A stretch of DNA of 64,000 bases. Origin: Streptomyces sp. R41. Lineage in GTDB: Bacteria; Actinomycetota; Actinomycetes; Streptomycetales; Streptomycetaceae. The stretch covers positions 7,795,001 to 7,859,000 of the forward strand of contig NZ_CP163443.1 of NCBI RefSeq assembly GCF_041053055.1, in the 5' to 3' direction. Below are positions 1 to 64,000 of this stretch, piece by piece (position 1 is the stretch's first letter; each line of letters begins with the position of its first letter). The notes beneath the pieces are model-generated. The model saw only the letters and a program-made list of their open reading frames with translations, made no database searches and was not told where the DNA came from. The translations under genes were made by a program, and so were the position numbers.

Positions 1-1817
1 AGGGAGGACAGGAACTCCGAAATCGGCGCGCCCCCGGAGAGGTTGGGCCGCGCCGCGGTCTCCGGCAGCTGCGGGAGGTCGACCACGTTCAGTCGCAGCA
101 GGCGGCCCGAAGAGATCACCACGCCGATCTCGCCGCGCGCTGTCGCGGGCACCGCGGAGACGATCACGTCGTGCTTGGTGCGCTTGGCGTCCTCGGCGTC
201 CTCGAAGGGGTCGCCGTTGGCCGTACGGGCGAGGAGACCCGTCGAGGACAGCAGCACCCGGCACGGGTCGTCCGCCACCTGGAGCGGGACCGTCGCGGCG
301 GGGGTGCCGGCGGACTCCAGGAGTACCGTACGCCGGTCGGTGCCGAACTTCTTGGCCACCGATGCCAGTTCGCCCGAGACCAGCTTGCGCAGCTCCGCGT
401 CCGACTCCAGGATGCCGGTCAGCTCGTCGATCTCGCCGTTGAGCCGGTCGCGCTCCGACTCCAGCTCGATGCGGTCGAACTTGGTGAGGCGGCGCAGCGG
501 CGTGTCCAGGATGTACTGCGTCTGGATCTCGCTCAGCGAGAAGCGCTCGATCAGGCGCTCCTTGGCCTGCGCCGAGTTGTCGCTGGAGCGGATGAGTCGG
601 ATGACCTCGTCGATGTCCAGGAGGGCGACGAGCAGGCCCTCGACCAGGTGCAGCCGGTCGCGCTTCTTGCCGCGGCGGAACTCGCTGCGGCGGCGCACGA
701 CGTCGAAGCGGTGGTCGAGGTAGACCTCCAGGAGCTCCTTGAGGCCCAGGGTGAGCGGCTGGCCGTCCACCAGCGCCACGTTGTTGATACCGAAGGACTC
801 CTCCATCGGCGTCAGCTTGTAGAGCTGCTCCAGGACCGCTTCCGGCACGAAGCCGTTCTTGATCTCGATCACCAGGCGCAGACCGTGCGCACGGTCGGTG
901 AGGTCCTTCACATCGGCGATGCCCTGCAGCTTCTTGTTGCCGACGAGGTCCTTGATCTTCGCGATCACCTTCTCCGGGCCGACGGTGAAGGGCAGTTCGG
1001 TGACGACGAGGCCCTTGCGGCGCGCCGTCACGTTGTCCACCGACACCGTGGCGCGGATCTTGAAGGTGCCGCGGCCCGACTCGTACGCGTCCCTGATCCC
1101 GGAGAGTCCGACGATCCGGCCGCCGGTGGGCAGGTCGGGGCCCGGGATGTACTTCATCAGCGTTTCGAGGTCGGCGCCCGGGTAGCGGATCAGGTGGCGG
1201 GCGGCGGCGATGACCTCGCCGAGGTTGTGCGGCGGCATGTTGGTGGCCATGCCGACGGCGATGCCGGACGAGCCGTTGACCAGGAGATTCGGGTACGCCG
1301 CCGGGAGGACGTCGGGCTCCTGCTCCTGGCCGTCGTAGTTCGGCGTGAAGTCGACCGTGTTCTCGTCGATCGACTCGGTCATCAGTGACGTCGCGTCGGC
1401 CATCCGGCACTCGGTGTAACGCATGGCGGCCGGCGGGTCGTCGTTGCCGAGCGAGCCGAAGTTGCCGTGCCCGTCGACCAGCGGCAGGCGCATCGAGAAG
1501 GGCTGGGCCAGGCGCACGAGCGCGTCGTAGATCGACGCGTCTCCGTGCGGGTGGAGCTTACCCATGACCTCGCCGACGACGCGGGCGCACTTCACATAGC
1601 CGCGGTCGGGGCGCAGGCCCATCTCGTTCATCTGGTAGACGATGCGGCGGTGCACGGGCTTGAGGCCGTCGCGCGCGTCCGGCAGGGCTCGCGAGTAGAT
1701 GACCGAGTACGCGTACTCGAGGAAGGAGCCCTGCATTTCGTCCACGACGTCGATGTCGAGGATCTTCTCCTCGTACGAGTCGTCGGGCGGCGGGGTCTTC
1801 GTGCTGCGGCGGGCCAT
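1..1817 (-). CDS. parC: DNA topoisomerase IV subunit A (ParC), C-terminus cut by window edge
   Basis: Type IIA topoisomerase A subunit, which with ParE decatenates daughter chromosomes. About 605 residues are present from the start; the C-terminal part lies beyond base 1. The catalytic tyrosine is Tyr134 in the motif AAMRYTE, and the quinolone-region motif [10 protein letters not shown] lies at residues 89-98. The ATG at 1817 has AAGGAG about 11 bases upstream. The gene is divergent from the M16 peptidase operon. It could in principle be a GyrA paralogue, but gyrA normally sits near the origin with gyrB; the neighbours here match the parC locus of other streptomycetes (from memory). Confidence 0.88.
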
Positions 1818-2075
1818 CGCTGCTGCGGCTCCTTCACAGTCTCTGCCGGGGCATGAACGGGATCTGACGCGGTCCATTGTGGACCGCCCCACTGACAACG
1901 CCGACCGCGACCCGTTCGTAGCGGGCTCGGAGGGCCTCCAGGGACGCGGCTGCGACCCGCGAGAGTCTCGCTCTCGGCGTACGAGGTGCGGGAACTTCGC
2001 CAGCCGTCGGCGCGCTTGCATACAGTGGCAGGACCGACAGGAAATACGCAGTTTTCCGCGATCGAAGGGACGTAC

Positions 2076-3428
2076 ATGCCCATGGGTCACACGGCCACAG
2101 CTGAGGCAGACTCCGGCGGCCTGACAGCGACCGAGCACCGCCTGGCCAACGGCCTGCGCGTGGTGCTCTCCGAGGATCACCTGACCCCGGTCGCGGCGGT
2201 GTGCCTCTGGTACGACGTCGGCTCGCGCCACGAGGTCAAGGGCCGTACCGGTCTGGCTCACCTCTTCGAGCACCTGATGTTCCAGGGCTCGGGCCAGGTG
2301 AAGGGCAACGGCCACTTCGAACTGGTGCAGGGCGCGGGCGGTTCGCTCAACGGCACCACGAGCTTCGAGCGCACCAACTACTTCGAGACCATGCCCGCCC
2401 ACCAGCTGGAGCTCGCCCTCTGGCTGGAGGCCGACCGCATGGGCTCGCTGCTCGCCGCGCTCGACGACGAGTCCATGGAGAACCAGCGGGACGTCGTCAA
2501 GAACGAGCGCCGGCAGCGCTACGACAACGTGCCCTACGGCACCGCGTTCGAGAAACTGACGGCGCTGGCGTACCCCGAGGGCCACCCGTACCACCACACC
2601 CCGATCGGGTCGATGGCGGACCTGGACGCGGCCACCCTGGAGGACGCCCGCGCGTTCTTCCGCACGTACTACGCGCCCAACAACGCGGTGCTGTCGGTGG
2701 TCGGAGACATCGACCCGCAGCAGACGCTCGCCTGGATCGAGAAGTACTTCGGCTCCATCCCCGGGCACGACGGCAAGCCCGCCCCGCGCGACGGCTCGCT
2801 GCCCGAGACCATCGGCGAGCAGCTGCGCGAGGTCGTCGAGGAGGAGGTCCCGGCGCGCGCCCTGATGGCCGCCTACCGGCTCCCGGAGGACGGCACGCGC
2901 GCGGCCGACGCGGCCGACGTGGCGCTCACCGTCCTCGGCGGCGGCGAGTCCTCCCGGCTCTACAACCGGCTCGTACGCCGCGACCGCACCGCCGTCGCGG
3001 CCGGGTTCGGCCTGCTGCGGCTCGCCGGAGCGCCCTCCCTGGGGTGGCTGGACGTCAAGACGTCCGGCGACGTCGAGGTCCCGGTCATCGAGGCCGCCGT
3101 GGACGAGGAGCTCGCCCGGTTCGCCGAGGAGGGCCCCACGGCCGAGGAAATGGAGCGCGCCCAGGCCCAGTTGGAGCGCGAGTGGCTGGACCGGCTCGGC
3201 ACCGTCGCGGGCCGCGCCGACGAACTGTGCCGGTACGCCGTCCTGTTCGGCGACCCGCAGCTCGCCCTGACCGCCGTGCAGCGCGTCCTGGAGGTCACCG
3301 CAGAGGAGGTCCAGGAGGTCGCCAAGTCCCGCCTGCGCCCCGACAACCGCGCGGTGCTCGTCTACGAGCCGATCGCCCCCGAAGACACCGACGCCGCTGA
3401 CGACACCGACGAGGAGGCGGCGAAGTGA
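2076..3428 (+). CDS. M16 family zinc metallopeptidase, catalytic subunit
   Basis: Peptidase of the pitrilysin/insulinase (M16) type, 450 residues, the usual length for the M16B subfamily. The inverted zinc motif HLFEH is at residues 62-66, and the third ligand Glu144 lies in VVKNE, so the active site is complete. The ATG at 2076 has GAAGGGA five bases upstream; a second ATG at 2082 is possible. No signal peptide is seen. Its stop overlaps the start of the second M16 gene, so the two are translationally coupled and probably form a two-subunit enzyme, as in mitochondrial processing peptidase. The substrate cannot be told from sequence. Confidence 0.9.
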   Translation: MPMGHTATAEADSGGLTATEHRLANGLRVVLSEDHLTPVAAVCLWYDVGSRHEVKGRTGLAHLFEHLMFQGSGQVKGNGHFELVQGAGGSLNGTTSFERTNYFETMPAHQLELALWLEADRMGSLLAALDDESMENQRDVVKNERRQRYDNVPYGTAFEKLTALAYPEGHPYHHTPIGSMADLDAATLEDARAFFRTYYAPNNAVLSVVGDIDPQQTLAWIEKYFGSIPGHDGKPAPRDGSLPETIGEQLREVVEEEVPARALMAAYRLPEDGTRAADAADVALTVLGGGESSRLYNRLVRRDRTAVAAGFGLLRLAGAPSLGWLDVKTSGDVEVPVIEAAVDEELARFAEEGPTAEEMERAQAQLEREWLDRLGTVAGRADELCRYAVLFGDPQLALTAVQRVLEVTAEEVQEVAKSRLRPDNRAVLVYEPIAPEDTDAADDTDEEAAK

Positions 3429-4813
3429 CCGAGCTCGCCACCATGGACTTCCACCCGCAGCCCCAGGCCGGCGAGGCCAAGCCGTGGGCCTTCCCGTCGC
3501 CCGAGCGCGGCACGCTCGACAACGGCCTCACGCTCCTGCGCTGCCACCGCCCCGGCCAGCAGGTCGTCGCCGTCGAGGTGATCCTCGCCGCGCCGCTGGA
3601 GGCCGAACCAGCGGGCCTCGACGGCATCGCCACGATCATGGCGCGTGCCTTCTCCGAGGGCACCGACAAGCACTCCGCCGAGGAGTTCGCCGCCGAGCTG
3701 GAGCGCTGCGGCGCCACCCTCGACTCGCACGCCGACCACCCCGGCGTACGCCTGTCGCTCGAAGTGCCCGTCTCGCGCCTCCCCAAGGCGCTGGGTCTGC
3801 TCGCCGACGCCCTGAGGGCACCGGCGTTCGCGGACAGCGAGGTCGAGCGACTGGTCCGCAACCGCCTGGACGAGATCCCGCACGAGACGGCCAACCCGGC
3901 CCGCCGCGCCGCCAAGGAGCTCTCCAAGGAGCTGTTCCCGGCGACCTCGCGCATGTCGCGCCCGCGCCAGGGCACCGAGGAGACCGTCCAGAAGATCGAC
4001 GCGGCGGCCGTGCGCGCCTTCTACGACAAGCACGTACGCCCCGCGACGGCCACCGCCGTCATCGTCGGTGACCTGACCGATGTCGACCTCGACGCGCTGC
4101 TCGCGGACACGCTCGGCTCCTGGACCGGCTCGTCCGCCGAGCCGCGCCCCGTGCCGCCGGTGAGCGCCGACGACACCGGCCGCGTGATCATCGTGGACCG
4201 CCCCGGCGCCGTCCAGACGCAGCTGCTCATCGGCCGCGTCGGCGCCGACCGGCACGATCGCGTCTGGCCCGCCCAGGTGCTCGGCACGTACTGCCTCGGC
4301 GGCACCCTCACCTCGCGCCTGGACCGCGTCCTGCGCGAGGAGAAGGGTTATACCTACGGTGTGCGGGCGTTCGGCCAGGTGCTGCGCTCCGCGCCGGACG
4401 GCACGGGCGTCGCGATGCTCGCCATCAGCGGCTCGGTGGACACCCCGAACACCGGTCCGGCGCTCGACGACCTGTGGAAGGTGCTGCGTACCCTCGCCGC
4501 CGAGGGCCTGACGGACGCCGAGCGCGACATCGCCGTACAGAACCTGGTGGGTGTGGCGCCCCTCAAGTTCGAGACCGCGGCGGCCGTCGCGAGCACGCTC
4601 GCCGACCAGGTCGAGCAGTACCTGTCGGACGACTACCAGGCGACGCTCTATCAGCAGCTCGCCGCGACGGGCACCGTGGAGGCCACCGCGGCCGCCGTGA
4701 ACGCCTTCCCGGTGGACCGTCTGGTGACCGTCCTGGTGGGCGACGCCGCGCAGATCGAGGAGCCCGTCAAGGAGCTCGGAATCGGTGAAGTGACCGTCGT
4801 CCGGGCCGAGTAG
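3425..4813 (+). CDS. M16 family peptidase-like protein, non-catalytic partner
   Basis: Second M16-fold protein, 462 residues, with a GTG start inside the stop codon of the upstream gene. At the position of the zinc motif it reads GIATIMARAFSEG, with no HxxEH, so it should not bind catalytic zinc. The C-terminal half keeps the tyrosine-containing stretch EKGYTYGVRAF, which helps hold substrate in M16 pairs. This active/inactive pairing is typical of heterodimeric M16B enzymes, so the protein is probably the structural or substrate-binding subunit. The operon ends at the strong hairpin 4832-4868. Confidence 0.87.
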   Translation: MTELATMDFHPQPQAGEAKPWAFPSPERGTLDNGLTLLRCHRPGQQVVAVEVILAAPLEAEPAGLDGIATIMARAFSEGTDKHSAEEFAAELERCGATLDSHADHPGVRLSLEVPVSRLPKALGLLADALRAPAFADSEVERLVRNRLDEIPHETANPARRAAKELSKELFPATSRMSRPRQGTEETVQKIDAAAVRAFYDKHVRPATATAVIVGDLTDVDLDALLADTLGSWTGSSAEPRPVPPVSADDTGRVIIVDRPGAVQTQLLIGRVGADRHDRVWPAQVLGTYCLGGTLTSRLDRVLREEKGYTYGVRAFGQVLRSAPDGTGVAMLAISGSVDTPNTGPALDDLWKVLRTLAAEGLTDAERDIAVQNLVGVAPLKFETAAAVASTLADQVEQYLSDDYQATLYQQLAATGTVEATAAAVNAFPVDRLVTVLVGDAAQIEEPVKELGIGEVTVVRAE

Positions 4814-4831
4814 GACAGCGCGACTCCCTGA

Positions 4832-4868
4832 AGACCCAGGTGACTGAAGAGTCACCTGGGTCTCCTTT
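4832..4868 (+). terminator. Rho-independent-type terminator after the M16 pair
   Basis: A perfect 14-bp inverted repeat (4832-4845 with 4850-4863) around the loop GAAG is followed by CCTTTTG. It lies 18 bases after the stop of the second M16 gene and ends that operon. Confidence 0.85.
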
Positions 4869-5049
4869 TGCCCGAACTTCGGCCTACTTCCCGGGCTTCG
4901 TCCCCAAGGTGTCCGTATTGATAGGGAGGTTGCCTGTCTGCCCTGTGGCATGCGCTACAAAGGCCGTGATCCGTTTGTTGTTTGAAAGATGCCCCGTTTA
5001 GCGTCGGTCGGGCTGTTCGTCAGGCAGTGCGCCGCGCCCGCGGCACCGG

Positions 5050-5200
5050 ACAGCCATCGCCGAGTCCCCGTACGGCGCGAGCCAGGGGAGCCGGGGACCC
5101 ACACGCAGTCCCTGGGGTGAATCGGACGCCCTCCCAGGAGGGAGTCCGTAGGAGACCTTCCTGCTCCGAACCCGTCAGCTAACCCGGTAGGCGAGAAGGA
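5050..5200 (+). promoter_or_regulatory. c-di-AMP riboswitch (ydaO-yuaA class)
   Basis: The leader upstream of the M23 peptidase carries the conserved blocks of the ydaO class: GAGCCGGGGACCCA near 5089-5102, GGGGTGAATCGG near 5114-5125, and CGAACCCGTCAGCTAACC near 5167-5184. The outer stem TCGCC (5057-5061) with GGCGA (5189-5193) closes the aptamer. In actinobacteria this class is known to sit before cell-wall hydrolase genes and to switch them off when c-di-AMP is high. The aptamer ends about 20 bases before the start codon, so control could be by an overlapping terminator or by access to the ribosome site. The rest of 4869-5049 shows no gene. Confidence 0.9.
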
Positions 5201-5220
5201 AGGAAAGGATCAGCCCCTAC

Positions 5221-5985
5221 ATGGCGTTCACCTGTGGCACAGGGAAGCACCGTCGTCCGAGCCGCGTGAAGCGCACGACCACGAACGCCGTCGGCGTCGC
5301 AGCGCTCGCCACCACCGGTGTCATCGGAACCCTGGCCGCCCCGGCACTCGCCGCGGACACCTCCGCCGAGCAGACCGGGCTGACCCCGATCATCACCATC
5401 GGCGACACCCTCGCCGAGAAGATCGACGCGCAGGCCGTCGCCCAGCAGCACGCCGCCGACGAGGCCGCCGCGCAGAAGAAGGCCGAGGAAGCCGCCCGCA
5501 AGGAGGCCGCGAAGAGGGCCAAGGAGGCGCGCGAGGCCAAGGAGCGCGCCGCCCGCGCAGCCGAGCGCAAGCGTCTCAACACCTTCGTCCTGCCGATCAC
5601 CGGCTCGTACATCTCCACCGGCTACAAGGCCGGTGGCAGCCTCTGGTCCTCCGGCAGCCACACCGGCGTCGACTTCCACGCCGCGTCCGGCACCTCGGTG
5701 CACGCCGTCGGCTCCGGCACGGTCGTCACGGCCGGCTGGGGCGGCGCCTACGGCAACCAGGTCGTCATCAAGATGCACGACGGTACGTACACGATGTACG
5801 GGCACCTGTCGTCCATCGGCGTCTCCGTGGGCCAGACGGTGACTCCGGGCCAGCAGATAGCCCTCTCCGGGTCTACCGGCAACACCACCGGGCCGCACCT
5901 CCACTTCGAGGCCCGTACGACCGCGGAGTACGGCTCGGACATCGACCCGGTGGCGTACCTTCGTTCGCACGGTGTGAACGTCTGA
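5221..5985 (+). CDS. Secreted M23 (LytM-type) peptidoglycan endopeptidase
   Basis: Cell-wall hydrolase of 254 residues. A signal peptide covers residues 1-44 (cleavage after APALA). Residues 70-118 are a highly charged Ala/Glu/Lys/Arg coiled coil. The C-terminal LytM domain starts near 122. Zinc ligands are His147 and Asp151 (HTGVD) and His228, with the catalytic histidines His195 (YGHL) and His226 (HLHFE), so it should be active. It probably cuts peptide cross-links outside the membrane. It sits alone downstream of the c-di-AMP riboswitch, which ties its expression to osmotic or potassium status. AGGAAAGG at 5201-5208 is the likely ribosome site. Confidence 0.93.
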   Translation: MAFTCGTGKHRRPSRVKRTTTNAVGVAALATTGVIGTLAAPALAADTSAEQTGLTPIITIGDTLAEKIDAQAVAQQHAADEAAAQKKAEEAARKEAAKRAKEAREAKERAARAAERKRLNTFVLPITGSYISTGYKAGGSLWSSGSHTGVDFHAASGTSVHAVGSGTVVTAGWGGAYGNQVVIKMHDGTYTMYGHLSSIGVSVGQTVTPGQQIALSGSTGNTTGPHLHFEARTTAEYGSDIDPVAYLRSHGVNV

Positions 5986-6015
5986 CAAGCGCATCACCGC
6001 TTCTTCGCCACTTCC

Positions 6016-6044
6016 GATGCCCCGGCTCGCCGAGCCGGGGCATC
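6016..6044 (+). terminator. Terminator after the M23 peptidase
   Basis: A 14-bp perfect inverted repeat, 6016-6029 with 6031-6044, lies about 30 bases after the M23 stop. Confidence 0.75.
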
Positions 6045-6182
6045 GTCGTTTCAGGCGGCCGTGTGTCCAAAAAATATCCCTGGATTCCGGCCTGCCATCG
6101 GAAATTCCGGCTCCCTGCAATAGAGTCACTGAACAAGCGTCAATCGATGGCGTTTCGCGGGGATTAAAGCGGAGGTCCGGTC

Positions 6183-6878
6183 ATGCGTATTCCGGCGCAC
6201 TCGGTATGCACGGCGATCCGTGACGACATCGTCGCGGGTGTCTACGAGCGAGGCAGCCGGCTCACCGAGGAACTGCTCGCGCGGCGCTACGGCGTCTCGC
6301 GCGTCCCCGTGCGCGAGGCCCTGCGCACGCTGGAGGCCGAGGGCTTCGTCGTCACCCGTCGGCACGCGGGCGCGTGCGTCGCGGAGCCCACCGAGCAGGA
6401 GGCCTCCGACCTGCTGGAGATGCGCATGCTGCTTGAGCCGCTGGGTGCCGCGCGGGCCGCGCAGCGCCGTACCGAGGCCCACCTCAAGGTGCTCCGAGGC
6501 CTGGTCAGGCTGGGTCAGGAGCGGGCCAGGAGGGGCCACAGCGAGGACCTGCGCTCGCTGGGCGGCTGGTTCCACGAGACCCTCGCGCAGGCTTCCGGAA
6601 GCCCCGCCCTCACCTCCACGCTCGCCCAGCTGCGGCACAAGATCGCATGGATGTACGCGGTGGAGGCGCCGGCCAACCCCGCCGAGTCCTGGGCGGAGCA
6701 CGGCGGCATCGTGGACGCCGTGGCGCGCGGTGACAGCGAGCGGGCCCGGGCGATCACGGCCCTGCACACCGAGCGTGCCGCGGTCGCGCACCGGCTCCGA
6801 TTTCCCGGCGGCGGAGATCGTCCGGACCGTGTGAGGACTTCGCAACCTCCCGTAAACATGACGGGCCTGCGGCATTAA
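6183..6878 (+). CDS. GntR family transcriptional regulator (FadR-like, FCD domain)
   Basis: Regulator of 231 residues. The N-terminal winged helix covers residues 8-70 (RLTEELLARRYGVSRVPVREALRTLEAEG). An all-helical C-terminal domain of the FadR/FCD type follows (about 75-215) and should bind a small acidic ligand. ATG 6183 has GGAGG (6171-6175) seven bases upstream. It is monocistronic and convergent with ptsH. The ligand and targets are unknown, and no clear operator is seen in its own upstream region. Confidence 0.88.
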   Translation: MRIPAHSVCTAIRDDIVAGVYERGSRLTEELLARRYGVSRVPVREALRTLEAEGFVVTRRHAGACVAEPTEQEASDLLEMRMLLEPLGAARAAQRRTEAHLKVLRGLVRLGQERARRGHSEDLRSLGGWFHETLAQASGSPALTSTLAQLRHKIAWMYAVEAPANPAESWAEHGGIVDAVARGDSERARAITALHTERAAVAHRLRFPGGGDRPDRVRTSQPPVNMTGLRH

Positions 6879-7033
6879 CACGGGCGCCGTATACAAAGAG
6901 GGATATTCGGCAGGGCCCTATTTCCGCTGCCCCTCTTTTCGCGTGCCGAGAATTCCGGTGCGTGTTATTTTCGTGGGTGCGACGCGGGGTGCGCGGGTGA
7001 CATGCGCAGAATTCCTGGACGGTGTACGGAAAA

Positions 7034-7077
7034 CGGCTGAGCCGCGCCGCCCGGGAATGGGTGACGCGGCTCAGCCG
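7034..7077 (-). terminator. Terminator after ptsH, shared with the GntR gene
   Basis: A 13-bp perfect inverted repeat, 7034-7046 with 7065-7077, lies just past the ptsH stop, between two convergent genes. Confidence 0.75.
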
Positions 7078-7094
7078 CATGGTGTCCGTAATGC

Positions 7095-7376
7095 TCAGAC
7101 GGTCTCGGGGAGCTCCTCAAGCCCCTCGGCGACCAGCTTCGCCAGACGGTCGAGGGCAGCGTCCGCACCCTCGGCGTCGGACGCGAGGACGATCTCCTCG
7201 CCGCCCTGGGCGCCCAGCCCGAGGACAGCGAGCATGGAGGCCGCGTTGACGGGGTTGCCGTCGGCCTTGGCGATCGTCACGGGGATACCGGAGGCCGTCG
7301 CGGCCCGGACGAAGATGGAAGCGGGGCGGGCGTGGAGGCCCTCGGCCCAGCCGACGTTGACGCGGCGCTCAGCCAT
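7095..7376 (-). CDS. ptsH: Phosphocarrier protein HPr of the PTS
   Basis: HPr passes phosphate from PEP via enzyme I to sugar permeases. It has 93 residues, the normal size. The phosphorylated His15 is in GLHARPAS, and Ser47 is in the regulatory-site motif NAASML. The gene stands alone, as ptsH does in streptomycetes. A DasR-type dre site lies just upstream (7402-7417), so N-acetylglucosamine-responsive control is likely. The start at 7376 has GAAGGGCAG upstream. Confidence 0.95.
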   Translation of the reverse strand: MAERRVNVGWAEGLHARPASIFVRAATASGIPVTIAKADGNPVNAASMLAVLGLGAQGGEEIVLASDAEGADAALDRLAKLVAEGLEELPETV

Positions 7377-7401
7377 GTGATGCTGCCCTTCAGGTTTTCA
7401 G

Positions 7402-7417
7402 GGTTGTCTAGACCAGT
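7402..7417 (-). promoter_or_regulatory. DasR-type operator (dre site) upstream of ptsH
   Basis: On the minus strand these bases read ACTGGTCTAGACAACC. The known DasR consensus is ACTGGTCTAGACCACT, so 14 of 16 bases match, including the core GGTCTAGAC. It starts 26 bases upstream of the ptsH start codon. Control of pts genes by DasR is established in Streptomyces; its use here is inferred. Confidence 0.8.
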
Positions 7418-7553
7418 GTCCCATATCGTGAAGCGTCTCCGGAGCGGTCCTTCGTCCCCTCCGGAGTGTCGTCGGATCGCGGCCTCGATCCGACTTCCGT
7501 TGCCCACAGACTGCCTCGCGCCGTTGTCGGACGCGAGCCGTACTCTGGGCCCC

Positions 7554-10415
7554 ATGCAGACCTCGTCGGACCGGCACGAGTACCCCGCTCACTGGGAGGC
7601 GGACGTGGTGCTGCGTGACGGTGGTACCGCACGCATCAGGCCCATCACCGTTGATGACGCCGACCGCCTGGTCAGCTTCTACGAGCAGGTCTCGGCCGAG
7701 TCGAAGTACTACCGCTTCTTCGCGCCGTACCCGCGACTGTCCGCCAAGGATGTCCACCGCTTCACGCACCACGACTTTGTGGACCGGGTGGGTCTCGCGG
7801 CCACGGTGGGCGGCGAGTTCATCGCCACCGTACGCTATGACCGCATTAATGCCGACGGCCTGCCCGCCTCCGCGCCCGCCGACGAGGCCGAGGTCGCCTT
7901 CCTCGTGCAGGACGCCCACCAGGGCCGCGGGGTCGCCTCGGCCCTTCTGGAACACGTCGCGGCCGTGGCCCGTGAGCGCGGCATCCGCCGCTTCGCCGCC
8001 GAGGTGCTGCCCGCCAACACCAAGATGATCAAGGTCTTCACGGACGCCGGGTACCAACAGAAGAGGCACTTCGAGGACGGCGTCGTACGCCTGGAATTCG
8101 ACCTCGAACCCACCGACCGGTCGCTCGCCGTGCAGCGCGCGCGGGAGCAGCGTGCCGAGGCCCGGTCCGTGCAGCGACTGCTCGCACCCGGCTCGGTCGC
8201 CGTCATCGGCGCGGGCCGCACACCCGGAGGTGTCGGCCGCAGTGTCCTCACCAACCTCCGTGACGCCGGATTCACCGGCCGCCTGTACGCGGTCAACAGG
8301 GCGCTTAAGGAGAAGGAACTCGACGGAGTCCCCGCGCACCGCTCCATCCGTGACATCCACGAGCCCGTCGACCTCGCCGTCGTCGCCGTGCCCGCGCCGC
8401 TCGTCCCCGAGGTCGTCGCCGAGTGCGGCGAGCACGGGGTGCAGGGGCTCGTCGTCGTCTCCGCCGGGTACGCCGAGAGCGGCCCCGAGGGGCGCGAGCG
8501 CCAGCGCGAACTCGTGCGCCAGGCGCGTACGTACGGGATGCGCATCATCGGGCCGAATGCCTTCGGGGTCATCAATACATCCCCCGACGTGCGCCTCAAC
8601 GCCTCGCTCGCGCCCGAGATGCCGCGCCCCGGGCGGATAGGCCTGTTCGCCCAGTCCGGCGCCATCGGGATCGCCCTGCTGTCCCGGCTGCACCGGCGCG
8701 GCGGCGGCGTCACGGGGGTGACCGGTGTGTCGACGTTCGTCTCCTCCGGGAACCGGGCGGACGTGTCCGGCAACGACGTACTGCAGTACTGGTACGACGA
8801 CCCGGACACCGACGTAGCCCTCATGTACCTCGAATCCATCGGCAACCCACGCAAGTTCACGCGCCTCGCGCGGCGGACGGCGGCGGCGAAGCCTCTGGTC
8901 GTCGTCCAGGGGGCGCGGCACGGCGGGGCGGCTCCCCAGGGGCATGCCGTACGGGCCACGCGGTTGCCGCACGCCACGGTGTCCGCGCTGCTGCGGCAGG
9001 CGGGGGTGATTCGGGTCGACACGATCACCGAGCTCGTCGATGCGGGGCTTCTGCTGGCACGCCAGCCGCTTCCTCCCGGGCCTCGGGTGGCGATCCTCGG
9101 GAACTCGGAGTCGCTCGGGCTGCTCACGTACGACGCGTGTCTTGCCGAAGGGCTTCGGCCGCTTCCTCCGCTGGATCTGACTACGGGGGCCTCCGCGGAG
9201 GACTTTCATGGGGCGCTGGTGCGGGCCTTGGCCGACGACAAGTGCGACGCCGTTGTCGTGACCGCCATACCGGCGGTGGGGGAGACGTCCGCTCAAGACG
9301 CAGCCTTGGCCGAGGCACTGCGCTCGGCGGCGGCCTCGCTTCCGGCGAAGCCGGTGCTGGTGGTGCATGTCGAGCTTGGTGGGCTCGCCGAGGCGTTGTC
9401 CGCGGCCGCCAGCACGGCACCACAGGCGGCTGAGTCGGCACCCGGCGCTGCGGGCGGTGCCCACCCTTCCCCACTCCCGGCCACGCTCGAGCGGGGGGAC
9501 CCCCATCGCCCTGCGGAGCGGTTGCGCACCGAGGTCGAAGCACCTGAAGAGGCTCGTCTCATCCCCGCCTACCCCGCCGCCGAGCGTGCCGTCCGTGCGC
9601 TCGCGCAAGCCGTGAAGTACGCCCAGTGGCGGCGTGACGCCGCCGAGCCGGGCAAGGTGCCCGAGTACGAGGACATCGACGAGAAGGGGGCCGCCGAGCA
9701 GATCGACGGGCTGCTCGCGCGGGGGGAGGGGCTGACGCTCGGCGGGGAGGAGACCTGTGTGCTGCTCGGGCGGTACGGCATCGACGTACGCCGTGCCCTG
9801 CCGGCGCCCACGCCGGACGACGCCGTGGCGGCCGCGCGAACCCTCGGCTACCCCGTGGCCCTCAAGACCACCGCCCCGCACCTGCGGCACCGCGCCGACC
9901 TGGGCGGCGTACGGCTCGATCTGGCGGACGAGGAGCAACTGCGGCGGGCGTACGCGGAGTTGACGGAGCTGTTCGGGAAGCCGGAGGAGCTGCGGCCCGT
10001 CGTGCAGGGGATGGCGCCGCGCGGAGTCGACACCGTCGTACGGGCGGTGATCGACCCGGCGGCCGGGGCGGTGCTCTCGTTCGGGCTCGCCGGGGCCGCC
10101 TCGGAGCTGCTGGGGGACACGGCGCACCGGCTGATTCCGGTCACCGACCGGGACGCGACCTCGCTGGTCCGGTCGATCCGGACGGCGCCGCTCCTGTTCG
10201 GCTGGCGCGGTTCCGCGCCGGTGGACACGGCGGCCCTCGAAGAGCTGATGCTGCGCGTGTCCCGGCTTGTCGACGATCATCCGGAGGTCGTCGCGGTCTC
10301 GCTGGAGCCCGTGGTCGTCGCCCCGCGCGGTCTGAGTGTGCTGAGCGCCACTGTGCGGCTGGCGCGCGCTCCTGTCCGCGACGATCTCGGCCCGCGGACT
10401 CTCCCCGTCGTCTGA
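7554..10415 (+). CDS. GNAT / acyl-CoA synthetase (NDP-forming) fusion, PatA-like protein acetyltransferase
   Basis: Bifunctional protein of 953 residues. An N-terminal GNAT acetyltransferase domain (about 15-175) carries the acetyl-CoA motif QGRGVA. An NDP-forming acyl-CoA synthetase follows: CoA-binding Rossmann fold from about 205 (SVAVIGAGRTPGGVG), a ligase-like middle region, and an ATP-grasp domain from about 720 to the end. Such proteins acetylate lysines, for example of acetyl-CoA synthetase, and GNAT-first order is known for the Streptomyces PatA type. ATG 7554 is preferred because the upstream frame overlaps the ptsH promoter; TACTCT seven bases before the ATG suggests a leaderless message. 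Confidence 0.85.
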   Translation: MQTSSDRHEYPAHWEADVVLRDGGTARIRPITVDDADRLVSFYEQVSAESKYYRFFAPYPRLSAKDVHRFTHHDFVDRVGLAATVGGEFIATVRYDRINADGLPASAPADEAEVAFLVQDAHQGRGVASALLEHVAAVARERGIRRFAAEVLPANTKMIKVFTDAGYQQKRHFEDGVVRLEFDLEPTDRSLAVQRAREQRAEARSVQRLLAPGSVAVIGAGRTPGGVGRSVLTNLRDAGFTGRLYAVNRALKEKELDGVPAHRSIRDIHEPVDLAVVAVPAPLVPEVVAECGEHGVQGLVVVSAGYAESGPEGRERQRELVRQARTYGMRIIGPNAFGVINTSPDVRLNASLAPEMPRPGRIGLFAQSGAIGIALLSRLHRRGGGVTGVTGVSTFVSSGNRADVSGNDVLQYWYDDPDTDVALMYLESIGNPRKFTRLARRTAAAKPLVVVQGARHGGAAPQGHAVRATRLPHATVSALLRQAGVIRVDTITELVDAGLLLARQPLPPGPRVAILGNSESLGLLTYDACLAEGLRPLPPLDLTTGASAEDFHGALVRALADDKCDAVVVTAIPAVGETSAQDAALAEALRSAAASLPAKPVLVVHVELGGLAEALSAAASTAPQAAESAPGAAGGAHPSPLPATLERGDPHRPAERLRTEVEAPEEARLIPAYPAAERAVRALAQAVKYAQWRRDAAEPGKVPEYEDIDEKGAAEQIDGLLARGEGLTLGGEETCVLLGRYGIDVRRALPAPTPDDAVAAARTLGYPVALKTTAPHLRHRADLGGVRLDLADEEQLRRAYAELTELFGKPEELRPVVQGMAPRGVDTVVRAVIDPAAGAVLSFGLAGAASELLGDTAHRLIPVTDRDATSLVRSIRTAPLLFGWRGSAPVDTAALEELMLRVSRLVDDHPEVVAVSLEPVVVAPRGLSVLSATVRLARAPVRDDLGPRTLPVV

Positions 10416-10536
10416 GCCGCCACCGATCCCCGCGCTCCGATCCCCACGCCCTGATCCATTCGCGTATCTGTTCCGTCCACGACAGACACCCGCGAGCGGT
10501 GCCTCGCAGTCAGTGGGCCCCCGTAGGATGGACGTC

Positions 10537-11124
10537 ATGGCCAAGACCAGTACGACGACCCAGGGGCTGCGAGCGGCGATCGAGCGCAGCGGCTACTACC
10601 CGGCCCTCGTGGCCGAGGCGGTGGAGGCCGCGATCGGCGGCGAGGCCATCCGGTCGTACCTGGTCCACCAGGAGACGACGTTCGACGCGAACGAGGTGCG
10701 GCGGCACGTCACCGTGCTCGTCCTCACCGGCAACCGCTTCATCGTGAGCCACACCGACGAGCAGAACGCGGACACGACGTCGCCGACGCCGTACGCCACG
10801 ACGTCTACCGAGTCGGTCAAGATCGGCCGGATCTCGTCGGTCGTCGTCAGCCGTGTCGTCGCCAACCCGGAGTCGTACACGCCGGGCACGCCGCCCCGCG
10901 AGGTCGTCCTGACCATCGGCTGGGGTGCGGTCTCCCGCATCGACCTGGAGCCCGCCGCCTGCGGCGACCCCAACTGCGAGGCGGACCACGGCTATACGGG
11001 CAATTCGACGGCGGACGACCTGAGCCTGCGCGTCAGCGAGGCCGGGGACGGCCCGGAGACCGTGCGCCAGGCCCTCGCCTTCGCGCAGTCCCTCTCCGAG
11101 GCGACCGCGGACATCACGCACTGA
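10537..11124 (+). CDS. DUF5998 family protein
   Basis: Conserved actinobacterial protein of 195 residues and unknown function. It is soluble, with no signal or membrane segment. A small cysteine/histidine patch, CGDPNCEADHGY, near residues 148-159 could bind metal. ATG 10537 is chosen over 10528 because TAGGAT at 10524-10529 looks like a -10 box placed for a leaderless start. Its TGA overlaps the ATG of the phosphodiesterase gene by one base, so the two are coupled. Confidence 0.75.
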   Translation: MAKTSTTTQGLRAAIERSGYYPALVAEAVEAAIGGEAIRSYLVHQETTFDANEVRRHVTVLVLTGNRFIVSHTDEQNADTTSPTPYATTSTESVKIGRISSVVVSRVVANPESYTPGTPPREVVLTIGWGAVSRIDLEPAACGDPNCEADHGYTGNSTADDLSLRVSEAGDGPETVRQALAFAQSLSEATADITH

Positions 11125-12311
11125 TGGCACTGCCCACCTGGGACCACCCGGAACCCCTCGCCGTCGACTCCGCGCCCGTCCCCGAGTACGGCGCCGGTTC
11201 GCTGGCCGACCTGCTGCCCACGCTCGCAGCGGGCATGGCCGTACCCGGCATGACCGTCGCGATACCCGAGCTGACCGAGTCCGACCGGAACTGCGTCTTC
11301 CTGATCGACGGTCTCGGCTGGGAGCAGCTGAAGGCGCACCCCGACGAGGCCCCCTTCATGACGTCGCTCCTGGCGACCTCCCGCGGCGGTACCGGCCGCC
11401 CGATCACGGCGGGCTATCCGGCGACCACCGCGACCTCCCTCGCCTCCGTCGGCACCGGCCTGCCGCCCGGCGCGCACGGCCTGCCCGGCTACACCGCGCG
11501 CAACCCGGAGACCGGCGAGCTGATGAACCAGCTCCGCTGGAACCCATGGACGGAACCGCGCGCCTGGCAGCCCTACCCCACGGTCTTCCAGCTGGCCGAC
11601 GCGGCGGGCGTGCACACCGCGCAGGTCTCGTCCCCCACCTTCCAGAACACCCCGCTCACCAAGATCGCACTGAGCGGCGGCACGTTCCACGGACGGCTGT
11701 CCGGCGAGGAGCGCATGGACCTCGCGGCCGAACAACTGGCCGCCGGGGACCGCTCGTTGATCTACACGTATTACGCGGAGGTGGACGGCAAGGGCCACCG
11801 CTTCGGCGTCGACTCGGACCCCTGGCGCGGCCAGCTCATGTATGTCGACCGCCTGGTCCAGCGCCTCGCGGAGCAGCTGCCGCCGCGCAGCGCCCTGTAC
11901 GTCACCGCCGACCACGGCATGATCGACATCCCCTTCGACGAGCAGCACCGCATCGACTTCGACGAGGACTGGGAGCTGCGCGCCGGGGTCGCCCTGCTCG
12001 GTGGCGAGGGCCGCGCCCGGCACGTCTACGCGGTGCCGGGTGCCGAGGCGGACGTCCTGACCTGCTGGCGCGAGGTGCTCGGCGAGCAGTTCTGGGTGGC
12101 CTCGCGGGACGAGGCGATCGCCGCGGGCTGGTTCGGCCCGCACGTCGACGAACGGGTGTATGCCCGGATCGGCGACGTCGTAGCGGCGGCTCGCGACGAC
12201 GTCCTGATCATCGCGACCGAGCGGGAGCCGAAGGAGTCGGCGATGGTCGGCAACCACGGCTCGATGACCCCCGTCGAGCAGCTCGTGCCCCTGTTGCAAG
12301 TACGCTCCTGA
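11124..12311 (+). CDS. Alkaline phosphatase superfamily protein (nucleotide pyrophosphatase/phosphodiesterase type)
   Basis: Metal-dependent phosphoesterase of 395 residues. Family motifs are the first metal site FLIDGLGW (near 56-63), the nucleophile region PATTATSLASVGTG (Thr, near 98-110), TADHGMID (near 256-263) and GNHGSMTP near the C-terminus. No signal peptide, so it is probably cytoplasmic; the substrate is unknown. It overlaps the DUF5998 gene by one base and is followed 48 bases later by thymidine kinase, suggesting a nucleotide-linked operon. Confidence 0.85.
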   Translation: MALPTWDHPEPLAVDSAPVPEYGAGSLADLLPTLAAGMAVPGMTVAIPELTESDRNCVFLIDGLGWEQLKAHPDEAPFMTSLLATSRGGTGRPITAGYPATTATSLASVGTGLPPGAHGLPGYTARNPETGELMNQLRWNPWTEPRAWQPYPTVFQLADAAGVHTAQVSSPTFQNTPLTKIALSGGTFHGRLSGEERMDLAAEQLAAGDRSLIYTYYAEVDGKGHRFGVDSDPWRGQLMYVDRLVQRLAEQLPPRSALYVTADHGMIDIPFDEQHRIDFDEDWELRAGVALLGGEGRARHVYAVPGAEADVLTCWREVLGEQFWVASRDEAIAAGWFGPHVDERVYARIGDVVAAARDDVLIIATEREPKESAMVGNHGSMTPVEQLVPLLQVRS

Positions 12312-12359
12312 AGCCACACCCCTCCCGATCTTCTGTTGCCGAAAGGTGCTCAACTCCCC

Positions 12360-13007
12360 ATGCCCGAGCTGGTGTTCTTCTCCGGAACGATGGACTGCGG
12401 GAAGTCGACGCTGGCTCTCCAGATCGAGCACAACCGCTCGGCGCGGGGCCTGCAGGGCATGATCTTCACGCGCGACGACCGCGCGGGCGAGGGCAAGCTC
12501 TCCTCTCGCCTCGGCCTGGTCACGGACGCGGTGGAGGTGGCGGACGACCAGGATCTGTACGCGTACCTCGTCGACCACCTCTCACAGGGCGGCCGGGCGG
12601 ACTACGTGATCGCGGACGAGGCCCAGTTCCTGGCTCCCCGGCAGATCGACCAACTGGCCCGTGTGGTCGACGACCTGGGCATCGACGTCTTCGCCTTCGG
12701 CATCACCACCGACTTCCGCTCCAAGCTCTTCCCCGGCTCCCAGCGCCTCGTGGAGCTGGCCGACCGGGTCGAGGTCCTCCAGGTCGAGGCCCTGTGCTGG
12801 TGCGGCGCCCGCGCCACCCACAACGCCCGCACGATAGGCGGCGAGATGGTCGTCGAGGGCGCCCAGGTCGTCGTCGGCGACGTCAACCAGGCAGAGGACA
12901 TCGGCTACGAGGTCCTGTGTCGCCGGCACCACCGCCGCCGTCTGACGGCCGCGACGGCTCGCGCGGGCGCCCTGTCGCCGGACGTGCTGCCGATCGCCTC
13001 GGCCTGA
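12360..13007 (+). CDS. tdk: Thymidine kinase
   Basis: Type II thymidine kinase (215 residues), salvaging thymidine to dTMP with ATP. The P-loop reads GTMDCGKST, the actinobacterial variant of GxMFSGKS/T. DEAQF holds the catalytic Glu. A zinc-lasso cysteine pair CWCGA is near residue 143, with a further cysteine in VLCRRHH. ATG 12360 has AAAGG at 12342-12346. Last gene of the DUF5998-phosphodiesterase-tdk run. Confidence 0.92.
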   Translation: MPELVFFSGTMDCGKSTLALQIEHNRSARGLQGMIFTRDDRAGEGKLSSRLGLVTDAVEVADDQDLYAYLVDHLSQGGRADYVIADEAQFLAPRQIDQLARVVDDLGIDVFAFGITTDFRSKLFPGSQRLVELADRVEVLQVEALCWCGARATHNARTIGGEMVVEGAQVVVGDVNQAEDIGYEVLCRRHHRRRLTAATARAGALSPDVLPIASA

Positions 13008-13028
13008 CCTCAGGGGCATTCCAAGGCC

Positions 13029-13832
13029 TCAGCGGACGGCGTGGATCAGCGAGAACATCGCCCCTTCCGGATCCGCCACCGTCGCCACCCGCCCGTAGGG
13101 CGAGTCGTGGGCGGCCTTGAGGACGTGCCCGCCGAGCTCGACGACGCGCTCGACGGCATCGTCCACGTCCGCGGCCTCGAAATACGTCATCCAGTGCGGC
13201 CCTCGGTCGCGGGGCAGGCCGTGGCCGACGCCGTGGACGCCGGCCACCGGGCGGCCGTCGATGTACAGGGTCACGTAGTCGAAGTCGGCAGAGACGACCG
13301 GCTCCAGCTCGTAGCCGAAGACCCCCTGGTAGAACTTGACGACGCTCTCGGTGTCGCGGGTCACGAGCTCGTTCCAGGCGGGGGTGCCCGGCACACCGGT
13401 GATCCCCGTGCCCAGGTGGGCCGCCGCCTGCCAGATGCCGAAGACGGCACCCGTCGGGTCCGAGGCGATCGCCAGGCGCCCCGCCTCGGCGGCGTCCAGG
13501 GGACCGACGCCCACGGTGCCGCCGCTGTGCCGTACGGTCCCGGCCGTCAGGTCCACGTCGTCCGAGGCGAGATACGGCGTCCAGGCGACGGGCAGATGCC
13601 GGTCGGGCGGAAGCTGGCCGATCCCCGCCACCTCGTGGCCGTCGAGCAGCGCCCGCACGTATGGGCCGAGCTGCTGCGGTCCCGGCCGGAACTCCCAGCC
13701 GAACAGCGCTCCGTAGAACTCCTGGGTCGCGGCCATCCCGTGCACCATCAGGCTCACCCAGCAGGGTGTGCCGGGCGTGTGCCGAGCGTGCGTTGTGCCG
13801 TTCAGGCCGGCCGACCCCCGTGCCTCGGTCAT
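13029..13832 (-). CDS. VOC family protein (two glyoxalase-like domains)
   Basis: Protein of 267 residues with two vicinal-oxygen-chelate repeats: residues about 22-135 (PCWVSLMVHGMAATQEFYGALFGWEF) and 148-265 (WNELVTRDTESVVKFYQGVFGYE). This arrangement is common in streptomycete lyase/dioxygenase-like proteins of unknown substrate. ATG 13832 has AGAGAG seven bases upstream; a GTG at 13838 would overlap that site. Convergent with tdk, leaving only 21 bases. Confidence 0.85.
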   Translation of the reverse strand: MTEARGSAGLNGTTHARHTPGTPCWVSLMVHGMAATQEFYGALFGWEFRPGPQQLGPYVRALLDGHEVAGIGQLPPDRHLPVAWTPYLASDDVDLTAGTVRHSGGTVGVGPLDAAEAGRLAIASDPTGAVFGIWQAAAHLGTGITGVPGTPAWNELVTRDTESVVKFYQGVFGYELEPVVSADFDYVTLYIDGRPVAGVHGVGHGLPRDRGPHWMTYFEAADVDDAVERVVELGGHVLKAAHDSPYGRVATVADPEGAMFSLIHAVR

Positions 13833-14156
13833 CGTCACTCTCTTCTCGGCCCCTCGCGGTGGCCGGTCACCTTCCGCTTACGAACACGCGTACCGCGGTC
13901 GCGTACGTGCACGCCCCGTGCCGATGTTCGCACCACCGGTCGCACCGCGCGTCCCGGCCGCGCCGCCCTTCAGCGGCGCACGGCCGGAGGATGCCCGGTG
14001 TGCCGTTTCCCGTCCGTTTCGGCGTGATTGCCGCGTGGTGTCCATCGTCTGTACAGCATGTGCCCGATCCCATACGCCTCGTGATCGGACCTGTCCGGCC
14101 GAGCAGAGTAGCCGGACCTGGACGACGCGGCCACCCCGTGCGCAAGGATGGTGGCC
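13833..14156. other. Intergenic region between the VOC gene and the rhodanese gene
   Basis: Promoter space for two divergent genes. I see no RNA gene, repeat or conserved operator in it. AAGGAT at 14144-14149 is either the ribosome site or a -10 box of the rhodanese gene. Confidence 0.5.
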
Positions 14157-14984
14157 ATGAACGCCATCATCTCCGCGTCCGAACTCGCGAGCGACCTTGC
14201 CGGACCGACCCCTCCGGTCCTCCTCGACATCCGCTGGCAGCTGGGTGGCCCGAACCTGCGCTCCGACTACGAAAAGGCGCACATTCCAGGGGCCGTTTTT
14301 GTCGATTTGGATTCCGAACTTGCTGGTCCGGCCGGTTCGGGGGGCCGGCATCCGCTTCCCGATCTTGAGGTCTTCGGCGCGGCGATGCGGGCCGCGGGAG
14401 TCTCCGCCGACCGCGATGTCGTTGTGTACGACGGCGGGCAGGGCTGGGGTGCCGCGCGCGCGTGGTGGTTGCTGGGCTATACGGGTCATCCGTCGGTACG
14501 CGTGCTTGACGGCGGGCTCGCCGCTTGGAGCGGGCCGGTGTCCTCGGAGGCCCCCACGCCGGCCCCCGGAACCTTCGTACCGGTGCCCGGTGCCCGGCCG
14601 CTGCTCGACGCGGACGGGGCGGCGGCGCTCGCCCGCACGGGGCTGCTGCTGGACGCCCGGGCCGGTGAGCGGTACCGGGGCGAGGTCGAGCCGGTCGACC
14701 CCGTCGCCGGGCACATCCCCGGTGCGGTCTCCGCGCCGACCACGGAGAACGTCACCGACGACGGACAATTCCTGCCCGCCACCGAACTCGCCGACCGCTT
14801 CAAGTCCCTCGGCGCGAGGGGCACTTCCGAGGTCGGCGTCTACTGCGGCTCGGGTGTCTCCGGTGCCCACGAGGTGCTCGCGCTCGCCGTCGCGGGCATC
14901 CCCGCCGCTCTGTACGTGGGCTCCTGGTCGGAGTGGTCCCGGAACGGCAGCCGCCCGGTGGCGGTGGGGCCCGACCCGCAGTAA
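14157..14984 (+). CDS. Thiosulfate/3-mercaptopyruvate sulfurtransferase (tandem rhodanese)
   Basis: Two rhodanese domains in 275 residues. The first (about 8-125) has no cysteine at the active loop (YDGGQGWGAAR) and is structural. The second (about 150-270) carries the persulfide cysteine in YCGSGVSG near residue 225. It transfers sulfane sulfur to thiols or cyanide. ATG 14157 is used rather than 14148 because AAGGA sits eight bases before it. Convergent with sepH across a shared terminator. Confidence 0.9.
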   Translation: MNAIISASELASDLAGPTPPVLLDIRWQLGGPNLRSDYEKAHIPGAVFVDLDSELAGPAGSGGRHPLPDLEVFGAAMRAAGVSADRDVVVYDGGQGWGAARAWWLLGYTGHPSVRVLDGGLAAWSGPVSSEAPTPAPGTFVPVPGARPLLDADGAAALARTGLLLDARAGERYRGEVEPVDPVAGHIPGAVSAPTTENVTDDGQFLPATELADRFKSLGARGTSEVGVYCGSGVSGAHEVLALAVAGIPAALYVGSWSEWSRNGSRPVAVGPDPQ

Positions 14985-15069
14985 CGGCGTTTCGGGTAGC
15001 GCCTCTTCGCGGTGGGACCCGGCCCGTAGGAGTGACCCTTCGCACTGGGGCCCGGCCCTCAGAAACAGC

Positions 15070-15104
15070 GATGGGGCTCGCGCCGAACCGGCGCGGGCCC
15101 CATC
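15070..15104. terminator. Bidirectional terminator between rhodanese gene and sepH
   Basis: A 16-bp stem with one G-T pair, 15070-15085 with 15089-15104 and a three-base loop, lies between two convergent stops, with CGTCGT following. Confidence 0.8.
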
Positions 15105-15117
15105 GTCGTACAACTGA

Positions 15118-16173
15118 CTAGTCCTGCTTCTTTCGTCGCGTACCGAAGACGATCTCGTCCCAGCTCGGGACCGCCGCTCTGCGGCCCGGGCGGACCCCGT
15201 CGGCCTCGGCCTGGCGGTCGGTCGCCCCGACGAGACGGTCGCGGTGGCTGCCGACCGAGCGGGGCATGAGGACGTCCGCGTAGGCCGAACCGGCGCCGGC
15301 CGAGGCCGCGGGAGCCGGGGGCTCCTCAGACTCGGGCTCCGGGGCAGGTTCCTCCGCGGCGGGACGCTCCGTGGTGGCGGGCCGCTCGGGCACCACCATG
15401 TCGCCCCGGAAGCTGGGCACCGCTTCCAGGAGGCTGGTGAGCGAATCCCGGTCGTTGGTGGACTCCTCGACCGGCTCGGGGGACGGGGACGGGATGCTGG
15501 GCCGCTCCATCTGCCGGTCCAGGGCGCGGTCCAGCGGACGGTCGCGCGGCAGGCGTGCGATCCGCGGTACGAACGGGAAGCTCGGCTCGGGCGCCGCGAG
15601 ATCGTCGGACTCGCCGATCAGCGAGCGCGCCTCGTCGTCGACGGCCTGGACGAGCCGCCGCGGCGGGTCGTACGTCCAGCTCGCCGAGTGCGGCTCGCCC
15701 GCGACCCGGTAGACCAACAGGACTTCCCAGGTGCCGTCGTCACGACGCCACGAGTCCCACTGGACGGTGTCCTTCTCGGCGCCGCGCAGCAGCAGTCGCT
15801 CCTGGACGGCCTCGCCGAGCTGGGGTCCGGCGTTCTCACCGGGGCGACGGACGGGAGTCTTCCTGGCGCGCTCGGCCATGAAGGCACGCTCGGCGAGCAC
15901 GGGCCCCTCGAAGCGGCGCACGCGATCGACGGGGATTCCGGCGAGTTGGGCGACTTCCTCCGCGGAGGCGCCGGCACGTATACGCGCCTGGATGTCTCGG
16001 GGGCGGAGATGGCTCTCCACCTCGATCTCGATCTGGCCGAGGCGGGGACGGTCGCCGCGTACGGCGGCGCGCAGACGCTCGTCAATCGGAAGCGTGTATT
16101 CCGTGCTGTCCGCAGCCTTCAGCACCAGCCGTGTGCCGTCGTTAGAGACGGCCACGACACGCAGTTCGGGCAT
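15118..16173 (-). CDS. sepH: Cell division protein SepH
   Basis: SepH (DUF3071), 351 residues, an actinobacterial partner of FtsZ that helps assemble division rings. The conserved N-terminal domain (about 1-170) contains the helix-turn-helix-like segment ASAEEVAQLAGIPVDRVRRF near 80-100. The rest is a long Pro/Glu/Ser-rich disordered linker ending in a conserved basic tail (VPSWDEIVFGTRRKKQD). ATG 16173 has GGAGG five to six bases upstream; an in-frame extension to 16260 lacks family sequence. Confidence 0.92.
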   Translation of the reverse strand: MPELRVVAVSNDGTRLVLKAADSTEYTLPIDERLRAAVRGDRPRLGQIEIEVESHLRPRDIQARIRAGASAEEVAQLAGIPVDRVRRFEGPVLAERAFMAERARKTPVRRPGENAGPQLGEAVQERLLLRGAEKDTVQWDSWRRDDGTWEVLLVYRVAGEPHSASWTYDPPRRLVQAVDDEARSLIGESDDLAAPEPSFPFVPRIARLPRDRPLDRALDRQMERPSIPSPSPEPVEESTNDRDSLTSLLEAVPSFRGDMVVPERPATTERPAAEEPAPEPESEEPPAPAASAGAGSAYADVLMPRSVGSHRDRLVGATDRQAEADGVRPGRRAAVPSWDEIVFGTRRKKQD

Positions 16174-16663
16174 GGGGACCTCCCGGGTGGTGCCTGCCGA
16201 CGTCACGTGCGTCGCTGCTTCCGCTAGTCGAGTGTGGCCTGCCCGGGTGCAGCCTGCCACAACCTTGCCGAGTTGCCCGGCGTGTCGGGCGCGGGCCCGG
16301 GATCGCCGTTATGGCACGGTTACCTATTCGCAACGCTAAGTGACGAACTCCATCACCCTGTGCAACGAGCCCCCTCCCGGCGGTCCTGCAAGGCCCCGGA
16401 CACCCTGGCGGGAGTCCGGACCCAGGGCTCGCAACAGTACTCCATTCGGGCCACGTGCGTGGATCGGCGCGCCGCCCAACTTCTAGTGGGGGGTGGTAGT
16501 TGGCCGCCCGATGCGCCGTTTTCGTGACCATGAAACGTGGCGCACTTCACGTAATCGCCAGAAATGGAACGAATCGTTTCGCCTGTACGTCCCTTTCTCG
16601 TGCAGTCGGTCGATCAAGTACGGGAAGGTCGATCAAGTTCGGAAGGGCAGGCAAGGTCCGGGA
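16174..16663. other. Intergenic region with a 19-bp direct repeat near its right end
   Basis: Divergent space of 490 bases between sepH and a membrane protein gene. The stretch GTCGATCAAGT occurs twice, about 18 bases apart, in 16608-16645, just before the membrane gene. No RNA gene or convincing ORF with a ribosome site is seen. Confidence 0.45.
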
Positions 16664-17404
16664 ATGCGTGAGAAGTCGGATGCCGAGGAGGAGCCGAAGA
16701 AGAAGCGGGTGGATCTGAGCGTTCCGCAAGTGGCGGGCAGCGCGGTGGCCGCGGTGGTGGCGGCCAAACTCGCCTCCTACTTCGGGGTGTACGGCACGAT
16801 CCTCGGCGCCGGAGTGGTGAGTGCGATCGCCACTTGCGGAGGCACCGTCTTCCAGCACTTCTTCAAGCGCACCGGCGAGCAGATACGCGACGTGACCGTC
16901 CAGGCCAAACCGAAGAGCCAGCAGGCGCCCGCCCCGGGTGAGTTCACCGAAGGGACCGTCTACCGCGCGCGGGTCAAGAGCTGGAAGCGGCCCGTGGTCG
17001 CCGCGGCGCTCGTCTTCGGCGTCACGATGGCGGGCATCACCACCTACGAACTGGTGTCGGGGCAGAGCTTCAGCGGCGACGGCAGGAGCACGACCGTGGG
17101 CGACGCCTTCAAGGGCAGCGGTTCCAGCCCCAACTCGGAGCGTTCGGAGCCCAGTACGACGCCCTCGACCGGGTCCTCTTCCCAGGAGCAGTCCTCCTCC
17201 GACGGCAGTGCCGGTGCCACCCAGGACGACGGCGGCAGCGGTACGGCCCCCACGTCGACGCCGAGTTCCAGCGCGTCCTCGGACGCGGAGGCCGAAGACG
17301 CCACCCCGACCCCCACGCCCGGCGTGCCTACGAGCCCAGCACCCGACGCAAGTAGTCATTCGCAAAACGCCGATCCGGGTCGAGCCGATCCCTCAGACCA
17401 GTGA
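16664..17404 (+). CDS. Membrane protein with Ser/Thr-rich extracytoplasmic tail, unknown function
   Basis: Not recognised. 246 residues starting MREKSDAEEEPKKKRV. A glycine/alanine-rich hydrophobic region (about 22-65, VAAVVAAKLASYFGVYGTILGAG) and a membrane segment (about 112-132, VVAAALVFGVTMAGITTYEL) are followed by over 100 residues of Ser/Thr/Pro/Asp tail, probably outside the cell. ATG 16664 has AAGGTCCGGG upstream. The last 25 codons overlap the convergent lactone oxidase gene by 77 bases, and the end of the tail may be under no selection. Confidence 0.7.
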   Translation: MREKSDAEEEPKKKRVDLSVPQVAGSAVAAVVAAKLASYFGVYGTILGAGVVSAIATCGGTVFQHFFKRTGEQIRDVTVQAKPKSQQAPAPGEFTEGTVYRARVKSWKRPVVAAALVFGVTMAGITTYELVSGQSFSGDGRSTTVGDAFKGSGSSPNSERSEPSTTPSTGSSSQEQSSSDGSAGATQDDGGSGTAPTSTPSSSASSDAEAEDATPTPTPGVPTSPAPDASSHSQNADPGRADPSDQ

Positions 17405-18647
17405 ACTCGCCGAAGCGCGGATAGACCTTGGCGAAGTACTCCGCGTCGCGCGTGTGCACCTTGCCCCAGTGCGGCCGGCCCTCGTGCGCGGTGAAGATCC
17501 GCTCGGCGGCGGTGAAGTACGCCTGATAGGGGGTGCCTCTGAACATGTGGACGGCGATGTAGGCGGTGTCCCGGCCCGACGCCGTGGAGAGTGCGATGTC
17601 GTCGGCGGGGGCCGTGCGCACCTCGATGGGGAAGCTGACCCGCAGGGTCGAGCGGTCGACCATCGCCTTCAACTCGCGCAGCGCCTCGACCAGGGCCTCG
17701 CGCGGAACGGCGTACTCCATCTCCACGAAGCGCACCCGGCGCGGAGAAGTGAAGACCTTGTAGGGAATGTCGGTGTAGGTCCGCGCGGACAGCGCCCGGC
17801 TGGAGATCTTCGCGATCGTCGGGATGGTGGCGGGCACGGCGCGGCCGAGCAGATTGGCCGCGTGGAAGACGCCGTTGGAGAGGAACTCGTCCTCGATCCA
17901 GCCGCTCAACCGACCGACCGGCTTCTCGGGCCCTGCGCTGCGGTTGTTGCGCTTGGTGTTGCAGTTTCCGGTGTGCGGGAACCAGTAGAACTCGAAGTGC
18001 TCGTTCTCGGTGAAGAGTGCGTCGAAGTCGGCGGTGACCTTGTCGAAGGTCATCGGCTCCTCGCGGGCCGTGAGCAGAAAAATGGGCTCTACGGAGAAGG
18101 TGATCGCGGTGACGATCCCCAGGGCGCCTATTCCGATCCGGGCCGCCGCGAAGACCTCCGGGTTCTCCGTCTCGGAGCAGGTGAGAACCGAGCCGTCCGC
18201 CGTGACCAGCTCAAGTCCCTTGATCTGCGCGGCTATCGACGCCGAGTCACGCCCCGTGCCGTGCGTTCCGGTGCTGGTCGCCCCCGAGACCGTCTGCTCC
18301 ATGATGTCGCCCATGTTCGTGAGCGACAGCCCCTCGCGCGCGAGAGCCACGTTGAGACGCTTGAGCGGGGTGCCCGCCTCAACGGTGACCGTGCCGGCCT
18401 CGCGATCAATCCTGCGGATGCCCGTCAACAGTTGAGGGCGGATCAATACGCCGTCGGTCGCGGCGGCGGCAGTGAAGGAGTGCCCGGTGCCGACGGCCTT
18501 CACCTTCAGACCGTCGTCGGCCGCCTTCCGTACGGCCGCGGAGAGTTCCTCCACGGAGGCGGGAACGACCTCCCGTACCGGACGGGCGGTGACGTTCCCC
18601 GCCCAGTTACGCCACGTGCCGCTCTTCCCGCTCACTGTGGTGCTCAT
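17328..18647 (-). CDS. FAD-binding sugar-lactone oxidase (D-arabinono-1,4-lactone oxidase family)
   Basis: Oxidoreductase of the VAO/ALO family, 439 residues. The FAD domain (about 15-185) contains KAVGTGHSF, whose His is the usual covalent flavin site, and GATSTGTHGTG. The C-terminal ALO domain ends with the conserved HWGK (near 398-401) and DPDRRF. Likely substrates are aldonolactones or related sugars. Its ATG lies 41 bases inside the upstream MFS gene, implying coupling. The 3' end overlaps a convergent gene by 77 bases. Confidence 0.88.
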   Translation of the reverse strand: MSTTVSGKSGTWRNWAGNVTARPVREVVPASVEELSAAVRKAADDGLKVKAVGTGHSFTAAAATDGVLIRPQLLTGIRRIDREAGTVTVEAGTPLKRLNVALAREGLSLTNMGDIMEQTVSGATSTGTHGTGRDSASIAAQIKGLELVTADGSVLTCSETENPEVFAAARIGIGALGIVTAITFSVEPIFLLTAREEPMTFDKVTADFDALFTENEHFEFYWFPHTGNCNTKRNNRSAGPEKPVGRLSGWIEDEFLSNGVFHAANLLGRAVPATIPTIAKISSRALSARTYTDIPYKVFTSPRRVRFVEMEYAVPREALVEALRELKAMVDRSTLRVSFPIEVRTAPADDIALSTASGRDTAYIAVHMFRGTPYQAYFTAAERIFTAHEGRPHWGKVHTRDAEYFAKVYPRFGEFTGLRDRLDPDRRFANDYLRRVLGS

Positions 18648-19845
18648 GGGACCCTCCCCGCTGCGGAACCGGCCTGCTCAGCCGGCGATACCCGAGGAAA
18701 CCGACCGCGACCGCGACGGCTCCGGACACCGCCGGAACCCCGTACCCGGCCTTCGCACCGGCGGCGTCGATCACCCAGCCGGCCACGGAGGAGCCGAGCG
18801 CGACCCCGACCGCGAGTCCGGTGCTCACCCAGGTCATGCCCTCGGTCAGTTTCGCGCGTGGTACGTGCTGTTCGATGAGGGACATCGTCGTGATCATCGT
18901 GGGAGCGATGGAGAGTCCCGCAACGAACAGCGCCACGGCCAGGAACGGCAAGTTTCCGACCAGTAGGAGGGGGATCATACTCACGGCCATCGCGCATATG
19001 CCCAGCAGCCACCGACGTTCGGGCGCCCCCTTGAAGTGCAGCAGTCCGAAGACGGCTCCGGCGGCACAGGAGCCCGCCGCGTACAGCGCGAGGACGATGC
19101 TCGCGGCGCCCTTGTGGCCCTGCTCCTCGGCGAAGGCCACGGTGACCACGTCAACGGCCCCGAAGATCGCACCGGTCGCCACGAACGTGGCCACCAGGAC
19201 CTGGAGTCCGGCCGAGCGCAGCGCCGAACCGCTGGTGTGGTGCTCGCGCGGATGTGGCACGGGCTCGGTCGCGCGCTGGGAGGTCAGCCAGAAGACACCG
19301 GCCGCGAGGAAGCAGGCGGCGAGCAGCGGCCCGGCCTCCGGGAACCACACCGTGGACAGGCCGATGGAGATGATCGGCCCGAAGATGAAGCAGATCTCGT
19401 CGACCACGGACTCGAAGGAGTACGCGGTGTGCAGTTGCGGCGTGCCCCGGTAGAGGGCCGCCCAGCGGGCCCGGATCATCGCGCCGATGCTCGGGACGCA
19501 GCCGATGCCGGCCGAGCAGACGAACAGCACCCAGTCCGGCCACCCGAAGTGCGCGGTGAGCAGCAGCCCGGCGGCCGCGGCGAGCGCGAACAGTGTCACG
19601 GGGCGCAGCACCCGCCGCTGCCCGTACTGGTCCACCAGACGCGAGACCTGCGGGCCGAGGACCGCGGCGGCCAGCGCCATGGTCGCCGACAGCGCCCCCG
19701 CGAGCCCGTACCGTCCGGTGAGCTGGGAGATCATCGTGACCACGCCGATGCCCATCATCGACAGCGGCATCCTGCCGAGGAAGCCCGCGGCGGAGAAGCC
19801 CTTGGAGCCGGGGGCGGCGAACAGGGCGCGGTACGGGCTGGGCAC
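18607..19845 (-). CDS. MFS transporter
   Basis: Major facilitator of 412 residues with about 12 predicted membrane segments and the loop motif RLVDQYGQRRVLRP between helices 2 and 3. The C-terminus is a His/Glu/Arg-rich tail. It is upstream of and overlaps the lactone oxidase gene, so it may carry that enzyme's substrate or product. No ATG-proximal strong ribosome site is apparent; the start at 19845 is the family-like one. Confidence 0.85.
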   Translation of the reverse strand: MPSPYRALFAAPGSKGFSAAGFLGRMPLSMMGIGVVTMISQLTGRYGLAGALSATMALAAAVLGPQVSRLVDQYGQRRVLRPVTLFALAAAAGLLLTAHFGWPDWVLFVCSAGIGCVPSIGAMIRARWAALYRGTPQLHTAYSFESVVDEICFIFGPIISIGLSTVWFPEAGPLLAACFLAAGVFWLTSQRATEPVPHPREHHTSGSALRSAGLQVLVATFVATGAIFGAVDVVTVAFAEEQGHKGAASIVLALYAAGSCAAGAVFGLLHFKGAPERRWLLGICAMAVSMIPLLLVGNLPFLAVALFVAGLSIAPTMITTMSLIEQHVPRAKLTEGMTWVSTGLAVGVALGSSVAGWVIDAAGAKAGYGVPAVSGAVAVAVGFLGYRRLSRPVPQRGGSHEHHSEREERHVA

Positions 19846-20050
19846 GGGGGTCTCCGTCGGCTCGGCTCGGCCACCCGGTCACCACGGGCGGTTCGAACTC
19901 GGGTAAGGCGTGAAGCTGGCCGATACAGCTTACGGGTGAGGTGACCCTAACGCACGCCCCCTGCGGGCTCCCCGTGCGGCTGCGTGCCCTGCTCGCTACC
20001 CGCCTTGCCGTGCGGCTTCGTGCTTGCCGCCGGTCGCCTCGCGGTGCGGC

Positions 20051-20218
20051 TTCGCGCCCGCCTTGCCGTGCGCCTTCGCGCCCGCCTTGCCGTGCGCCTT
20101 CGCGCCCGCCTTGCCGTGCGCCTTCGCGCCCGCCTTGCCGTGCGCCTTCGCGCCCGCCTTGCCGTGCGCCTTCGCGCCCGCCTTGCCGTGCGCCTTCGCG
20201 CCCGCCTTGCCGTGCGCC
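20051..20218. repeat. Tandem repeat, 24 bp x 7 perfect copies
   Basis: Seven identical end-to-end copies of TTCGCGCCCGCCTTGCCGTG plus CGCC fill 20051-20218. Degenerate copies extend left to about 19995. It lies in the 512-base space between the MFS gene (minus) and hemH (plus). The unit contains no stop codon in any frame, so all six frames are open. On the minus strand it would read GKAGAKAH repeated, in a 90-codon frame from GTG 20268 to 19996, but the purine-rich ribosome-like site is only one base from that GTG, so a protein is not established. Confidence 0.9.
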
Positions 20219-20357
20219 GATCGCCCACCGCAGGCCTCGTCGTGCGGTCGCCCCGCCGCTCGTCCCACGCCTTCCTGCGTGCCAGGACGCCGACCCCCGC
20301 TCTTCCCGTCACCCCACCGTTTCCCGCGTGTCAGTGCCGGGTGGCAGGATCGGACGC

Positions 20358-21485
20358 ATGCCAGATGCGCTCGATGCCACCCCCTACGATGCCCTGCTCC
20401 TGCTCTCGTTCGGCGGCCCCGAAGGCCCGGACGACGTGGTTCCGTTCCTGGAGAACGTGACGCGGGGGAGAGGCATCCCCAAGGAACGGCTCAAGGAAGT
20501 GGGCCGGCACTACTTCCTGTTCGGCGGGGTCAGCCCCATCAACGACCAGAACCGCGCCCTGCTCGACGCCCTCCGCAAGGACTTCGCCGACCACGGCCTC
20601 GACCTGCCCGTCTACTGGGGCAACCGCAACTGGGCGCCGTACCTGACCGACACCCTGCGCGAGATGGTCGCCGACGGCCGCCGCCGCATCCTCGTCCTCG
20701 CCACCAGCGCGTACGCCTCCTACTCGGGCTGCCGCCAGTACCGCGAGAACCTCGCCGAGTCCCTGGCCGCGCTCGAGGCCGAGGGCCTTGAGCTGCCGAA
20801 GATCGACAAGCTGCGCCACTACTTCAACCACCCCGGCTTCGTGCGGCCGATGGTCGACGGCGTCCTGAAGTCCCTCGCCGAACTGCCCGAGGGCGTACGC
20901 GAGGGCGCACACCTCGCCTTCACGACGCACTCCATCCCGGACGCGGCCGCCGACACCTCCGGGCCGGTCGAGGACCACGGCGACGGCGGTGCGTACGTCA
21001 AGCAGCACCTGGATGTCGCCCGGCTGATCGTCGACGCCGTGCGCGAGGAGACCGGGATCGAGCATCCCTGGCAACTCGTCTACCAGTCGCGCTCCGGAGC
21101 CCCGCACATCCCGTGGCTGGAGCCCGACATCTGCGACCACCTGGAGGAGCTGCACGGCGCCGGCGTCCCGGCCGTCGTGATGGCCCCCATCGGGTTCGTC
21201 TCTGACCACATGGAGGTCCTGTACGACCTCGACACGGAGGCGAAGGCCAAGGCCGAGGAGCTGGGTCTGCCGGTGCGCCGCTCGGCCACCGTGGGCGCCG
21301 ACCCGCGGTTCGCCGCGGCGATCCGTGACCTGGTCCTGGAGCGCGCCGCGAAGGAGAGCGGGCAGCGGGTGACCCCCTGTGCCCTCGGCGCGCTCGGTGC
21401 GAGCCACGACCTGTGCCCGGTGGGCTGCTGCCCGGCCCGTGCCGCCAAGCCCGCCGCCGCCGGCGTCGACAGCCCGTACGCGTGA
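20358..21485 (+). CDS. hemH: Ferrochelatase (actinobacterial coproporphyrin III type)
   Basis: Inserts Fe(II) into the porphyrin in heme synthesis; actinobacterial enzymes use coproporphyrin III. It has 375 residues. The metal-site His191 lies in FTTHSIPD, and the N-terminal motif [15 protein letters not shown] is typical. The C-terminus has a cysteine group (TPCALG, then DLCPVGCC) that with an internal cysteine matches the [2Fe-2S] site of actinobacterial ferrochelatases. ATG 20358 has AGGA eight bases upstream; CAGGAT seven bases before it also fits a leaderless -10 box. The inositol phosphatase gene follows eight bases later. Confidence 0.94.
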
Positions 21486-21493
21486 GGAGCCCC

Positions 21494-22309
21494 GTGACCC
21501 AGCCCCAGCACACCGAACTGCTCCAGCTCGCCGAGGAGGCCGCCCGGCGCGCCGGCGAGCTGCTGCGGGACGGCCGCCCGGCGGACCTCGCGGTCGCCGC
21601 GACCAAGTCCAGCCCGATCGACGTCGTCACCGAGATGGACATCGCCGCGGAGAAGCTGATCACCGACCTGATCTCCCAGCACCGCCCGGACGACGGCTTC
21701 CTCGGCGAGGAGGGCGCCGCCACGGAGGGCACCAGCGGCATCTGCTGGGTCATCGATCCGCTCGACGGCACGGTCAACTACCTCTATGGACTGCCGACCT
21801 GGGCCGTGTCCATCGCCGCCGAGCGGGACGGCGAGGCGATCGTCGGAGTCGTAGCGGCGCCGATGCGCGGCGAGACCTACCACGCGGTGCGCGGCGGCGG
21901 GGCCTGGGCCGTCGGGGCCTGGGACGGGGAGCGCCGGCTGACCTGTCGGCCGGCGCCGCCACTGGACCAGGCACTGGTGTCGACCGGCTTCAACTATGTG
22001 GCCGAGGTCAAGGCCCACCAGGCCGACGTCGCCCAACGCCTCATCCCGCTGCTGCGCGACATCCGGCGCAGCGGCTCGGCGGCGGTCGACCTGTGCGACG
22101 TAGCGGCGGGCCGCCTCGACGGCTACTACGAACGCGGCCTCAACCCCTGGGACCTCGCGGCGGGCGACCTGATCGCCCGTGAGGCGGGCGCCCTGACCGG
22201 TGGACGCCCCGGAGAGCGCCCCGCACGCGATCTGGCGGTCGCCGCCTCACCGGGGGTCTTCGAGCCCCTCCAGCGGCTCCTGGAGGAGTTCGGAGCCTGG
22301 CACGACTGA
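21494..22309 (+). CDS. Inositol monophosphatase family protein
   Basis: Mg-dependent phosphatase of 271 residues. Metal-binding motifs: DVVTEMD (near 43-49), GEEG (near 75), WVIDPLDGTVN (near 90-100), and NPWDLAAG (near 221-228). Likely acts on myo-inositol 1-phosphate or a related sugar phosphate. GTG 21494 is preceded by GAGGAG, right after the hemH stop, so it is cotranscribed with hemH. The operon ends at the hairpin 22351-22391. Confidence 0.9.
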   Translation: MTQPQHTELLQLAEEAARRAGELLRDGRPADLAVAATKSSPIDVVTEMDIAAEKLITDLISQHRPDDGFLGEEGAATEGTSGICWVIDPLDGTVNYLYGLPTWAVSIAAERDGEAIVGVVAAPMRGETYHAVRGGGAWAVGAWDGERRLTCRPAPPLDQALVSTGFNYVAEVKAHQADVAQRLIPLLRDIRRSGSAAVDLCDVAAGRLDGYYERGLNPWDLAAGDLIAREAGALTGGRPGERPARDLAVAASPGVFEPLQRLLEEFGAWHD

Positions 22310-22350
22310 CGGCGCCCGCGGTTGACGGCGCGCACAACAGGCGGCAAACG

Positions 22351-22391
22351 GAGCGGGGCCCCGGCACTGGATCGATACCGGGGCCCCGCTC
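22351..22391 (+). terminator. Terminator after the hemH-inositol phosphatase operon
   Basis: A 14-bp perfect stem, 22351-22364 with 22378-22391. It also serves the convergent small gene. Confidence 0.8.
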
Positions 22392-22404
22392 TCGTACAAA
22401 CTGA

Positions 22405-22578
22405 TCAGACGCGCGTCGCGCCGACCTCCACACCGTGCTCGGCGGCGAGGCGGTGCAGGTCGTCGAGCTCGGCCTGCTCGACCTCCGCGAGGAAGTCGTC
22501 GCCTGTTTCGCGAGCCCGCGTCAGGTCGGACTCGGTCGCCCTTATGCGCTGCAGAAGTCCTGCGGTGAATGCGTCCAT
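22405..22578 (-). CDS. Small conserved hypothetical protein (57 aa)
   Basis: A 57-residue acidic helical protein starting MDAFTAGLLQRIRATESDL. The frame is open further upstream, but codon use and composition change before 22578, so that ATG is chosen despite a weak ribosome site. Its place between the inositol phosphatase and cutR is, from memory, conserved in streptomycetes. Function unknown. Confidence 0.65.
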   Translation of the reverse strand: MDAFTAGLLQRIRATESDLTRARETGDDFLAEVEQAELDDLHRLAAEHGVEVGATRV

Positions 22579-22992
22579 GCTGCGCCCCCTCGTCCTGGGT
22601 CGTGGGTCGGTGGCACGGGGGTGTGCCGTTCGGAAGGGGCGATCACGTCTCCAGATGGGTGCCCAGCGCTGCCCAGGCTGGGCGGCGACGGTGCCGGACA
22701 CCCACGCCCGCTCTGCGGAAGCGGTTGGACGTACCACAAGGTGGCTTGCCACATGCAGAGCGTGATCGCGGGGTGTAAAGCCGTCCTCCCCCCGCTCCCT
22801 TCCGTGGAAACCTCAACCCGAAGAGAAAATCTCGCATTCCCGGGCGCCCGGACCGTCTTCTCGGGTGCCTCCCACCGCCTTACAGCCGGTTTATGGCCGA
22901 AAAGGGCAGGATGGAGGTCTCATCCGTGACAGACCTGCCCGTGGGGTGCCCTGAAGCGCGCTACGCGGGTGGACAGAGGAAGGACAAGCGAC
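22579..22992. other. Intergenic region upstream of cutRS
   Basis: 414 bases holding the promoters of cutR and of the small divergent gene. No RNA gene, repeat or clear operator is seen. Confidence 0.45.
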
Positions 22993-23646
22993 GTGCGCGT
23001 ACTCGTCGTCGAGGACGAGCAACTGCTCGCCGATGCGGTGGCCACCGGACTGCGCCGGGAGGCCATGGCCGTCGACGTCGTGTACGACGGTGCGGCCGCC
23101 CTGGAGCGCATCGGCGTCAACGACTATGACGTGGTCGTCCTCGACCGCGACCTCCCGCTCGTGCACGGCGACGACGTCTGCCGCAAGATCGTCGAGCTCG
23201 GCATGCCCACGCGCGTACTGATGCTCACCGCCTCCGGCGACGTCAGCGACCGCGTCGAGGGCCTGGAGATCGGCGCCGACGACTACCTCCCCAAGCCGTT
23301 CGCGTTCAGCGAGCTGACGGCACGCGTGCGTGCCCTCGGACGCCGTACGAGTGTGCCGCTGCCGCCGGTCCTGGAGCGCGCCGGGATCAAGCTCGACCCC
23401 AACCGGCGCGAGGTCTTCCGCGACGGCAAGGAGGTCCAGCTCGCGCCGAAGGAGTTCGCCGTCCTGGAAGTGCTGCTGCGCAGCGAGGGCACGGTCGTCT
23501 CCGCCGAGCAGCTCCTGGAGAAGGCCTGGGACGAGAACACGGACCCGTTCACCAACGTCGTACGCGTGACGGTCATGACCCTGCGCCGCAAGCTCGGCGA
23601 GCCCCCGGTCATCGTCACCGTGCCCGGCTCCGGCTACCGGATCTGA
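22993..23646 (+). CDS. cutR: Response regulator CutR
   Basis: OmpR/PhoB-type regulator of 217 residues, the length of CutR from S. lividans. The receiver domain (1-115) has the acidic pair at residues 7-8, phospho-acceptor Asp51 (VVLDRDLP) and Lys in LPKPF. The winged-helix DNA-binding domain covers about 125-217. GTG 22993 has AGGAAGGA eight bases upstream. It pairs with CutS six bases downstream. CutRS links cell-envelope state to protein quality control and antibiotic output in Streptomyces. Confidence 0.93.
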   Translation: MRVLVVEDEQLLADAVATGLRREAMAVDVVYDGAAALERIGVNDYDVVVLDRDLPLVHGDDVCRKIVELGMPTRVLMLTASGDVSDRVEGLEIGADDYLPKPFAFSELTARVRALGRRTSVPLPPVLERAGIKLDPNRREVFRDGKEVQLAPKEFAVLEVLLRSEGTVVSAEQLLEKAWDENTDPFTNVVRVTVMTLRRKLGEPPVIVTVPGSGYRI

Positions 23647-23652
23647 TACCCC

Positions 23653-24903
23653 GTGGCCGCGACCCCAGCGCCCCCCGCGGCGCCCCCCAAGCCCACCTGG
23701 GACCCAAGAAGGCCGGAGCCCCCGTTCCCCTGGCTGCGCCCGACCATCCGCATACGGCTCACGCTCCTCTACGGTGGCATGTTCCTGATCGCCGGCATCA
23801 TGCTGCTGTCGATCATCTACTTGCTCGCGGCGCAGGCGCTGAACACGGGCAACGAGCCGCTGTTCAAGATCGTCGGCGGTAACGCGATCAAGGTCACCAG
23901 CACCATGTGCCCGGCGGTCGACGGTGGCAACAATGTGCCGCTCGACGAGTTCAACACCGCGATCAGCAACTGCATCGACCACCAGCGCCAGGTCGCCCTG
24001 GACAACCTGCTCAGCCGCTCGCTGCTCGCCCTGCTCGGCCTCGCCATCATCGCGTTCGCCTTCGGCTACGCGATGGCCGGCCGGGTGCTCTCGCCGCTCG
24101 GCCGGATCACCCGCACCGCGCGCGCGGTGGCGGGCTCGGACCTGTCCCGGCGGATCGAACTGGACGGCCCGGACGACGAGCTGAAGGAGCTGGCGGACAC
24201 CTTCGACGACATGCTGGAGCGGCTGCAGCGAGCCTTCACCGCCCAGCAGCGGTTCGTCGGGAACGCCTCGCACGAACTGCGCACCCCGCTCGCGATCAAC
24301 CGCACGCTTCTGGAAGTGCATCTGTCCGACCCGGGGGCGCCGATGGAGCTGCAGCAGCTCGGCAAGACGCTGCTCGCCACCAATGAGCGCAGTGAGCAGC
24401 TCGTCGAGGGCCTGCTGCTGCTCGCCCGCAGCGACAACCAGATCGTGGAGCGCAAGCCCGTGGACCTCGCCGAGGTCGCCTCGCAGGCCGTCGACCAGGT
24501 GCACGCCGAGGCCGAGGCCAAGGGCGTGGAGATCCGCGGGGAGCGCTCCGTGGCGGTCGTCCAGGGCAACGGCGTCCTGTTGGAGCGGATCGCCCTGAAC
24601 CTCGTCCAGAACGCGGTCCGGTACAACGTGCCGGAGGACGGCTGGGTCGAGGTCACCACACAGGTCCAGCACGGTCAGGCGGTCCTGGTGGTGTCGAACA
24701 CGGGTCCCGTGGTGCCCGCGTACGAGATCGACAATCTTTTCGAGCCCTTCCGGCGGCTGCGTACGGAGCGCACGGGCAGCGACAAGGGCGTGGGCCTCGG
24801 CCTTTCGATCGCCCGGTCGGTGGCCCGTGCCCACGGGGGCCATATCGTCGCGGAGCCGCGCGAGGGAGGTGGACTCGTGATGCGCGTCACCCTTCCCATC
24901 TGA
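23653..24903 (+). CDS. cutS: Sensor histidine kinase CutS
   Basis: Membrane kinase of 416 residues. Membrane segments at about 36-60 and 118-140 flank an extracellular sensor loop with two cysteines, Cys86 and Cys107, known to be conserved in CutS and proposed to sense disulfide formation outside the cell. HAMP follows (about 140-195), then the phosphorylated His207 in NASHELRTPLA, and a HATPase domain with NLVQNAVRY and GVGLGLSI. The GTG start at 23653 has little ribosome-site match, which suggests coupling to cutR. Confidence 0.93.
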   Translation: MAATPAPPAAPPKPTWDPRRPEPPFPWLRPTIRIRLTLLYGGMFLIAGIMLLSIIYLLAAQALNTGNEPLFKIVGGNAIKVTSTMCPAVDGGNNVPLDEFNTAISNCIDHQRQVALDNLLSRSLLALLGLAIIAFAFGYAMAGRVLSPLGRITRTARAVAGSDLSRRIELDGPDDELKELADTFDDMLERLQRAFTAQQRFVGNASHELRTPLAINRTLLEVHLSDPGAPMELQQLGKTLLATNERSEQLVEGLLLLARSDNQIVERKPVDLAEVASQAVDQVHAEAEAKGVEIRGERSVAVVQGNGVLLERIALNLVQNAVRYNVPEDGWVEVTTQVQHGQAVLVVSNTGPVVPAYEIDNLFEPFRRLRTERTGSDKGVGLGLSIARSVARAHGGHIVAEPREGGGLVMRVTLPI

Positions 24904-25296
24904 GAGCATGTCGCCGACACGCGACGATGTTCGCTTTGCGCGGAATTTTCTGGTCACCCACCAGGGAGGCCCGTGTGTGATCGATCACAAGGGCGATTTT
25001 CCGGCCATCTACTCTCCGTGATCATGCAAGCTGTCGGAAAGCCGGGAAAATCCGGGTTTTCGGGGGTCTTGATCACGGGAAGTACACGGTGGGACGCCTT
25101 TGAAGTGCGGCCTTCGGACCGTGTACGGTCCGCATCGCCATCCAAGCCGATCACTCTTGAGGAGTCCGGTTGGGTGTCGATTGAGTAACAGACCTTGATG
25201 TGAGGCAAAATCTCCGCCTCGGGTCGGGCACAAGTCCGGCCTCTCACGCGTTACGTGCGCTGGAGACACCGAAGACACCCAGAGGGGGAGAGCGAC
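24904..25296 (+). promoter_or_regulatory. Long leader rich in inverted repeats upstream of DUF4193
   Basis: 393 bases without a gene. It holds a perfect 14-bp palindrome TGTGATCGATCACA (24976-24989); a 9-bp inverted repeat CCGTGATCA (25016-25024) with TGATCACGG (25070-25078); an inner AAAA/TTTT hairpin between these; and GGACCGT/ACGGTCC arms (25116-25131). The core TGATC recurs in all but the last. This could be a structured RNA leader or a set of operators; I recognise no known class. Confidence 0.5.
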
Positions 25297-25593
25297 ATGG
25301 CAACGGATTACGACACCCCGCGCAAGACCGACGACGACGTCGATTCGGACAGCCTTGAAGAACTGAAGGCCCGCCGGAACGACAAGTCGACCTCGTCCGT
25401 CGACGTAGATGAGTTCGAGGCCGCAGAAGGCCTGGAGCTGCCCGGAGCCGACCTCTCGAACGAGGAGCTGGCCGTCCGGGTCCTGCCCAAGCAGCAGGAT
25501 GAGTTCACTTGCATGAGCTGCTTCCTGGTGCACCACCGCAGCCAGCTGGCCCGCGAGAAGAACGGTCAGCCGATCTGCCGCGACTGCGACTGA
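25297..25593 (+). CDS. DUF4193 family protein
   Basis: Small acidic actinobacterial protein, 98 residues. The N-terminal 60 residues are very acidic and probably disordered. The C-terminus has two cysteine pairs, CMSC (near 72) and CRDC at the end, likely one zinc site. The strong ribosome site GGGGGAG lies six bases before ATG 25297. Function unknown; single-copy and conserved beside dut in actinobacteria (from memory). Confidence 0.88.
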   Translation: MATDYDTPRKTDDDVDSDSLEELKARRNDKSTSSVDVDEFEAAEGLELPGADLSNEELAVRVLPKQQDEFTCMSCFLVHHRSQLAREKNGQPICRDCD

Positions 25594-25606
25594 GGCAGGG
25601 TCGGCC

Positions 25607-26530
25607 GTGACTGGCTCGACCCCTCCTTGGAAGCGCCGCTTCCCCCCGCGGGAGGCGGACGAAGGGCCGTCCGACGGCTCTGAAGGCGTGCGTGACGACG
25701 AGCGGGGCTCTTCCGAACCGGGATCAGCCTCGCTCGAGCCGGCGCCCGCCACCGGCGGCCTGCCGGCCTCCGCGGGCACTCCCGCGCCCGTCGCCAGGCG
25801 CCGCGCGGCAGTCTTTCGGGACGGGGTCAGGAAAGGCGTCCAGAAAGGCGTCCAGAAGGGCGGCAGCCGGGCCAGGGCAGGCTTGGCGTACCTCGCCGAC
25901 CGGATCATCGACATCGCCCCGCGAATCCCCGTACGGGACCTCGCGACCCTCCGCAGGCAGTTCCCGGATCTCGGTCCCGAGCAGCTCGCGGACAAGCTCG
26001 TCGCGGGCGCGGCCGCCGCGACGTCCACGGTCGGAGCCGGGATCGGCGCGGCCGCGATGCTGCCGGTGCCGCCCGCCATGCCCACCGAGCTGGCCGCCGA
26101 GATCACCGGCGTCGCCGCGATCGAGCTGAAGCTGATCGCCGAGCTCCATGAGGTCTACGGCCTGCGGCCGCCGGGCACTCTCACACAGCGCAGTACCGCG
26201 TATCTGAACTCCTGGTCGGGAGAGCGCGGGATCGACGTGACCAGGCCGTCGACGATCAACGCCGCGTTGGGCGGCCAGATGAAGCGCGAGCTGCGTCAGC
26301 AGATCATGAAGCGAATGGTCCGGGATCTGCCCAACCTGATGCCGTTCATGGTCGGCGCCGCGGTCGGGGCGGTCATGAACCGCCGCGACACCAAGCGCCT
26401 CGCGGCGCGTATTCGCAAGGACCTGCGGAAAATGCAGGTGCCGTGGGACGCGCTTCCCGAGCTGCCACCGCTGGAGAAGCCGGCGGAGCCGCTGCGGATG
26501 GGGGAGATCCCCAAGGAGCTCGGGCGCTAG
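25607..26530 (+). CDS. Conserved hypothetical protein, EcsC-like hydrophobic segments
   Basis: 307 residues. The first 85 are Pro/Ser/Arg-rich and disordered. The conserved part has a small-residue hydrophobic stretch (about 143-170) and a second one, PFMVGAAVGAVMNRRDTKRLAARI (about 246-268), whose Gly/Asn/Thr pattern weakly recalls the EcsC family. GTG 25607 is 14 bases after DUF4193, so the two are probably cotranscribed. I do not know its function. Confidence 0.7.
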   Translation: MTGSTPPWKRRFPPREADEGPSDGSEGVRDDERGSSEPGSASLEPAPATGGLPASAGTPAPVARRRAAVFRDGVRKGVQKGVQKGGSRARAGLAYLADRIIDIAPRIPVRDLATLRRQFPDLGPEQLADKLVAGAAAATSTVGAGIGAAAMLPVPPAMPTELAAEITGVAAIELKLIAELHEVYGLRPPGTLTQRSTAYLNSWSGERGIDVTRPSTINAALGGQMKRELRQQIMKRMVRDLPNLMPFMVGAAVGAVMNRRDTKRLAARIRKDLRKMQVPWDALPELPPLEKPAEPLRMGEIPKELGR

Positions 26531-26786
26531 CCCGGAGTGTTTTCCCTCGCCTCGCGGGCGGACTCTCTCGGTGGTCGCGCCGATTTCGGCACCGCCGGGC
26601 AGCGCCGCTGTGGCAGATCACCGATGCGGAGGACAAAGACCTGGAGCGCCGCGCCCGCGTGCGCTTCCTGCGGAGGTGGGGCGTTCGCAGACATCCGCGC
26701 GATTTCGCCGGACGCGTCTGCGCGCGCATCCGTGGGTTCCCGCCGAATGCGGGCCTCCGCACTCCCGCCGAAGGCGGGCTGCCGGG

Positions 26787-27248
26787 CTACGCCGTCGCTC
26801 GTGCCGCCTCCAGCGCCGCCGCGAGGCGCTGCGGCTCCCGCGTCGACAGGTACAGGTACGGCGTCGGGTCCTCCGGGTCCGTGACCTGGACGCGCAGGGC
26901 CGTGGGGATGTAGGCGCGCAGGAGCATGAAGGCGCGGGGGTCGGCCTTGAATGTGCGCCAGGCGCGCGCCTCCTCCTGGTCCATGACCTCGGCGTCGCCG
27001 AGGGCCGCGACCGGGATCTTGGCCTCGCCGGCGATCAGGGAGTCGCCCACGACGCGGATGCGGATCGAGCCGTACGAACTGGCCACGACCGCCGAGACCG
27101 CGGTGCCGCCGACCAGGGCGCCCAGCAGCGGCAGTGTGCCGAACGGGAGGAAGATCAGGGCCATCGCGATCCCGACCAGGAAACAGATCGCCCACCAGGC
27201 GCGGGGCGCGGTGAGGCGTTCTTCGTACGGCGTGGCGGAGAGCTGCAT
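26787..27248 (-). CDS. DUF3093 membrane protein
   Basis: 153 residues: two close membrane helices at about 18-60 (WWAICFLVGIAMALIFLPFG and the next), then a soluble domain to the end with TDPEDPTPYLYLSTR. Matches the DUF3093 family found next to dut in actinobacteria. It is divergent from the thioesterase gene (58 bases between). The 256 bases downstream to 26531 contain only a small CCCGCC/GGCGGG hairpin (26764-26778). Confidence 0.85.
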   Translation of the reverse strand: MQLSATPYEERLTAPRAWWAICFLVGIAMALIFLPFGTLPLLGALVGGTAVSAVVASSYGSIRIRVVGDSLIAGEAKIPVAALGDAEVMDQEEARAWRTFKADPRAFMLLRAYIPTALRVQVTDPEDPTPYLYLSTREPQRLAAALEAARATA

Positions 27249-27306
27249 GAAGTCAAGCTTGGCACGGTGCCAACGGATGGTGGACGCGCGGGTAAGGTCT
27301 GCGGCT

Positions 27307-27891
27307 GTGAGTGGTACTTCCGCAGCTCTGACGCCCCCCGCCGACGCCGTCGCGCCGATGCGGCACCCCGACGCGCCCGCCCCCGGCGAGCTCCTCGGGG
27401 CCCACTACGAACAGTGTTTCGGGTGTGGCGGAGAGCAGCCCCATGGACTGCACCTGGAGGCTCGCGCGGGGGAGGGGGTCCGGATCACCGCGGAGTTCAC
27501 CGTGCGGCCCGCCCACCAGGGCGCCCCGGGTCTCGCGCACGGCGGCGTCCTCGCCACCGCGTTGGACGAGACGCTCGGCTCGCTGAACTGGCTGCTGCGC
27601 ACGATCGCCGTGACCGGACGGCTGGAGACCGACTTCCGCCGCCCCGTGCCTGTCGGCAGCGTCCTCTACCTGGAGGCCGAGGTCACCGCGGTGGCCGGGC
27701 GGAAGATCTTCTCCACCGCCACCGGGCGGCTCGGCGGTCCCGAGGGGCCTGTCGCCGTCCGCGCCGACGCCCTCTTCATCGAGGTGAAGGTCGACCACTT
27801 CATCGACAACGGCCGCCCGGAGGAGATCCGGGCCGCCATGAGTGAACCGGACCAGATCCGGCGCGCCCGCGCTTTCGAGGTGAACCCGTGA
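27307..27891 (+). CDS. PaaI-type hotdog thioesterase
   Basis: Acyl-CoA thioesterase-like protein, 194 residues. The hotdog fold (about 60-165) carries HGGVLATALDETLG, with the Asp/Glu of the active site. A CFGCG motif near residue 37 is common in this subgroup. GTG 27307 is preceded by TAAGGT at 27293-27298, a fit for a leaderless -10 box. Its TGA overlaps the GTG of dut by four bases, so they are coupled. Confidence 0.87.
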   Translation: MSGTSAALTPPADAVAPMRHPDAPAPGELLGAHYEQCFGCGGEQPHGLHLEARAGEGVRITAEFTVRPAHQGAPGLAHGGVLATALDETLGSLNWLLRTIAVTGRLETDFRRPVPVGSVLYLEAEVTAVAGRKIFSTATGRLGGPEGPVAVRADALFIEVKVDHFIDNGRPEEIRAAMSEPDQIRRARAFEVNP

Positions 27892-28412
27892 GCCGTCAGC
27901 CCCGTCAGGAAATCGCCGTGCTGATCCGGCGCGTCGACCCGGACGTCCCGCTTCCCGAGTACGCGCACCCCGGTGACGCTGGAGCCGATCTGCGCACCAC
28001 CGAGAGCCGCGAGCTGAAGCCGGGGGAACGGGCCGTTCTGCCCACGGGAGTGTCGATCGCGCTGCCCGAGGGGTACGCGGCCTTCGTGCACCCCCGTTCC
28101 GGGCTCGCCGCCCGCTGCGGTGTCGCCCTCGTGAATGCCCCGGGGACGGTGGATGCCGGGTACCGTGGGGAGATCAAGGTGATCGTGGTGAATCTCGACC
28201 CGCGCGAGTCCGTGCGGTTCGAGCGCTTCGACCGGATTGCCCAACTGGTCGTTCAGCAGGTCGAGAAGGTCCGCTTCCAGGAGGTCGCGGAGCTTCCCGA
28301 CTCGGCGCGGGCCGCAGGGGGCTTCGGGTCCACTGGAGGTCATGCCGCCGTGGGCAGCACAACGGGTGGGAATCGATACGCTTCGGTCGTATCCGACCGG
28401 GAAGGACAGTGA
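27888..28412 (+). CDS. dut: dUTP diphosphatase
   Basis: dUTPase, 174 residues: hydrolyses dUTP to dUMP and PPi. The five motifs are visible: PGDAGADL (near 28-35), HPRSGLAAR (near 66), the substrate loop GTVDAGYRGEI (near 86), RIAQLVVQ, and the P-loop-like AGGFGSTGG near 143. It is followed by an 18-residue tail. The trimer usual for the family is expected. Start GTG overlaps the thioesterase stop. Confidence 0.95.
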   Translation: MSRQPRQEIAVLIRRVDPDVPLPEYAHPGDAGADLRTTESRELKPGERAVLPTGVSIALPEGYAAFVHPRSGLAARCGVALVNAPGTVDAGYRGEIKVIVVNLDPRESVRFERFDRIAQLVVQQVEKVRFQEVAELPDSARAAGGFGSTGGHAAVGSTTGGNRYASVVSDREGQ

Positions 28413-28413
28413 C

Positions 28414-29178
28414 GTGTTCGGACGTCGCAAGAAGGGCAGTGCCGCCGAGGACGCGGCGGGCGAGGCCGAGCAGGTCGTCGACGAGTTCGACACTGAGGCG
28501 GACGAAGAAGCCGGGCGTGAGCGCGTGCGGCTCGAGCCCGAGCCGCGGCCCGACGGGCCCTGGGACAGCTCCGAGGTCCGCGATCCGGCCGAGGGTCGGG
28601 TGGACCTGGGTGGTCTTTTCGTGCCCGGAGTCGACGGCATGGAGCTGCGGGTCGAGGTCGCGGGCGACGCGATCGTCGCGGCCACCGTCGTCCTGAAGGA
28701 CAGCGCCATCCAGCTGCAGGCCTTCGCCGCTCCCAAGCGCGAGGGAATCTGGGGCGAGGTGCGCGAGGAGATCGCCTCCGGCATCACTCAGCAGGGCGGT
28801 GTCATCGACGAGGTCGAGGGCCCGCTGGGCTGGGAGCTGCGGGCGCAGGTGCCGGTGCAGCTGCCGGACGGCACGGGTGGTTTCCAGGTCGTGCGGTTCG
28901 TCGGTGTGGACGGCCCCCGCTGGTTCCTGCGCGGAGTGATCTCCGGGCAGGGCGCGGTGCAGCCGCAGGCCGCGGGTCTGCTGGAGCAGATCTTCCGGGA
29001 CACGGTCGTCGTCCGCGGCGAGGGCCCGATGGCCCCCCGAGACCCGATCGTCCTGAAGCTGCCGGACGACGCGCAGATGGTGGCCGAGGGTGTCCAGCAG
29101 GAGGAGCAGAGCGGTTCCCGCTTCTCCGGCGGCATGGGGCAGCTGCAGCGCGGGCCGGAGATCACCGAGGTCCGCTGA
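28414..29178 (+). CDS. DUF3710 family protein
   Basis: 254 residues: a basic start (MFGRRKKGS), an acidic linker, then the conserved domain (about 60-230) with GPRWFLRGVISG. Conserved in actinobacteria directly after dut. GTG 28414 sits one base after the dut stop with GGAAGGA before it. Function unknown. Confidence 0.85.
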   Translation: MFGRRKKGSAAEDAAGEAEQVVDEFDTEADEEAGRERVRLEPEPRPDGPWDSSEVRDPAEGRVDLGGLFVPGVDGMELRVEVAGDAIVAATVVLKDSAIQLQAFAAPKREGIWGEVREEIASGITQQGGVIDEVEGPLGWELRAQVPVQLPDGTGGFQVVRFVGVDGPRWFLRGVISGQGAVQPQAAGLLEQIFRDTVVVRGEGPMAPRDPIVLKLPDDAQMVAEGVQQEEQSGSRFSGGMGQLQRGPEITEVR

Positions 29179-29186
29179 CGCGCGCG

Positions 29187-29281
29187 TGACACACGAGTGG
29201 GTTTTCACGCGTGCTTGCGTTGACACACGAGCTGCGTTGACGCACGAGTGAGGTTCACGCGTGCTGCATTGACACGCGAGT
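29187..29281. repeat. Short dispersed repeat TGACRCRCGAG in DUF3710 3' region
   Basis: The motif TGACACACGAG or a close variant begins at 29187, 29221, 29238 and 29270. CACGCGTG palindromes occur at 29206-29213 and 29256-29263. The spacings 34, 17 and 32 suggest a 17-base period. It lies between the DUF3710 stop and its terminator. Confidence 0.6.
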
Positions 29282-29317
29282 GGGGCCGCACCCCCTTCAC
29301 CAAGGGGGTGCGGCCCC
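29282..29317 (+). terminator. Terminator after DUF3710
   Basis: A perfect 16-bp stem, 29282-29297 with 29302-29317, loop CACC. It ends the thioesterase-dut-DUF3710 operon. The following 29318-29491 shows no gene. Confidence 0.85.
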
Positions 29318-29491
29318 TTCGCATGCCCGGCGATGCCCCGTGATGCCCGGCGTCCGCCCAAGTTCTCATCCGTGAACGGCAGTTGAGCTGCGGGTCTTTC
29401 TTCAGGCCTTGACGGAAGTCTGGTCTGTACCTATGGTCACCGGCCAACGCGCGTGTTCAGTCCCCAGTGCGTCGTTCACATACGAGAACGG

Positions 29492-30724
29492 ATGGCCCCC
29501 CACATGCCCGACACCCCCGCAGCCCACCGGCGCAGACGACGCCCGGCCCTCCTCGTCACCGTCGCCGCCGCGACCGCCGCCCTGGTCGCCGGATTCCTCT
29601 CCTGGCCGGGCGCACACCGGGCCGATGCCGCCCCCGCCACGTTCGTGCACCCCGGAGTCACCGTCTCCAAGAGCCAGTTGGACTTCGCCCGCAGCAAGGT
29701 CAACGCCGGCGCGCAGCCCTGGAAGGGCGCGTACGACCAGATGATGGCGAGCAAGTACGCCGCGCTGAGCCGCGCCGCCACGCCCCGCGCGACTGTCGAG
29801 TGCGGGTCGTACTCCAACCCCAACTACGGCTGCACCGACGAGCGTGAGGACGCGATAGCGGCGTACACCGACGCGCTCGCCTGGTACATCACCCGCGACG
29901 AGCGGTACGCGAAGAAGTCGATCGAGCTGATGGACGCGTGGTCGGCGGTGATCAAGGACCACACCAACAGCAACGCGCCGCTGCAGACCGGCTGGGCGGG
30001 CTCCTCGTGGCCCAAGGCCGCCGAGATCATCAAGTACACGTACACCGGGACGTGGGCCAACTCCGGCCGCTTCGCGACCATGCTGCGCAACGTCTACCTC
30101 CCCGAGATCATCAACGGCTCCAACTCCAACGGCAATTGGGAGCTGTCGATGATGGAGGCCGCCATCGGCATCTCCGTCTTCCTGGAGGACAAGACGTCGT
30201 ACGACAAGGCGATGTCGAAGTTCCGCACGCGGACGGCCGCGTACATCTATCTGTCCTCCGACGGCTCCGTGCCGAAGACCGTGCCGAGCCAGAACCTCGA
30301 CACCACGGCGAAGATCGTCAGTTACTGGCAGGGACAGTCCACCTTCGTCACCGGGCTCACCCAGGAGACCTGCCGCGACTTCACGCACACCGGGTACGGC
30401 ATCTCCGCGATCTCGCACGTCGCCGAAACCAGCCGGATCCAGGGGCAGGACCTGTACGGCACGGACGTCGGCGAGCGGCTGCGGCAGGCGCTCGGCTTCC
30501 AGTCCAAGTACCAGCTGGGCGAGGCGGTGCCGAGCTGGCTGTGCGGAGGGTCCCTCAAACTCGGGCTCGGTCCGATCACCGAGGTCGGCTACAACGCCCT
30601 GCACAACCGTCTGGGCATCGCGATGACCAACACCCAGAAGCTGACCGAGCAGAACCGCCCGGCCGGCAGCAACAACCTCTTCGTGGCCTGGGAGACGCTG
30701 ACCCACGGGGACAACCCCAGCTGA
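29492..30724 (+). CDS. Secreted alginate lyase family protein
   Basis: 410 residues. The signal peptide (RRRRRPALLVTVAAATAALV, cleaved near residue 46 after RADA) sends it out of the cell. The rest is the all-helical alginate-lyase fold, with the conserved active-site region NSNGNWELSMMEAAIGI and a His/Tyr segment FTHTGYGISAISHV. Substrate is probably a uronate polymer, but chitin- or other polysaccharide-related roles are possible. ATG 29492 is chosen with GAGAACGG upstream; 29504 is an alternative. Confidence 0.85.
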   Translation: MAPHMPDTPAAHRRRRRPALLVTVAAATAALVAGFLSWPGAHRADAAPATFVHPGVTVSKSQLDFARSKVNAGAQPWKGAYDQMMASKYAALSRAATPRATVECGSYSNPNYGCTDEREDAIAAYTDALAWYITRDERYAKKSIELMDAWSAVIKDHTNSNAPLQTGWAGSSWPKAAEIIKYTYTGTWANSGRFATMLRNVYLPEIINGSNSNGNWELSMMEAAIGISVFLEDKTSYDKAMSKFRTRTAAYIYLSSDGSVPKTVPSQNLDTTAKIVSYWQGQSTFVTGLTQETCRDFTHTGYGISAISHVAETSRIQGQDLYGTDVGERLRQALGFQSKYQLGEAVPSWLCGGSLKLGLGPITEVGYNALHNRLGIAMTNTQKLTEQNRPAGSNNLFVAWETLTHGDNPS

Positions 30725-30837
30725 GACCCATGCGGTGACCCGAGCTGAGCCCCAAGGGGACAACCCGAGTCGAGCCGACCCATTGCCCGGCCGGGCGCCC
30801 GCTGGACATACTGGCGCCCGGCCTACGGGGGAGGGGC

Positions 30838-31530
<693 letters not shown>

Positions 31531-31676
31531 CGCGGTGCGGCGGCTCCGGCGACGGCACCGCGCATCAGGGTTGCGTCAAAGACGCCCCCGGCGACCCCTC
31601 CCATCCCTTTTGCCGGGATTCTTGGCCGTAAGGTCGACGCTGCGTACACAGTGGTGACAGGAAGACAATAGGGGTC

Positions 31677-34223
31677 ATGGGACGCGGCAAGCTTCGGATC
31701 TACCTCGGTGCGGCACCGGGCGTCGGGAAGACGTACGCGATGCTCTCCGAGGCGCACCGGCGCGTCGAGCGGGGGACCGACTGTGTGGTCGCGTTCGTGG
31801 AGCACTACAACCGGCCGCGCACCGAGGTGATGCTGCACGGCCTGGAGCAGGTGCCGCGCAAGGAGCTGGAGTACCGGGGGTCCGTCTTCACCGAGATGGA
31901 CGTGGACGCCGTACTGGAGCGCGCCCCGGCCGTCGCCCTGGTGGACGAACTCGCGCACACCAATGTCCCCGGTTCGCGCAACGACAAGCGCTGGCAGGAC
32001 GTGGAGGAGCTGCTGGCGGCCGGTGTCGACGTCGTCTCCACGGTCAACATCCAGCACTTGGAGTCGCTGGGCGATGTCGTCGAGTCGATAACGGGCGTAC
32101 GGCAGCGGGAGACCGTGCCGGACGAGGTGGTGCGCCGGGCGGACCAGATCGAGCTGGTCGACATGTCGCCCCAGGCGCTGCGGCGGCGGATGGCGCACGG
32201 CAACATCTACAAGTCCGACAAGGTCGACGCGGCCCTGTCGAACTACTTCAGGCCCGGCAACCTCACGGCGCTGCGCGAGCTGGCGCTGCTCTGGGTCGCC
32301 GACCGGGTCGACGAGTACCTCACCGAATACCGCAACGAGCACCGGGTGTCGAAGATCTGGGGCTCGCGGGAGCGGATCGTGGTGGGACTCACGGGCGGCC
32401 CGGAGGGACGCACGCTGATCCGCCGTGCCGCGCGGCTCGCGGAGAAGGGCGCGGGCGGCGAGGTGATGGCCGTCTACATCGCCCGCAGCGACGGGCTCAC
32501 CTCGGCCTCGCCCAAGGAGCTGGCCGTCCAGCGCACGCTGGTCGAGGACCTGGGCGGAACGTTCCACCATGTCGTCGGGGACGACATACCGGCCTCCCTG
32601 CTGGACTTCGCGCGGGGCGTCAACGCCACCCAGATCGTGCTCGGCTCCTCGCGCCGCAAGACCTGGCAGTACGTCTTCGGGCCGGGCGTCGGCGCCACGG
32701 TCGCCCGGGAGTCGGGCCCCGACCTGGACGTCCACATCGTCACCCATGAAGAGGTCGCCAAGGGGCGCGGTCTGCCGGTCGCGCGCGGGGCGCGGCTCGG
32801 GCGCTCCCGGATCATCTGGGGCTGGCTGATCGGCGTGGGCGGCCCGGTGATCCTCGCGCTGCTGCTGAACACCGTCGACCTCGGCCTCGCCAACGACATG
32901 CTGCTCTTCCTGGCGCTGACGGTGGCCGCGGCCCTGCTCGGCGGCCTCTACCCGGCGCTGGCCTCGGCGGCCTTCGGCTCGCTGCTGCTGAACTACTACT
33001 ACACGCCACCGCTGCACCGGTTGACGATCGCCGATCCCAAGAACATCGTCGCCATCGCGATCTTCGTCGGCGTCGCGGTCTCGGTCGCCTCGGTGGTGGA
33101 TCTGGCGGCCCGCCGCACCCACCAGGCGGCGCATCTGCGCGCCGAGTCGGAGATCCTCTCGTTCCTGGCGGGCAGTGTGCTGCGCGGCGAGACCAGCCTG
33201 GAGGCCTTGCTGGAGCGGGTCCGGGAGACCTTCGGGATGGAGTCTGTCGCGCTGCTGGAGCGGGAGAGCGACGTCGACCCGTGGACGTGCGCGGGCAGTG
33301 TGGGTCCGGGGCCCTCCGTCCGTCCCGAGGACGCGGACGTGGACATGCCGGTCAGCGACCACATGGCGCTCGCCCTGTCCGGACGCGTGCTGCCCGCCTC
33401 GGACCGCCGTGTGCTCGCCGCCTTCGCCGCGCAGGCCGCGGTGGTCCTGGACCGTCAGCGCCTCCAGCAGGAGGCGGACCAGGCGCGCACGCTGGCCGAG
33501 GGCAACCGCATCCGCACCGCGCTGCTGGCCGCCGTCAGCCACGATCTGCGCACCCCGCTGGCCGGGATCAAGGCCGCCGTGTCCTCGCTGCGGTCCGACG
33601 ACGTGGCCTGGTCCGAGGAGGACCGGGCGGAGCTCCTCGAAGGCATCGAGGACGGCGCCGACCGCCTCGACCACCTGGTGGGCAACCTGCTGGACATGTC
33701 CCGCCTCCAGACCGGCACGGTCGCCCCGCTGATCCGCGAGATCGACCTCGACGAGGTCGTCCCCATGGCGCTCGGCGGCGTACCCGAGGACAGCGTGGAG
33801 CTGGAGATCCCGGAGAGCCTGCCGATGGTCGCCGTCGACGCGGGGCTGCTGGAGCGCGCGGTCGCCAACCTCGTCGAGAACGCGGTCAAGTACAGCCCCG
33901 TCGACGAACCGGTCCTGGTGTCCGCGAGTGCCATCGCCGACCGGGTGGAGGTGCGGGTGGTGGACCGCGGCCCGGGCGTCCCGGACGAGGCCAAGGACCG
34001 TATATTCGCGCCCTTCCAGCGCTATGGCGACGCCCCGCGCGGCGCCGGAGTGGGCCTCGGCCTCGCGGTCGCCCGCGGCTTCGCCGAGTCGATGGGCGGC
34101 ACCCTCAACGCCGAGGACACCCCCGGCGGCGGACTCACCATGGTGCTCACGGTGCGGGCGGTGGCCGGCCGGTCCGACCTGGCCACGGCAACAACAGCAG
34201 CAGCGGAAAGGCAGGTCTCATGA
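31677..34223 (+). CDS. kdpD: Potassium sensor histidine kinase KdpD
   Basis: 848 residues. N-terminal KdpD domain with the P-loop GAAPGVGKTYAML (near 11-22), then a universal-stress-protein domain (about 235-365), four close membrane helices (DUF4118, about 380-475), a GAF-like region, HisKA with AAVSHDLRTPLAG (near 622) and a HATPase domain. It senses low K+ or osmotic stress and phosphorylates KdpE. The kdpE start overlaps its stop (ATGA). No kdpFABC genes lie nearby, so the target operon must be elsewhere or absent. Confidence 0.95.
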   Translation: MGRGKLRIYLGAAPGVGKTYAMLSEAHRRVERGTDCVVAFVEHYNRPRTEVMLHGLEQVPRKELEYRGSVFTEMDVDAVLERAPAVALVDELAHTNVPGSRNDKRWQDVEELLAAGVDVVSTVNIQHLESLGDVVESITGVRQRETVPDEVVRRADQIELVDMSPQALRRRMAHGNIYKSDKVDAALSNYFRPGNLTALRELALLWVADRVDEYLTEYRNEHRVSKIWGSRERIVVGLTGGPEGRTLIRRAARLAEKGAGGEVMAVYIARSDGLTSASPKELAVQRTLVEDLGGTFHHVVGDDIPASLLDFARGVNATQIVLGSSRRKTWQYVFGPGVGATVARESGPDLDVHIVTHEEVAKGRGLPVARGARLGRSRIIWGWLIGVGGPVILALLLNTVDLGLANDMLLFLALTVAAALLGGLYPALASAAFGSLLLNYYYTPPLHRLTIADPKNIVAIAIFVGVAVSVASVVDLAARRTHQAAHLRAESEILSFLAGSVLRGETSLEALLERVRETFGMESVALLERESDVDPWTCAGSVGPGPSVRPEDADVDMPVSDHMALALSGRVLPASDRRVLAAFAAQAAVVLDRQRLQQEADQARTLAEGNRIRTALLAAVSHDLRTPLAGIKAAVSSLRSDDVAWSEEDRAELLEGIEDGADRLDHLVGNLLDMSRLQTGTVAPLIREIDLDEVVPMALGGVPEDSVELEIPESLPMVAVDAGLLERAVANLVENAVKYSPVDEPVLVSASAIADRVEVRVVDRGPGVPDEAKDRIFAPFQRYGDAPRGAGVGLGLAVARGFAESMGGTLNAEDTPGGGLTMVLTVRAVAGRSDLATATTAAAERQVS

Positions 34224-34903
34224 CCCGGGTCCTCGTGGTCGACGACGAGCCGCAGATCACCCGAGCCCTCGTGATCAACCTGAAGGCACGCAAGTACGAG
34301 GTCGACGCGGCTCCCGACGGGGCCACCGCGCTTCAGCTCGCCGCCGCCCGGCACCCCGACGTCGTCGTGCTCGACCTGGGCCTGCCCGACATGGACGGCG
34401 TCGAGGTGATCAAGGGGCTGCGCGGCTGGACCCGGGTGCCGATCCTGGTGCTGTCCGCCCGGCACTCGTCCGACGAGAAGGTCGAGGCCCTCGACGCGGG
34501 CGCCGACGACTACGTCACCAAGCCCTTCGGCATGGACGAGCTGCTCGCCCGGCTGCGCGCCGCCGTCCGCCGCGCGGAGCCCACCGGGGGCGACGAGGAC
34601 GACGCGATCGTCGAGACCGACGACTTCACCGTCGACCTGGCCGCCAAGAAGGTCAACCGCGCCGGACGCGACGTCCGCCTGACTCCCACGGAGTGGCACC
34701 TCCTGGAGGTCCTGGTGCGCAACACAGGCCGCCTGGTCAGCCAGAAGCAGCTGCTCCAGGAGGTGTGGGGCCCGTCGTACGGCACGGAGACGAACTACCT
34801 CCGGGTCTACATGGCACAGCTGCGCCGCAAGCTGGAGGTGGACCCCTCGCATCCGCGGCACTTCATCACGGAGCCCGGGATGGGATACCGGTTCGAGGGG
34901 TGA
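34220..34903 (+). CDS. kdpE: Response regulator KdpE
   Basis: OmpR/PhoB-type regulator, 227 residues. Receiver domain: acidic residues 9-11, phospho-acceptor Asp in VVLDLGLPD (near 52), and Lys in VTKPFG. The winged-helix DNA-binding domain (about 130-225) ends MGYRFEG. ATG overlaps the kdpD stop by four bases. Expected to activate a high-affinity K+ uptake operon located outside this window. Confidence 0.94.
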   Translation: MTRVLVVDDEPQITRALVINLKARKYEVDAAPDGATALQLAAARHPDVVVLDLGLPDMDGVEVIKGLRGWTRVPILVLSARHSSDEKVEALDAGADDYVTKPFGMDELLARLRAAVRRAEPTGGDEDDAIVETDDFTVDLAAKKVNRAGRDVRLTPTEWHLLEVLVRNTGRLVSQKQLLQEVWGPSYGTETNYLRVYMAQLRRKLEVDPSHPRHFITEPGMGYRFEG

Positions 34904-34993
34904 CCCGTGCCTTCAAGGGCGAGGAGCGAGCGGTGGTTGAGGGGGCGGCGCCGCGGGTACGTCGCTGTCGGCGCACCCCGGTAGGCTTTCGGT

Positions 34994-35392
34994 ATGAGTG
35001 CTGTTCCTCGTTCCGAAAAGCCGGCGGGCCGGTTCCGGCGCATGATAGACCGGCTCTCCTCGTCCCAGGAGGACCTGGAGTCCGAGGAGCTGCGGGAGGA
35101 CGCCGAGACCGCGGGCTGCACGCGCATCGGTGACTGCCACGACCGACAGATCGTCACGGTTACTGGTACCTTGCGCACGGTCACTCTGCGGCCACGGGCC
35201 GGTGTCCCGGCCCTGGAAGCCGAGCTGTTCGACGGCTCGGCCGCCCTGGACGTGGTCTGGCTCGGCCGGCGCTCCATCGTCGGGATCGAGCCGGGGCGCA
35301 AGCTGATCGCATCGGGCCGCATTTCGATGAGCCGGGGCCGTAGGGTGCTGTTCAACCCGAAGTACGAACTCAGACCGCTTGGACGGGAGTAG
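34994..35392 (+). CDS. OB-fold nucleic-acid-binding protein
   Basis: 132 residues. A charged N-terminus (SSSQEDLESEELRED) is followed by an OB-fold of the tRNA-anticodon/RecG type (about 50-125: IVTVTGTLRTVTLRP to RRVLFNPKYEL). Conserved beside DUF3159 in actinobacteria. TAGGCT at 34982-34987, six bases before the ATG, suggests a leaderless message. Three bases separate it from the DUF3159 gene. Confidence 0.8.
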   Translation: MSAVPRSEKPAGRFRRMIDRLSSSQEDLESEELREDAETAGCTRIGDCHDRQIVTVTGTLRTVTLRPRAGVPALEAELFDGSAALDVVWLGRRSIVGIEPGRKLIASGRISMSRGRRVLFNPKYELRPLGRE

Positions 35393-35395
35393 CCG

Positions 35396-36151
35396 GTGAC
35401 GTCGCTCGACAAGCCGACCGAAGACGCCCAGCAGGATTCGCGGGCGGTGACCGAGGCCGCGCTCTTCGAGGCGTTCGGCGGCGTGCGGGGCATGGTCGAG
35501 ACGGTGGTGCCCGGCCTCCTCTTCGTCACCATCTTCACGATCAACAAGGACCTGCACTGGTCGGCGATCGCCGCCCTCGGGGTGTCCTTGCTGCTCGTCG
35601 TGGTGCGCCTCGTGATGCGCGGCACCGTCAAGCACGCCTTCAGCGGCGTCTTCGGCGTCGCCTTCGGCGTGGTCTTCGCGATGATGACGGGCAACGCGAA
35701 GGACTTCTACCTGCCGGGCATGCTCTACACGCTCGGCCTGGCCATCGCCTACATCGTCACGACTCTCGCGGGCGTCCCGCTGATCGGCCTGATCCTGGGC
35801 CCGGTCTTCAAGGAGAACCTCTCCTGGCGCACCCGCAACCCCGGCCGCAAGAAGGCGTACTCGAAGGCGAGTTGGGCCTGGGGCCTGATCCTGCTCGCCA
35901 AGTGCGCGGTGCTCTTCCCGCTCTACTGGTGGGCCGACACCACCAAGTTCGGCTGGATCCTGATCGCCCTCAAGATCCCGCCGTTCCTGCTCGCCGTCTG
36001 GCTGACCTGGGTCTTCCTGGCCAAGGCGCCCGCCCCCATCGACGTGTTCGCCGAGATGGAGGCCGAAGAGAAGGCGGAGAAAGAGCGGAAGGCCGCGCTC
36101 GCCGAGGAGCGCGGCGAGAGCGCACCGGCCCGGCACCGCCGCGAGGCGTAA
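35396..36151 (+). CDS. DUF3159 membrane protein
   Basis: 251 residues with five to six membrane helices between about 38 and 205, then a charged Lys/Glu helix tail ending RHRREA. GTG 35396 has GACGGGAG upstream and follows the OB-fold gene by three bases. Function unknown. It resembles septation protein A-like small membrane proteins in layout only. Confidence 0.85.
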   Translation: MTSLDKPTEDAQQDSRAVTEAALFEAFGGVRGMVETVVPGLLFVTIFTINKDLHWSAIAALGVSLLLVVVRLVMRGTVKHAFSGVFGVAFGVVFAMMTGNAKDFYLPGMLYTLGLAIAYIVTTLAGVPLIGLILGPVFKENLSWRTRNPGRKKAYSKASWAWGLILLAKCAVLFPLYWWADTTKFGWILIALKIPPFLLAVWLTWVFLAKAPAPIDVFAEMEAEEKAEKERKAALAEERGESAPARHRREA

Positions 36152-36206
36152 CCGCCGTCTTCGGTCGTACGGCGCCGGGAGGTGCCAGGCCTGGAGCTGT
36201 ACGACG

Positions 36207-36244
36207 CGATGGGGGCGCCCGGAGATCTCCGGGCGCCCCCATCG
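36207..36244. terminator. Bidirectional terminator between DUF3159 and the RCK genes
   Basis: A perfect 38-bp palindrome centred on AGATCT, 36207-36244, between convergent genes. Confidence 0.85.
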
Positions 36245-36308
36245 TCGTATCGGAAGCGTCCAAGCGGGTGCGGGGGCGCGGGGGTGTGCCCGCACTTCCC
36301 GGGGTCGC

Positions 36309-36986
36309 TCAGCTCGTCGCGTCCTCGCGGCGTACCGACAGCAGGTCCTCCAGCTGCTCCTCGCGGGCCTGCGCGGCCACGAAGAGGAGTTCGTCGCCCG
36401 CCTCCAGGGAGTCCTCCCGGGAGGGGGTGAGGACGCGGGTGCCGCGGATGATGGTCACCAGGGAGGTGTCCTCGGGCCACTCGACGTCGCCCACCGTCGT
36501 ACCGGCCAGGGCGGACTCCGGTGGCAGGGTCAGCTCGACGAGGTTGGCGTCGCCGTGGCTGAAGCGGAGCAGGCGGACCAGGTCGCCGACGCTGACGGCC
36601 TCCTCGACGAGGGCCGACATCAGGCGCGGGGTGGAGACGGCGACGTCGACGCCCCAGGCCTCGTTGAACAGCCACTCGTTCTTGGGATTGTTGACGCGGG
36701 CGACGACCCGCGGGACCCCGTACTCGGTCTTCGCGAGCAAGGAGACGACGAGGTTGACCTTGTCGTCACCCGTGGCCGCGATGACCACGTTGCAGCGCTG
36801 CAGCGCGGCCTCGTCCAGGGAGGTGATCTCGCAGGCGTCGGCGAGCAGCCACTCCGCCTGCGGGACGCGCTCGACCGAGATGGCGGTCGGCGCCTTGTCG
36901 ATCAGCAGGACCTCGTGACCGTTCTCCAGGAGCTCGCCCGCGATCGAGCGGCCCACGGCGCCGGCACCGGCAATGGCGACCCTCAT
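36309..36986 (-). CDS. trkA: TrkA-type RCK potassium-regulatory protein, second gene
   Basis: 225 residues: an N-terminal Rossmann (RCK_N) domain with the nucleotide motif GAGAVGRSIAGEL (near 7-19) and an RCK_C domain (about 140-218). Such proteins gate K+ uptake systems according to NAD(H), ATP or c-di-AMP. Its ATG overlaps the stop of the other RCK gene by one base, so a heteromeric gate is likely. It corresponds to the CeoC position of mycobacteria (from memory). Confidence 0.88.
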   Translation of the reverse strand: MRVAIAGAGAVGRSIAGELLENGHEVLLIDKAPTAISVERVPQAEWLLADACEITSLDEAALQRCNVVIAATGDDKVNLVVSLLAKTEYGVPRVVARVNNPKNEWLFNEAWGVDVAVSTPRLMSALVEEAVSVGDLVRLLRFSHGDANLVELTLPPESALAGTTVGDVEWPEDTSLVTIIRGTRVLTPSREDSLEAGDELLFVAAQAREEQLEDLLSVRREDATS

Positions 36987-37657
36987 CAGTGACCGGCCTC
37001 CTCTTCAGGGCCTTTGGCGAACGCCGCCTCGACCTTGTCCACCTCGTCGGTGCGCATCATCACGTGCACCAGGTCGCCCTCCTGCAGCACCGTCTGGGAG
37101 GAAGGCAGGATCGCCTCGCCCAGCCGGGTGAGGAAGGCCACGCGCACGCCCGTCTCGTCCTGGAGCCGGCTGATCTTGTGGCCGACCCAGCCGGCGGAGG
37201 TGTGCACCTCGGCGAGCTGCACACCACCGGTGGGGTCGCGCCACAGCGGCTCCGCGCCCGAGGGCAGCAGCCGGCGCAGCATCTGGTCGGCCGTCCAGCG
37301 GACGGTGGCGACGGTCGGGATCCCGAGGCGCTGGTAGACCTCGGCGCGGCGGGGGTCGTAGATGCGCGCCGCGACGTTCTCGATGCCGAACATCTCGCGG
37401 GCCACCCGGGCGGCGATGATGTTCGAGTTGTCACCGCTGGAGACCGCGGCGAACGCGCCGGCCTCCTCGATGCCCGCCTCGCGCAGGGTGTCCTGGTCGA
37501 AGCCGACGCCGGTGACACGACGGCCGCCGAACCCGGAGCCCAGTCGTCGGAAGGCGGTGGGGTCCTGGTCGATCACGGCGACCGTGTGCCCCTGTTGCTC
37601 CAGGGTCTGGGCAAGAGCGGAACCTACTCTTCCGCAGCCCATGATGACGATGTGCAC
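36986..37657 (-). CDS. trkA: TrkA-type RCK potassium-regulatory protein, first gene
   Basis: 223 residues with RCK_N motif GCGRVGSALAQTL (near 7-19) and the Asp ending strand 2 (VIDQDP), then RCK_C (about 145-215). It overlaps the next RCK gene by one base. The divergently placed KimA-like permease is the obvious partner. It corresponds to the CeoB position of mycobacteria (from memory). Confidence 0.88.
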   Translation of the reverse strand: MHIVIMGCGRVGSALAQTLEQQGHTVAVIDQDPTAFRRLGSGFGGRRVTGVGFDQDTLREAGIEEAGAFAAVSSGDNSNIIAARVAREMFGIENVAARIYDPRRAEVYQRLGIPTVATVRWTADQMLRRLLPSGAEPLWRDPTGGVQLAEVHTSAGWVGHKISRLQDETGVRVAFLTRLGEAILPSSQTVLQEGDLVHVMMRTDEVDKVEAAFAKGPEEEAGH

Positions 37658-37803
37658 GACCGTCCTTCCGAATGTGAATGGTTACCGCTCAGGCTAAACA
37701 GGGTCTCAGACCGCCGCCCAAGCTACACAGGCGCGGTCCGTCGAGGGCACCCCTGTGCACGTTCGCCTGCGGGTTTTCGTCGGCCGGCCAAGAGCGGGGG
37801 AGA

Positions 37804-37899
37804 TCAGCGGCGTGTGATGCTGCGAACGCTCGCGAGAGTCAGGATTCCGAGGCCGATGAGTCCTGCGGTGGCGCCGATGAGTTCAGCGGTGGCGTGCAT
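37804..37899 (-). CDS. 31-residue hydrophobic peptide gene
   Basis: A complete small gene: GGAGG lies four bases before ATG 37899, and the frame runs 31 codons to TGA at 37804. The peptide starts MHATAELIGATAGLIGLGIL, has one probable membrane helix (about 5-24), and ends with the basic RSITRR. All but two codons end in G or C or are common in this genome. It lies on the same strand as the two RCK genes, 146 bases upstream of them, and divergent from the permease. It may be a small accessory subunit of the K+ system. Confidence 0.65.
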   Translation of the reverse strand: MHATAELIGATAGLIGLGILTLASVRSITRR

Positions 37900-38083
37900 G
37901 GAACCTCCAGAAGCGGGCAAGGACGGGGACTTTTGTCATATAGGCATGCGGATGTCCGCGGCCACGGAATCCGCAGCGGAAGCCGTCCCTGTTTTCACTC
38001 GGAGGGCAGATCCGGAGCAGATACGGAGGCTATGTCGGACGGTGGGTGGGCGACCCCCCGTTCGAACGCTTACGATCCTCTGC

Positions 38084-40177
38084 GTGTCCAAACTGACCGA
38101 CGTGCCCAAACGGATCCTGATCGGGCGCGCACTGCGCAGTGACCGGCTCGGAGAAACGCTCCTGCCGAAGCGCATCGCACTCCCCGTCTTCGCTTCCGAC
38201 CCGCTCTCCTCCGTGGCCTACGCTCCCGGAGAAGTGCTGCTGGTCCTCTCCATTGCGGGCGTGTCGGCCTACCACTTCAGCCCCTGGATCGCGCTCGCGG
38301 TCGTCGTGCTGATGTTCACGGTGGTCGCCTCCTACCGACAGAACGTGCACGCGTACCCGAGCGGCGGCGGCGACTACGAGGTGGCCAACACCAACCTCGG
38401 CCCCAAGGCAGGACTCACCGTCGCCAGCGCCCTGCTCGTCGACTACGTCCTCACCGTCGCCGTCTCCATCGCCTCCGGCATCGAGAACCTCGGCTCGGCG
38501 GTCCCCTTCGTGGTCGAGCACAAGGTGGCCTGCGCGGTGGCCGTCATCGTGCTGCTCACGCTGATGAACCTGCGCGGAGTCAAGGAGTCCGGAAAGCTCT
38601 TCGCGATTCCGACGTACGTCTTCGTGGCGGGCGTCTTCATCATGATCGCGTGGGGCGCCTTCCGCGGACTCGTCCTCGACGACACCATGCGGGCGCCCAC
38701 CGCCGACTACCACATCAAGGCCGAGCACCAGGGCCTCGCGGGCTTCGCCCTCGTCTTCCTGCTGCTTCGCGCCTTCTCCTCCGGCTGTGCCGCGCTCACC
38801 GGCGTCGAGGCGATCTCCAACGGTGTCCCCGCTTTCCGCAAGCCGAAGTCGAAGAACGCCGCGACCACGCTCGCGATGATGGGCCTGCTGGCCGTCACCA
38901 TGTTCTGCGGCATCATCGCGCTGGCCATGACGACCAAGGTCCGGATGGCCGAGAACCCGGGCACCGACCTGATCCACAACGGCGTCGCGGTCGGCGCGGA
39001 CTATGTCCAGAACCCGGTGATCTCGCAGGTCGCCGAGGCCGTGTTCGGCAAGGGCAGCTTCCTGTTCATCGTGCTGGCCGCCGCCACCGCGCTGGTCCTG
39101 TTCCTGGCCGCCAACACCGCGTACAACGGCTTCCCGCTGCTCGGCTCGATCCTCGCCCAGGACCGCTACCTCCCGCGTCAGCTGCACACCCGCGGCGACC
39201 GCCTCGCCTTCTCGAACGGCATCGTGCTGCTCGCGGGCGCGGCCATGCTCCTGGTGGTCATCTACGGGGCGGACTCGACGCGCCTCATCCAGCTGTACAT
39301 CGTCGGTGTGTTCGTCTCCTTCACGCTCAGCCAGACCGGCATGGTGCGGCACTGGAACCGCCACCTCGCCACCGAGAAGGACCAGGCCAAGCGGCGCCAC
39401 ATGGTCCGCTCCCGGGCGATCAACGCCTTCGGTGCCTTCTTCACCGGCCTGGTGCTGGTCGTCGTCCTGGTCACCAAGTTCACGCACGGCGCCTGGGTCG
39501 CGCTGCTCGGCATGGTGATCTTCTACGCGACGATGAGCGCGATCCGTAAGCACTACGACCGGGTCGCCGAGGAGATCGCCGCGCCCGAGGGCCCCTCCGA
39601 CGACAGCGTCCGCCCCTCCCGCGTCCACTCCGTCGTCCTGATCTCCAAGATCCACCGTCCGACGCTGCGCGCCCTCGCCTACGCCAAGCTGATGCGCTCC
39701 GACACCCTCGAAGCGCTCAGCGTCAACGTCGACCCGGCCGAGACCAAGGCATTGCGCGAGGAGTGGGAGCGGCGCGGCATCGACGTACCGCTGAAGGTCC
39801 TCGACTCGCCGTACCGCGAGATCACGCGGCCGATCATCGAGTACGTGAAGGGCCTGCGCAAGGAGTCGCCGCGCGACGCGGTCTCCGTGATCATCCCCGA
39901 GTACGTGGTCGGCCACTGGTACGAGCATCTGCTGCACAACCAGAGCGCCCTGCGCCTCAAGGGCCGGCTGCTGTTCACACCGGGCGTCATGGTGACCTCC
40001 GTGCCCTACCAGCTGGAGTCCTCCGAGGCTGCGAAGCTGCGGGCCCGCAAGCGGCAGGACTGGAACGCGCCGGGTGCGGTGCGCCGGGGTCCGGCGGAGG
40101 AGCGGCCGAAGGAGCCTTCGGCGTCTTCGTCTTCCTCCGGCTCGTCCTCGGGGGCCTCGGGCTCCTCGAAGAGCTGA
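38084..40177 (+). CDS. KimA-like APC/KUP-type potassium permease
   Basis: 697 residues: about 12 membrane helices (about 45-480), then a soluble domain (about 490-640) and a Ser/Gly-rich tail. The start SDPLSSVAYAPGE and the helix SGGGDYEVANTNLGPKAGL match the APC group that includes KimA, a high-affinity K+ importer. It is often annotated as an amino-acid permease. GTG 38084 has no ribosome site but TACGAT ends seven bases upstream, which fits a leaderless start; the frame stays open far upstream without family similarity. Confidence 0.82.
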   Translation: MSKLTDVPKRILIGRALRSDRLGETLLPKRIALPVFASDPLSSVAYAPGEVLLVLSIAGVSAYHFSPWIALAVVVLMFTVVASYRQNVHAYPSGGGDYEVANTNLGPKAGLTVASALLVDYVLTVAVSIASGIENLGSAVPFVVEHKVACAVAVIVLLTLMNLRGVKESGKLFAIPTYVFVAGVFIMIAWGAFRGLVLDDTMRAPTADYHIKAEHQGLAGFALVFLLLRAFSSGCAALTGVEAISNGVPAFRKPKSKNAATTLAMMGLLAVTMFCGIIALAMTTKVRMAENPGTDLIHNGVAVGADYVQNPVISQVAEAVFGKGSFLFIVLAAATALVLFLAANTAYNGFPLLGSILAQDRYLPRQLHTRGDRLAFSNGIVLLAGAAMLLVVIYGADSTRLIQLYIVGVFVSFTLSQTGMVRHWNRHLATEKDQAKRRHMVRSRAINAFGAFFTGLVLVVVLVTKFTHGAWVALLGMVIFYATMSAIRKHYDRVAEEIAAPEGPSDDSVRPSRVHSVVLISKIHRPTLRALAYAKLMRSDTLEALSVNVDPAETKALREEWERRGIDVPLKVLDSPYREITRPIIEYVKGLRKESPRDAVSVIIPEYVVGHWYEHLLHNQSALRLKGRLLFTPGVMVTSVPYQLESSEAAKLRARKRQDWNAPGAVRRGPAEERPKEPSASSSSSGSSSGASGSSKS

Positions 40178-40217
40178 CGGATCCGGGTCCGTCGAAGCGC
40201 TGACGGATCCGGGTTCT
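40166..40217. repeat. 26-bp direct repeat spanning the permease stop codon
   Basis: Two near-identical 26-base units, 40166-40191 and 40192-40217, share GCTGACGGATCCGGGT; part of a third follows. The stop codon of the permease is in the first unit. It looks like a recent tandem duplication. Confidence 0.7.
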
Positions 40218-40320
40218 GCGAAGAGCAGCCGGACTCGTGTCGATCGGCGGGGCGGCGTCCACGTAGACTGGTGGGCTGTTGTCCGGCCGTTCCCCCTTTC
40301 GCATCTGGAGTCACCCCACC

Positions 40321-41649
40321 ATGCAGGCAGAACCGAAGAAGTCGCTGGTGGGGGAGGAGTACCAGGTCGAGATCGGTCCCGTCGCGCACGGCGGGCACTG
40401 CATCGCCCGTACGAGCGAGGGTCAGGTCCTGTTCGTCCGGCACGCCCTGCCCGGAGAGCGCGTCGTCGTACGCGTCACCGAGGGCGAGGAGGGCGCGCGC
40501 TTCCTGCGCGCGGACGCCGTGCGGATCCTGGACGCCTCGAAGGACCGCGTCGAGGCCCCCTGCCCGTACGCGGGCCCCGGCCGCTGCGGTGGCTGCGACT
40601 GGCAGCACGCCAAGCCGGGCGCGCAGCGCCGCCTCAAGGGCGAGGTCATCGCCGAGCAGCTGCAGCACCTCGCGGGGCTCACGCCCGAGGAGGCGGGCTG
40701 GGACGGCACGGTGATGCCAGCCGAGGGCGACAAGCTGCCGGCGGGCGAGGTCCCGGCCTGGCGTACGCGCGTGCAGTACGCGGTGGACGCCGACGGCAAC
40801 GCCGGGCTGCGCCGCCACCGCTCGCACGAGGTCGAGCCCATCGAGCACTGCATGATCGCGGCGCCCGGCGTCAGCGAGCTGGGCATCGAGCAGCGCGACT
40901 GGTCCAGGATGGAGTCGATCGAGGCGATCGCGGCGACGGGATCCCAGGACCGCATGGTGATCCTGGAGCCCAAGCCCGGCGCCCGCCTCCCCCTCGTCGA
41001 ACTCGACCGTCCCGTCTCCGTCATGCGTGTCGAGGAGAAGGACGGCGGCATCCACCGCGTCCACGGCCGCGCCTTCGTGCGCGAGCGCGCCGACGGCCGT
41101 ACGTACCGCGTCGGCAGCGGCGGCTTCTGGCAGGTCCACCCGAAGGCCGCCGACACCCTGGTGCTCGCCGTGATGCAGGGCCTGCTGCCGCGCAAGGGCG
41201 AGATGGCGCTCGACCTGTACTGCGGCGTCGGCCTGTTCGCGGGTGCCCTGGCCGACCGCCTCGGCGACAAGGGCGCGGTCCTCGGCATCGAGTCCGGCAA
41301 GCGCGCGGTGGAGGACGCCCGCCACAACCTCGCCGGCTTCGACCGTGTCCGCATCGAACAGGGCAAGGTCGACACGGTCCTCCCGCGCACCGGCATCACC
41401 GAGGTCGACCTCATCGTCCTCGACCCGCCCCGGGCCGGCGCCGGCAAGAAGACGGTCGAGCACCTGTCGTCCCTGGGCGCCCGCCGCATCGCGTACGTCG
41501 CCTGCGACCCGGCGGCCCTCGCCCGTGACCTGGCGTACTTCCGCGACGGTGGCTACAAGGTGCGGACGCTGCGGGCGTTCGACCTGTTTCCGATGACGCA
41601 CCATGTGGAGTGCGTGGCGATTCTGGAGCCTGCGGCGAAGGGTTCCTGA
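40321..41649 (+). CDS. TRAM-domain class I SAM-dependent RNA methyltransferase (TrmA/RlmD family)
   Basis: 442 residues. A TRAM domain (about 5-65), then an iron-sulfur cysteine set (CPYAGPGRCGGCDW near 80-93 plus EHC near 175), and the methyltransferase domain with LDLYCGVGLFAG (near 297). The catalytic cysteine lies in YVACDPAALARD and the base Glu in FPMTHHVECVA. It makes 5-methyluridine in tRNA or rRNA; which one cannot be told. Ribosome site TGGAG ten bases before ATG 40321. This is the last clearly conserved core gene. Confidence 0.9.
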   Translation: MQAEPKKSLVGEEYQVEIGPVAHGGHCIARTSEGQVLFVRHALPGERVVVRVTEGEEGARFLRADAVRILDASKDRVEAPCPYAGPGRCGGCDWQHAKPGAQRRLKGEVIAEQLQHLAGLTPEEAGWDGTVMPAEGDKLPAGEVPAWRTRVQYAVDADGNAGLRRHRSHEVEPIEHCMIAAPGVSELGIEQRDWSRMESIEAIAATGSQDRMVILEPKPGARLPLVELDRPVSVMRVEEKDGGIHRVHGRAFVRERADGRTYRVGSGGFWQVHPKAADTLVLAVMQGLLPRKGEMALDLYCGVGLFAGALADRLGDKGAVLGIESGKRAVEDARHNLAGFDRVRIEQGKVDTVLPRTGITEVDLIVLDPPRAGAGKKTVEHLSSLGARRIAYVACDPAALARDLAYFRDGGYKVRTLRAFDLFPMTHHVECVAILEPAAKGS

Positions 41650-41795
41650 GCTGTGGCCTTGTGCGTGCGCGTTATGTGCGGTGTGGGCGTTACGGGCGAT
41701 ATCTTGACGCTGAAATGACGCTCGCGACGCTCATGTGACACTCGTTCTGATGGGGCGTCAGGCGTGTTCTTGGGCTGGTCAGGGCACTCGCATGG

Positions 41796-42146
41796 GTGGC
41801 CGTAGAGGGACGGTGCTGTACTGAAGGGGCAGTACTTTACGAATCCCTCGTCAGCGGTGGCCATGCCGAGGCCGTCCTGTTCCCGCCCAACGACAAGTGC
41901 CGGCCAGTGATTTCCCAAGCTGAGGACACCGCCCGCCAAACCGTTGCCGGCCTGCGGGCGGCCTGTCCGGAGACGACCGAGCCCTCGGCACCGGACACGC
42001 CCGCATGTCCCGATCTGCCTGACGGGCCTCCCGCGGGCGTCCCCGACGTGGATTGCTCGGACCTTCCCGGTTCCGTGTGGGTCGGCCCCGAGGACCCACA
42101 CCGACTCGACCGAGACGGGGCCGGCATCGGCTGCGACCCCAACTGA
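41796..42146 (+). pseudogene. Remnant with an Excalibur calcium-binding domain
   Basis: The end of this 116-codon frame reads DVDCSDLPGS, then DPHRLDRDGAGIGCDPN, a clear Excalibur domain (EF-hand-like DxDxDG with two cysteines). Such domains normally end secreted proteins, but here there is no signal peptide, no ribosome site before GTG 41796, and the first 75 codons have mixed codon use. I treat it as the tail of a decayed gene. Around it, 41650-41795 shows GACGCT iterations and no gene. Confidence 0.5.
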
Positions 42147-42234
42147 ACAAGAGTCGGCGGCTGCGTCCCCCGCGCGCGACGTGCACTTCGGCGCGGACGC
42201 GCCCCTGGACGAGTGGGGAAGCCGTGTCGTTCGG

Positions 42235-42372
42235 TCATGCACGCGGGGCGGGCCAGGAGTTGAGGGGTAGCGGGCCGCGGTCGATGACGGTGCGGATACA
42301 GAAGGTGCTGCGGGCGTCGCGCACTGGACCGATGGCCAGGATCTGGTCGGTGAGCACTCTCTCGAAGCGGCC
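42235..42372 (-). pseudogene. Possible 3' remnant of an unidentified gene
   Basis: On the minus strand this stretch has strongly biased third positions and a protein-like end, LTDQILAIGPVRDARSTF and on to NSWPAPRA followed by TGA at 42235. It overlaps the damaged 5' end of the decarboxylase on the other strand. I cannot name the family. It may equally be a shadow. Confidence 0.3.
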
Positions 42373-42390
42373 CGTCCCGCGACCACCCCC

Positions 42391-43714
42391 CTGTCGCCGC
42401 GGGCCGAGGCCGACCTGGTGGAGTCCTTCCTGGCGCCGCCGCCCGACCGGGGCGGTGACCTGAAGGCCCTGCTCGCGCGCCTGGACGAGGCCGCCGACTG
42501 CGCTCTGGAGACGGCCGGGCCCGGCCATCTGGCCTACATCCCGGGCAGCGGTCTGTTCTCGGCCGCGCTCGCCGAGTTCTACAACCGTGCCGTCAACCGC
42601 TACGGCGGCCTGGCCTCGGTGGCCCCGGCCTTCGCCGCGCTGGAGGAGAGCGTGATCCGCTGGATGGCCCGCGAGGTGTGCGGCCTCCCGGAGGGCAGCG
42701 GCGGCCTGCTGACCAGCGGCGGCTCGATGGCCACCTTCTCCGCGACGGGTCGCCGCCCGCCACGACCGGCTCGGCGAGGATCTCGCCGGCGGCACCGTCT
42801 ACACCACCGCCTTCGCCCACCACTCCGTCGCCAAGGCCGCCCGCCTCGCCGGCATCCGCGCGGCTCACATACGGACCGTGCCGCACACCCCGGACCTGCG
42901 GATGGACCCGGAGGCCGCTGCCGCGATGATCCGCGCCGACCGGGACGCCGGGCTGCGGCCGTTCCTGCTGGTGGCCACCGCCGGCACCACCGACACCGGC
43001 ACCATCGACCCGCTGCCCCAGCTGGCCGACCTGGCCCGCCGCGAGGACGTGTGGTTCCACATCGACGCGGCCTACGGAGGTTTCTTCCGGCTCACCGCAC
43101 GCGGCGCCCGGCGCCTCGCCGGTTTCGAGGAGGCCGACTCGATCACCCTGGACCCGCACAAGACGCTGTTCATGCCGTTCGGCACCGGCGCCCTGGTCGT
43201 CCGCGACCTCGCCGCCCTGCACGCCGCGCACGAGGGCACCGGCAGCTACCTCCAGGACATGGGGGCGGCGGGAAGCGTCCCGGACTCCGGCCGGCTCGGG
43301 CCCGAGCTGACCCACGAGATCCGCGGCCTGCGGGCCTGGCTTCCCCTGCACCTGCACGGGGTGGACGCCTTCCGCGAGGCGCTGGACGAGAAGCTCGACC
43401 TGGCCGAACACGTCCACGACACGCTGTCCGGCGTCGCGGAGCTGGAGGTCCCGCAGCGCCCGGACCTGTCCACCGTGATCTTCCGCGTCCGCCCCGCCGA
43501 CGGCAGTCGGGCCGCCGCCGAGCGGGCCGATGAGGCGAGTCGCCGCCTGCTGGAGCGGATCAACGGCCACCGGCGCATCGTGCTCTCCAGCACGGTGGTC
43601 GACCGCCGCTACACCCTGCGCGTGTGCGTGGTCTCCCACCGCACCCACCACGACCGCATCACCGAGGCGCTGCAGATCATCACTGCCGAGGTCACGCGCC
43701 ACACCACCGCGTAG
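42391..43714 (+). pseudogene. PLP-dependent (aromatic) amino acid decarboxylase, N-truncated and frameshifted
   Basis: Group II decarboxylase of the DOPA/tyrosine type. Visible parts: LAYIPGSGLFSAALAEFYN, LLTSGGSMATFSA, then after a frame change HIDAAYGGFFRLT and the PLP lysine in DPHKTLFMPFG, ending near HTTA. One extra G in GGG at 42747-42749 breaks the frame between MATFSA and AARHDRLGE. There is no in-frame start between the stop at 42268 and GTG 42418, so about 40 N-terminal residues are missing. Two lesions point to real decay. Confidence 0.85.
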
Positions 43715-43790
43715 CCGGAGACGGCCCTGGACCCGGTTGGTGGCCATCTGAGGGACGCCTCCGTCGAATCACGAAGGCAAGGAGGACTTC

Positions 43791-44168
43791 ATGACTATCC
43801 ATCCCGAATCCCTTCCCGCCAGCGGAACAGCCATCGTGACCGGTGCCTCCTCGGGCATCGGTGCGGCCTACGCACGTCGGCTCGCTGCGGATGGTCACGA
43901 TCTGGTGCTGGTGGCGCGTCGCGCAGAGCGTCTCCGCGCACTTGCCGCGGAGCTGACCGGGCAGCACGACGTACGAGTGGAAACCGTCGTCGCGGATCTG
44001 GGCGACGCCGGTGACCTGGACCGGGTTGCCCCGGCGAACCGCTGAGGACGACGTCGAGCTGCTGGTGAACAACGCGGGCATCAACGGCTACGGCCCCTTC
44101 GCCGAGACCGATACAGCACTGCTGGAGAAGGTGATGGCCGTGAACGTGGTGGCGCTCACCCGGCTCGC
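43791..44168 (+). pseudogene. Short-chain dehydrogenase/reductase, frameshifted and truncated
   Basis: ATG 43791 with AAGGAGG upstream begins an SDR with the NAD(P) motif [16 protein letters not shown]. The frame is lost near 44035 (first frame ends at 44045) and the homology resumes in the next frame with LLVNNAGINGYGPFAETD. It stops abruptly at about 44168 (VALTRLA), before the catalytic YxxxK, where antiporter sequence on the other strand begins. Not functional. Confidence 0.88.
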
Positions 44169-44972
44169 TGAAGGTGGCAAGCGGCCAGAACGCCAGTGCC
44201 TGCGTGCGGTGTTCGGCCTGGATGATGCGCGGGGCGACCTGGGACATGATCAGGCCGCTGACGACCACTGCGAGGACACCGGAAGCCTCGACCAGTTCGG
44301 CCAGTAGATACGCGGTGAAGGGCGCCAGGATCATGACCAGGTTGCCGAGCAGCGGATCGGTCAGGCGGCGCCGCAGGTCAAGTTGACCCACGCGGCCGCC
44401 ACCCCGACCAGGGCTCCGCCGCCGTAGGCAAGCAGGAACAGCCCGCCGACGTGCGGCATGCTCAGGTGCTCCCCGCCGACCGTGATGCCGACGGCGAGAC
44501 CGTACACGACCAGGGCCGTGCCGTCGTTGATCAGGCTCTCGGCCCGCAGGATGGTGACCTGGCGGCGTGGCAGGGCGCGGGCGAGGACGCCGACCGCGGT
44601 CGCGTCGGTGAGCGCCATGGCCGCGCCGAGCACCCAGGCCGGCCCCCACGGCAGCCCGAGGGCGTGCCCGGTTGCGGCGACGGCCCAGGCGGTGAGGATG
44701 ACGAGGGCGGTGCTCAGCTGCAGGATGCCGCGCAGATTGGTGCGGATCTCCCGCAGGGAGGTGGTCAGGCTCTCCCAGTACAGCAGCACCGGAAGGAAGA
44801 GCAACAGCACTACCTCCGGTGGCAGTTGCGCCTCCCGTACTGCCGGGATGAATCCCAGCAGCACACCCGTCACGAGCAGGACGACGGGCGGGGCGATGCC
44901 GAGGCGCTGTCCCACGACGTTGCCCACCAGCACGGCCACGCCCAGGACCACGACGAGTTCAAGACCGAGCAC
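44168..44972 (-). pseudogene. CPA1 family Na+/H+ antiporter, frameshifted and truncated
   Basis: Begins at 44972 as a normal antiporter (about 200 residues, five to six helices, with LTDATAVGVLARALP and AESLINDGTALVVYG). A one-base loss near 44363-44370 shifts the frame (stop at 44361). The homology resumes (RRRLTDPLLGNLV, AFWPLATF) and ends abruptly near 44170. The C-terminal half is gone, replaced by the inverted SDR remnant. It lies 22 bases after the DUF2255 gene, as if once in one operon. Confidence 0.87.
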
Positions 44973-44994
44973 AGTGGTTCTTGTCTCCTGTAGG

Positions 44995-45366
44995 TCAGCG
45001 CGGTACGAGCTTCAGGGTCGTGTCCCGCGAGGCCACCATGGGATCGATGTAACTCGCGCCGTACCGGCCGTACTTGGTGCGGTAGGCGGCGTCGATCCGG
45101 TCATTGACGCCGGGGTCCGTGACCTGGACGAGGGTGACGTCCTTGTCGACGCCGCCGGAGCGGACGTGGCCCTCGTGGCTGGCCCGGGCCGCCCGGTACC
45201 AGGCGCCGTCGCTGCCGCGGAAGGAGCGGACGTAGAGATCGTCGCCGTCGCGGACCACCCAGATCGGCACGGGTGTGCGTGGTGTTCCGTCGCTGCGCGC
45301 GGGGGCCATCTGAAGTTCCTCGGCGTGCTCGATCCGGGTCAGTTCGTCGTTCGTCCAGGTCGTCAT
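44995..45366 (-). CDS. DUF2255 family protein
   Basis: 123 residues, all of one DUF2255 domain: WTNDELTRIEHAEELQM at the start and RDGDDLYVRSFRG with RAARASHEGHVR in the middle. Related in fold to deazaflavin- or flavin-binding split barrels. Start 45366 has GGAGG eight bases upstream. It heads a short operon with the broken antiporter. Confidence 0.85.
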   Translation of the reverse strand: MTTWTNDELTRIEHAEELQMAPARSDGTPRTPVPIWVVRDGDDLYVRSFRGSDGAWYRAARASHEGHVRSGGVDKDVTLVQVTDPGVNDRIDAAYRTKYGRYGASYIDPMVASRDTTLKLVPR

Positions 45367-45404
45367 GGGTTTGCCTCCTTCACGATCGTGCGGCGGGGGG
45401 TGCT

Positions 45405-45446
45405 CTCGTGGGCGTGAGTGCGGCCGGCGCAGCTCACGCCCACGAG
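45405..45446 (-). terminator. Terminator after the 45456 alcohol dehydrogenase
   Basis: A perfect 14-bp stem, 45405-45418 with 45433-45446, just past the stop codon. Confidence 0.8.
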
Positions 45447-45455
45447 GCGATCGGG

Positions 45456-46472
45456 TCAGGGCTTGAGGAGGGCCTTGATGGCGCGGCGTTCGTCCATCGC
45501 CTTGTAGCCCTCGGCGACCTGCTCCAGCGGCAGCGTGAGGTCGAAGACCTTGCCCGGGTTGATGTGACCGGACAGCACGCGGTCGATCAGGTCGGGCAGG
45601 TAGCGGCGAACGGGAGCCGGGCCGCCGCGCAGGCCGACCTGGGAGAAGAACAGCTCCTGGCCGTCGACGGCGACCTCGTGCGGGACGCCGACGAAGCCGA
45701 CGTTGCCGCCCGGGCGGGCGGAGTGCAGGGCCTGGCTCATGGACTGGGAGGTGCCGACGCACTCCAGGACGGAGTCGGCGCCGATGCCGCCGGTGAGGTC
45801 CTTGATGCGGGCGACGCCTTCGTCGCCGCGCTCGCTGACGATGTCGGTGGCGCCGAACTCCAGGGCGAGCTTCTGCCGGGACTCGTGCCGGGACATGGCG
45901 ATGATCCGCTCCGCGCCGAGCTCCTTCGCGGCGATGACCCCGCACAGGCCGACCGCGCCGTCACCGACCACGACGGCCGTCGAGCCCGGCTTGACCTCGG
46001 CGGCGAGGGCCGCGTACCAGCCGGTGCCCATCACGTCGGACACGGCCAGCAGGCTCGGCACCAAGTCGCCGGAGGGGTGCTCGTCGGTGGCCACGAGGGT
46101 GCCGTGGGCGTTGGGAATGCGCACGTACTCGGCCTGGCAGGTGCCCATGAACTCGCGGTTCAGGCAGGAGGATTGCCAGCCCTTCTGGCAGTTCGCGCAG
46201 GTGTTGTCCGACGTGGCGAAGGAGCCGACCACGAACTGGCCGGGCTTGACGTTGCCGACCTCGCTGCCGACTTCCTCGACGATGCCGACGTACTCGTGGC
46301 CCATCGGGTGCGGGTCGCCGACCGGCTCCAGGCCGCGGTACGGCCACAGGTCCGAGCCGCACACACAGGTGGCGACCGTGCGGATGATCGCGTCCGTCGG
46401 GTTGACGATCTTGGGCTCGGGGGCGTCCTCCACCCGGATGTCACCGGGGGCGTGGATCACGGTTGCGCGCAT
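45456..46472 (-). CDS. Zinc-dependent alcohol dehydrogenase family protein
   Basis: 338 residues. Catalytic-zinc residues Cys38 (CGSD) and His59-Glu60 (GHEYVG). The structural-zinc loop is DNTCANCQKGWQSSC, with three cysteines rather than the usual four. The nucleotide-binding motif is VVGDGAVGLCGV (near 168-179). It oxidises an alcohol or reduces an aldehyde, substrate unknown. Divergent from a broken MmyB-like regulator with a shared operator-like repeat (46660-46676) between. Confidence 0.9.
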   Translation of the reverse strand: MRATVIHAPGDIRVEDAPEPKIVNPTDAIIRTVATCVCGSDLWPYRGLEPVGDPHPMGHEYVGIVEEVGSEVGNVKPGQFVVGSFATSDNTCANCQKGWQSSCLNREFMGTCQAEYVRIPNAHGTLVATDEHPSGDLVPSLLAVSDVMGTGWYAALAAEVKPGSTAVVVGDGAVGLCGVIAAKELGAERIIAMSRHESRQKLALEFGATDIVSERGDEGVARIKDLTGGIGADSVLECVGTSQSMSQALHSARPGGNVGFVGVPHEVAVDGQELFFSQVGLRGGPAPVRRYLPDLIDRVLSGHINPGKVFDLTLPLEQVAEGYKAMDERRAIKALLKP

Positions 46473-46659
46473 GACTTTTCTCCTGATGCGTTTCTCGGGC
46501 AGCGGGGCACCCGGACGTGCCGGATTCGTCGACGATGGTCAAAAGGGAAAGGGTGTACAGAAGCGCCGACGGCCCGTGAAAATAATTGCCGGTCTCTGAC
46601 TCTGTCACCGCCCGCAGGGCCCGTACAGAGGAGAATTTCACCCCCGGAGAGATGTATCC

Positions 46660-46676
46660 AGGGATAAAACCTTCCT
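46660..46676. promoter_or_regulatory. Operator candidate 1 (AGGGA-N7-TTCCT)
   Basis: AGGGATAAAACCTTCCT, a 17-bp inverted repeat between the alcohol dehydrogenase and regulator genes. One of seven copies with identical spacing. Confidence 0.65.
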
Positions 46677-46712
46677 ACCCAGCCGAGTGGCGGACAGCGC
46701 AGACTGGCCAGT

Positions 46713-47571
46713 ATGAACAGCAGTGCGCACCATAAGGAGCTGGGTCAATTCCTGAAGGCCCGTCGGGCCGAGCTCAGCCCCCGCACGGTCGGGCTGCCCG
46801 AAACCGACCGGCGCCGACGCGTGGCCGGACTGCGCCGGGACGAGGTGGCCGTGCTGGCCGCCATCAGCACCGACTACTACACCCGCCTGGAGCAGGGCCG
46901 TATGGACCCCCTCCGCGTCCGTGTTGTCTGAACTCGTCCGGGTCCTGCACCTCAGTGACGACCAGCGGGACCATCTGTTCGAGCTGGCCGGAAAGGAGGC
47001 CGGTTGGGCACGGCGGCGGGCCCAGCAGAAGGCGCACCCCCGGCTGCGCAGCGTGCTGAACGAGCTCAGCGTGGCCCCCGGCGTGATCCTGGGCCGGCAC
47101 CTGGACATCCTGGCGTGGAACCCGATGGCCGCCGCCCTGTTCGGCACCGATTTCGCGAAGGTCCCCCAGCAACAGCGCAACTACGTCCGGCAGCTCTTCA
47201 CCGGCCCGGCCATGAGAACGCTGTACGCAGACTGGGAGGACTCCGCCCGCAACGCCGTGGCCGTGCTGCGGCAGCAGGCCGCGCCCTGCCCCGACGACCG
47301 GAGACTGGCCGACCTCGTCGGTGAGCTGTCGGTGCAGGACGACCAGTTCCGCCAGTGGTGGGGAGGCCGCCCAGTGGTGCCCCGGACCGGCGGCACCAAG
47401 GTGTTCGACCACCCGGTCGCCGGTGAACTCTCCCTCGCCTGGGACGCCCTCACCTGCGTGGCCGACCCCAATCAGCAGCTGATCGTGTGGAGCGCCGAAC
47501 CCGACTCGCGTACGTACGAGGGCCTGCGCTTCCTTTCCTCCTGGGCGGCGACCCCCGCCATGAATTCGTAA
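46713..47571 (+). pseudogene. MmyB-like helix-turn-helix regulator, frameshifted
   Basis: First 72 codons from ATG 46713 give an XRE-type helix-turn-helix (LGQFLKARRAELSPRTVGLP, ISTDYYTRLEQGRMDP). An extra C in the C5 run 46907-46911 shifts the frame. The rest continues in the next frame from about 46912 to 47571 with the MmyB ligand-binding domain (ILAWNPMAAALFGTDF, QFRQWWGG). With one C fewer the protein would be about 285 residues, like its two paralogues in this window. A homopolymer sequencing error is possible. Confidence 0.85.
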
Positions 47572-47600
47572 AATCAGCAGGCGATTCCCGGCGTAAAGCC

Positions 47601-47617
47601 AGGGACAAATCCTTCCT
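47601..47617. promoter_or_regulatory. Operator candidate 2 (AGGGA-N7-TTCCT)
   Basis: AGGGACAAATCCTTCCT, 87 bases upstream of the flavodoxin-fold gene start. Confidence 0.65.
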
Positions 47618-47703
47618 GCCTTCGCTGTTGAATTCCGTGCCATGCTTCCAGAGCACGATTCATGCAATCCCTTTCGAGATCCTTTTCGAGGAGCAATACC
47701 CCC

Positions 47704-48303
47704 ATGTCCTCCACCTCCCGCCCCACGGTCGCCGTCGCATTCCATTCCGGCTACGGCCACACCGCCGTCATAGCCGAGGCCGTGGCGCGCGGTGCCTCGG
47801 AAGCCGGTGCCGAGGTGATCTCCATCCCCGTGGACACGATCACCGACGAGCAGTGGGCGCAGCTGGACGCCGCCGACGCCATCATCTTCGGTGCCCCCAC
47901 CTACATGGGCACCGCCTCCGCCGCCTTCCACACCTTCGCCGAGGCGAGCAGCAAGCGCTGGTTCACCCAGACCTGGGTCGACAAGATCGCCGCCGGTTTC
48001 ACCAACTCCGGTGCCAAGAACGGCGACAAGTCCTCGACCCTGGGCTACTTCTTCACCATGGCCGCCCAGCACGGCATGCACTGGGTCAGCCTCGGCGTCC
48101 AGCCGGGCTGGGCCTCCACCGAGGGCAGCGAGGACGACATCAACCGTCTGGGCTACTTCGTCGGGGCAGGTGCCCAGACCCCGACCGATGCCGGCCCGGA
48201 GGCCGTCCACAAGTCGGACATCGCCACCGCCGAGGGCCTCGGCGCCCGCGTCGCGCAGCAGACCGCCTTCTTCCGCGCCGGCCGCGCCGCTCTCGCCGCT
48301 TGA
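47704..48303 (+). CDS. Flavodoxin-fold NAD(P)H-dependent FMN/quinone reductase family protein
   Basis: 199 residues of WrbA/NADPH-dependent FMN reductase fold. The phosphate-binding loop is FHSGYGHTAVIAEAV (near 12-26) and GAPTYMGTASAAF (near 67-79) contacts the flavin ring. Likely a two-electron quinone reductase. ATG 47704 has GAGGAG upstream. It begins a co-directional run with the NTF2-like, PfpI-like and MoaF-like genes. Confidence 0.87.
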   Translation: MSSTSRPTVAVAFHSGYGHTAVIAEAVARGASEAGAEVISIPVDTITDEQWAQLDAADAIIFGAPTYMGTASAAFHTFAEASSKRWFTQTWVDKIAAGFTNSGAKNGDKSSTLGYFFTMAAQHGMHWVSLGVQPGWASTEGSEDDINRLGYFVGAGAQTPTDAGPEAVHKSDIATAEGLGARVAQQTAFFRAGRAALAA

Positions 48304-48339
48304 GACAAGTCCCCCTGTAGATCCCCAAGGAGCACTCTC

Positions 48340-48729
48340 ATGTCCGACTCCCCGAATCTCGCTCTCGTTCGCCGCCTCTACGACTCCGGCATGGCCCCGG
48401 ACGTGGTCGCCGAGGTCATCGACCCCGAGATCGTCTGGGACATCACTCCCGGCTTCCCCTACGGCGGCGTCTACAAGACCTGGGCGAGCGCGGGCGGCGA
48501 CTTCTTCGGCCGGCTCGCGCCGCGCTTCACCTCCTTCGGCGCGGTGGCCGAGGAGTTCTACGACGCCGGCGAGCACGTGTTCGTGCGTGGCCACTACCAC
48601 GCGGTGTCCAAGTCCGGCGAGGAGTCGGACGCTCGCTTCATCCACCTGTGGACGGTCGGCGACGGCAAGCTCACCCACCTTGTGCAGGCCGCCGACAGCC
48701 ACGTCGTCCAGCTGGCCGCGACCAGCTGA
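48340..48729 (+). CDS. NTF2-like (SnoaL-type) protein
   Basis: 129 residues, alpha+beta barrel of the nuclear transport factor 2 fold (ALVRRLYDSGMAPDVVAEVI at the start, HLWTVGDGKLTHLVQAAD near the end). Members isomerise or hydrate small molecules or just bind them. AAGGAGC is seven bases before the ATG. Cotranscribed with the flavodoxin-fold gene (36 bases). Confidence 0.85.
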   Translation: MSDSPNLALVRRLYDSGMAPDVVAEVIDPEIVWDITPGFPYGGVYKTWASAGGDFFGRLAPRFTSFGAVAEEFYDAGEHVFVRGHYHAVSKSGEESDARFIHLWTVGDGKLTHLVQAADSHVVQLAATS

Positions 48730-48749
48730 CCGCCCTCAGGGAGAAACCC

Positions 48750-49451
48750 ATGACGAAGATCCTCTTCCTCATCACCGCCGCCGACCACTGGACCCTGGCC
48801 GACGGGTTCGAGCAGCCGGCCGGCTTCTGGGCCGAGGAGGCCATCGGCCCGTACGGCGTCTTCAAGGAGGCCGGCTACGAGATCGCCGCGGCCACCCCGG
48901 GCGGCGTCCCGCCGACCCCCGACGCACTCAGCCTCACCCCGGACTTCAACGGCGGCGAGGAGGGTGCCGAGCAGATGCGGACCGCCCTCAAGGAGGCCAC
49001 CGAACTGGCGAACCCCGTCCGCATCGAGGACGTGGACATCGACGACTACGACGCCGTGTTCGTGCCCGGCGGCTGGGGCCCGATGGAGGACCACTCCGAC
49101 GACCCCGCGGCCGGCAAGCTGCTCAGCGACTGGCTCGCCTCCGGCAAGCTCGTGACGCTGGTCTGCCACGGCCCGGCCGCGCTGCTGTCCACCGTGGACG
49201 CCGACGGCAAGTCCCCGTTCTCCGGCTACCGCCTGACCGGCCTGTCCAACTCCGAGGAGATCCAGAACGGCCTCGCCGACCGGGCGAAGTGGCTGCCTGA
49301 GGACCGTCTCGTCTCGGACGTGGGCGCGGACTACCACAAGGGTGAGGAGAACTTCGCCCCTCACCTCGAGGTGGACCGCAACCTTGTCACCGGCCAGAAC
49401 CCCGCCTCGGCCGTCCCGCTGGCCCAGGAAGTCGTCAAGACCCTCGGCTGA
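48750..49451 (+). CDS. DJ-1/PfpI family protein (Hsp31-like glutamine amidotransferase fold)
   Basis: 233 residues. The nucleophile elbow LVCHGPAAL holds the cysteine (near 132), and the acidic partner is in FWAEEAIGPY (near 27-36). VFVPGGWGPMEDH is the usual strand before it. This arrangement fits the Hsp31/YhbO group that removes methylglyoxal or repairs glycated molecules. ATG 48750 has GGGAG upstream; 20 bases after the NTF2-like gene. Confidence 0.88.
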   Translation: MTKILFLITAADHWTLADGFEQPAGFWAEEAIGPYGVFKEAGYEIAAATPGGVPPTPDALSLTPDFNGGEEGAEQMRTALKEATELANPVRIEDVDIDDYDAVFVPGGWGPMEDHSDDPAAGKLLSDWLASGKLVTLVCHGPAALLSTVDADGKSPFSGYRLTGLSNSEEIQNGLADRAKWLPEDRLVSDVGADYHKGEENFAPHLEVDRNLVTGQNPASAVPLAQEVVKTLG

Positions 49452-49488
49452 TGACACCACCCCCGTACGACAGAAAGAGGTAGTACCG

Positions 49489-49827
49489 ATGGACAGCAAC
49501 GCGACTCTCCCCAGCGTCGGCCAGACCTGGCTCGCGGACCTCGGCCCCGACACCCCGCTCGGCCACTTCACGGTGGAGATCACCTTCGACTCGGCGACCC
49601 AGGTCAGCTTCGAGGTGACGGGCGGCGCCATCAAGGGCCGTAAGCAGACGATGGAGTACACCACCACCCAGCTCCGCGACGGCCTGTTCGTCGTCCGCTG
49701 GACCGAGCCCGACGCCGGTGACCACGTCACTCACATCGAGGACTACACCGAGGGCACGTGCATGGCCAGCTCGGTCATCGGTGGCGAGTTCGTCCAGCTC
49801 CACGGGAAGTGGAGCCGCGTCCGCTGA
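49489..49827 (+). CDS. MoaF-like small beta-barrel protein
   Basis: 112 residues, lipocalin-like: GHFTVEITFDSATQVSFEV, then MEYTTTQLRDGLFVVRWTEP and SSVIGGEFVQLHG. Resembles MoaF-type domains. No catalytic residues are evident; probably binds a small molecule. AAAGAGG eight bases before ATG 49489. Last gene of the run. Confidence 0.72.
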   Translation: MDSNATLPSVGQTWLADLGPDTPLGHFTVEITFDSATQVSFEVTGGAIKGRKQTMEYTTTQLRDGLFVVRWTEPDAGDHVTHIEDYTEGTCMASSVIGGEFVQLHGKWSRVR

Positions 49828-49867
49828 TCCTGCAGGGCAGCGCGGCTTCTCGACGGTGAGGACTTCC

Positions 49868-49884
49868 AGGGACAAATCTCTCCC
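49868..49884. promoter_or_regulatory. Operator candidate 3 (AGGGA-N7-CTCCC)
   Basis: AGGGACAAATCTCTCCC, 38 bases upstream of the intact MmyB-like regulator, suggesting autoregulation. Confidence 0.65.
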
Positions 49885-49921
49885 CCTGACAACACCGCTT
49901 TCCGATGCCAAGGTGAATGGC

Positions 49922-50791
49922 ATGAACCGCGATCCTCACCGCCACGATCTGGGGGAATTCCTCAAGGCGCGCCGCGCCGAGCTCGACCCGGCCGCCGTCG
50001 GTCTGCCCGACGGCGGCTCGCGTCGTGTCGCGGGCCTGCGCCGTGAGGAGGTCGCCGTACTGGCGGCCATCAGCACCGACTACTACGCCCGCCTCGAACA
50101 GGGCCGGATCCAGCCGTCGCCGTCCGTGCTGGAGTCCCTGGCCCGGGTGCTGCGCCTGGACGAGGACCAGCGCGCCTACCTGTACGAGCTCGCGGCCAAG
50201 GACGAATTCCGCCCGCCGCGTCGGCAGCCGCGCCTCAAGGCGCAGCCGCAGCTGCAGCGCATGCTCGACGACATGGCGCACACCCCCGCGTTCGTGATCG
50301 GTCCGCGCACCGAGATCGTCGCCTGGAACGCCATGGGCGCCGCTCTGATCACGGACTTCGGGAAGATCCCCGAGAAGCAGCGCTACTACATAAGGCTGCT
50401 CATCACCGACCCCAGGATGCGCGAGCTGTACGCGGACTGGGAGGGCGTCACTCGGCTGGCCATCGCCCAGATGCGGATGCATAACGCCAACAACCCCGGT
50501 GACACGCAGCTCGCCGCCCTGGTGGGTGAACTCTCGGTCCGGGACGAGCAGTTCCGCCAGTGGTGGGGCTCCCACCACGTCGCCGTCCGGGACACCGGGA
50601 CCAAGCACCTGCGCCACCCCGTCGTCGGTGACCTGCACCTCGACTGGAACGCCGTCACCTGGGCCGCCGACCCCGACCTGGCGATCATCGTCTGGACCGC
50701 CGAATCCGGCACCCCGACCCACGACAGCCTGCGCATGCTGGCGTCCTGGGCAGCGGACCCCAGCCACTCGACCAGCGACAGCTCCGCCTGA
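49922..50791 (+). CDS. MmyB-like helix-turn-helix transcriptional regulator
   Basis: 289 residues. XRE-type DNA-binding domain at 8-90 (LGEFLKARRAELDPAAVGLP, ISTDYYARLEQGRIQPSP) and an MmyB-type ligand-binding domain at 105-280 (VAWNAMGAALITDFGKIP, QFRQWWGSHHVA, HPVVGDLHLDW). The ligand is thought to be hydrophobic. This family often stands beside oxidoreductase genes. The nearby repeats at 49868, 50838 and 50870 are its likely operators. ATG 49922 has AAGGTG upstream. Confidence 0.9.
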   Translation: MNRDPHRHDLGEFLKARRAELDPAAVGLPDGGSRRVAGLRREEVAVLAAISTDYYARLEQGRIQPSPSVLESLARVLRLDEDQRAYLYELAAKDEFRPPRRQPRLKAQPQLQRMLDDMAHTPAFVIGPRTEIVAWNAMGAALITDFGKIPEKQRYYIRLLITDPRMRELYADWEGVTRLAIAQMRMHNANNPGDTQLAALVGELSVRDEQFRQWWGSHHVAVRDTGTKHLRHPVVGDLHLDWNAVTWAADPDLAIIVWTAESGTPTHDSLRMLASWAADPSHSTSDSSA

Positions 50792-50793
50792 CC

Positions 50794-50833
50794 GTCGCCC
50801 AGGCATTCCCTTCGTCGCCCAGGTATTCCCTTC
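50794..50833. repeat. 20-bp tandem duplication after the regulator gene
   Basis: GTCGCCCAGGCATTCCCTTC at 50794-50813 is repeated at 50814-50833 with one change (T for C). It directly abuts operator candidate 4. Confidence 0.8.
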
Positions 50834-50837
50834 AAAG

Positions 50838-50854
50838 GGGGAGCCTTTCCTCCT
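50838..50854. promoter_or_regulatory. Operator candidate 4 (GGGGA-N7-CTCCT)
   Basis: Upstream of the DHA2 exporter; fits RGGGA-N7-YTCCY. Confidence 0.55.
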
Positions 50855-50869
50855 ACGCGCCCCGCGCCT

Positions 50870-50886
50870 AGGAAGAGGTTCTCCCT
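50870..50886. promoter_or_regulatory. Operator candidate 5 (AGGGA-N7-TTCCT on the minus strand)
   Basis: Reads AGGAAGAGGTTCTCCCT on the plus strand. Its centre is 32 bases from candidate 4, about three helical turns, which would allow cooperative binding. Confidence 0.6.
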
Positions 50887-51045
50887 TTTTCGTGTACGGC
50901 TCTCCTGGCACGCTCATCACGAGGCCCACCGCGCCGCGCGTCCCCGCCCCCGGTCCGGCCTTCTCCCCACCGACAGAACCGGTTTCCTCAGCGCCGAGGC
51001 GTCCGACCTGCCTGCTCATCCGCCAGGAAAGAGACCCCTTTCCCC

Positions 51046-52467
51046 ATGTCCCTGACCCAGTCCCGCCCCGGGACGCTGCCCTCGGCCGCCCCCGAACCGC
51101 GCTGGACCGCCCGCCTCTGGGCCGTCCTGGCCGTCCTGTGCCTCGTGCTGTTCCTCGACGGCCTAGACGTCTCCATGGTCGGCGTCGCCCTGCCCTCCAT
51201 CGGCCACGACCTCGGCATGGCCACCGGCTCACTGCAGTGGATCATCAATGGCTACGTCCTCGGCTACGGCGGCCTGATGCTACTCGGCGGCCGCACCGCC
51301 GACCTGCTCGGACGCCGCCGCGTCTTCCTCGTCGCGCTGGCCGTCTTCGCCGCCGCCTCGCTGCTCGGCGGCCTCGTCGACAGCGGCTCGCTGCTGATCG
51401 CCACCCGCTTCGTCAAGGGCGTGGCCGCCGCCTTCACCGCGCCCGCCGGCCTGTCGATCCTCACCACGACGTTCCCGGAGGGCCCGCAGCGCAACCGGGC
51501 GCTGTCGGTCTTCAGCCTCTTCGGCGCCCTGGGCTACTCCTCGGGCCTGATCCTGGGCGGTCTGCTCACCGGGATCGGCTGGCGCTGGACCTTCCTGATG
51601 CCGGTACCGCTCGCCCTGCTCGCACTCGTCGTCGGCCTGATCCTGATCCCGCGCGACCGCCGCACCGAGACCGGCGGTCAGGACCCGGCCGGAGCGGTCA
51701 CCCTCACCGCAGGCATGCTGCTCGCCGTCTACGCCGTGGTCACCGCCCCTCAGACGGGCTGGACCTCCGCGGCGACGCTCGCCGCCTTCGGCGTCGCCGC
51801 CCTGCTGCTGCTCGCCTTCGTCCTGATCGAGCAGCGGGTCCGGCATCCGCTGGTCCGCTTCGGCATCCTGCGCAAGGCCACCACGGTCCGGGCCAACCTC
51901 AGCATCGTCGCGCTGATGGGCTCCTACCTCAGCTTCCAGTTCATGATGACGCTGTACCTGCAGGACGGGCTCGGCTGGTCCCCCCTGCGCATGGCCTTCG
52001 CGCTGCTGCCCGTCGGCCTGATCGTCGCCGTCGGCTCGCCCCTCACCGGCCGACTCGTCAACCGCTTCGGCACCGCGCCGCTGATCATCACCTCGATGAC
52101 CTCGCTGACCCTCGGCTACGTGTGGTTCCTGGCGACGGCCGGCTCCTCACCCGACTACGTCACCGCCATGCTCCCGTCCCTGCTGCTTCTCGGCGGCGGC
52201 TTCGCGTTCGGCTACAGCGCCATCATGGCCCAGGCCACCGAAGGCATCGCCGACTCCGAACAGGGCCTCGCCTCCGGCCTGGTGCAGACCTCCGGCCAGG
52301 TCGGCGCCGCCCTGGTCCTCGCCGTCCTCACCGCCGTGATCACCCAAGCAGGCGACAGCGGCGCCGACTTCACCGCCTACCACCCCGGCCTGAACCTGGT
52401 CACCGGAGTCGCCGCGGTCGGGCTGCTCTTGAACCTGGTCCCCGTGCTGCGTCTGCGGCGGCGCTGA
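51046..52467 (+). CDS. MFS drug exporter, DHA2 (14-helix, EmrB/QacA) family
   Basis: 473 residues with about 14 membrane helices. Motif C-like and A-like signatures are present: LDGLDVSMVGVALPSIGHDL in helix 1, GGRTADLLGRRRVFL after helix 2. Exports toxic organic compounds by proton exchange. AGGAAAG lies some 20 bases before ATG 51046. Preceded by two operator candidates, so probably controlled by the MmyB-like regulator. Confidence 0.9.
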   Translation: MSLTQSRPGTLPSAAPEPRWTARLWAVLAVLCLVLFLDGLDVSMVGVALPSIGHDLGMATGSLQWIINGYVLGYGGLMLLGGRTADLLGRRRVFLVALAVFAAASLLGGLVDSGSLLIATRFVKGVAAAFTAPAGLSILTTTFPEGPQRNRALSVFSLFGALGYSSGLILGGLLTGIGWRWTFLMPVPLALLALVVGLILIPRDRRTETGGQDPAGAVTLTAGMLLAVYAVVTAPQTGWTSAATLAAFGVAALLLLAFVLIEQRVRHPLVRFGILRKATTVRANLSIVALMGSYLSFQFMMTLYLQDGLGWSPLRMAFALLPVGLIVAVGSPLTGRLVNRFGTAPLIITSMTSLTLGYVWFLATAGSSPDYVTAMLPSLLLLGGGFAFGYSAIMAQATEGIADSEQGLASGLVQTSGQVGAALVLAVLTAVITQAGDSGADFTAYHPGLNLVTGVAAVGLLLNLVPVLRLRRR

Positions 52468-52480
52468 GCCCCGACAGACC

Positions 52481-52516
52481 GAAAGCCGACCCGGGGCTGG
52501 CCCCGGGTCGGCTTTC
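52481..52516. terminator. Bidirectional terminator after the exporter
   Basis: A perfect 16-bp stem, 52481-52496 with 52501-52516, loop CTGG, between convergent genes. Confidence 0.85.
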
Positions 52517-52528
52517 CGCGAGCACCGC

Positions 52529-53393
52529 TCACGCGAGGTTCTTGGTGAAGAACTCCTCCAGCTTGTCGAACGGGATCAGGTCCGTCCTGTCGTACAGGTC
52601 CACGTGGTTGGCGCCCGGGACGACGTACAACTCCTTCGGCTCCGCGGCGAGTTCGCAGGCATCCTCGCTGAAGTAGCGCGACTGCGCGTGCTCACCCACG
52701 ACGAACAGCAGGGCCCCCGGCGAGATCGACGCGACCTCGACGGGGATGGCGTCGTGGACGGCCTGCACGGCTTCGGGGATGGTCATGACGTCGTCGTGCT
52801 CCTGCGCCACCAGCGTGGGCATGGTGATGGCGGAGGCGTACTTCGCAGGTGACTGCTCTGCCAGATGGAAGCCGGTGCGCTCCAGCACGGCCTGGTCGAG
52901 GCGGTCGTAGCCGCCCTCGAAGCCGAGGGCCTTGGAGAACTGTTCGCCGATGGAACGGCCCTCCAGCGGCTGGAGCATGACATTTGCCTGGATCTCGGCG
53001 AACTCCTCGGGGTGCTTGGTCCAGGCGACGGCGGTGGAGTTGGCGCCCAGGCACACCGACAGCAGGGCCTTCTTCATGTTCTTGGTGTCGGGGCGTGCTG
53101 CGGCGTAGCGCCTCGAAGCCGCCGAAGCGGTCCCAGCCGGGCAGGTGTCCGGGGTAGCCGTAGCGGTTGCCGGGGGAGAAGTGGTTGTGGGTGATCAGCC
53201 GGTCGGAGTCGGCCGGGATGAACCACCCTTCGAGAGGAACGCCGTCCATCGACGGGAACGTCACGTCCTCGTAGGCCAGGCCCAGTTCGGAGGGGCGGCG
53301 CAGCAGAGGCGCGCGCCGGCCGTCGGTGGTGCCTTCCGTCCACGGCCCGACGAATCAGTTGAATGCCGGCTCGGCCATGTCGAGTTCGGTCAT
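52529..53393 (-). pseudogene. Alpha/beta hydrolase with in-frame stop and internal deletion
   Basis: From ATG 53393 (MTELDMAEPAFN) the frame meets TGA at 53355-53357, then continues in the same frame (FVGPWTEGTT, TFPSMDGVPLEGWF, GWDRFGGFE). Near 53110 a stretch of roughly 60-70 codons, which should hold the strands and helix before the nucleophile, is missing. The homology resumes in another frame with YAAARPDTKNMKKALLSVCL to the catalytic-His region ANHVDLYD and the end at 52529. Two independent lesions make it non-functional. Confidence 0.85.
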
Positions 53394-53494
53394 GGTGCGC
53401 TCCTGATTTCCCGGCAAGGGTGCTTGATGTGTGAACGGATTTCCCGCATCTTGAGCTCTGCCTGGATAGAGAAAGAGGGGGGAGGGATTCTCCC

Positions 53495-53511
53495 GGGGAA
53501 GAATTCCTCCC
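53495..53511. promoter_or_regulatory. Operator candidate 6 (GGGGA-N7-CTCCC)
   Basis: GGGGAAGAATTCCTCCC. It sits inside a larger imperfect inverted repeat (about 53475-53515) between the alcohol dehydrogenase at 53540 and the broken hydrolase, so it could also act as a terminator. Confidence 0.5.
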
Positions 53512-53539
53512 CCCTCTGGGGGGCGGGGTGAATCCGGGG

Positions 53540-54583
53540 TCAGATCGTCGCGGTGTCGATAACGAACCGGTACCGGACGTCGCTCGCCAGCACCCGCTCG
53601 TACGCCTCGTTGATCTCGGACGCGGCGATGACCTCGATCTCGGCGCCGAAGCCGTGCTCGGCGCAGAAGTCCAGCATCTCCTGGGTCTCGGCGATGCTGC
53701 CGATGGCGGAGCCGGCGATCGACCTGCGGCCCATGATCAGAGGGAAGACGTTGACGGAGATCGGCTCCTCTGGGGCGCCGACGTTGACCAGGGCTCCGTC
53801 GATCTTCAGCAGGTTCACGTACCCGCTGAAGTCCAGCGGGGCCGAGACCGTGGAGACGATCAGGTCGAAGGTGCCGGCCAGCTCCTCGAAGGTCTTCGGG
53901 TCGCTGGTGGCGTAGTAGTGGTCGGCGCCCAGTTTGAGGCCGTCGCCTTGCTTGCGCAGGGACTGGGAGAGGACGGTGACCTCGGCGCCGAGCGCGTGGG
54001 CGATCTTGACGCCCATGTGGCCGAGGCCGCCCAGACCGACGATCGCGACCTTCTTGCCGGGGCCCGCACCCCAGTGCTTGAGCGGGGAGTACAGGGTGAT
54101 GCCCGCGCACAGCAGCGGGGCGGCCACGTCGAGGGCGAGGCCGTCGGAGATGCGGACGGCGTAGTTCTCGTCGACGACGATCTTCTCGGAGTAGCCGCCG
54201 TAGGTGGGCTGACCGTCCTTGTCGAGATAGTTGTACGTCTGGATCATGCCGCCGCCGGTGCAGTACTGCTCCAGGCCGGCCTTGCAGTGGTCGCACTCGC
54301 GGCAGGAGTCGACGAAGCAGCCGACGCCCACCCGGTCGCCGACCTGGTACTTCGTGACGCCAGGGCCGACCTCGGAGACGACACCGGCGATCTCGTGACC
54401 GGGGACCATCGGGAAGATGGCGGTGCCCCAGCCCTCCTGGACCTGGTGGATGTCGGAGTGACAGATACCGGCGAACTTGATGTCGATCAGCACGTCGAAT
54501 TCGCCGACCGGGCGCCGCTCGATGGTGGTGCGCTCCAGCGGAGCCTTGGCGGCGGGAGCGGCGTAAGCAGCAACGGTGGTCAT
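53540..54583 (-). CDS. NAD(P)-dependent alcohol dehydrogenase (cinnamyl alcohol dehydrogenase-like, YahK type)
   Basis: 347 residues. Catalytic zinc: Cys41 (GICHSDIH), His63-Glu64 (GHE) and a cysteine in LLCAGITLY. The structural-zinc set is complete: [15 protein letters not shown]. Cofactor motif [10 protein letters not shown], with a following Ser/Arg pattern favouring NADPH. This class reduces a wide range of aldehydes. Divergent from the molybdenum aldehyde oxidoreductase operon with operator candidate 7 between. Confidence 0.92.
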
Positions 54584-54987
54584 GTGGGGGATCTCCTAGC
54601 AGTGCTCTCGCGCCCGGCTGCCTTCCGACCAGGCACGGTGACGAGCATGCCTCGCCGCCGGGAAATCACCCAGGGCAGGAATGTGCCTACGTTCGCGGTT
54701 CCTACCACTGTCAGAGTCAGGCTCTTGCCCATCGGCATGCGAATTGCGTCGTGCCCTCAAGAATTCAGTTCGCTCACCGTCTCCTTCTCATGGACAAGAC
54801 CACGAGAAGGCAAAGGGGGGATAAAAGTCTCCCTGCCGCGAGTGTCGCCGGTGATGCAAGACTTCCGGCGTGATCGGCCGCCGCTGCCAAGGCGCGCGGT
54901 CGCCCTCTCCTCGCGGCGGCGTTGATCCCGCGCCTGCTGCCCCGCTGTTGTTCACGACTGTCCCGTCCGTGATGCGAAGGCGTACGT
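54584..54987. other. Divergent promoter region with operator candidate 7
   Basis: 404 bases between the alcohol dehydrogenase and the aldehyde oxidoreductase operon. Apart from the 17-bp repeat at 54817-54833 I see no gene or RNA. Confidence 0.5.
54817..54833. promoter_or_regulatory. Operator candidate 7 (GGGGA-N7-CTCCC)
   Basis: GGGGATAAAAGTCTCCC, 155 bases upstream of the iron-sulfur subunit start. Confidence 0.6.
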
Positions 54988-55626
54988 ATGTCTGCTGACC
55001 TCTCTGAATCCGCAGTTCCACCCTCGACCGAATCGGGTGAGTCCCCCTCGGGGCCCAGCCGACGTACCGTCATCGCCACCGGTGTCGTGGTGGGCGGTGC
55101 CGTGGTGGCCGGAGGGACGTTCCTCGCCGGCTCGGAGGAGGCCACCGCCGCGGAGGCGGCGCCCTCCAGCCGGGTCTCCCTCACGGTCAACGGCACCCGC
55201 CGCACCGTGACGGTGGACAACCGCACCTCGCTCCTCGACCTGCTGCGCGAGCACCTCGACCTGACCGGCTCCAAGAAGGGCTGCAACGCCGGGGCCTGCG
55301 GGGCTTGCACGGTGCTGGTCGACGGTCAGCGGGTCAACTCCTGTCTGACGCTGGCCGTTCGGCTGGAGGGCGCCGACGTCACCACGATCGAGGGCCTGGC
55401 CAAGGGCGACCAACTCCACCCGCTGCAGCAGGCGTTCATCGACGAGGACGCCTTCCAGTGCGGGTACTGCACCCCGGGCCAGATCATGTCCGGCGTCGCG
55501 TGCATCCAGGAGGGCCACACCAACTCGCCGGAGGAGATCCGGGAGTACATGAGCGGCAACGTCTGCCGCTGTGGCTGCTACGTCAAGATCGTGCGCGCGG
55601 TCGAACAGACCGCGGGCCGGAAGTAA
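54988..55626 (+). CDS. yagT: Aldehyde oxidoreductase [2Fe-2S] subunit (YagT/PaoA type), Tat-exported
   Basis: 212 residues. A twin-arginine signal (SRRTVIATGVVVGGAVVAGG) precedes the ferredoxin-like domain (about 62-140) with CNAGACGACTVLVDG and the second cluster domain with CGYCTPGQIMSG and CRCGCYV. Passes electrons from the molybdenum subunit to FAD. GCGAAGG lies seven bases before ATG 54988. First gene of yagTSR-xdhC. Confidence 0.92.
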   Translation: MSADLSESAVPPSTESGESPSGPSRRTVIATGVVVGGAVVAGGTFLAGSEEATAAEAAPSSRVSLTVNGTRRTVTVDNRTSLLDLLREHLDLTGSKKGCNAGACGACTVLVDGQRVNSCLTLAVRLEGADVTTIEGLAKGDQLHPLQQAFIDEDAFQCGYCTPGQIMSGVACIQEGHTNSPEEIREYMSGNVCRCGCYVKIVRAVEQTAGRK

Positions 55627-55637
55627 GGCGGCCCACC

Positions 55638-56618
55638 ATGCATCCCTTCTCCTACACCCGCGTCTCCGACACCCGTGAAGCCCTCAAGGCCGGTGGCGCA
55701 GGTGGTCGTTACATCGCTGGGGGGACCACGCTGGTAGACCTGATGCGGGAGACCGTCGAGCGACCCGAGGCGCTGGTCGACATCTCCGGCCTGCCGCTCC
55801 GCGAAGTCACCGTCACCGAGCGCGGGGGTTTGCGCATCGGAGCGCTGGTGCAGATGGCCGAGGCCGCCGCGCACCCCAAGGTGCGCACGCTGTATCCCGT
55901 CATTTCCCAGGCCCTGGAACTGAGCGCGTCCGCCCAGCTGCGGAACATGGCCACCATCGGCGGCAACATCATGCAGCGCACCCGGTGCACCTACTTCCGT
56001 GATGTGACCGCTGCCTGCAACAAGCGTGAGCCCGGCTCGGGTTGCGCGGCGCGGGAGGGCTTCAACCGGATGCACGCGATCCTCGGCACCTCCGACGCCT
56101 GCGTGGCCACCCACCCTTCCGACGTGGCCGTGGCCTTCGCTGCCCTGGAGGCAACGGTGCATCTCCTCGGCCCAGAGGGCGCGCGCACCCTGCCGTTCGC
56201 CGACTTCCTGCTACGGCCCGGCACGACCCCCAACCGTGAACAAGCCCTCAGAAAGGGCGAGTTGATCACGGCTGTGGAGATCCCGACGCTTCCGCGTCCG
56301 CTCAAGTCCGGATACCTGAAGGTGCGCGACCGGCAGTCCTACGAGTTCGCCCTGACCTCGGCGGCGGTCGCGTTGCACGTCCGGGACGGGGTGATCCAGG
56401 AGGCGAAGGTCGCCGCCGGTGGGGTGGGGACCGTGCCGTGGAAACTGCCCGCCGTCGAGCAGCACCTCGTCGGCGAGCGTCCCTCGGAGTCCCTGTGGAC
56501 GTCCGCTGCTGCGCAGGCGGCGGACGGCGCCCGTCCCCTTCAGCACAACGGCTTCAAGGTCGAGCTCCTGAAGCGGACCGTCGAACGCCAGCTGCGCATC
56601 GTAGGAGGTACGAAGTGA
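55638..56618 (+). CDS. yagS: Aldehyde oxidoreductase FAD-binding subunit (YagS/PaoB type)
   Basis: 326 residues of the xanthine dehydrogenase FAD-subunit fold. YIAGGTTLVDLMR (near 25-37) and ATIGGNIMQRTRC bind FAD. The cysteine group RCTYFRD, ACNKREPGSGC is the extra [4Fe-4S] site typical of YagS. Its stop overlaps the start of the next gene by four bases. Confidence 0.92.
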   Translation: MHPFSYTRVSDTREALKAGGAGGRYIAGGTTLVDLMRETVERPEALVDISGLPLREVTVTERGGLRIGALVQMAEAAAHPKVRTLYPVISQALELSASAQLRNMATIGGNIMQRTRCTYFRDVTAACNKREPGSGCAAREGFNRMHAILGTSDACVATHPSDVAVAFAALEATVHLLGPEGARTLPFADFLLRPGTTPNREQALRKGELITAVEIPTLPRPLKSGYLKVRDRQSYEFALTSAAVALHVRDGVIQEAKVAAGGVGTVPWKLPAVEQHLVGERPSESLWTSAAAQAADGARPLQHNGFKVELLKRTVERQLRIVGGTK

Positions 56619-58807
56619 GCCCCCAGCCGCAGGCAGCCGTGGGCGCGCCGCTGTCCCGGGTGGACGGCCGGCTCAAGGTCACCGGCAAGGCCCTGTACGC
56701 CGCCGAGCACGACGCCGAAGGTGTGATGCACGCCGTCATCGTCGACGCGAGCATCGGACGTGGCCGCATCAGGTCCATCGACACACGCGCCGCCGAGAAA
56801 CACGCGGGCGTGCTGCGGGTGATTCACCACGGCAACGCCCCGAAACTGCCCTACCGCGACAACGCCGGGTCCAACAACCCGGCCGGGCGCAGACTTCGGG
56901 TCTTCCAGGACGACCAGGTGCTCTTCCACGGCCAGCCGGTCGCCGTCGTGGTGGCCACCACCCTGGAGGCCGCCCAGCACGGCGCCAGCCTGGTCAAGGT
57001 CCGCTACGACGCCGAGAAGCCCTCGACCGACATCACCAAGGCCGAGCCGGGCGAGCCGACGCCCTATGCGCGCGGGGATGCGGAAGCAGGGCTGCGCTCC
57101 TCGGCCGTACGGCTGGACCTGAAGTACGAAATGGCCCGAAACCATCACAACCCGATGGAGCCGCACGCCACCGTCGCCCGCTGGGAGGGCAACCGGCTGG
57201 CGGTGTGGGACAAGACGCAGTGGGTGATGGGCACGCACGACGAGATCGCCGCGGTCTTCGACCTCCCGGCGGACGCGGTGCGGGTCATCAACCCGTTCGT
57301 CGGCGGCGGCTTCGGCAGTGGACTGCGCTGCTGGCCACACACCATCGTCGCCGCGCTGGCCGCGCGGGTGACGCGGCGCCCGGTGAAGCTGGTGCTGTCG
57401 CGCAAGCAGATGTACTTCGGCACCGGTTTCCGGCCGGCCTACGAGTACCGGCTGCGCCTCGGCAGCGACCGGCGCGGCCGGCTGAACGCCGCGATCCACG
57501 ACATCGACCACGAGACCTCGTCGTACGAGACGTTCTTCGAGGCCGTCCTGGGCACGGGCCAGATGATGTACAGCATGCCCAACGTCCGCCAGGCGTACCG
57601 GCAGGTGCCGTTGGACGTGAACACCCCGATCTGGATGCGCGGGCCCGGCTTCGCCCCCGCGTCGTTCGTGATCGAGTCGGCCATGGACGAGCTCGCGCAC
57701 GAACTCGGCATCGATCCGATCGAGCTGCGCCGGCGCAACGAACCGGCCGAGGACGAGTCGACGAACGAGCCTTTCTCCTCCCGACGGCTGAGCGAGTGCT
57801 ACACGGTCGGCGCCCGCGAGTTCGGCTGGGACCGCCGCAACCCCAAGCCGCGCTCCACACGGGACGGGAACCTGCTGATCGGCCTGGGCATGGCCGCCGG
57901 GGCCTACGACTGCGGGCGGTATCCGGGGCAGGCCAGGGCGCGGCTGGATGCCGACGGCACGGCGGTCGTGGAGGCGGCCACCACCGACATGGGGCCGGGC
58001 ACGTACACGTCCCAGACCCAAGTCGCCGCGGACGCCCTCGGGTTGACCATGCGCGCGGTCACGTTCCGGCTGGGGGACTCGGAGTATCCGTTCACCTCGC
58101 CGCACGGCGGTTCGTCGACCATGGCCAGTGTCGGCTCGGCCGTCGTCGACGCCTGCAACAAGGTGCGGCAGCAGGCGATCAAGCTGGCCGTGGAGGACCG
58201 CGAGTCGCCGCTGTACGGGGTGAACGCGGACGACGTGGTCGTGCGCAACGGCCGACTGCACGACCGGAACAACACGGCGCGCGGAGAGACGTACAAGAGC
58301 CTGCTGGCCCGCAATGACCGCTCCCACCTGGAGGCGAACGGTTCTTACGAAGGGCCTGGCTCCGAGCGCTCCGCCTACTTCGCCTACAGCGCGACCTTCG
58401 CCGAGGTCTCGGTGGACGCGGACCTGGGGCTGGTGCGGGTGCGCAAGATGCTCGGCGTATACGACGCGGGGCGGATCATCAGCCCCAAGCTCGCCGAGAG
58501 CCAGGCGTTCGGCGGGATCGTGGGCGGCATCGGCCAGGCGCTGTTGGAGCACACGGTCACCGACCACCACGACGGGCGGATCGTGAACTCCAGCCTTGCC
58601 GACTACCTCGTGCCCGTGAACGCCGACGTCCCCGAGATCAGGTCGATCTACCTGGAGGGCGAGGACAACGCCGGCAACCTGCTGGGCGTCAAGGGACTCG
58701 GCGAGGTCGTCCAGGTCGGTGTGGCGGCCGCGATCGGCAACGCGGTCTTCAACGCCACCGGCCGACGGATCCGTCAACTGCCCATCACCGCCGAGGCGTT
58801 GCTCTGA
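56615..58807 (+). CDS. yagR: Aldehyde oxidoreductase molybdenum subunit (YagR/PaoC type)
   Basis: 730 residues, the usual size. Molybdopterin contacts include FVGGGFGSGLRCW (near 228-240) and the Gly-rich ATTDMGPGTYTSQTQVAAD. The catalytic Glu lies in GVKGLGEVVQ near residue 703. Oxidises aldehydes to acids with a cytosine-type molybdenum cofactor; the Tat signal on YagT would carry the complex out. AGGAGG precedes GTG 56615. Confidence 0.93.
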   Translation: MSPQPQAAVGAPLSRVDGRLKVTGKALYAAEHDAEGVMHAVIVDASIGRGRIRSIDTRAAEKHAGVLRVIHHGNAPKLPYRDNAGSNNPAGRRLRVFQDDQVLFHGQPVAVVVATTLEAAQHGASLVKVRYDAEKPSTDITKAEPGEPTPYARGDAEAGLRSSAVRLDLKYEMARNHHNPMEPHATVARWEGNRLAVWDKTQWVMGTHDEIAAVFDLPADAVRVINPFVGGGFGSGLRCWPHTIVAALAARVTRRPVKLVLSRKQMYFGTGFRPAYEYRLRLGSDRRGRLNAAIHDIDHETSSYETFFEAVLGTGQMMYSMPNVRQAYRQVPLDVNTPIWMRGPGFAPASFVIESAMDELAHELGIDPIELRRRNEPAEDESTNEPFSSRRLSECYTVGAREFGWDRRNPKPRSTRDGNLLIGLGMAAGAYDCGRYPGQARARLDADGTAVVEAATTDMGPGTYTSQTQVAADALGLTMRAVTFRLGDSEYPFTSPHGGSSTMASVGSAVVDACNKVRQQAIKLAVEDRESPLYGVNADDVVVRNGRLHDRNNTARGETYKSLLARNDRSHLEANGSYEGPGSERSAYFAYSATFAEVSVDADLGLVRVRKMLGVYDAGRIISPKLAESQAFGGIVGGIGQALLEHTVTDHHDGRIVNSSLADYLVPVNADVPEIRSIYLEGEDNAGNLLGVKGLGEVVQVGVAAAIGNAVFNATGRRIRQLPITAEALL

Positions 58808-58828
58808 CGACACCGCCTCCATAGACGG

Positions 58829-58864
58829 GTCCGGCAGCCGAACCCCCCCGTACGGCTGCCGGAC
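58829..58864 (+). terminator. Hairpin after yagR
   Basis: A 12-bp perfect stem, 58829-58840 with 58853-58864, loop of 12. It lies inside the operon before xdhC, so may be a partial terminator. Confidence 0.6.
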
Positions 58865-58957
58865 CTCCCAGGGTCGTCGCCGCGTATGCGCCCCCGTGGA
58901 CGCGGCGGCGACCCGACCCACCTTCTGCGACAGCGACCGTCTGTTCTGGAGACCCTC

Positions 58958-60109
58958 ATGCTGAACATCGCGGACACACTGCACCGCTGGTGCCGCGAGG
59001 AACGCCCCTTCGCGCTCGCCACCGTCGTCGACGTCACCGGCAGCGCACCCTTGCCCATCGGTACGTCGGTGGCGGTGGACGAGGATGGCAACGCCATCGG
59101 CAGCATCTCCGGTGGCTGTGTCGAGGGGGCGGTATACGAGCTGTGTCGGCAGGTGCTGCGGGACCGAGGCATCCCCCAGCGCGCGTGGTTTGGCTACTCC
59201 GACGACGACGCTTTCGCCGTGGGCCTGACCTGCGGCGGGGAACTCGACGTACTTGTGCAGCGTGTCGACCCGGCCGCCCAGCCGCATCTCGGCGCGGCGC
59301 TTGCCGAGGCGGTCGAGGGACGGCCCGCCGCAGTCGCCCAGGTCGTGGACGGGCCCGGGGGATTGCTCGGCGCCACTTTGAGCGTCCTCGGCGACAGCTG
59401 GATCGCCGACCGCGCGCTCGGCGACGGGCCGACCGGCCGGGCCGTGGGAGACCGCGCCACCGCCCAACTCCGCAGCGGAAGCACCGGACTTGTCTCTCTC
59501 GGCGGAGACGCCGACACCTGCCCCGAGCAGCTCACTGTCCTCGTCCACGCGGCCACCACCCGTCCCCGCATGCTCATCTTCGGCGCCATCGACTTCGCCG
59601 CCGCCCTCGCCCAGGCCGGCCGCTTCCTCGGCTACCACGTCACCGTGTGCGACGCCCGCCCCGTCTTCGCCACCGAAGCCCGTTTCCCGTACGCCGACGA
59701 GGTGGTCGTCGACTGGCCCCACCGCTATCTGGCACAGACGACCGTGGACGCCCGGACCGCCGTCTGCGTCCTGACCCACGACGCCAAGTTCGACATCCCC
59801 CTGCTCCAGCTCGCCCTCGAACTGCCCGTCGGCTACGTCGGCGCGATGGGCTCCCGCCGCACCCACGACGAACGTCTGCGCCGTCTGCGTGAAGTAGGGG
59901 TCACGGACGGGCAGTTGGCCCAGCTGCGCTCCCCGATCGGCCTCGACCTCGGTGCCCGCACCCCCGAGGAGACGGCCATCTCCATCACCGCCGAGATCAT
60001 CGCCCACGCCAACCGGAGGACCGGCCTGCCCTTGGCTCGGGTCAGCGGCCCGATCCACCGCGTTTCCGGCGCTGCTTCAGACATTCATGAGGTGTGCGAT
60101 TTTCTGTGA
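58958..60109 (+). CDS. XdhC/CoxI family molybdenum cofactor maturation protein
   Basis: 383 residues. N-terminal XdhC domain (about 10-90: ATVVDVTGSAPLPIGTSVAV, SGGCVEGAV) and a C-terminal Rossmann domain (about 205-350: LIFGAIDFAAALAQAGRFLGY, VGAMGSRRTHDERLRRL). Loads the sulfurated cofactor onto the YagTSR enzyme. TGGAGA precedes ATG 58958. Confidence 0.92.
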   Translation: MLNIADTLHRWCREERPFALATVVDVTGSAPLPIGTSVAVDEDGNAIGSISGGCVEGAVYELCRQVLRDRGIPQRAWFGYSDDDAFAVGLTCGGELDVLVQRVDPAAQPHLGAALAEAVEGRPAAVAQVVDGPGGLLGATLSVLGDSWIADRALGDGPTGRAVGDRATAQLRSGSTGLVSLGGDADTCPEQLTVLVHAATTRPRMLIFGAIDFAAALAQAGRFLGYHVTVCDARPVFATEARFPYADEVVVDWPHRYLAQTTVDARTAVCVLTHDAKFDIPLLQLALELPVGYVGAMGSRRTHDERLRRLREVGVTDGQLAQLRSPIGLDLGARTPEETAISITAEIIAHANRRTGLPLARVSGPIHRVSGAASDIHEVCDFL

Positions 60110-60124
60110 CCTTCCTTTGAAGGC

Positions 60125-60379
60125 GTGAGCGGAACGGGAAGCTTCTACGACGAGTCCACTGTCACACGGGACGTCCACCAGTTCCGCGCCACCGCCCGCC
60201 CCGGCAACTCGGGCGAACCGGTGCTGACCACTGACGGGCAGGTGTACGGGATGGTCTTCGCCCGTTCCTCCGCCCACCCGGAAACGGGGTACGCGCTCGC
60301 TGCCGACGAGCTGCGCGGCCTCGCCGAGCAGGGCGCCCGGGCTGACGGGCCCGTCGGGACACGGGCTGTTTCCTCGTAG
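60125..60379 (+). pseudogene. C-terminal remnant of a MarP-like serine protease
   Basis: About 84 codons matching the end of the trypsin-like MarP family: VTRDVHQFRATARPGNSGEP (nucleophile Ser, with Glu in place of the usual second Gly), VYGMVFARSSAHPETGYAL. A stop precedes it at 60119-60121, and the membrane domain and the His and Asp of the triad are missing. It is a truncated leftover at the edge of the xdhC operon. Confidence 0.75.
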
Positions 60380-60602
60380 CAGCCGGCGCGGCCCGGCACG
60401 TACGCGTCCCCGTCCCCGCGGGTGACACCGGTGGGGACGGACGCGGCGCCACTATGCTGCGAAGGGGCCTCGAACGAGCTGCGGGGAACGGGCGGCAGCA
60501 TCGGCCGGGTTGCGGCACGGCGAGGGCGTCACCCTGGCTGACGAAGAGGACACCCTGGCCGGCGAATCCGTGGCCCAGCACCGTCGGGTCGCTCCTGCTG
60601 GT

Positions 60603-61190
60603 TCATGCCGTCGCAGGGAAGAGGCGCTGGACGGCGGCGACGATGGCTGCCCGGCGGGTCGCCAGGAAGGCGTCGCGTTTCTCGCCGAGGGGGGCGAGGT
60701 CGGTCTGGCCGGCCCACGACAGAGCCAGCTGACTGACGAACACCAGGATGTCCTCGGGCTCCCATGCGGGATCGAGGTGGCCGGCGTCCTGTGCTTTGCG
60801 CAGCTGCTCGATCTTGCGGCGCAGGGACTCCTGGAACGGGTCATCGGGGGGAGTCTCCCCGGCCGGAAGTTCCAGTTGGCCCCACATCATCAGCCGGTGG
60901 CGTTCGGGGTGGCGGATGGCGTGGTCATGCATGCGGCCGGCGTAGCCCGGAAGGTCGGCGGGATCCAGGGGAACGGCTTCGGCCATGGCCGCGAGCTCCC
61001 GGCCGACGACGAACCGGTAGAGCGCCTCCTTGCTGCGGAAGTACGCATAGACGCGTTCTTTGCTGGTACGCGCTGCCTTGGCGATCCGCTCGACCCGCGC
61101 TCCCGCGATGCCGTGGCGGGCGAATTCGGCGGTGGCCGCGGAAATGATGCGGTCACTGGTGGCGTCGGTGACGCTGCTACGGGAGGCCAT
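60603..61190 (-). CDS. TetR family repressor of the adjacent aldo/keto reductase
   Basis: 195 residues. TetR helix-turn-helix at about 10-56 (IISAATAEFARHGIAGARVE, TSKERVYAYFRSKEALYRF), then a ligand domain. ATG 61190 is preceded by a region with two 17-bp inverted repeats (61207 and 61254) shared with the divergent reductase gene, so it probably represses both. Ligand unknown, perhaps an aldehyde. The 220 bases downstream (60380-60602) show no identifiable gene. Confidence 0.9.
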   Translation of the reverse strand: MASRSSVTDATSDRIISAATAEFARHGIAGARVERIAKAARTSKERVYAYFRSKEALYRFVVGRELAAMAEAVPLDPADLPGYAGRMHDHAIRHPERHRLMMWGQLELPAGETPPDDPFQESLRRKIEQLRKAQDAGHLDPAWEPEDILVFVSQLALSWAGQTDLAPLGEKRDAFLATRRAAIVAAVQRLFPATA

Positions 61191-61206
61191 GGCGCCCAGT
61201 TTAACC

Positions 61207-61223
61207 AACCGAACCGTTCGGTT
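61207..61223. promoter_or_regulatory. TetR operator 1
   Basis: AACCGAACCGTTCGGTT, a perfect 8-1-8 inverted repeat 17 bases before the repressor start codon. Confidence 0.85.
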
Positions 61224-61253
61224 TGGCAGCGGCGACTGATAGCTGTATGTTCG

Positions 61254-61270
61254 AACCGAACAGTTTGGTT
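61254..61270. promoter_or_regulatory. TetR operator 2
   Basis: AACCGAACAGTTTGGTT, the same repeat with one mismatch, 20 bases before the reductase start; 47 bases from operator 1. Confidence 0.83.
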
Positions 61271-61289
61271 TGACATGCAGGAGTAGATC

Positions 61290-62228
61290 ATGCAGCAGCG
61301 CAATCTGGGCCGTCAGGGCCTGACCGTCTCCGAGATCGGCTACGGCGCGATGGGCACCGCAGTCGGCTACGGCCCCTCGGACGACACCGGGTCGATCGCC
61401 GCGATCCGCCGCGCTCACGAGCTCGGCGTGACCCACTTCGACACCGCGGAGATGTACGGCTGGGGAGAGGGCGAGAAGCTGCTTGGCAACGCTCTGGCCC
61501 CGATCCGCGACGAGGTGACGATCGCGACCAAGTTCGGCCTCACCCCGACCTTCGCTCCGAACTCGAAGCCGGAGCACATCCGGGAGGTCGTCGAGAACAG
61601 CCTCCGCAACCTGAACGTCGACGTGATCGACGTGCTCTACCAGCACGGCCCCGACCCGAGCGTCCCGATCGAGGACGTGGTCGGTGTGATGAAGGAGTTC
61701 GTCGACGCGGGCAAGGTCAAGTACCTCGGTTTGTCCAACACCGACAGCGACGCCATCCGTCGCGCCCACGCGGTGCACCCGATCTCGGTCCTGCAGCACG
61801 AGTACTCGATCTTCGCCCACGACTCCGAGCAGTTCTTCCCCGTACTGGAGGAGCTCGGCATCGGCCTGGTCGCCTACTCCCCGCTCGCCCGCGGTTTCCT
61901 CAGTGGCGCGGTCAAGTCCCGTGAGCACTACGACGCGAGCGACTTCCGCCAGATGATTCCCTGGTGGGCTCCGGAGAACTTCGACCAGAACCTCTCCATC
62001 GTCAGTGAGCTGACCAAGCTCGCGGAGAGCAAGGGCGTCAGCCTGTCCCAGCTCGCCCTGGTCTGGCTGCTGGCGAAGAAGGACTACATCGTCCCGATCC
62101 CCGGCTCGCGCAACCCCGAGCGCGTCGCGCAGAACGTCGCGGCCGCCGACCTCAAGCTGACCGCCGACGACCTCGCCCGCATCGACGAGATCGCACCCGA
62201 CGGCGGCATCGGCGGACGAGGTATGTGA
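61290..62228 (+). CDS. Aldo/keto reductase
   Basis: 312 residues, TIM barrel with the full catalytic tetrad Asp51, Tyr56, Lys81 and His119 (YQHGPDP). The C-terminal cofactor loop VPIPGSRNPERVAQNVAA binds NADPH. Close in style to the YakC/AKR13 group, which reduces aldehydes such as methylglyoxal. AGGAG lies before ATG 61290. Controlled by the TetR repressor through the double operator. Confidence 0.93.
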   Translation: MQQRNLGRQGLTVSEIGYGAMGTAVGYGPSDDTGSIAAIRRAHELGVTHFDTAEMYGWGEGEKLLGNALAPIRDEVTIATKFGLTPTFAPNSKPEHIREVVENSLRNLNVDVIDVLYQHGPDPSVPIEDVVGVMKEFVDAGKVKYLGLSNTDSDAIRRAHAVHPISVLQHEYSIFAHDSEQFFPVLEELGIGLVAYSPLARGFLSGAVKSREHYDASDFRQMIPWWAPENFDQNLSIVSELTKLAESKGVSLSQLALVWLLAKKDYIVPIPGSRNPERVAQNVAAADLKLTADDLARIDEIAPDGGIGGRGM

Positions 62229-62311
62229 CGCCCCTGCCCGCCGGCGCCTGGCTGACTGCTACGGGCAGGCAACCCGCACTCATCGTTCAACTCGTGTGTA
62301 ACGGGCGCCTG

Positions 62312-62965
62312 TTACCTGGCGGCGCGTACCAGGCGCAGGTAGCGGTCCCAGTCCCAGTACGGGCCCGGGTCGGTGTGCGTGGCACCGGGGACCTCGTGGT
62401 GGCCGACGATGTGCTCGCGGTCGACGGGGATGTCGTAGCGGGCGCTGATGTCGGCCGCCAACTCGGCGGAGGCTTGGTAGGCGAAATGGGTGAACCAGCG
62501 GTCCGGTGCGTCGACGAAGCCCTCGTGCTCGATGCCGATGCTGCGTTCGTTCCACTCCCGGTTGCCCGCGTGGTACGCCACGTCCGCCTCCCGGACCAGC
62601 TGTGCAACGTGTCCGTCGGAGGCGCGAACCAGGTAGTGGGCAGCGGCACGGTGCCCCGGGTCCTGGAAGGCCCGGGCGGCGGCGGTGAAGCGGGACTGGG
62701 TGACGTGGATGACGATGCGGTCGACGGTGTAGTCGTCGGGCCGGTCGGCGTACCGGTAGTTGGCGGCCGACGCGGCGATCCACTGGGCGGAGGAGTGGTC
62801 GACAGTTCCGTTCCGGAGCGCCGCACGCTGCCCCTGGAGCGCGCCGGCGCTGACCGCCGCCCCGCCCAGGCCGACGACGAGTGCGGCCCCCGCGCCCAGG
62901 AGGACGGCTCGGCGGGTGGGAGTGGGACAGGCCGATGGCGGCTGGGCGGGGTGTCTGTCGTTCAT
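62312..62965 (-). CDS. Exported N-acetylmuramoyl-L-alanine amidase (Amidase_2)
   Basis: 217 residues. A twin-arginine-like signal (TRRAVLLGAGAALVVGLGGA, residues about 18-40) is followed by the amidase domain. Zinc ligands: His in IVIHVTQ (near 87), His in the GATHTDPG motif (near 198) and the Asp two residues on. AAHYLVRASDG, HAGNREWNERSIGIEHEG are family blocks. Cleaves the glycan-peptide bond of peptidoglycan. ATG 62965 has AAGGACAG upstream. Confidence 0.9.
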   Translation of the reverse strand: MNDRHPAQPPSACPTPTRRAVLLGAGAALVVGLGGAAVSAGALQGQRAALRNGTVDHSSAQWIAASAANYRYADRPDDYTVDRIVIHVTQSRFTAAARAFQDPGHRAAAHYLVRASDGHVAQLVREADVAYHAGNREWNERSIGIEHEGFVDAPDRWFTHFAYQASAELAADISARYDIPVDREHIVGHHEVPGATHTDPGPYWDWDRYLRLVRAAR

Positions 62966-63106
62966 GGCGTTGCTGTCCTTGAGGCGGGAAAGGTGCGCGC
63001 CGGCCTTCTGCCGGGATTGCGGCAGAGAGCCGATCACGACGGCTTCGTGCCCTGGCAGGGCACATCGCGCCGTCCGTCTGCCGCTCGGCAGGCGTGGTTC
63101 CCGTGG

Positions 63107-63976
63107 TCAGGCGAGAGGAGGAGAGGCCGTCAGGTTCTGGTCGGCGGCCCATGAGGCGAGGATGCGCAGCCGCTCGTGGGTGGGGGAGCCGGGTGCGGCC
63201 GTCCAGACGGTGAGGTGCTGGTCGGGGTCGGTGTTGGCGGTCAGGGTGTCCCAGTCCAGGACGAGTTCGCCGACCACCGGGTGGTTGAGGGTCTTCGTGC
63301 CCACCGTGCGGGCCGCGACACGGTGGTCGCCCCACCACTGGGCGAACTGCTTGTCGCGCAGGGACAGTTCACCGACCAGCTCCATGAGGCGGGGGTCCTC
63401 GGGATACTTCGCGGCTTCCATCCGCAGCTGTGCCACGGCGAGCCGCGCCGAGGTCTCCCAGTCGGCGTACAGGGTGCGCATGGCCGGATCCGTGAAGCTG
63501 ATCCGCGGGTAGTTGCGGTGCTTCTCCGGGATCCGGGAGAAGTCGGTGACCAGCGCTGCCGCCAGCGCGTTCCAGGCCAGGATGTCCCCGCGCCGGCCCT
63601 GCACGATGGCCGGGGTGGCGGTGAGATCGTCCAGCACGCGCTGCAACTGCGGCTGGACCTTCTGCCGCCCCCGGCTGCGGGCGCGGGTGGTGGTCTTGCC
63701 GGCGAGCTGGAAGAGATAGCCGCGTTCGTCGTCATCGAGATGGAGCACCCGGGCGAGCGTGTCCAGCACGGGTGCGGACGCCTGCATACGGCCCTGTTCG
63801 AGACGCGTGTAGTAGTCGGTGCTGATGCTGGCGAGCTGGGCGACCTCTTCGCGGCGCAGCCCGGCGACCCGGCGGGGGCCACCGTTGTCGGGCAGGCCGA
63901 CGGTGCGCGGGCTCAGCTCGGCGCGGCGCTTCTTGAGGAATTCTCCCAGCTCGTTGAGGGGAACATTGCCGGTCAT
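63107..63976 (-). CDS. MmyB-like helix-turn-helix transcriptional regulator (third copy)
   Basis: 289 residues, a paralogue of the regulators at 46713 and 49922: LGEFLKKRRAELSPRTVGLP, ISTDYYTRLEQGRMQASA, ILAWNALAAALVTDFSRIP, QFAQWWGDHRVA. ATG 63976 gives the same length as the 49922 copy and has GGGCGG before it; ATG 63988 is possible. Its promoter lies past the window, so its operator cannot be checked. Confidence 0.9.
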   Translation of the reverse strand: MTGNVPLNELGEFLKKRRAELSPRTVGLPDNGGPRRVAGLRREEVAQLASISTDYYTRLEQGRMQASAPVLDTLARVLHLDDDERGYLFQLAGKTTTRARSRGRQKVQPQLQRVLDDLTATPAIVQGRRGDILAWNALAAALVTDFSRIPEKHRNYPRISFTDPAMRTLYADWETSARLAVAQLRMEAAKYPEDPRLMELVGELSLRDKQFAQWWGDHRVAARTVGTKTLNHPVVGELVLDWDTLTANTDPDQHLTVWTAAPGSPTHERLRILASWAADQNLTASPPLA

Positions 63977-64000
63977 GCCGCCCAGCATGACACCGAACGC

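Follow-up and report, generated by a model that had tools for sequence, protein, structure and literature searches.

MmyB of Streptomyces coelicolor is reported to recognise pseudo-palindromic sequences ('B-boxes') and to switch on its targets (Xu et al. 2012, PMC3406030). In the parts of that paper covered here, a neighbouring short- or medium-chain dehydrogenase is given as a trait of the MmyB/MltR family, MltR of Chloroflexus aurantiacus (PDB 3pxp) has a medium-chain dehydrogenase nearby, and SCO4944 (S. coelicolor) and SGR_6891 (S. griseus) are predicted regulators of a mycothiol-dependent formaldehyde dehydrogenase encoded next to them. Those parts hold no operator for MltR, and the section on SCO4944 and SGR_6891 gives no operator sequence. 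Wang et al. 2025 (PMC12565409, in the portion covered) report palindromes upstream of XRE genes, some of them tested by gel shift, with 223 motif clusters, among which the GGGA-N8-TCCC palindrome described below may be included. Among the open-licence literature matches listed, none contained an MmyB/MltR-family operator sequence; the original B-box work lies outside that scope.

We compared these systems with a gene cluster of Streptomyces sp. R41, analysed within a window of 64,000 nucleotides (the whole stretch of DNA under study), which contains the following features:

45456..46472, minus strand: ADH1, zinc alcohol dehydrogenase, possible target, divergent from RegA
46661..46676, plus strand: candidate operator GGGATAAAACCTTCCT, in the gap separating ADH1 (minus) from RegA (plus), with -10 CAGACT (46700-46705)
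46713..47571, plus strand: RegA, broken regulator copy, with the STDYY helix and the ligand domain in different frames
47602..47617, plus strand: candidate operator GGGACAAATCCTTCCT for the flavodoxin-fold reductase operon, with -10 CATGCT (47641-47646)
47704..49827, plus strand: inferred target operon encoding WrbA-like quinone reductase, SnoaL-like, DJ-1/HchA-like and MoaF-like proteins
49869..49884, plus strand: candidate autoregulatory site of RegB, operator GGGACAAATCTCTCCC, kept in 19 of 21 close relatives
49886..49914, plus strand: predicted RegB promoter, -35 CTGACA (49886-49891), 17 nt, -10 CAAGGT (49909-49914)
49922..50791, plus strand: RegB, intact MmyB/MltR-family regulator of 289 aa, HTH_31 and MLTR_LBD
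50839..50854, plus strand: upstream arm of an inverted operator pair before the exporter, without a -10 of its own
50870..50885, plus strand: the pair's downstream arm, with -10 CACGCT (50909-50914) toward the exporter
51046..52467, plus strand: MFS drug-exporter-like protein, inferred target, nearest models LmrA and DHA2/EmrB, below cut-off
53496..53511, minus strand: doubtful site 53495, with no -10 at the fixed spacing and lying in a strong hairpin
53540..54583, minus strand: ADH2, zinc alcohol dehydrogenase, possible target, nearest NCBIfam aldehyde reductase Ahr, below cut-off
54818..54833, plus strand: candidate operator GGGATAAAAGTCTCCC, in the gap separating ADH2 (minus) from the aldehyde oxidoreductase (plus), with a weak -10, AAGACT (54858-54863)
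54988..55626, plus strand: Fe-S subunit of a molybdenum aldehyde oxidoreductase, inferred target, nearest NCBIfam PaoA, below cut-off
63107..63988, minus strand: Reg3, second intact regulator, same STDYY helix, no cysteine

RegB and Reg3 have the domain arrangement of the MmyB/MltR family, an N-terminal XRE-type HTH and a C-terminal MLTR ligand-binding domain (RegB: HTH_31 E 2.8e-14, MLTR_LBD (PF17765) E 3.3e-54; Reg3: HTH_31 E 3.7e-12, PF17765 E 5.2e-60), and the RegA remnant matches PF17765 as well (E 4.3e-51). RegA, called broken in the first-pass annotation, was confirmed to be frameshifted, and single-frame relatives of RegA are present at loci L059, L079 and L086. Family members are expected to bind palindromes as dimers and to take a fatty-acid-like or furan ligand; a palindrome is present here. 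The dehydrogenase neighbours typical of the family are represented by the two zinc alcohol dehydrogenases (45456 and 53540). Divergence from the putative target gene, another family trait, is seen for RegA with ADH1 and for Reg3, whereas RegB lies on the same strand as the reductase operon and downstream of it. For the cluster's products the nearest family models, all scoring below cut-off, are WrbA, HchA, Ahr, PaoA and MFS efflux. A plasmid search with the stretch 46500-51100 returned nine partially matching records, each with coverage under 80%.

MmyB belongs to the same protein family as RegB, but serves an antibiotic cluster where the putative RegB targets are detoxification genes, and its B-boxes are known here by description, without letters. 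MltR is distant from RegB: a profile of 11 regulators matches 3pxp (E 8.5e-8), and RegB alone gave no match to solved structures at E 0.001. SCO4944 and SGR_6891, again compared by description, share with RegB a predicted link to aldehydes. A further likeness is to MsrR of Corynebacterium glutamicum, an XRE regulator of itself and an MFS exporter in the stress response, although MsrR is a repressor with a cysteine switch (PMC7532634, in part) and RegB has no cysteine.

The first-pass annotation had reported a 17-bp palindrome, RGGGA-N7-YTCCY, at 46660, 47601, 49868, 50838, 50870, 53495 and 54817, and all seven are exact matches lying between genes (those supported by homology). The palindrome itself holds, but its symmetric unit is the 16-bp GGGA-N8-TCCC, the 17-mer being one base off register. 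These 8.2 kb contain eight matches at seven places, as the 53495 palindrome matches on the other strand too; 100 shuffles of the window gave a mean of 1.49 matches and a maximum of 5. Across the single 10.46-Mb contig of the genome, the loose pattern is no commoner than chance (161 matches vs 204 for the reversed pattern), which bears out the earlier estimate of about one chance match per 64 kb and makes the proposed genome scan useless as a regulon finder. From the genome-wide density only 0.13 matches are expected in 8.2 kb; the seven places are far above this, as had been claimed, with a probability of at least seven of ~6e-11, or ~8e-8 once multiplied by the number of such windows. A refined word (up to three mismatches) was also tried genome-wide and rejected, finding four places, three of them window sites, against three for the reversed control.

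Chance and common ancestry acting on look-alike G- and C-rich words would fit a loose pattern that does not exceed its reversed control genome-wide, but we regard this explanation as next to negligible given the local excess, the repeated spacing described below and conservation against diverged upstream DNA; it is contradicted for at least 46660, 47601, 49868, 50870 and 54817, each retained in relatives. For the RegB site we used 21 loci, drawn from 33, whose regulator is at least 80% identical to RegB. The pattern stands 53 nt before the start in 19 of these and the remaining two have degraded copies; operator conservation at GGGACAAATCTCTCCC reaches 1.67 bits per column, against 0.23-0.34 for DNA 70-110 nt upstream, and the DNA farther upstream has diverged among RegB relatives. 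Because this position before the regulator gene is kept in nearly all close relatives, GGGA-N8-TCCC is probably the regulator's docking site. In 11 of the 33 loci the exact pattern is absent directly before the matched gene, and no degraded copy was found in these as examined, class-specific palindromes apart.

The GGGATAAAACCTTCCT pattern occupies the same position in L058, L060, L062, L079 and L086, and the GGGATAAAAGTCTCCC pattern still precedes the oxidoreductase gene in L058, L059 and L086, although that gene sits elsewhere in L059. More generally, sites in relatives accompany the genes for reductase, exporter, oxidoreductase and regulator though gene order differs. The suggested co-occurrence check was carried out on 150 Streptomyces genomes and came out positive, the strict motif tracking the regulator orthologue (6 of 6 genomes with it, 4 of 144 without; Fisher 1.5e-8).

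Four of the seven places (46660, 47601, 49868 and 50870) have a -10 box starting 24-25 nt past the operator; 54817 has a weaker one, and 50838 and 53495 have none at the fixed spacing. The description of all seven as promoters was thus too broad. Of 14 orthologous GGGACAAATCCTTCCT promoters (the window counted), 13 keep a -10-like hexamer at an unchanged offset, and one stands at 24-25 nt in 11 of the 17 further sites looked at in relatives, compared with 3 of 30 in a control (the first 30 genome-wide matches); this control rate is itself higher than the 3.4% predicted by base frequencies. At the 22 non-regulator sites, -10 offset 40 gave 14 hits and offset 53 gave 8, both mostly from orthologous promoters. 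In each of the five promoters measured, the operator centre precedes the first -10 base by 31.5-32.5 nt and would fall at about -44 if transcription starts 12-13 nt past that base. The first base of the RegB -10 is 13 nt before the ATG, so the RegB transcript is probably leaderless. In the wider regulator table start codons were picked to have a -10 at 11-14 nt before them, so its leaderless spacing is partly circular.

Class II activator promoters have a site centred near -41.5 and adjoining a weak -35. Here the -35 is poor in four of the five promoters (best 3 of 6 letters), and an operator set against a mostly poor -35 is, as read from sequence, activator-like geometry. We consider it likely, on present evidence, that GGGA-N8-TCCC is the operator of an autoregulated MmyB/MltR-family activator governing a regulon for the detoxification of aldehydes, quinones and dicarbonyls. 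RegB (49922) probably binds it, and so probably does Reg3 (63107), whose own candidate operator lies just past the window end and adjoins a divergent frame that looks short-chain-dehydrogenase-like on a reading of its sequence; the site proximal to Reg3 is two positions off the pattern. A regulator dimer would sit near -44, upstream of a good -10, and with its ligand domain occupied would recruit RNA polymerase (class II activation), switching on its own leaderless promoter together with quinone reduction, aldehyde oxidation or reduction, DJ-1-type deglycation and export. The inducer may be a quinone or a reactive carbonyl that is detected without the use of cysteine. Observed are the motif, its conservation, the recurring promoter geometry, the co-occurrence and, in two lineages, an operator that changes along with a residue of the helix; binding, activation over repression, transcription starts and inducer are what we infer.

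The same operator and regulators could instead repress, a dimer by the -35 blocking polymerase and leaving upon electrophile or oxidant. The model would be MsrR, which keeps both its own gene and an MFS gene next to it repressed until oxidation makes it release, and whose authors name MltR among the few studied XRE relatives (PMC7532634, in part); RegB also has a good -35, something an activator would not need. We find repression unlikely, however: the operator abuts the core promoter instead of covering it in five of five promoters measured, four of them with the poor -35, and MmyB is described as turning its genes on (PMC3406030, in part). A thiol switch like MsrR Cys62 was ruled out, with zero cysteines in the RegB and Reg3 sequences.

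Another reading concerns 50838, 50870 and 53495. The first two are the arms of a single inverted pair upstream of the exporter; with 53495, they could be terminator hairpin arms and not operators, leaving only four of the seven places in the regulon. The region 50828-50900 folds at -34.9 kcal/mol (z -4.1), has a T run and begins about 45 nt past the regulator stop, relatives L059, L065, L068 and L069 fold at the pair too (z -2.3 to -6.4), and 53460-53540 (minus) folds at -37.6 kcal/mol (z -2.3) just past ADH2. On the other hand, inverted palindrome copies pair with one another regardless. An intrinsic terminator would be expected to keep its stem through paired changes and to have a T run behind it; across eight sequences 88.5% of stem cells are paired and 13 pairs are invariant, but 0 of 24 pairs have changes on both sides, and the T run is broken in five of the eight and uninterrupted in three. 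The downstream arm keeps its -10 box at the operator spacing in the window and its site and geometry in 7 of 7 relatives examined, and in L065 the pair remains near the exporter despite a gene inserted behind the regulator. The upstream arm is exact and in the same position in L058, L059, L062, L065 and L069, and inexact in L068 and L070. We accordingly doubt the terminator reading for the three places taken together; it was our initial view of all three from the folds, and was reversed for 50870 by the pair count and the -10 geometry in both directions. For 53495 a terminator arm is still a likely reading. This site was said to lie upstream of an alcohol dehydrogenase, which does not hold, as it is 3' of ADH2 and precedes a hydrolase gene that is broken (52529-53394, minus); a pair similar to it was found in L063 only.

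The recognition helix of RegB, STDYYARLEQG, allowed operator letters to be compared across the family. Regulators with STDYY..RLE have the site upstream in 69 of 78 cases (101 sites vs 19 for the reversed pattern), whereas 7 of the 8 with STEYY..RLE, which fall in two distinct lineages of the tree, carry GGTA..TACC, the eighth (L089) having neither the GGTA nor the GGGA form. In the ..RLE context, Asp to Glu at the third helix residue would turn GGGA into GGTA. The helix rule is incomplete because STEYY..RIE members lack GGTA..TACC (GGTA in 0 of 18, GGGA-N8-TCC in 7 of 18): the operator differs with recognition-helix residue 53 in two lineages, and in a third such lineage it does not. Four STDYY rows (L257, L260, L265 and L274) have a different site. 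A full helix code was rejected in its simple form, since the residue before Asp (T, P or S) does not set the operator (L175 has STDYY and an SPDYY-type site). The class test (19 of 31 vs 6 of 61) is inflated by shared ancestry.

That another DNA-binding protein owns the sites, with MmyB-like genes just among its targets, would accord with their also preceding non-regulator genes. It appears highly improbable, as clades of this one regulator family carry differing palindromes at the same promoter position, the operator varies with residue 53 as above, and strict sites are almost confined to genomes with the orthologue. The earlier interpretation as a whole stands in part; its core, an autoregulatory operator of MmyB-like regulators, has good support from the fixed place before the regulator, the travel with targets, the co-occurrence and, in two lineages, an operator that changes along with the helix residue.

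A position-anchored operator makes the regulon testable, points to a quinone or aldehyde as the possible signal in one clade and offers a simple route to the sites of others. More tentatively, and perhaps a little beyond what the data favour, the streptomycete MmyB/MltR family may have a promoter architecture in common, in which the gene is leaderless and activates itself from an operator centred near -44, and sometimes more operators at 16 and 32 bp upstream, with operator letters set by clade and partly by the helix. If so, sites and hence targets of many uncharacterised members would be readable from sequence. This genome has 23 MmyB/MltR-family loci, of which the first helix pattern matched 14, and further STDYY regulators are possible among the other 9. 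The predicted RegB structure, dropped as a fold-search query because it was too weak (mean pLDDT 64), models residues 52-59 as helix.

GGGA-N8-TCCC is a real, conserved candidate operator, and it probably belongs to the cluster's own MmyB/MltR-family regulators, which we predict from sequence to be activators of a detoxification regulon. Its looser form, RGGGA-N7-YTCCY, occurs at all seven places reported in the first-pass annotation (starting at 46660, 47601, 49868, 50838, 50870, 53495 and 54817), giving eight matches rather than seven because 53495 matches on both strands. The 17-mer had been taken as the symmetric unit, but it is one base out of register, the true unit being 16 bp. Shuffling the window gave a mean of 1.49 matches (maximum 5). 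Across the genome, a single contig of 10.46 Mb, we counted 161 matches versus 204 for the reversed-pattern control, and the loose pattern is therefore at chance level genome-wide; at this density 0.13 matches are expected in the 8.2-kb stretch, where the probability of at least seven is about 6e-11, or about 8e-8 once multiplied by the number of stretches of that length. Of the genome-wide matches, the first 30 listed, at 29 distinct places, each fall in a stretch with an open frame of 132 codons or more, which says little in DNA this rich in G+C, where long frames are frequent.

The genes around the sites are as follows:

45456-46472, minus strand: zinc alcohol dehydrogenase (ADH1)
46713-47571, plus strand: RegA, a frameshifted regulator copy (the first-pass annotation's 'broken copy')
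47704-49827, plus strand: reductase operon
49922-50791, plus strand: RegB, intact regulator with HTH_31 and the MmyB-like ligand domain PF17765
51046-52467, plus strand: MFS exporter
52529-53394, minus strand: remnant of a gene, interrupted by an early in-frame stop and a frame change, labelled hydrolase-like by reading rather than from a family hit
53540-54583, minus strand: zinc alcohol dehydrogenase (ADH2)
54988-55626, plus strand: molybdenum aldehyde oxidoreductase subunit
63107-63988, minus strand: Reg3, second intact regulator with the same two domains as RegB

The reductase operon encodes WrbA-like reductase, SnoaL-like, DJ-1/HchA-like and MoaF-like proteins. NCBIfam scores of the cluster products fall below curated cut-offs, so these labels are nearest models rather than assignments; together the products would suit detoxification of reactive carbonyls and quinones.

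One scan of genome contigs yielded 33 loci with RegB relatives, from Streptomyces, Kitasatospora, Kribbella, Nocardia and Streptacidiphilus, and 20 of them have the exact pattern 53 or 54 nt upstream of the regulator gene. Among loci at least 80% identical to RegB the fraction is 19/21, the two exceptions (L071 from Kitasatospora, and L078) having degraded copies in the same position, and these 21 loci average 1.67 bits per operator column versus 0.23-0.34 in DNA 70-110 nt upstream. The 11 other loci lacking the exact pattern (L076, L077, L080-L085, L087, L088 and L090) hold more distant relatives or a fragment; in L080-L085 and L087 roughly that position is taken by a longer palindrome based on GGGA..CCC. 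Where gene order has changed, the sites still accompany the reductase, exporter, oxidoreductase and RegA-type regulator genes: in L059 about 4 kb lie between the exporter and the start of the oxidoreductase gene behind it, versus 0.3 kb in L058, and the site has stayed with the gene.

The co-occurrence with MmyB-like genes that the first-pass annotation proposed to check was borne out for RegB orthologues. A strict version of the motif, CAGGGANARAWCYYTCC, is present in 10 of 150 Streptomyces genomes, six of which have a RegB orthologue (at least 89% identity); it occurs in 6/6 genomes with the orthologue and in 4/144 without it, one copy each, some of the 144 holding more distant RegB relatives (Fisher 1.5e-8, with genomes that are not independent). 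A tblastn search of those four loci found no RegB relative closer than about 1.5 kb to the site. In one (L093), nearby frames resemble, by reading, a short-chain dehydrogenase and an aldo/keto reductase, and in another (L095) the site is inside a long frame.

The claim that the sites mark seven promoters was not supported, the expected spacing being clear at four of them and the -10 weaker at a fifth. A YANNNT hexamer begins 24 or 25 nt after the 16-mer at 46660 (CAGACT), 47601 (CATGCT), 49868 (CAAGGT) and 50870 (CACGCT, reading toward the exporter), and a weak -10, AAGACT, stands at 54817; 50838 and 53495 have no -10 hexamer at this spacing. The background for YANNNT at either offset in one direction is 1.7%, and three of the first 30 genome-wide matches listed had the hexamer in either direction. 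In relatives it is kept at the exporter in 7/7 and at other sites in 11/17, and 13 of 14 orthologous reductase promoters (window included) have it; the upstream exporter arm (five relatives) and the L063 pair have none at the operator spacing. Over 22 non-regulator sites, offset 40 gave 14 hits and the next best, 53, gave 8. The operator centre lies 31.5-32.5 nt upstream of the -10 in the five window promoters, of which only RegB's has a good -35 (5/6 letters), the other four reaching 3/6. At regulator genes the first -10 base is 12-13 nt upstream of the ATG, which points to leaderless transcripts and an operator centre near -44, a spacing that is partly circular because start codons in the regulator tables were picked with a -10 11-14 nt before them; the operator-to-helix distance, independent of start-codon choice, is also narrow. 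This geometry appears activator-like.

The arms at 50839-50854 and 50870-50885 form a strong hairpin with a T run, and the exporter pair also folds in the four relatives tested. Across eight sequences none of the 24 stem pairs changes on both sides and 13 are invariant, and the T run is uninterrupted in three. In L065 the pair remains near the exporter, with an additional gene lying between it and the regulator. We take 50870 to be the likely exporter operator and 50838 its upstream partner, 31 bp centre to centre. The 53495 site, in a hairpin after ADH2, lacks promoter geometry and has a counterpart only in L063; as an operator it is doubtful.

We tabulated 219 family members, found with RegB and the L112, L031 and L114 regulators as the four queries and by an own-genome family search, and dropping those at least 85% identical left 95, three of which were set aside for want of an assignable start. 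In this sample, which is not random given these queries and the use of only part of the listed family matches, GGGA-N8-TCC stands at the fixed offset in 19/31 representatives of the STDYY..RLE class (named, like the others, for recognition-helix letters) versus 6/61 others. In a smaller set, with redundancy kept and no start-codon assumption, a site occurs within the 300 nt analysed for 69/78 STDYY..RLE members, with 101 sites versus 19 for the reversed pattern. Sites begin 39-40 nt upstream of the -10, frequently with further ones beginning at 56-57 and 72-73, in 16-bp steps. Other classes have other words in the same position: CCTGG..CAGTACC in SVDYY (the CAGTACC half in 15/28) and GGGACA-N4..6-GGCCC in SPDYY (5/5). 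STEYY..RLE members carry GGTA..TACC in 7/8 (among representatives, 2/3 versus 0/89 others) and fall at two separate places in a regulator tree built by a quick method, with SH-aLRT as its only support measure; one of these places adjoins a GGGA-type STDYY protein (support 98). A simple helix-residue rule for operator letters is contradicted by 18 STEYY..RIE members (GGTA in none, GGGA-N8-TCC in seven) and by some STDYY members with other sites. A broader promoter rule for the whole MmyB/MltR family is a bolder, tentative reading; it and the assignment to the cluster's own regulators are both graded slightly lower because of the partly circular leaderless spacing and the STEYY..RIE exception.

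The available parts of Xu et al. 2012 (PMC3406030) describe the MmyB/MltR family, with B-boxes cited for MmyB and a prediction that its members regulate neighbouring dehydrogenases; an operator sequence for the family was not found in those parts. As far as the available parts of the sources go, MsrR is a cysteine-switch repressor (PMC7532634) and XRE palindromes were surveyed by Wang et al. 2025 (PMC12565409). Titles and abstract beginnings among the open-literature matches listed held no description of a GGGA-N8-TCCC operator.

Elsewhere, Reg3-type regulators (e.g. L125, L126 and L148, and own-genome L312 near 1032) have overlapping tandem operators upstream in 16-bp steps, so that half-sites would be shared on nearly opposite helix faces. 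In the own genome the helix pattern finds STDYY in RegA, RegB and Reg3 only, with 9/23 family loci unmatched by it. Four own-genome loci of the SIDYY, RLERGKE clade (L034, L035, L037 and L039) have words like TTCAGGGGTNTGACAGGGCCCC before promoters, a candidate for that clade's own operator. At L311:2053-2091 (G000:C1:3341052-3341090 on the genome contig), a pair of near-identical pattern copies spaced 22 bp is followed by a related third inverted repeat; lying about 36 bp from the start of a small downstream lipoprotein-like frame, these may form a different operator array. Two places far from each other, G000:C1:98693-101812 and 1549452-1552605 (L002, L003, L022 and L023), share a pair of matched words about 3.1 kb apart, in opposite orientation, which suggests a duplicated segment.
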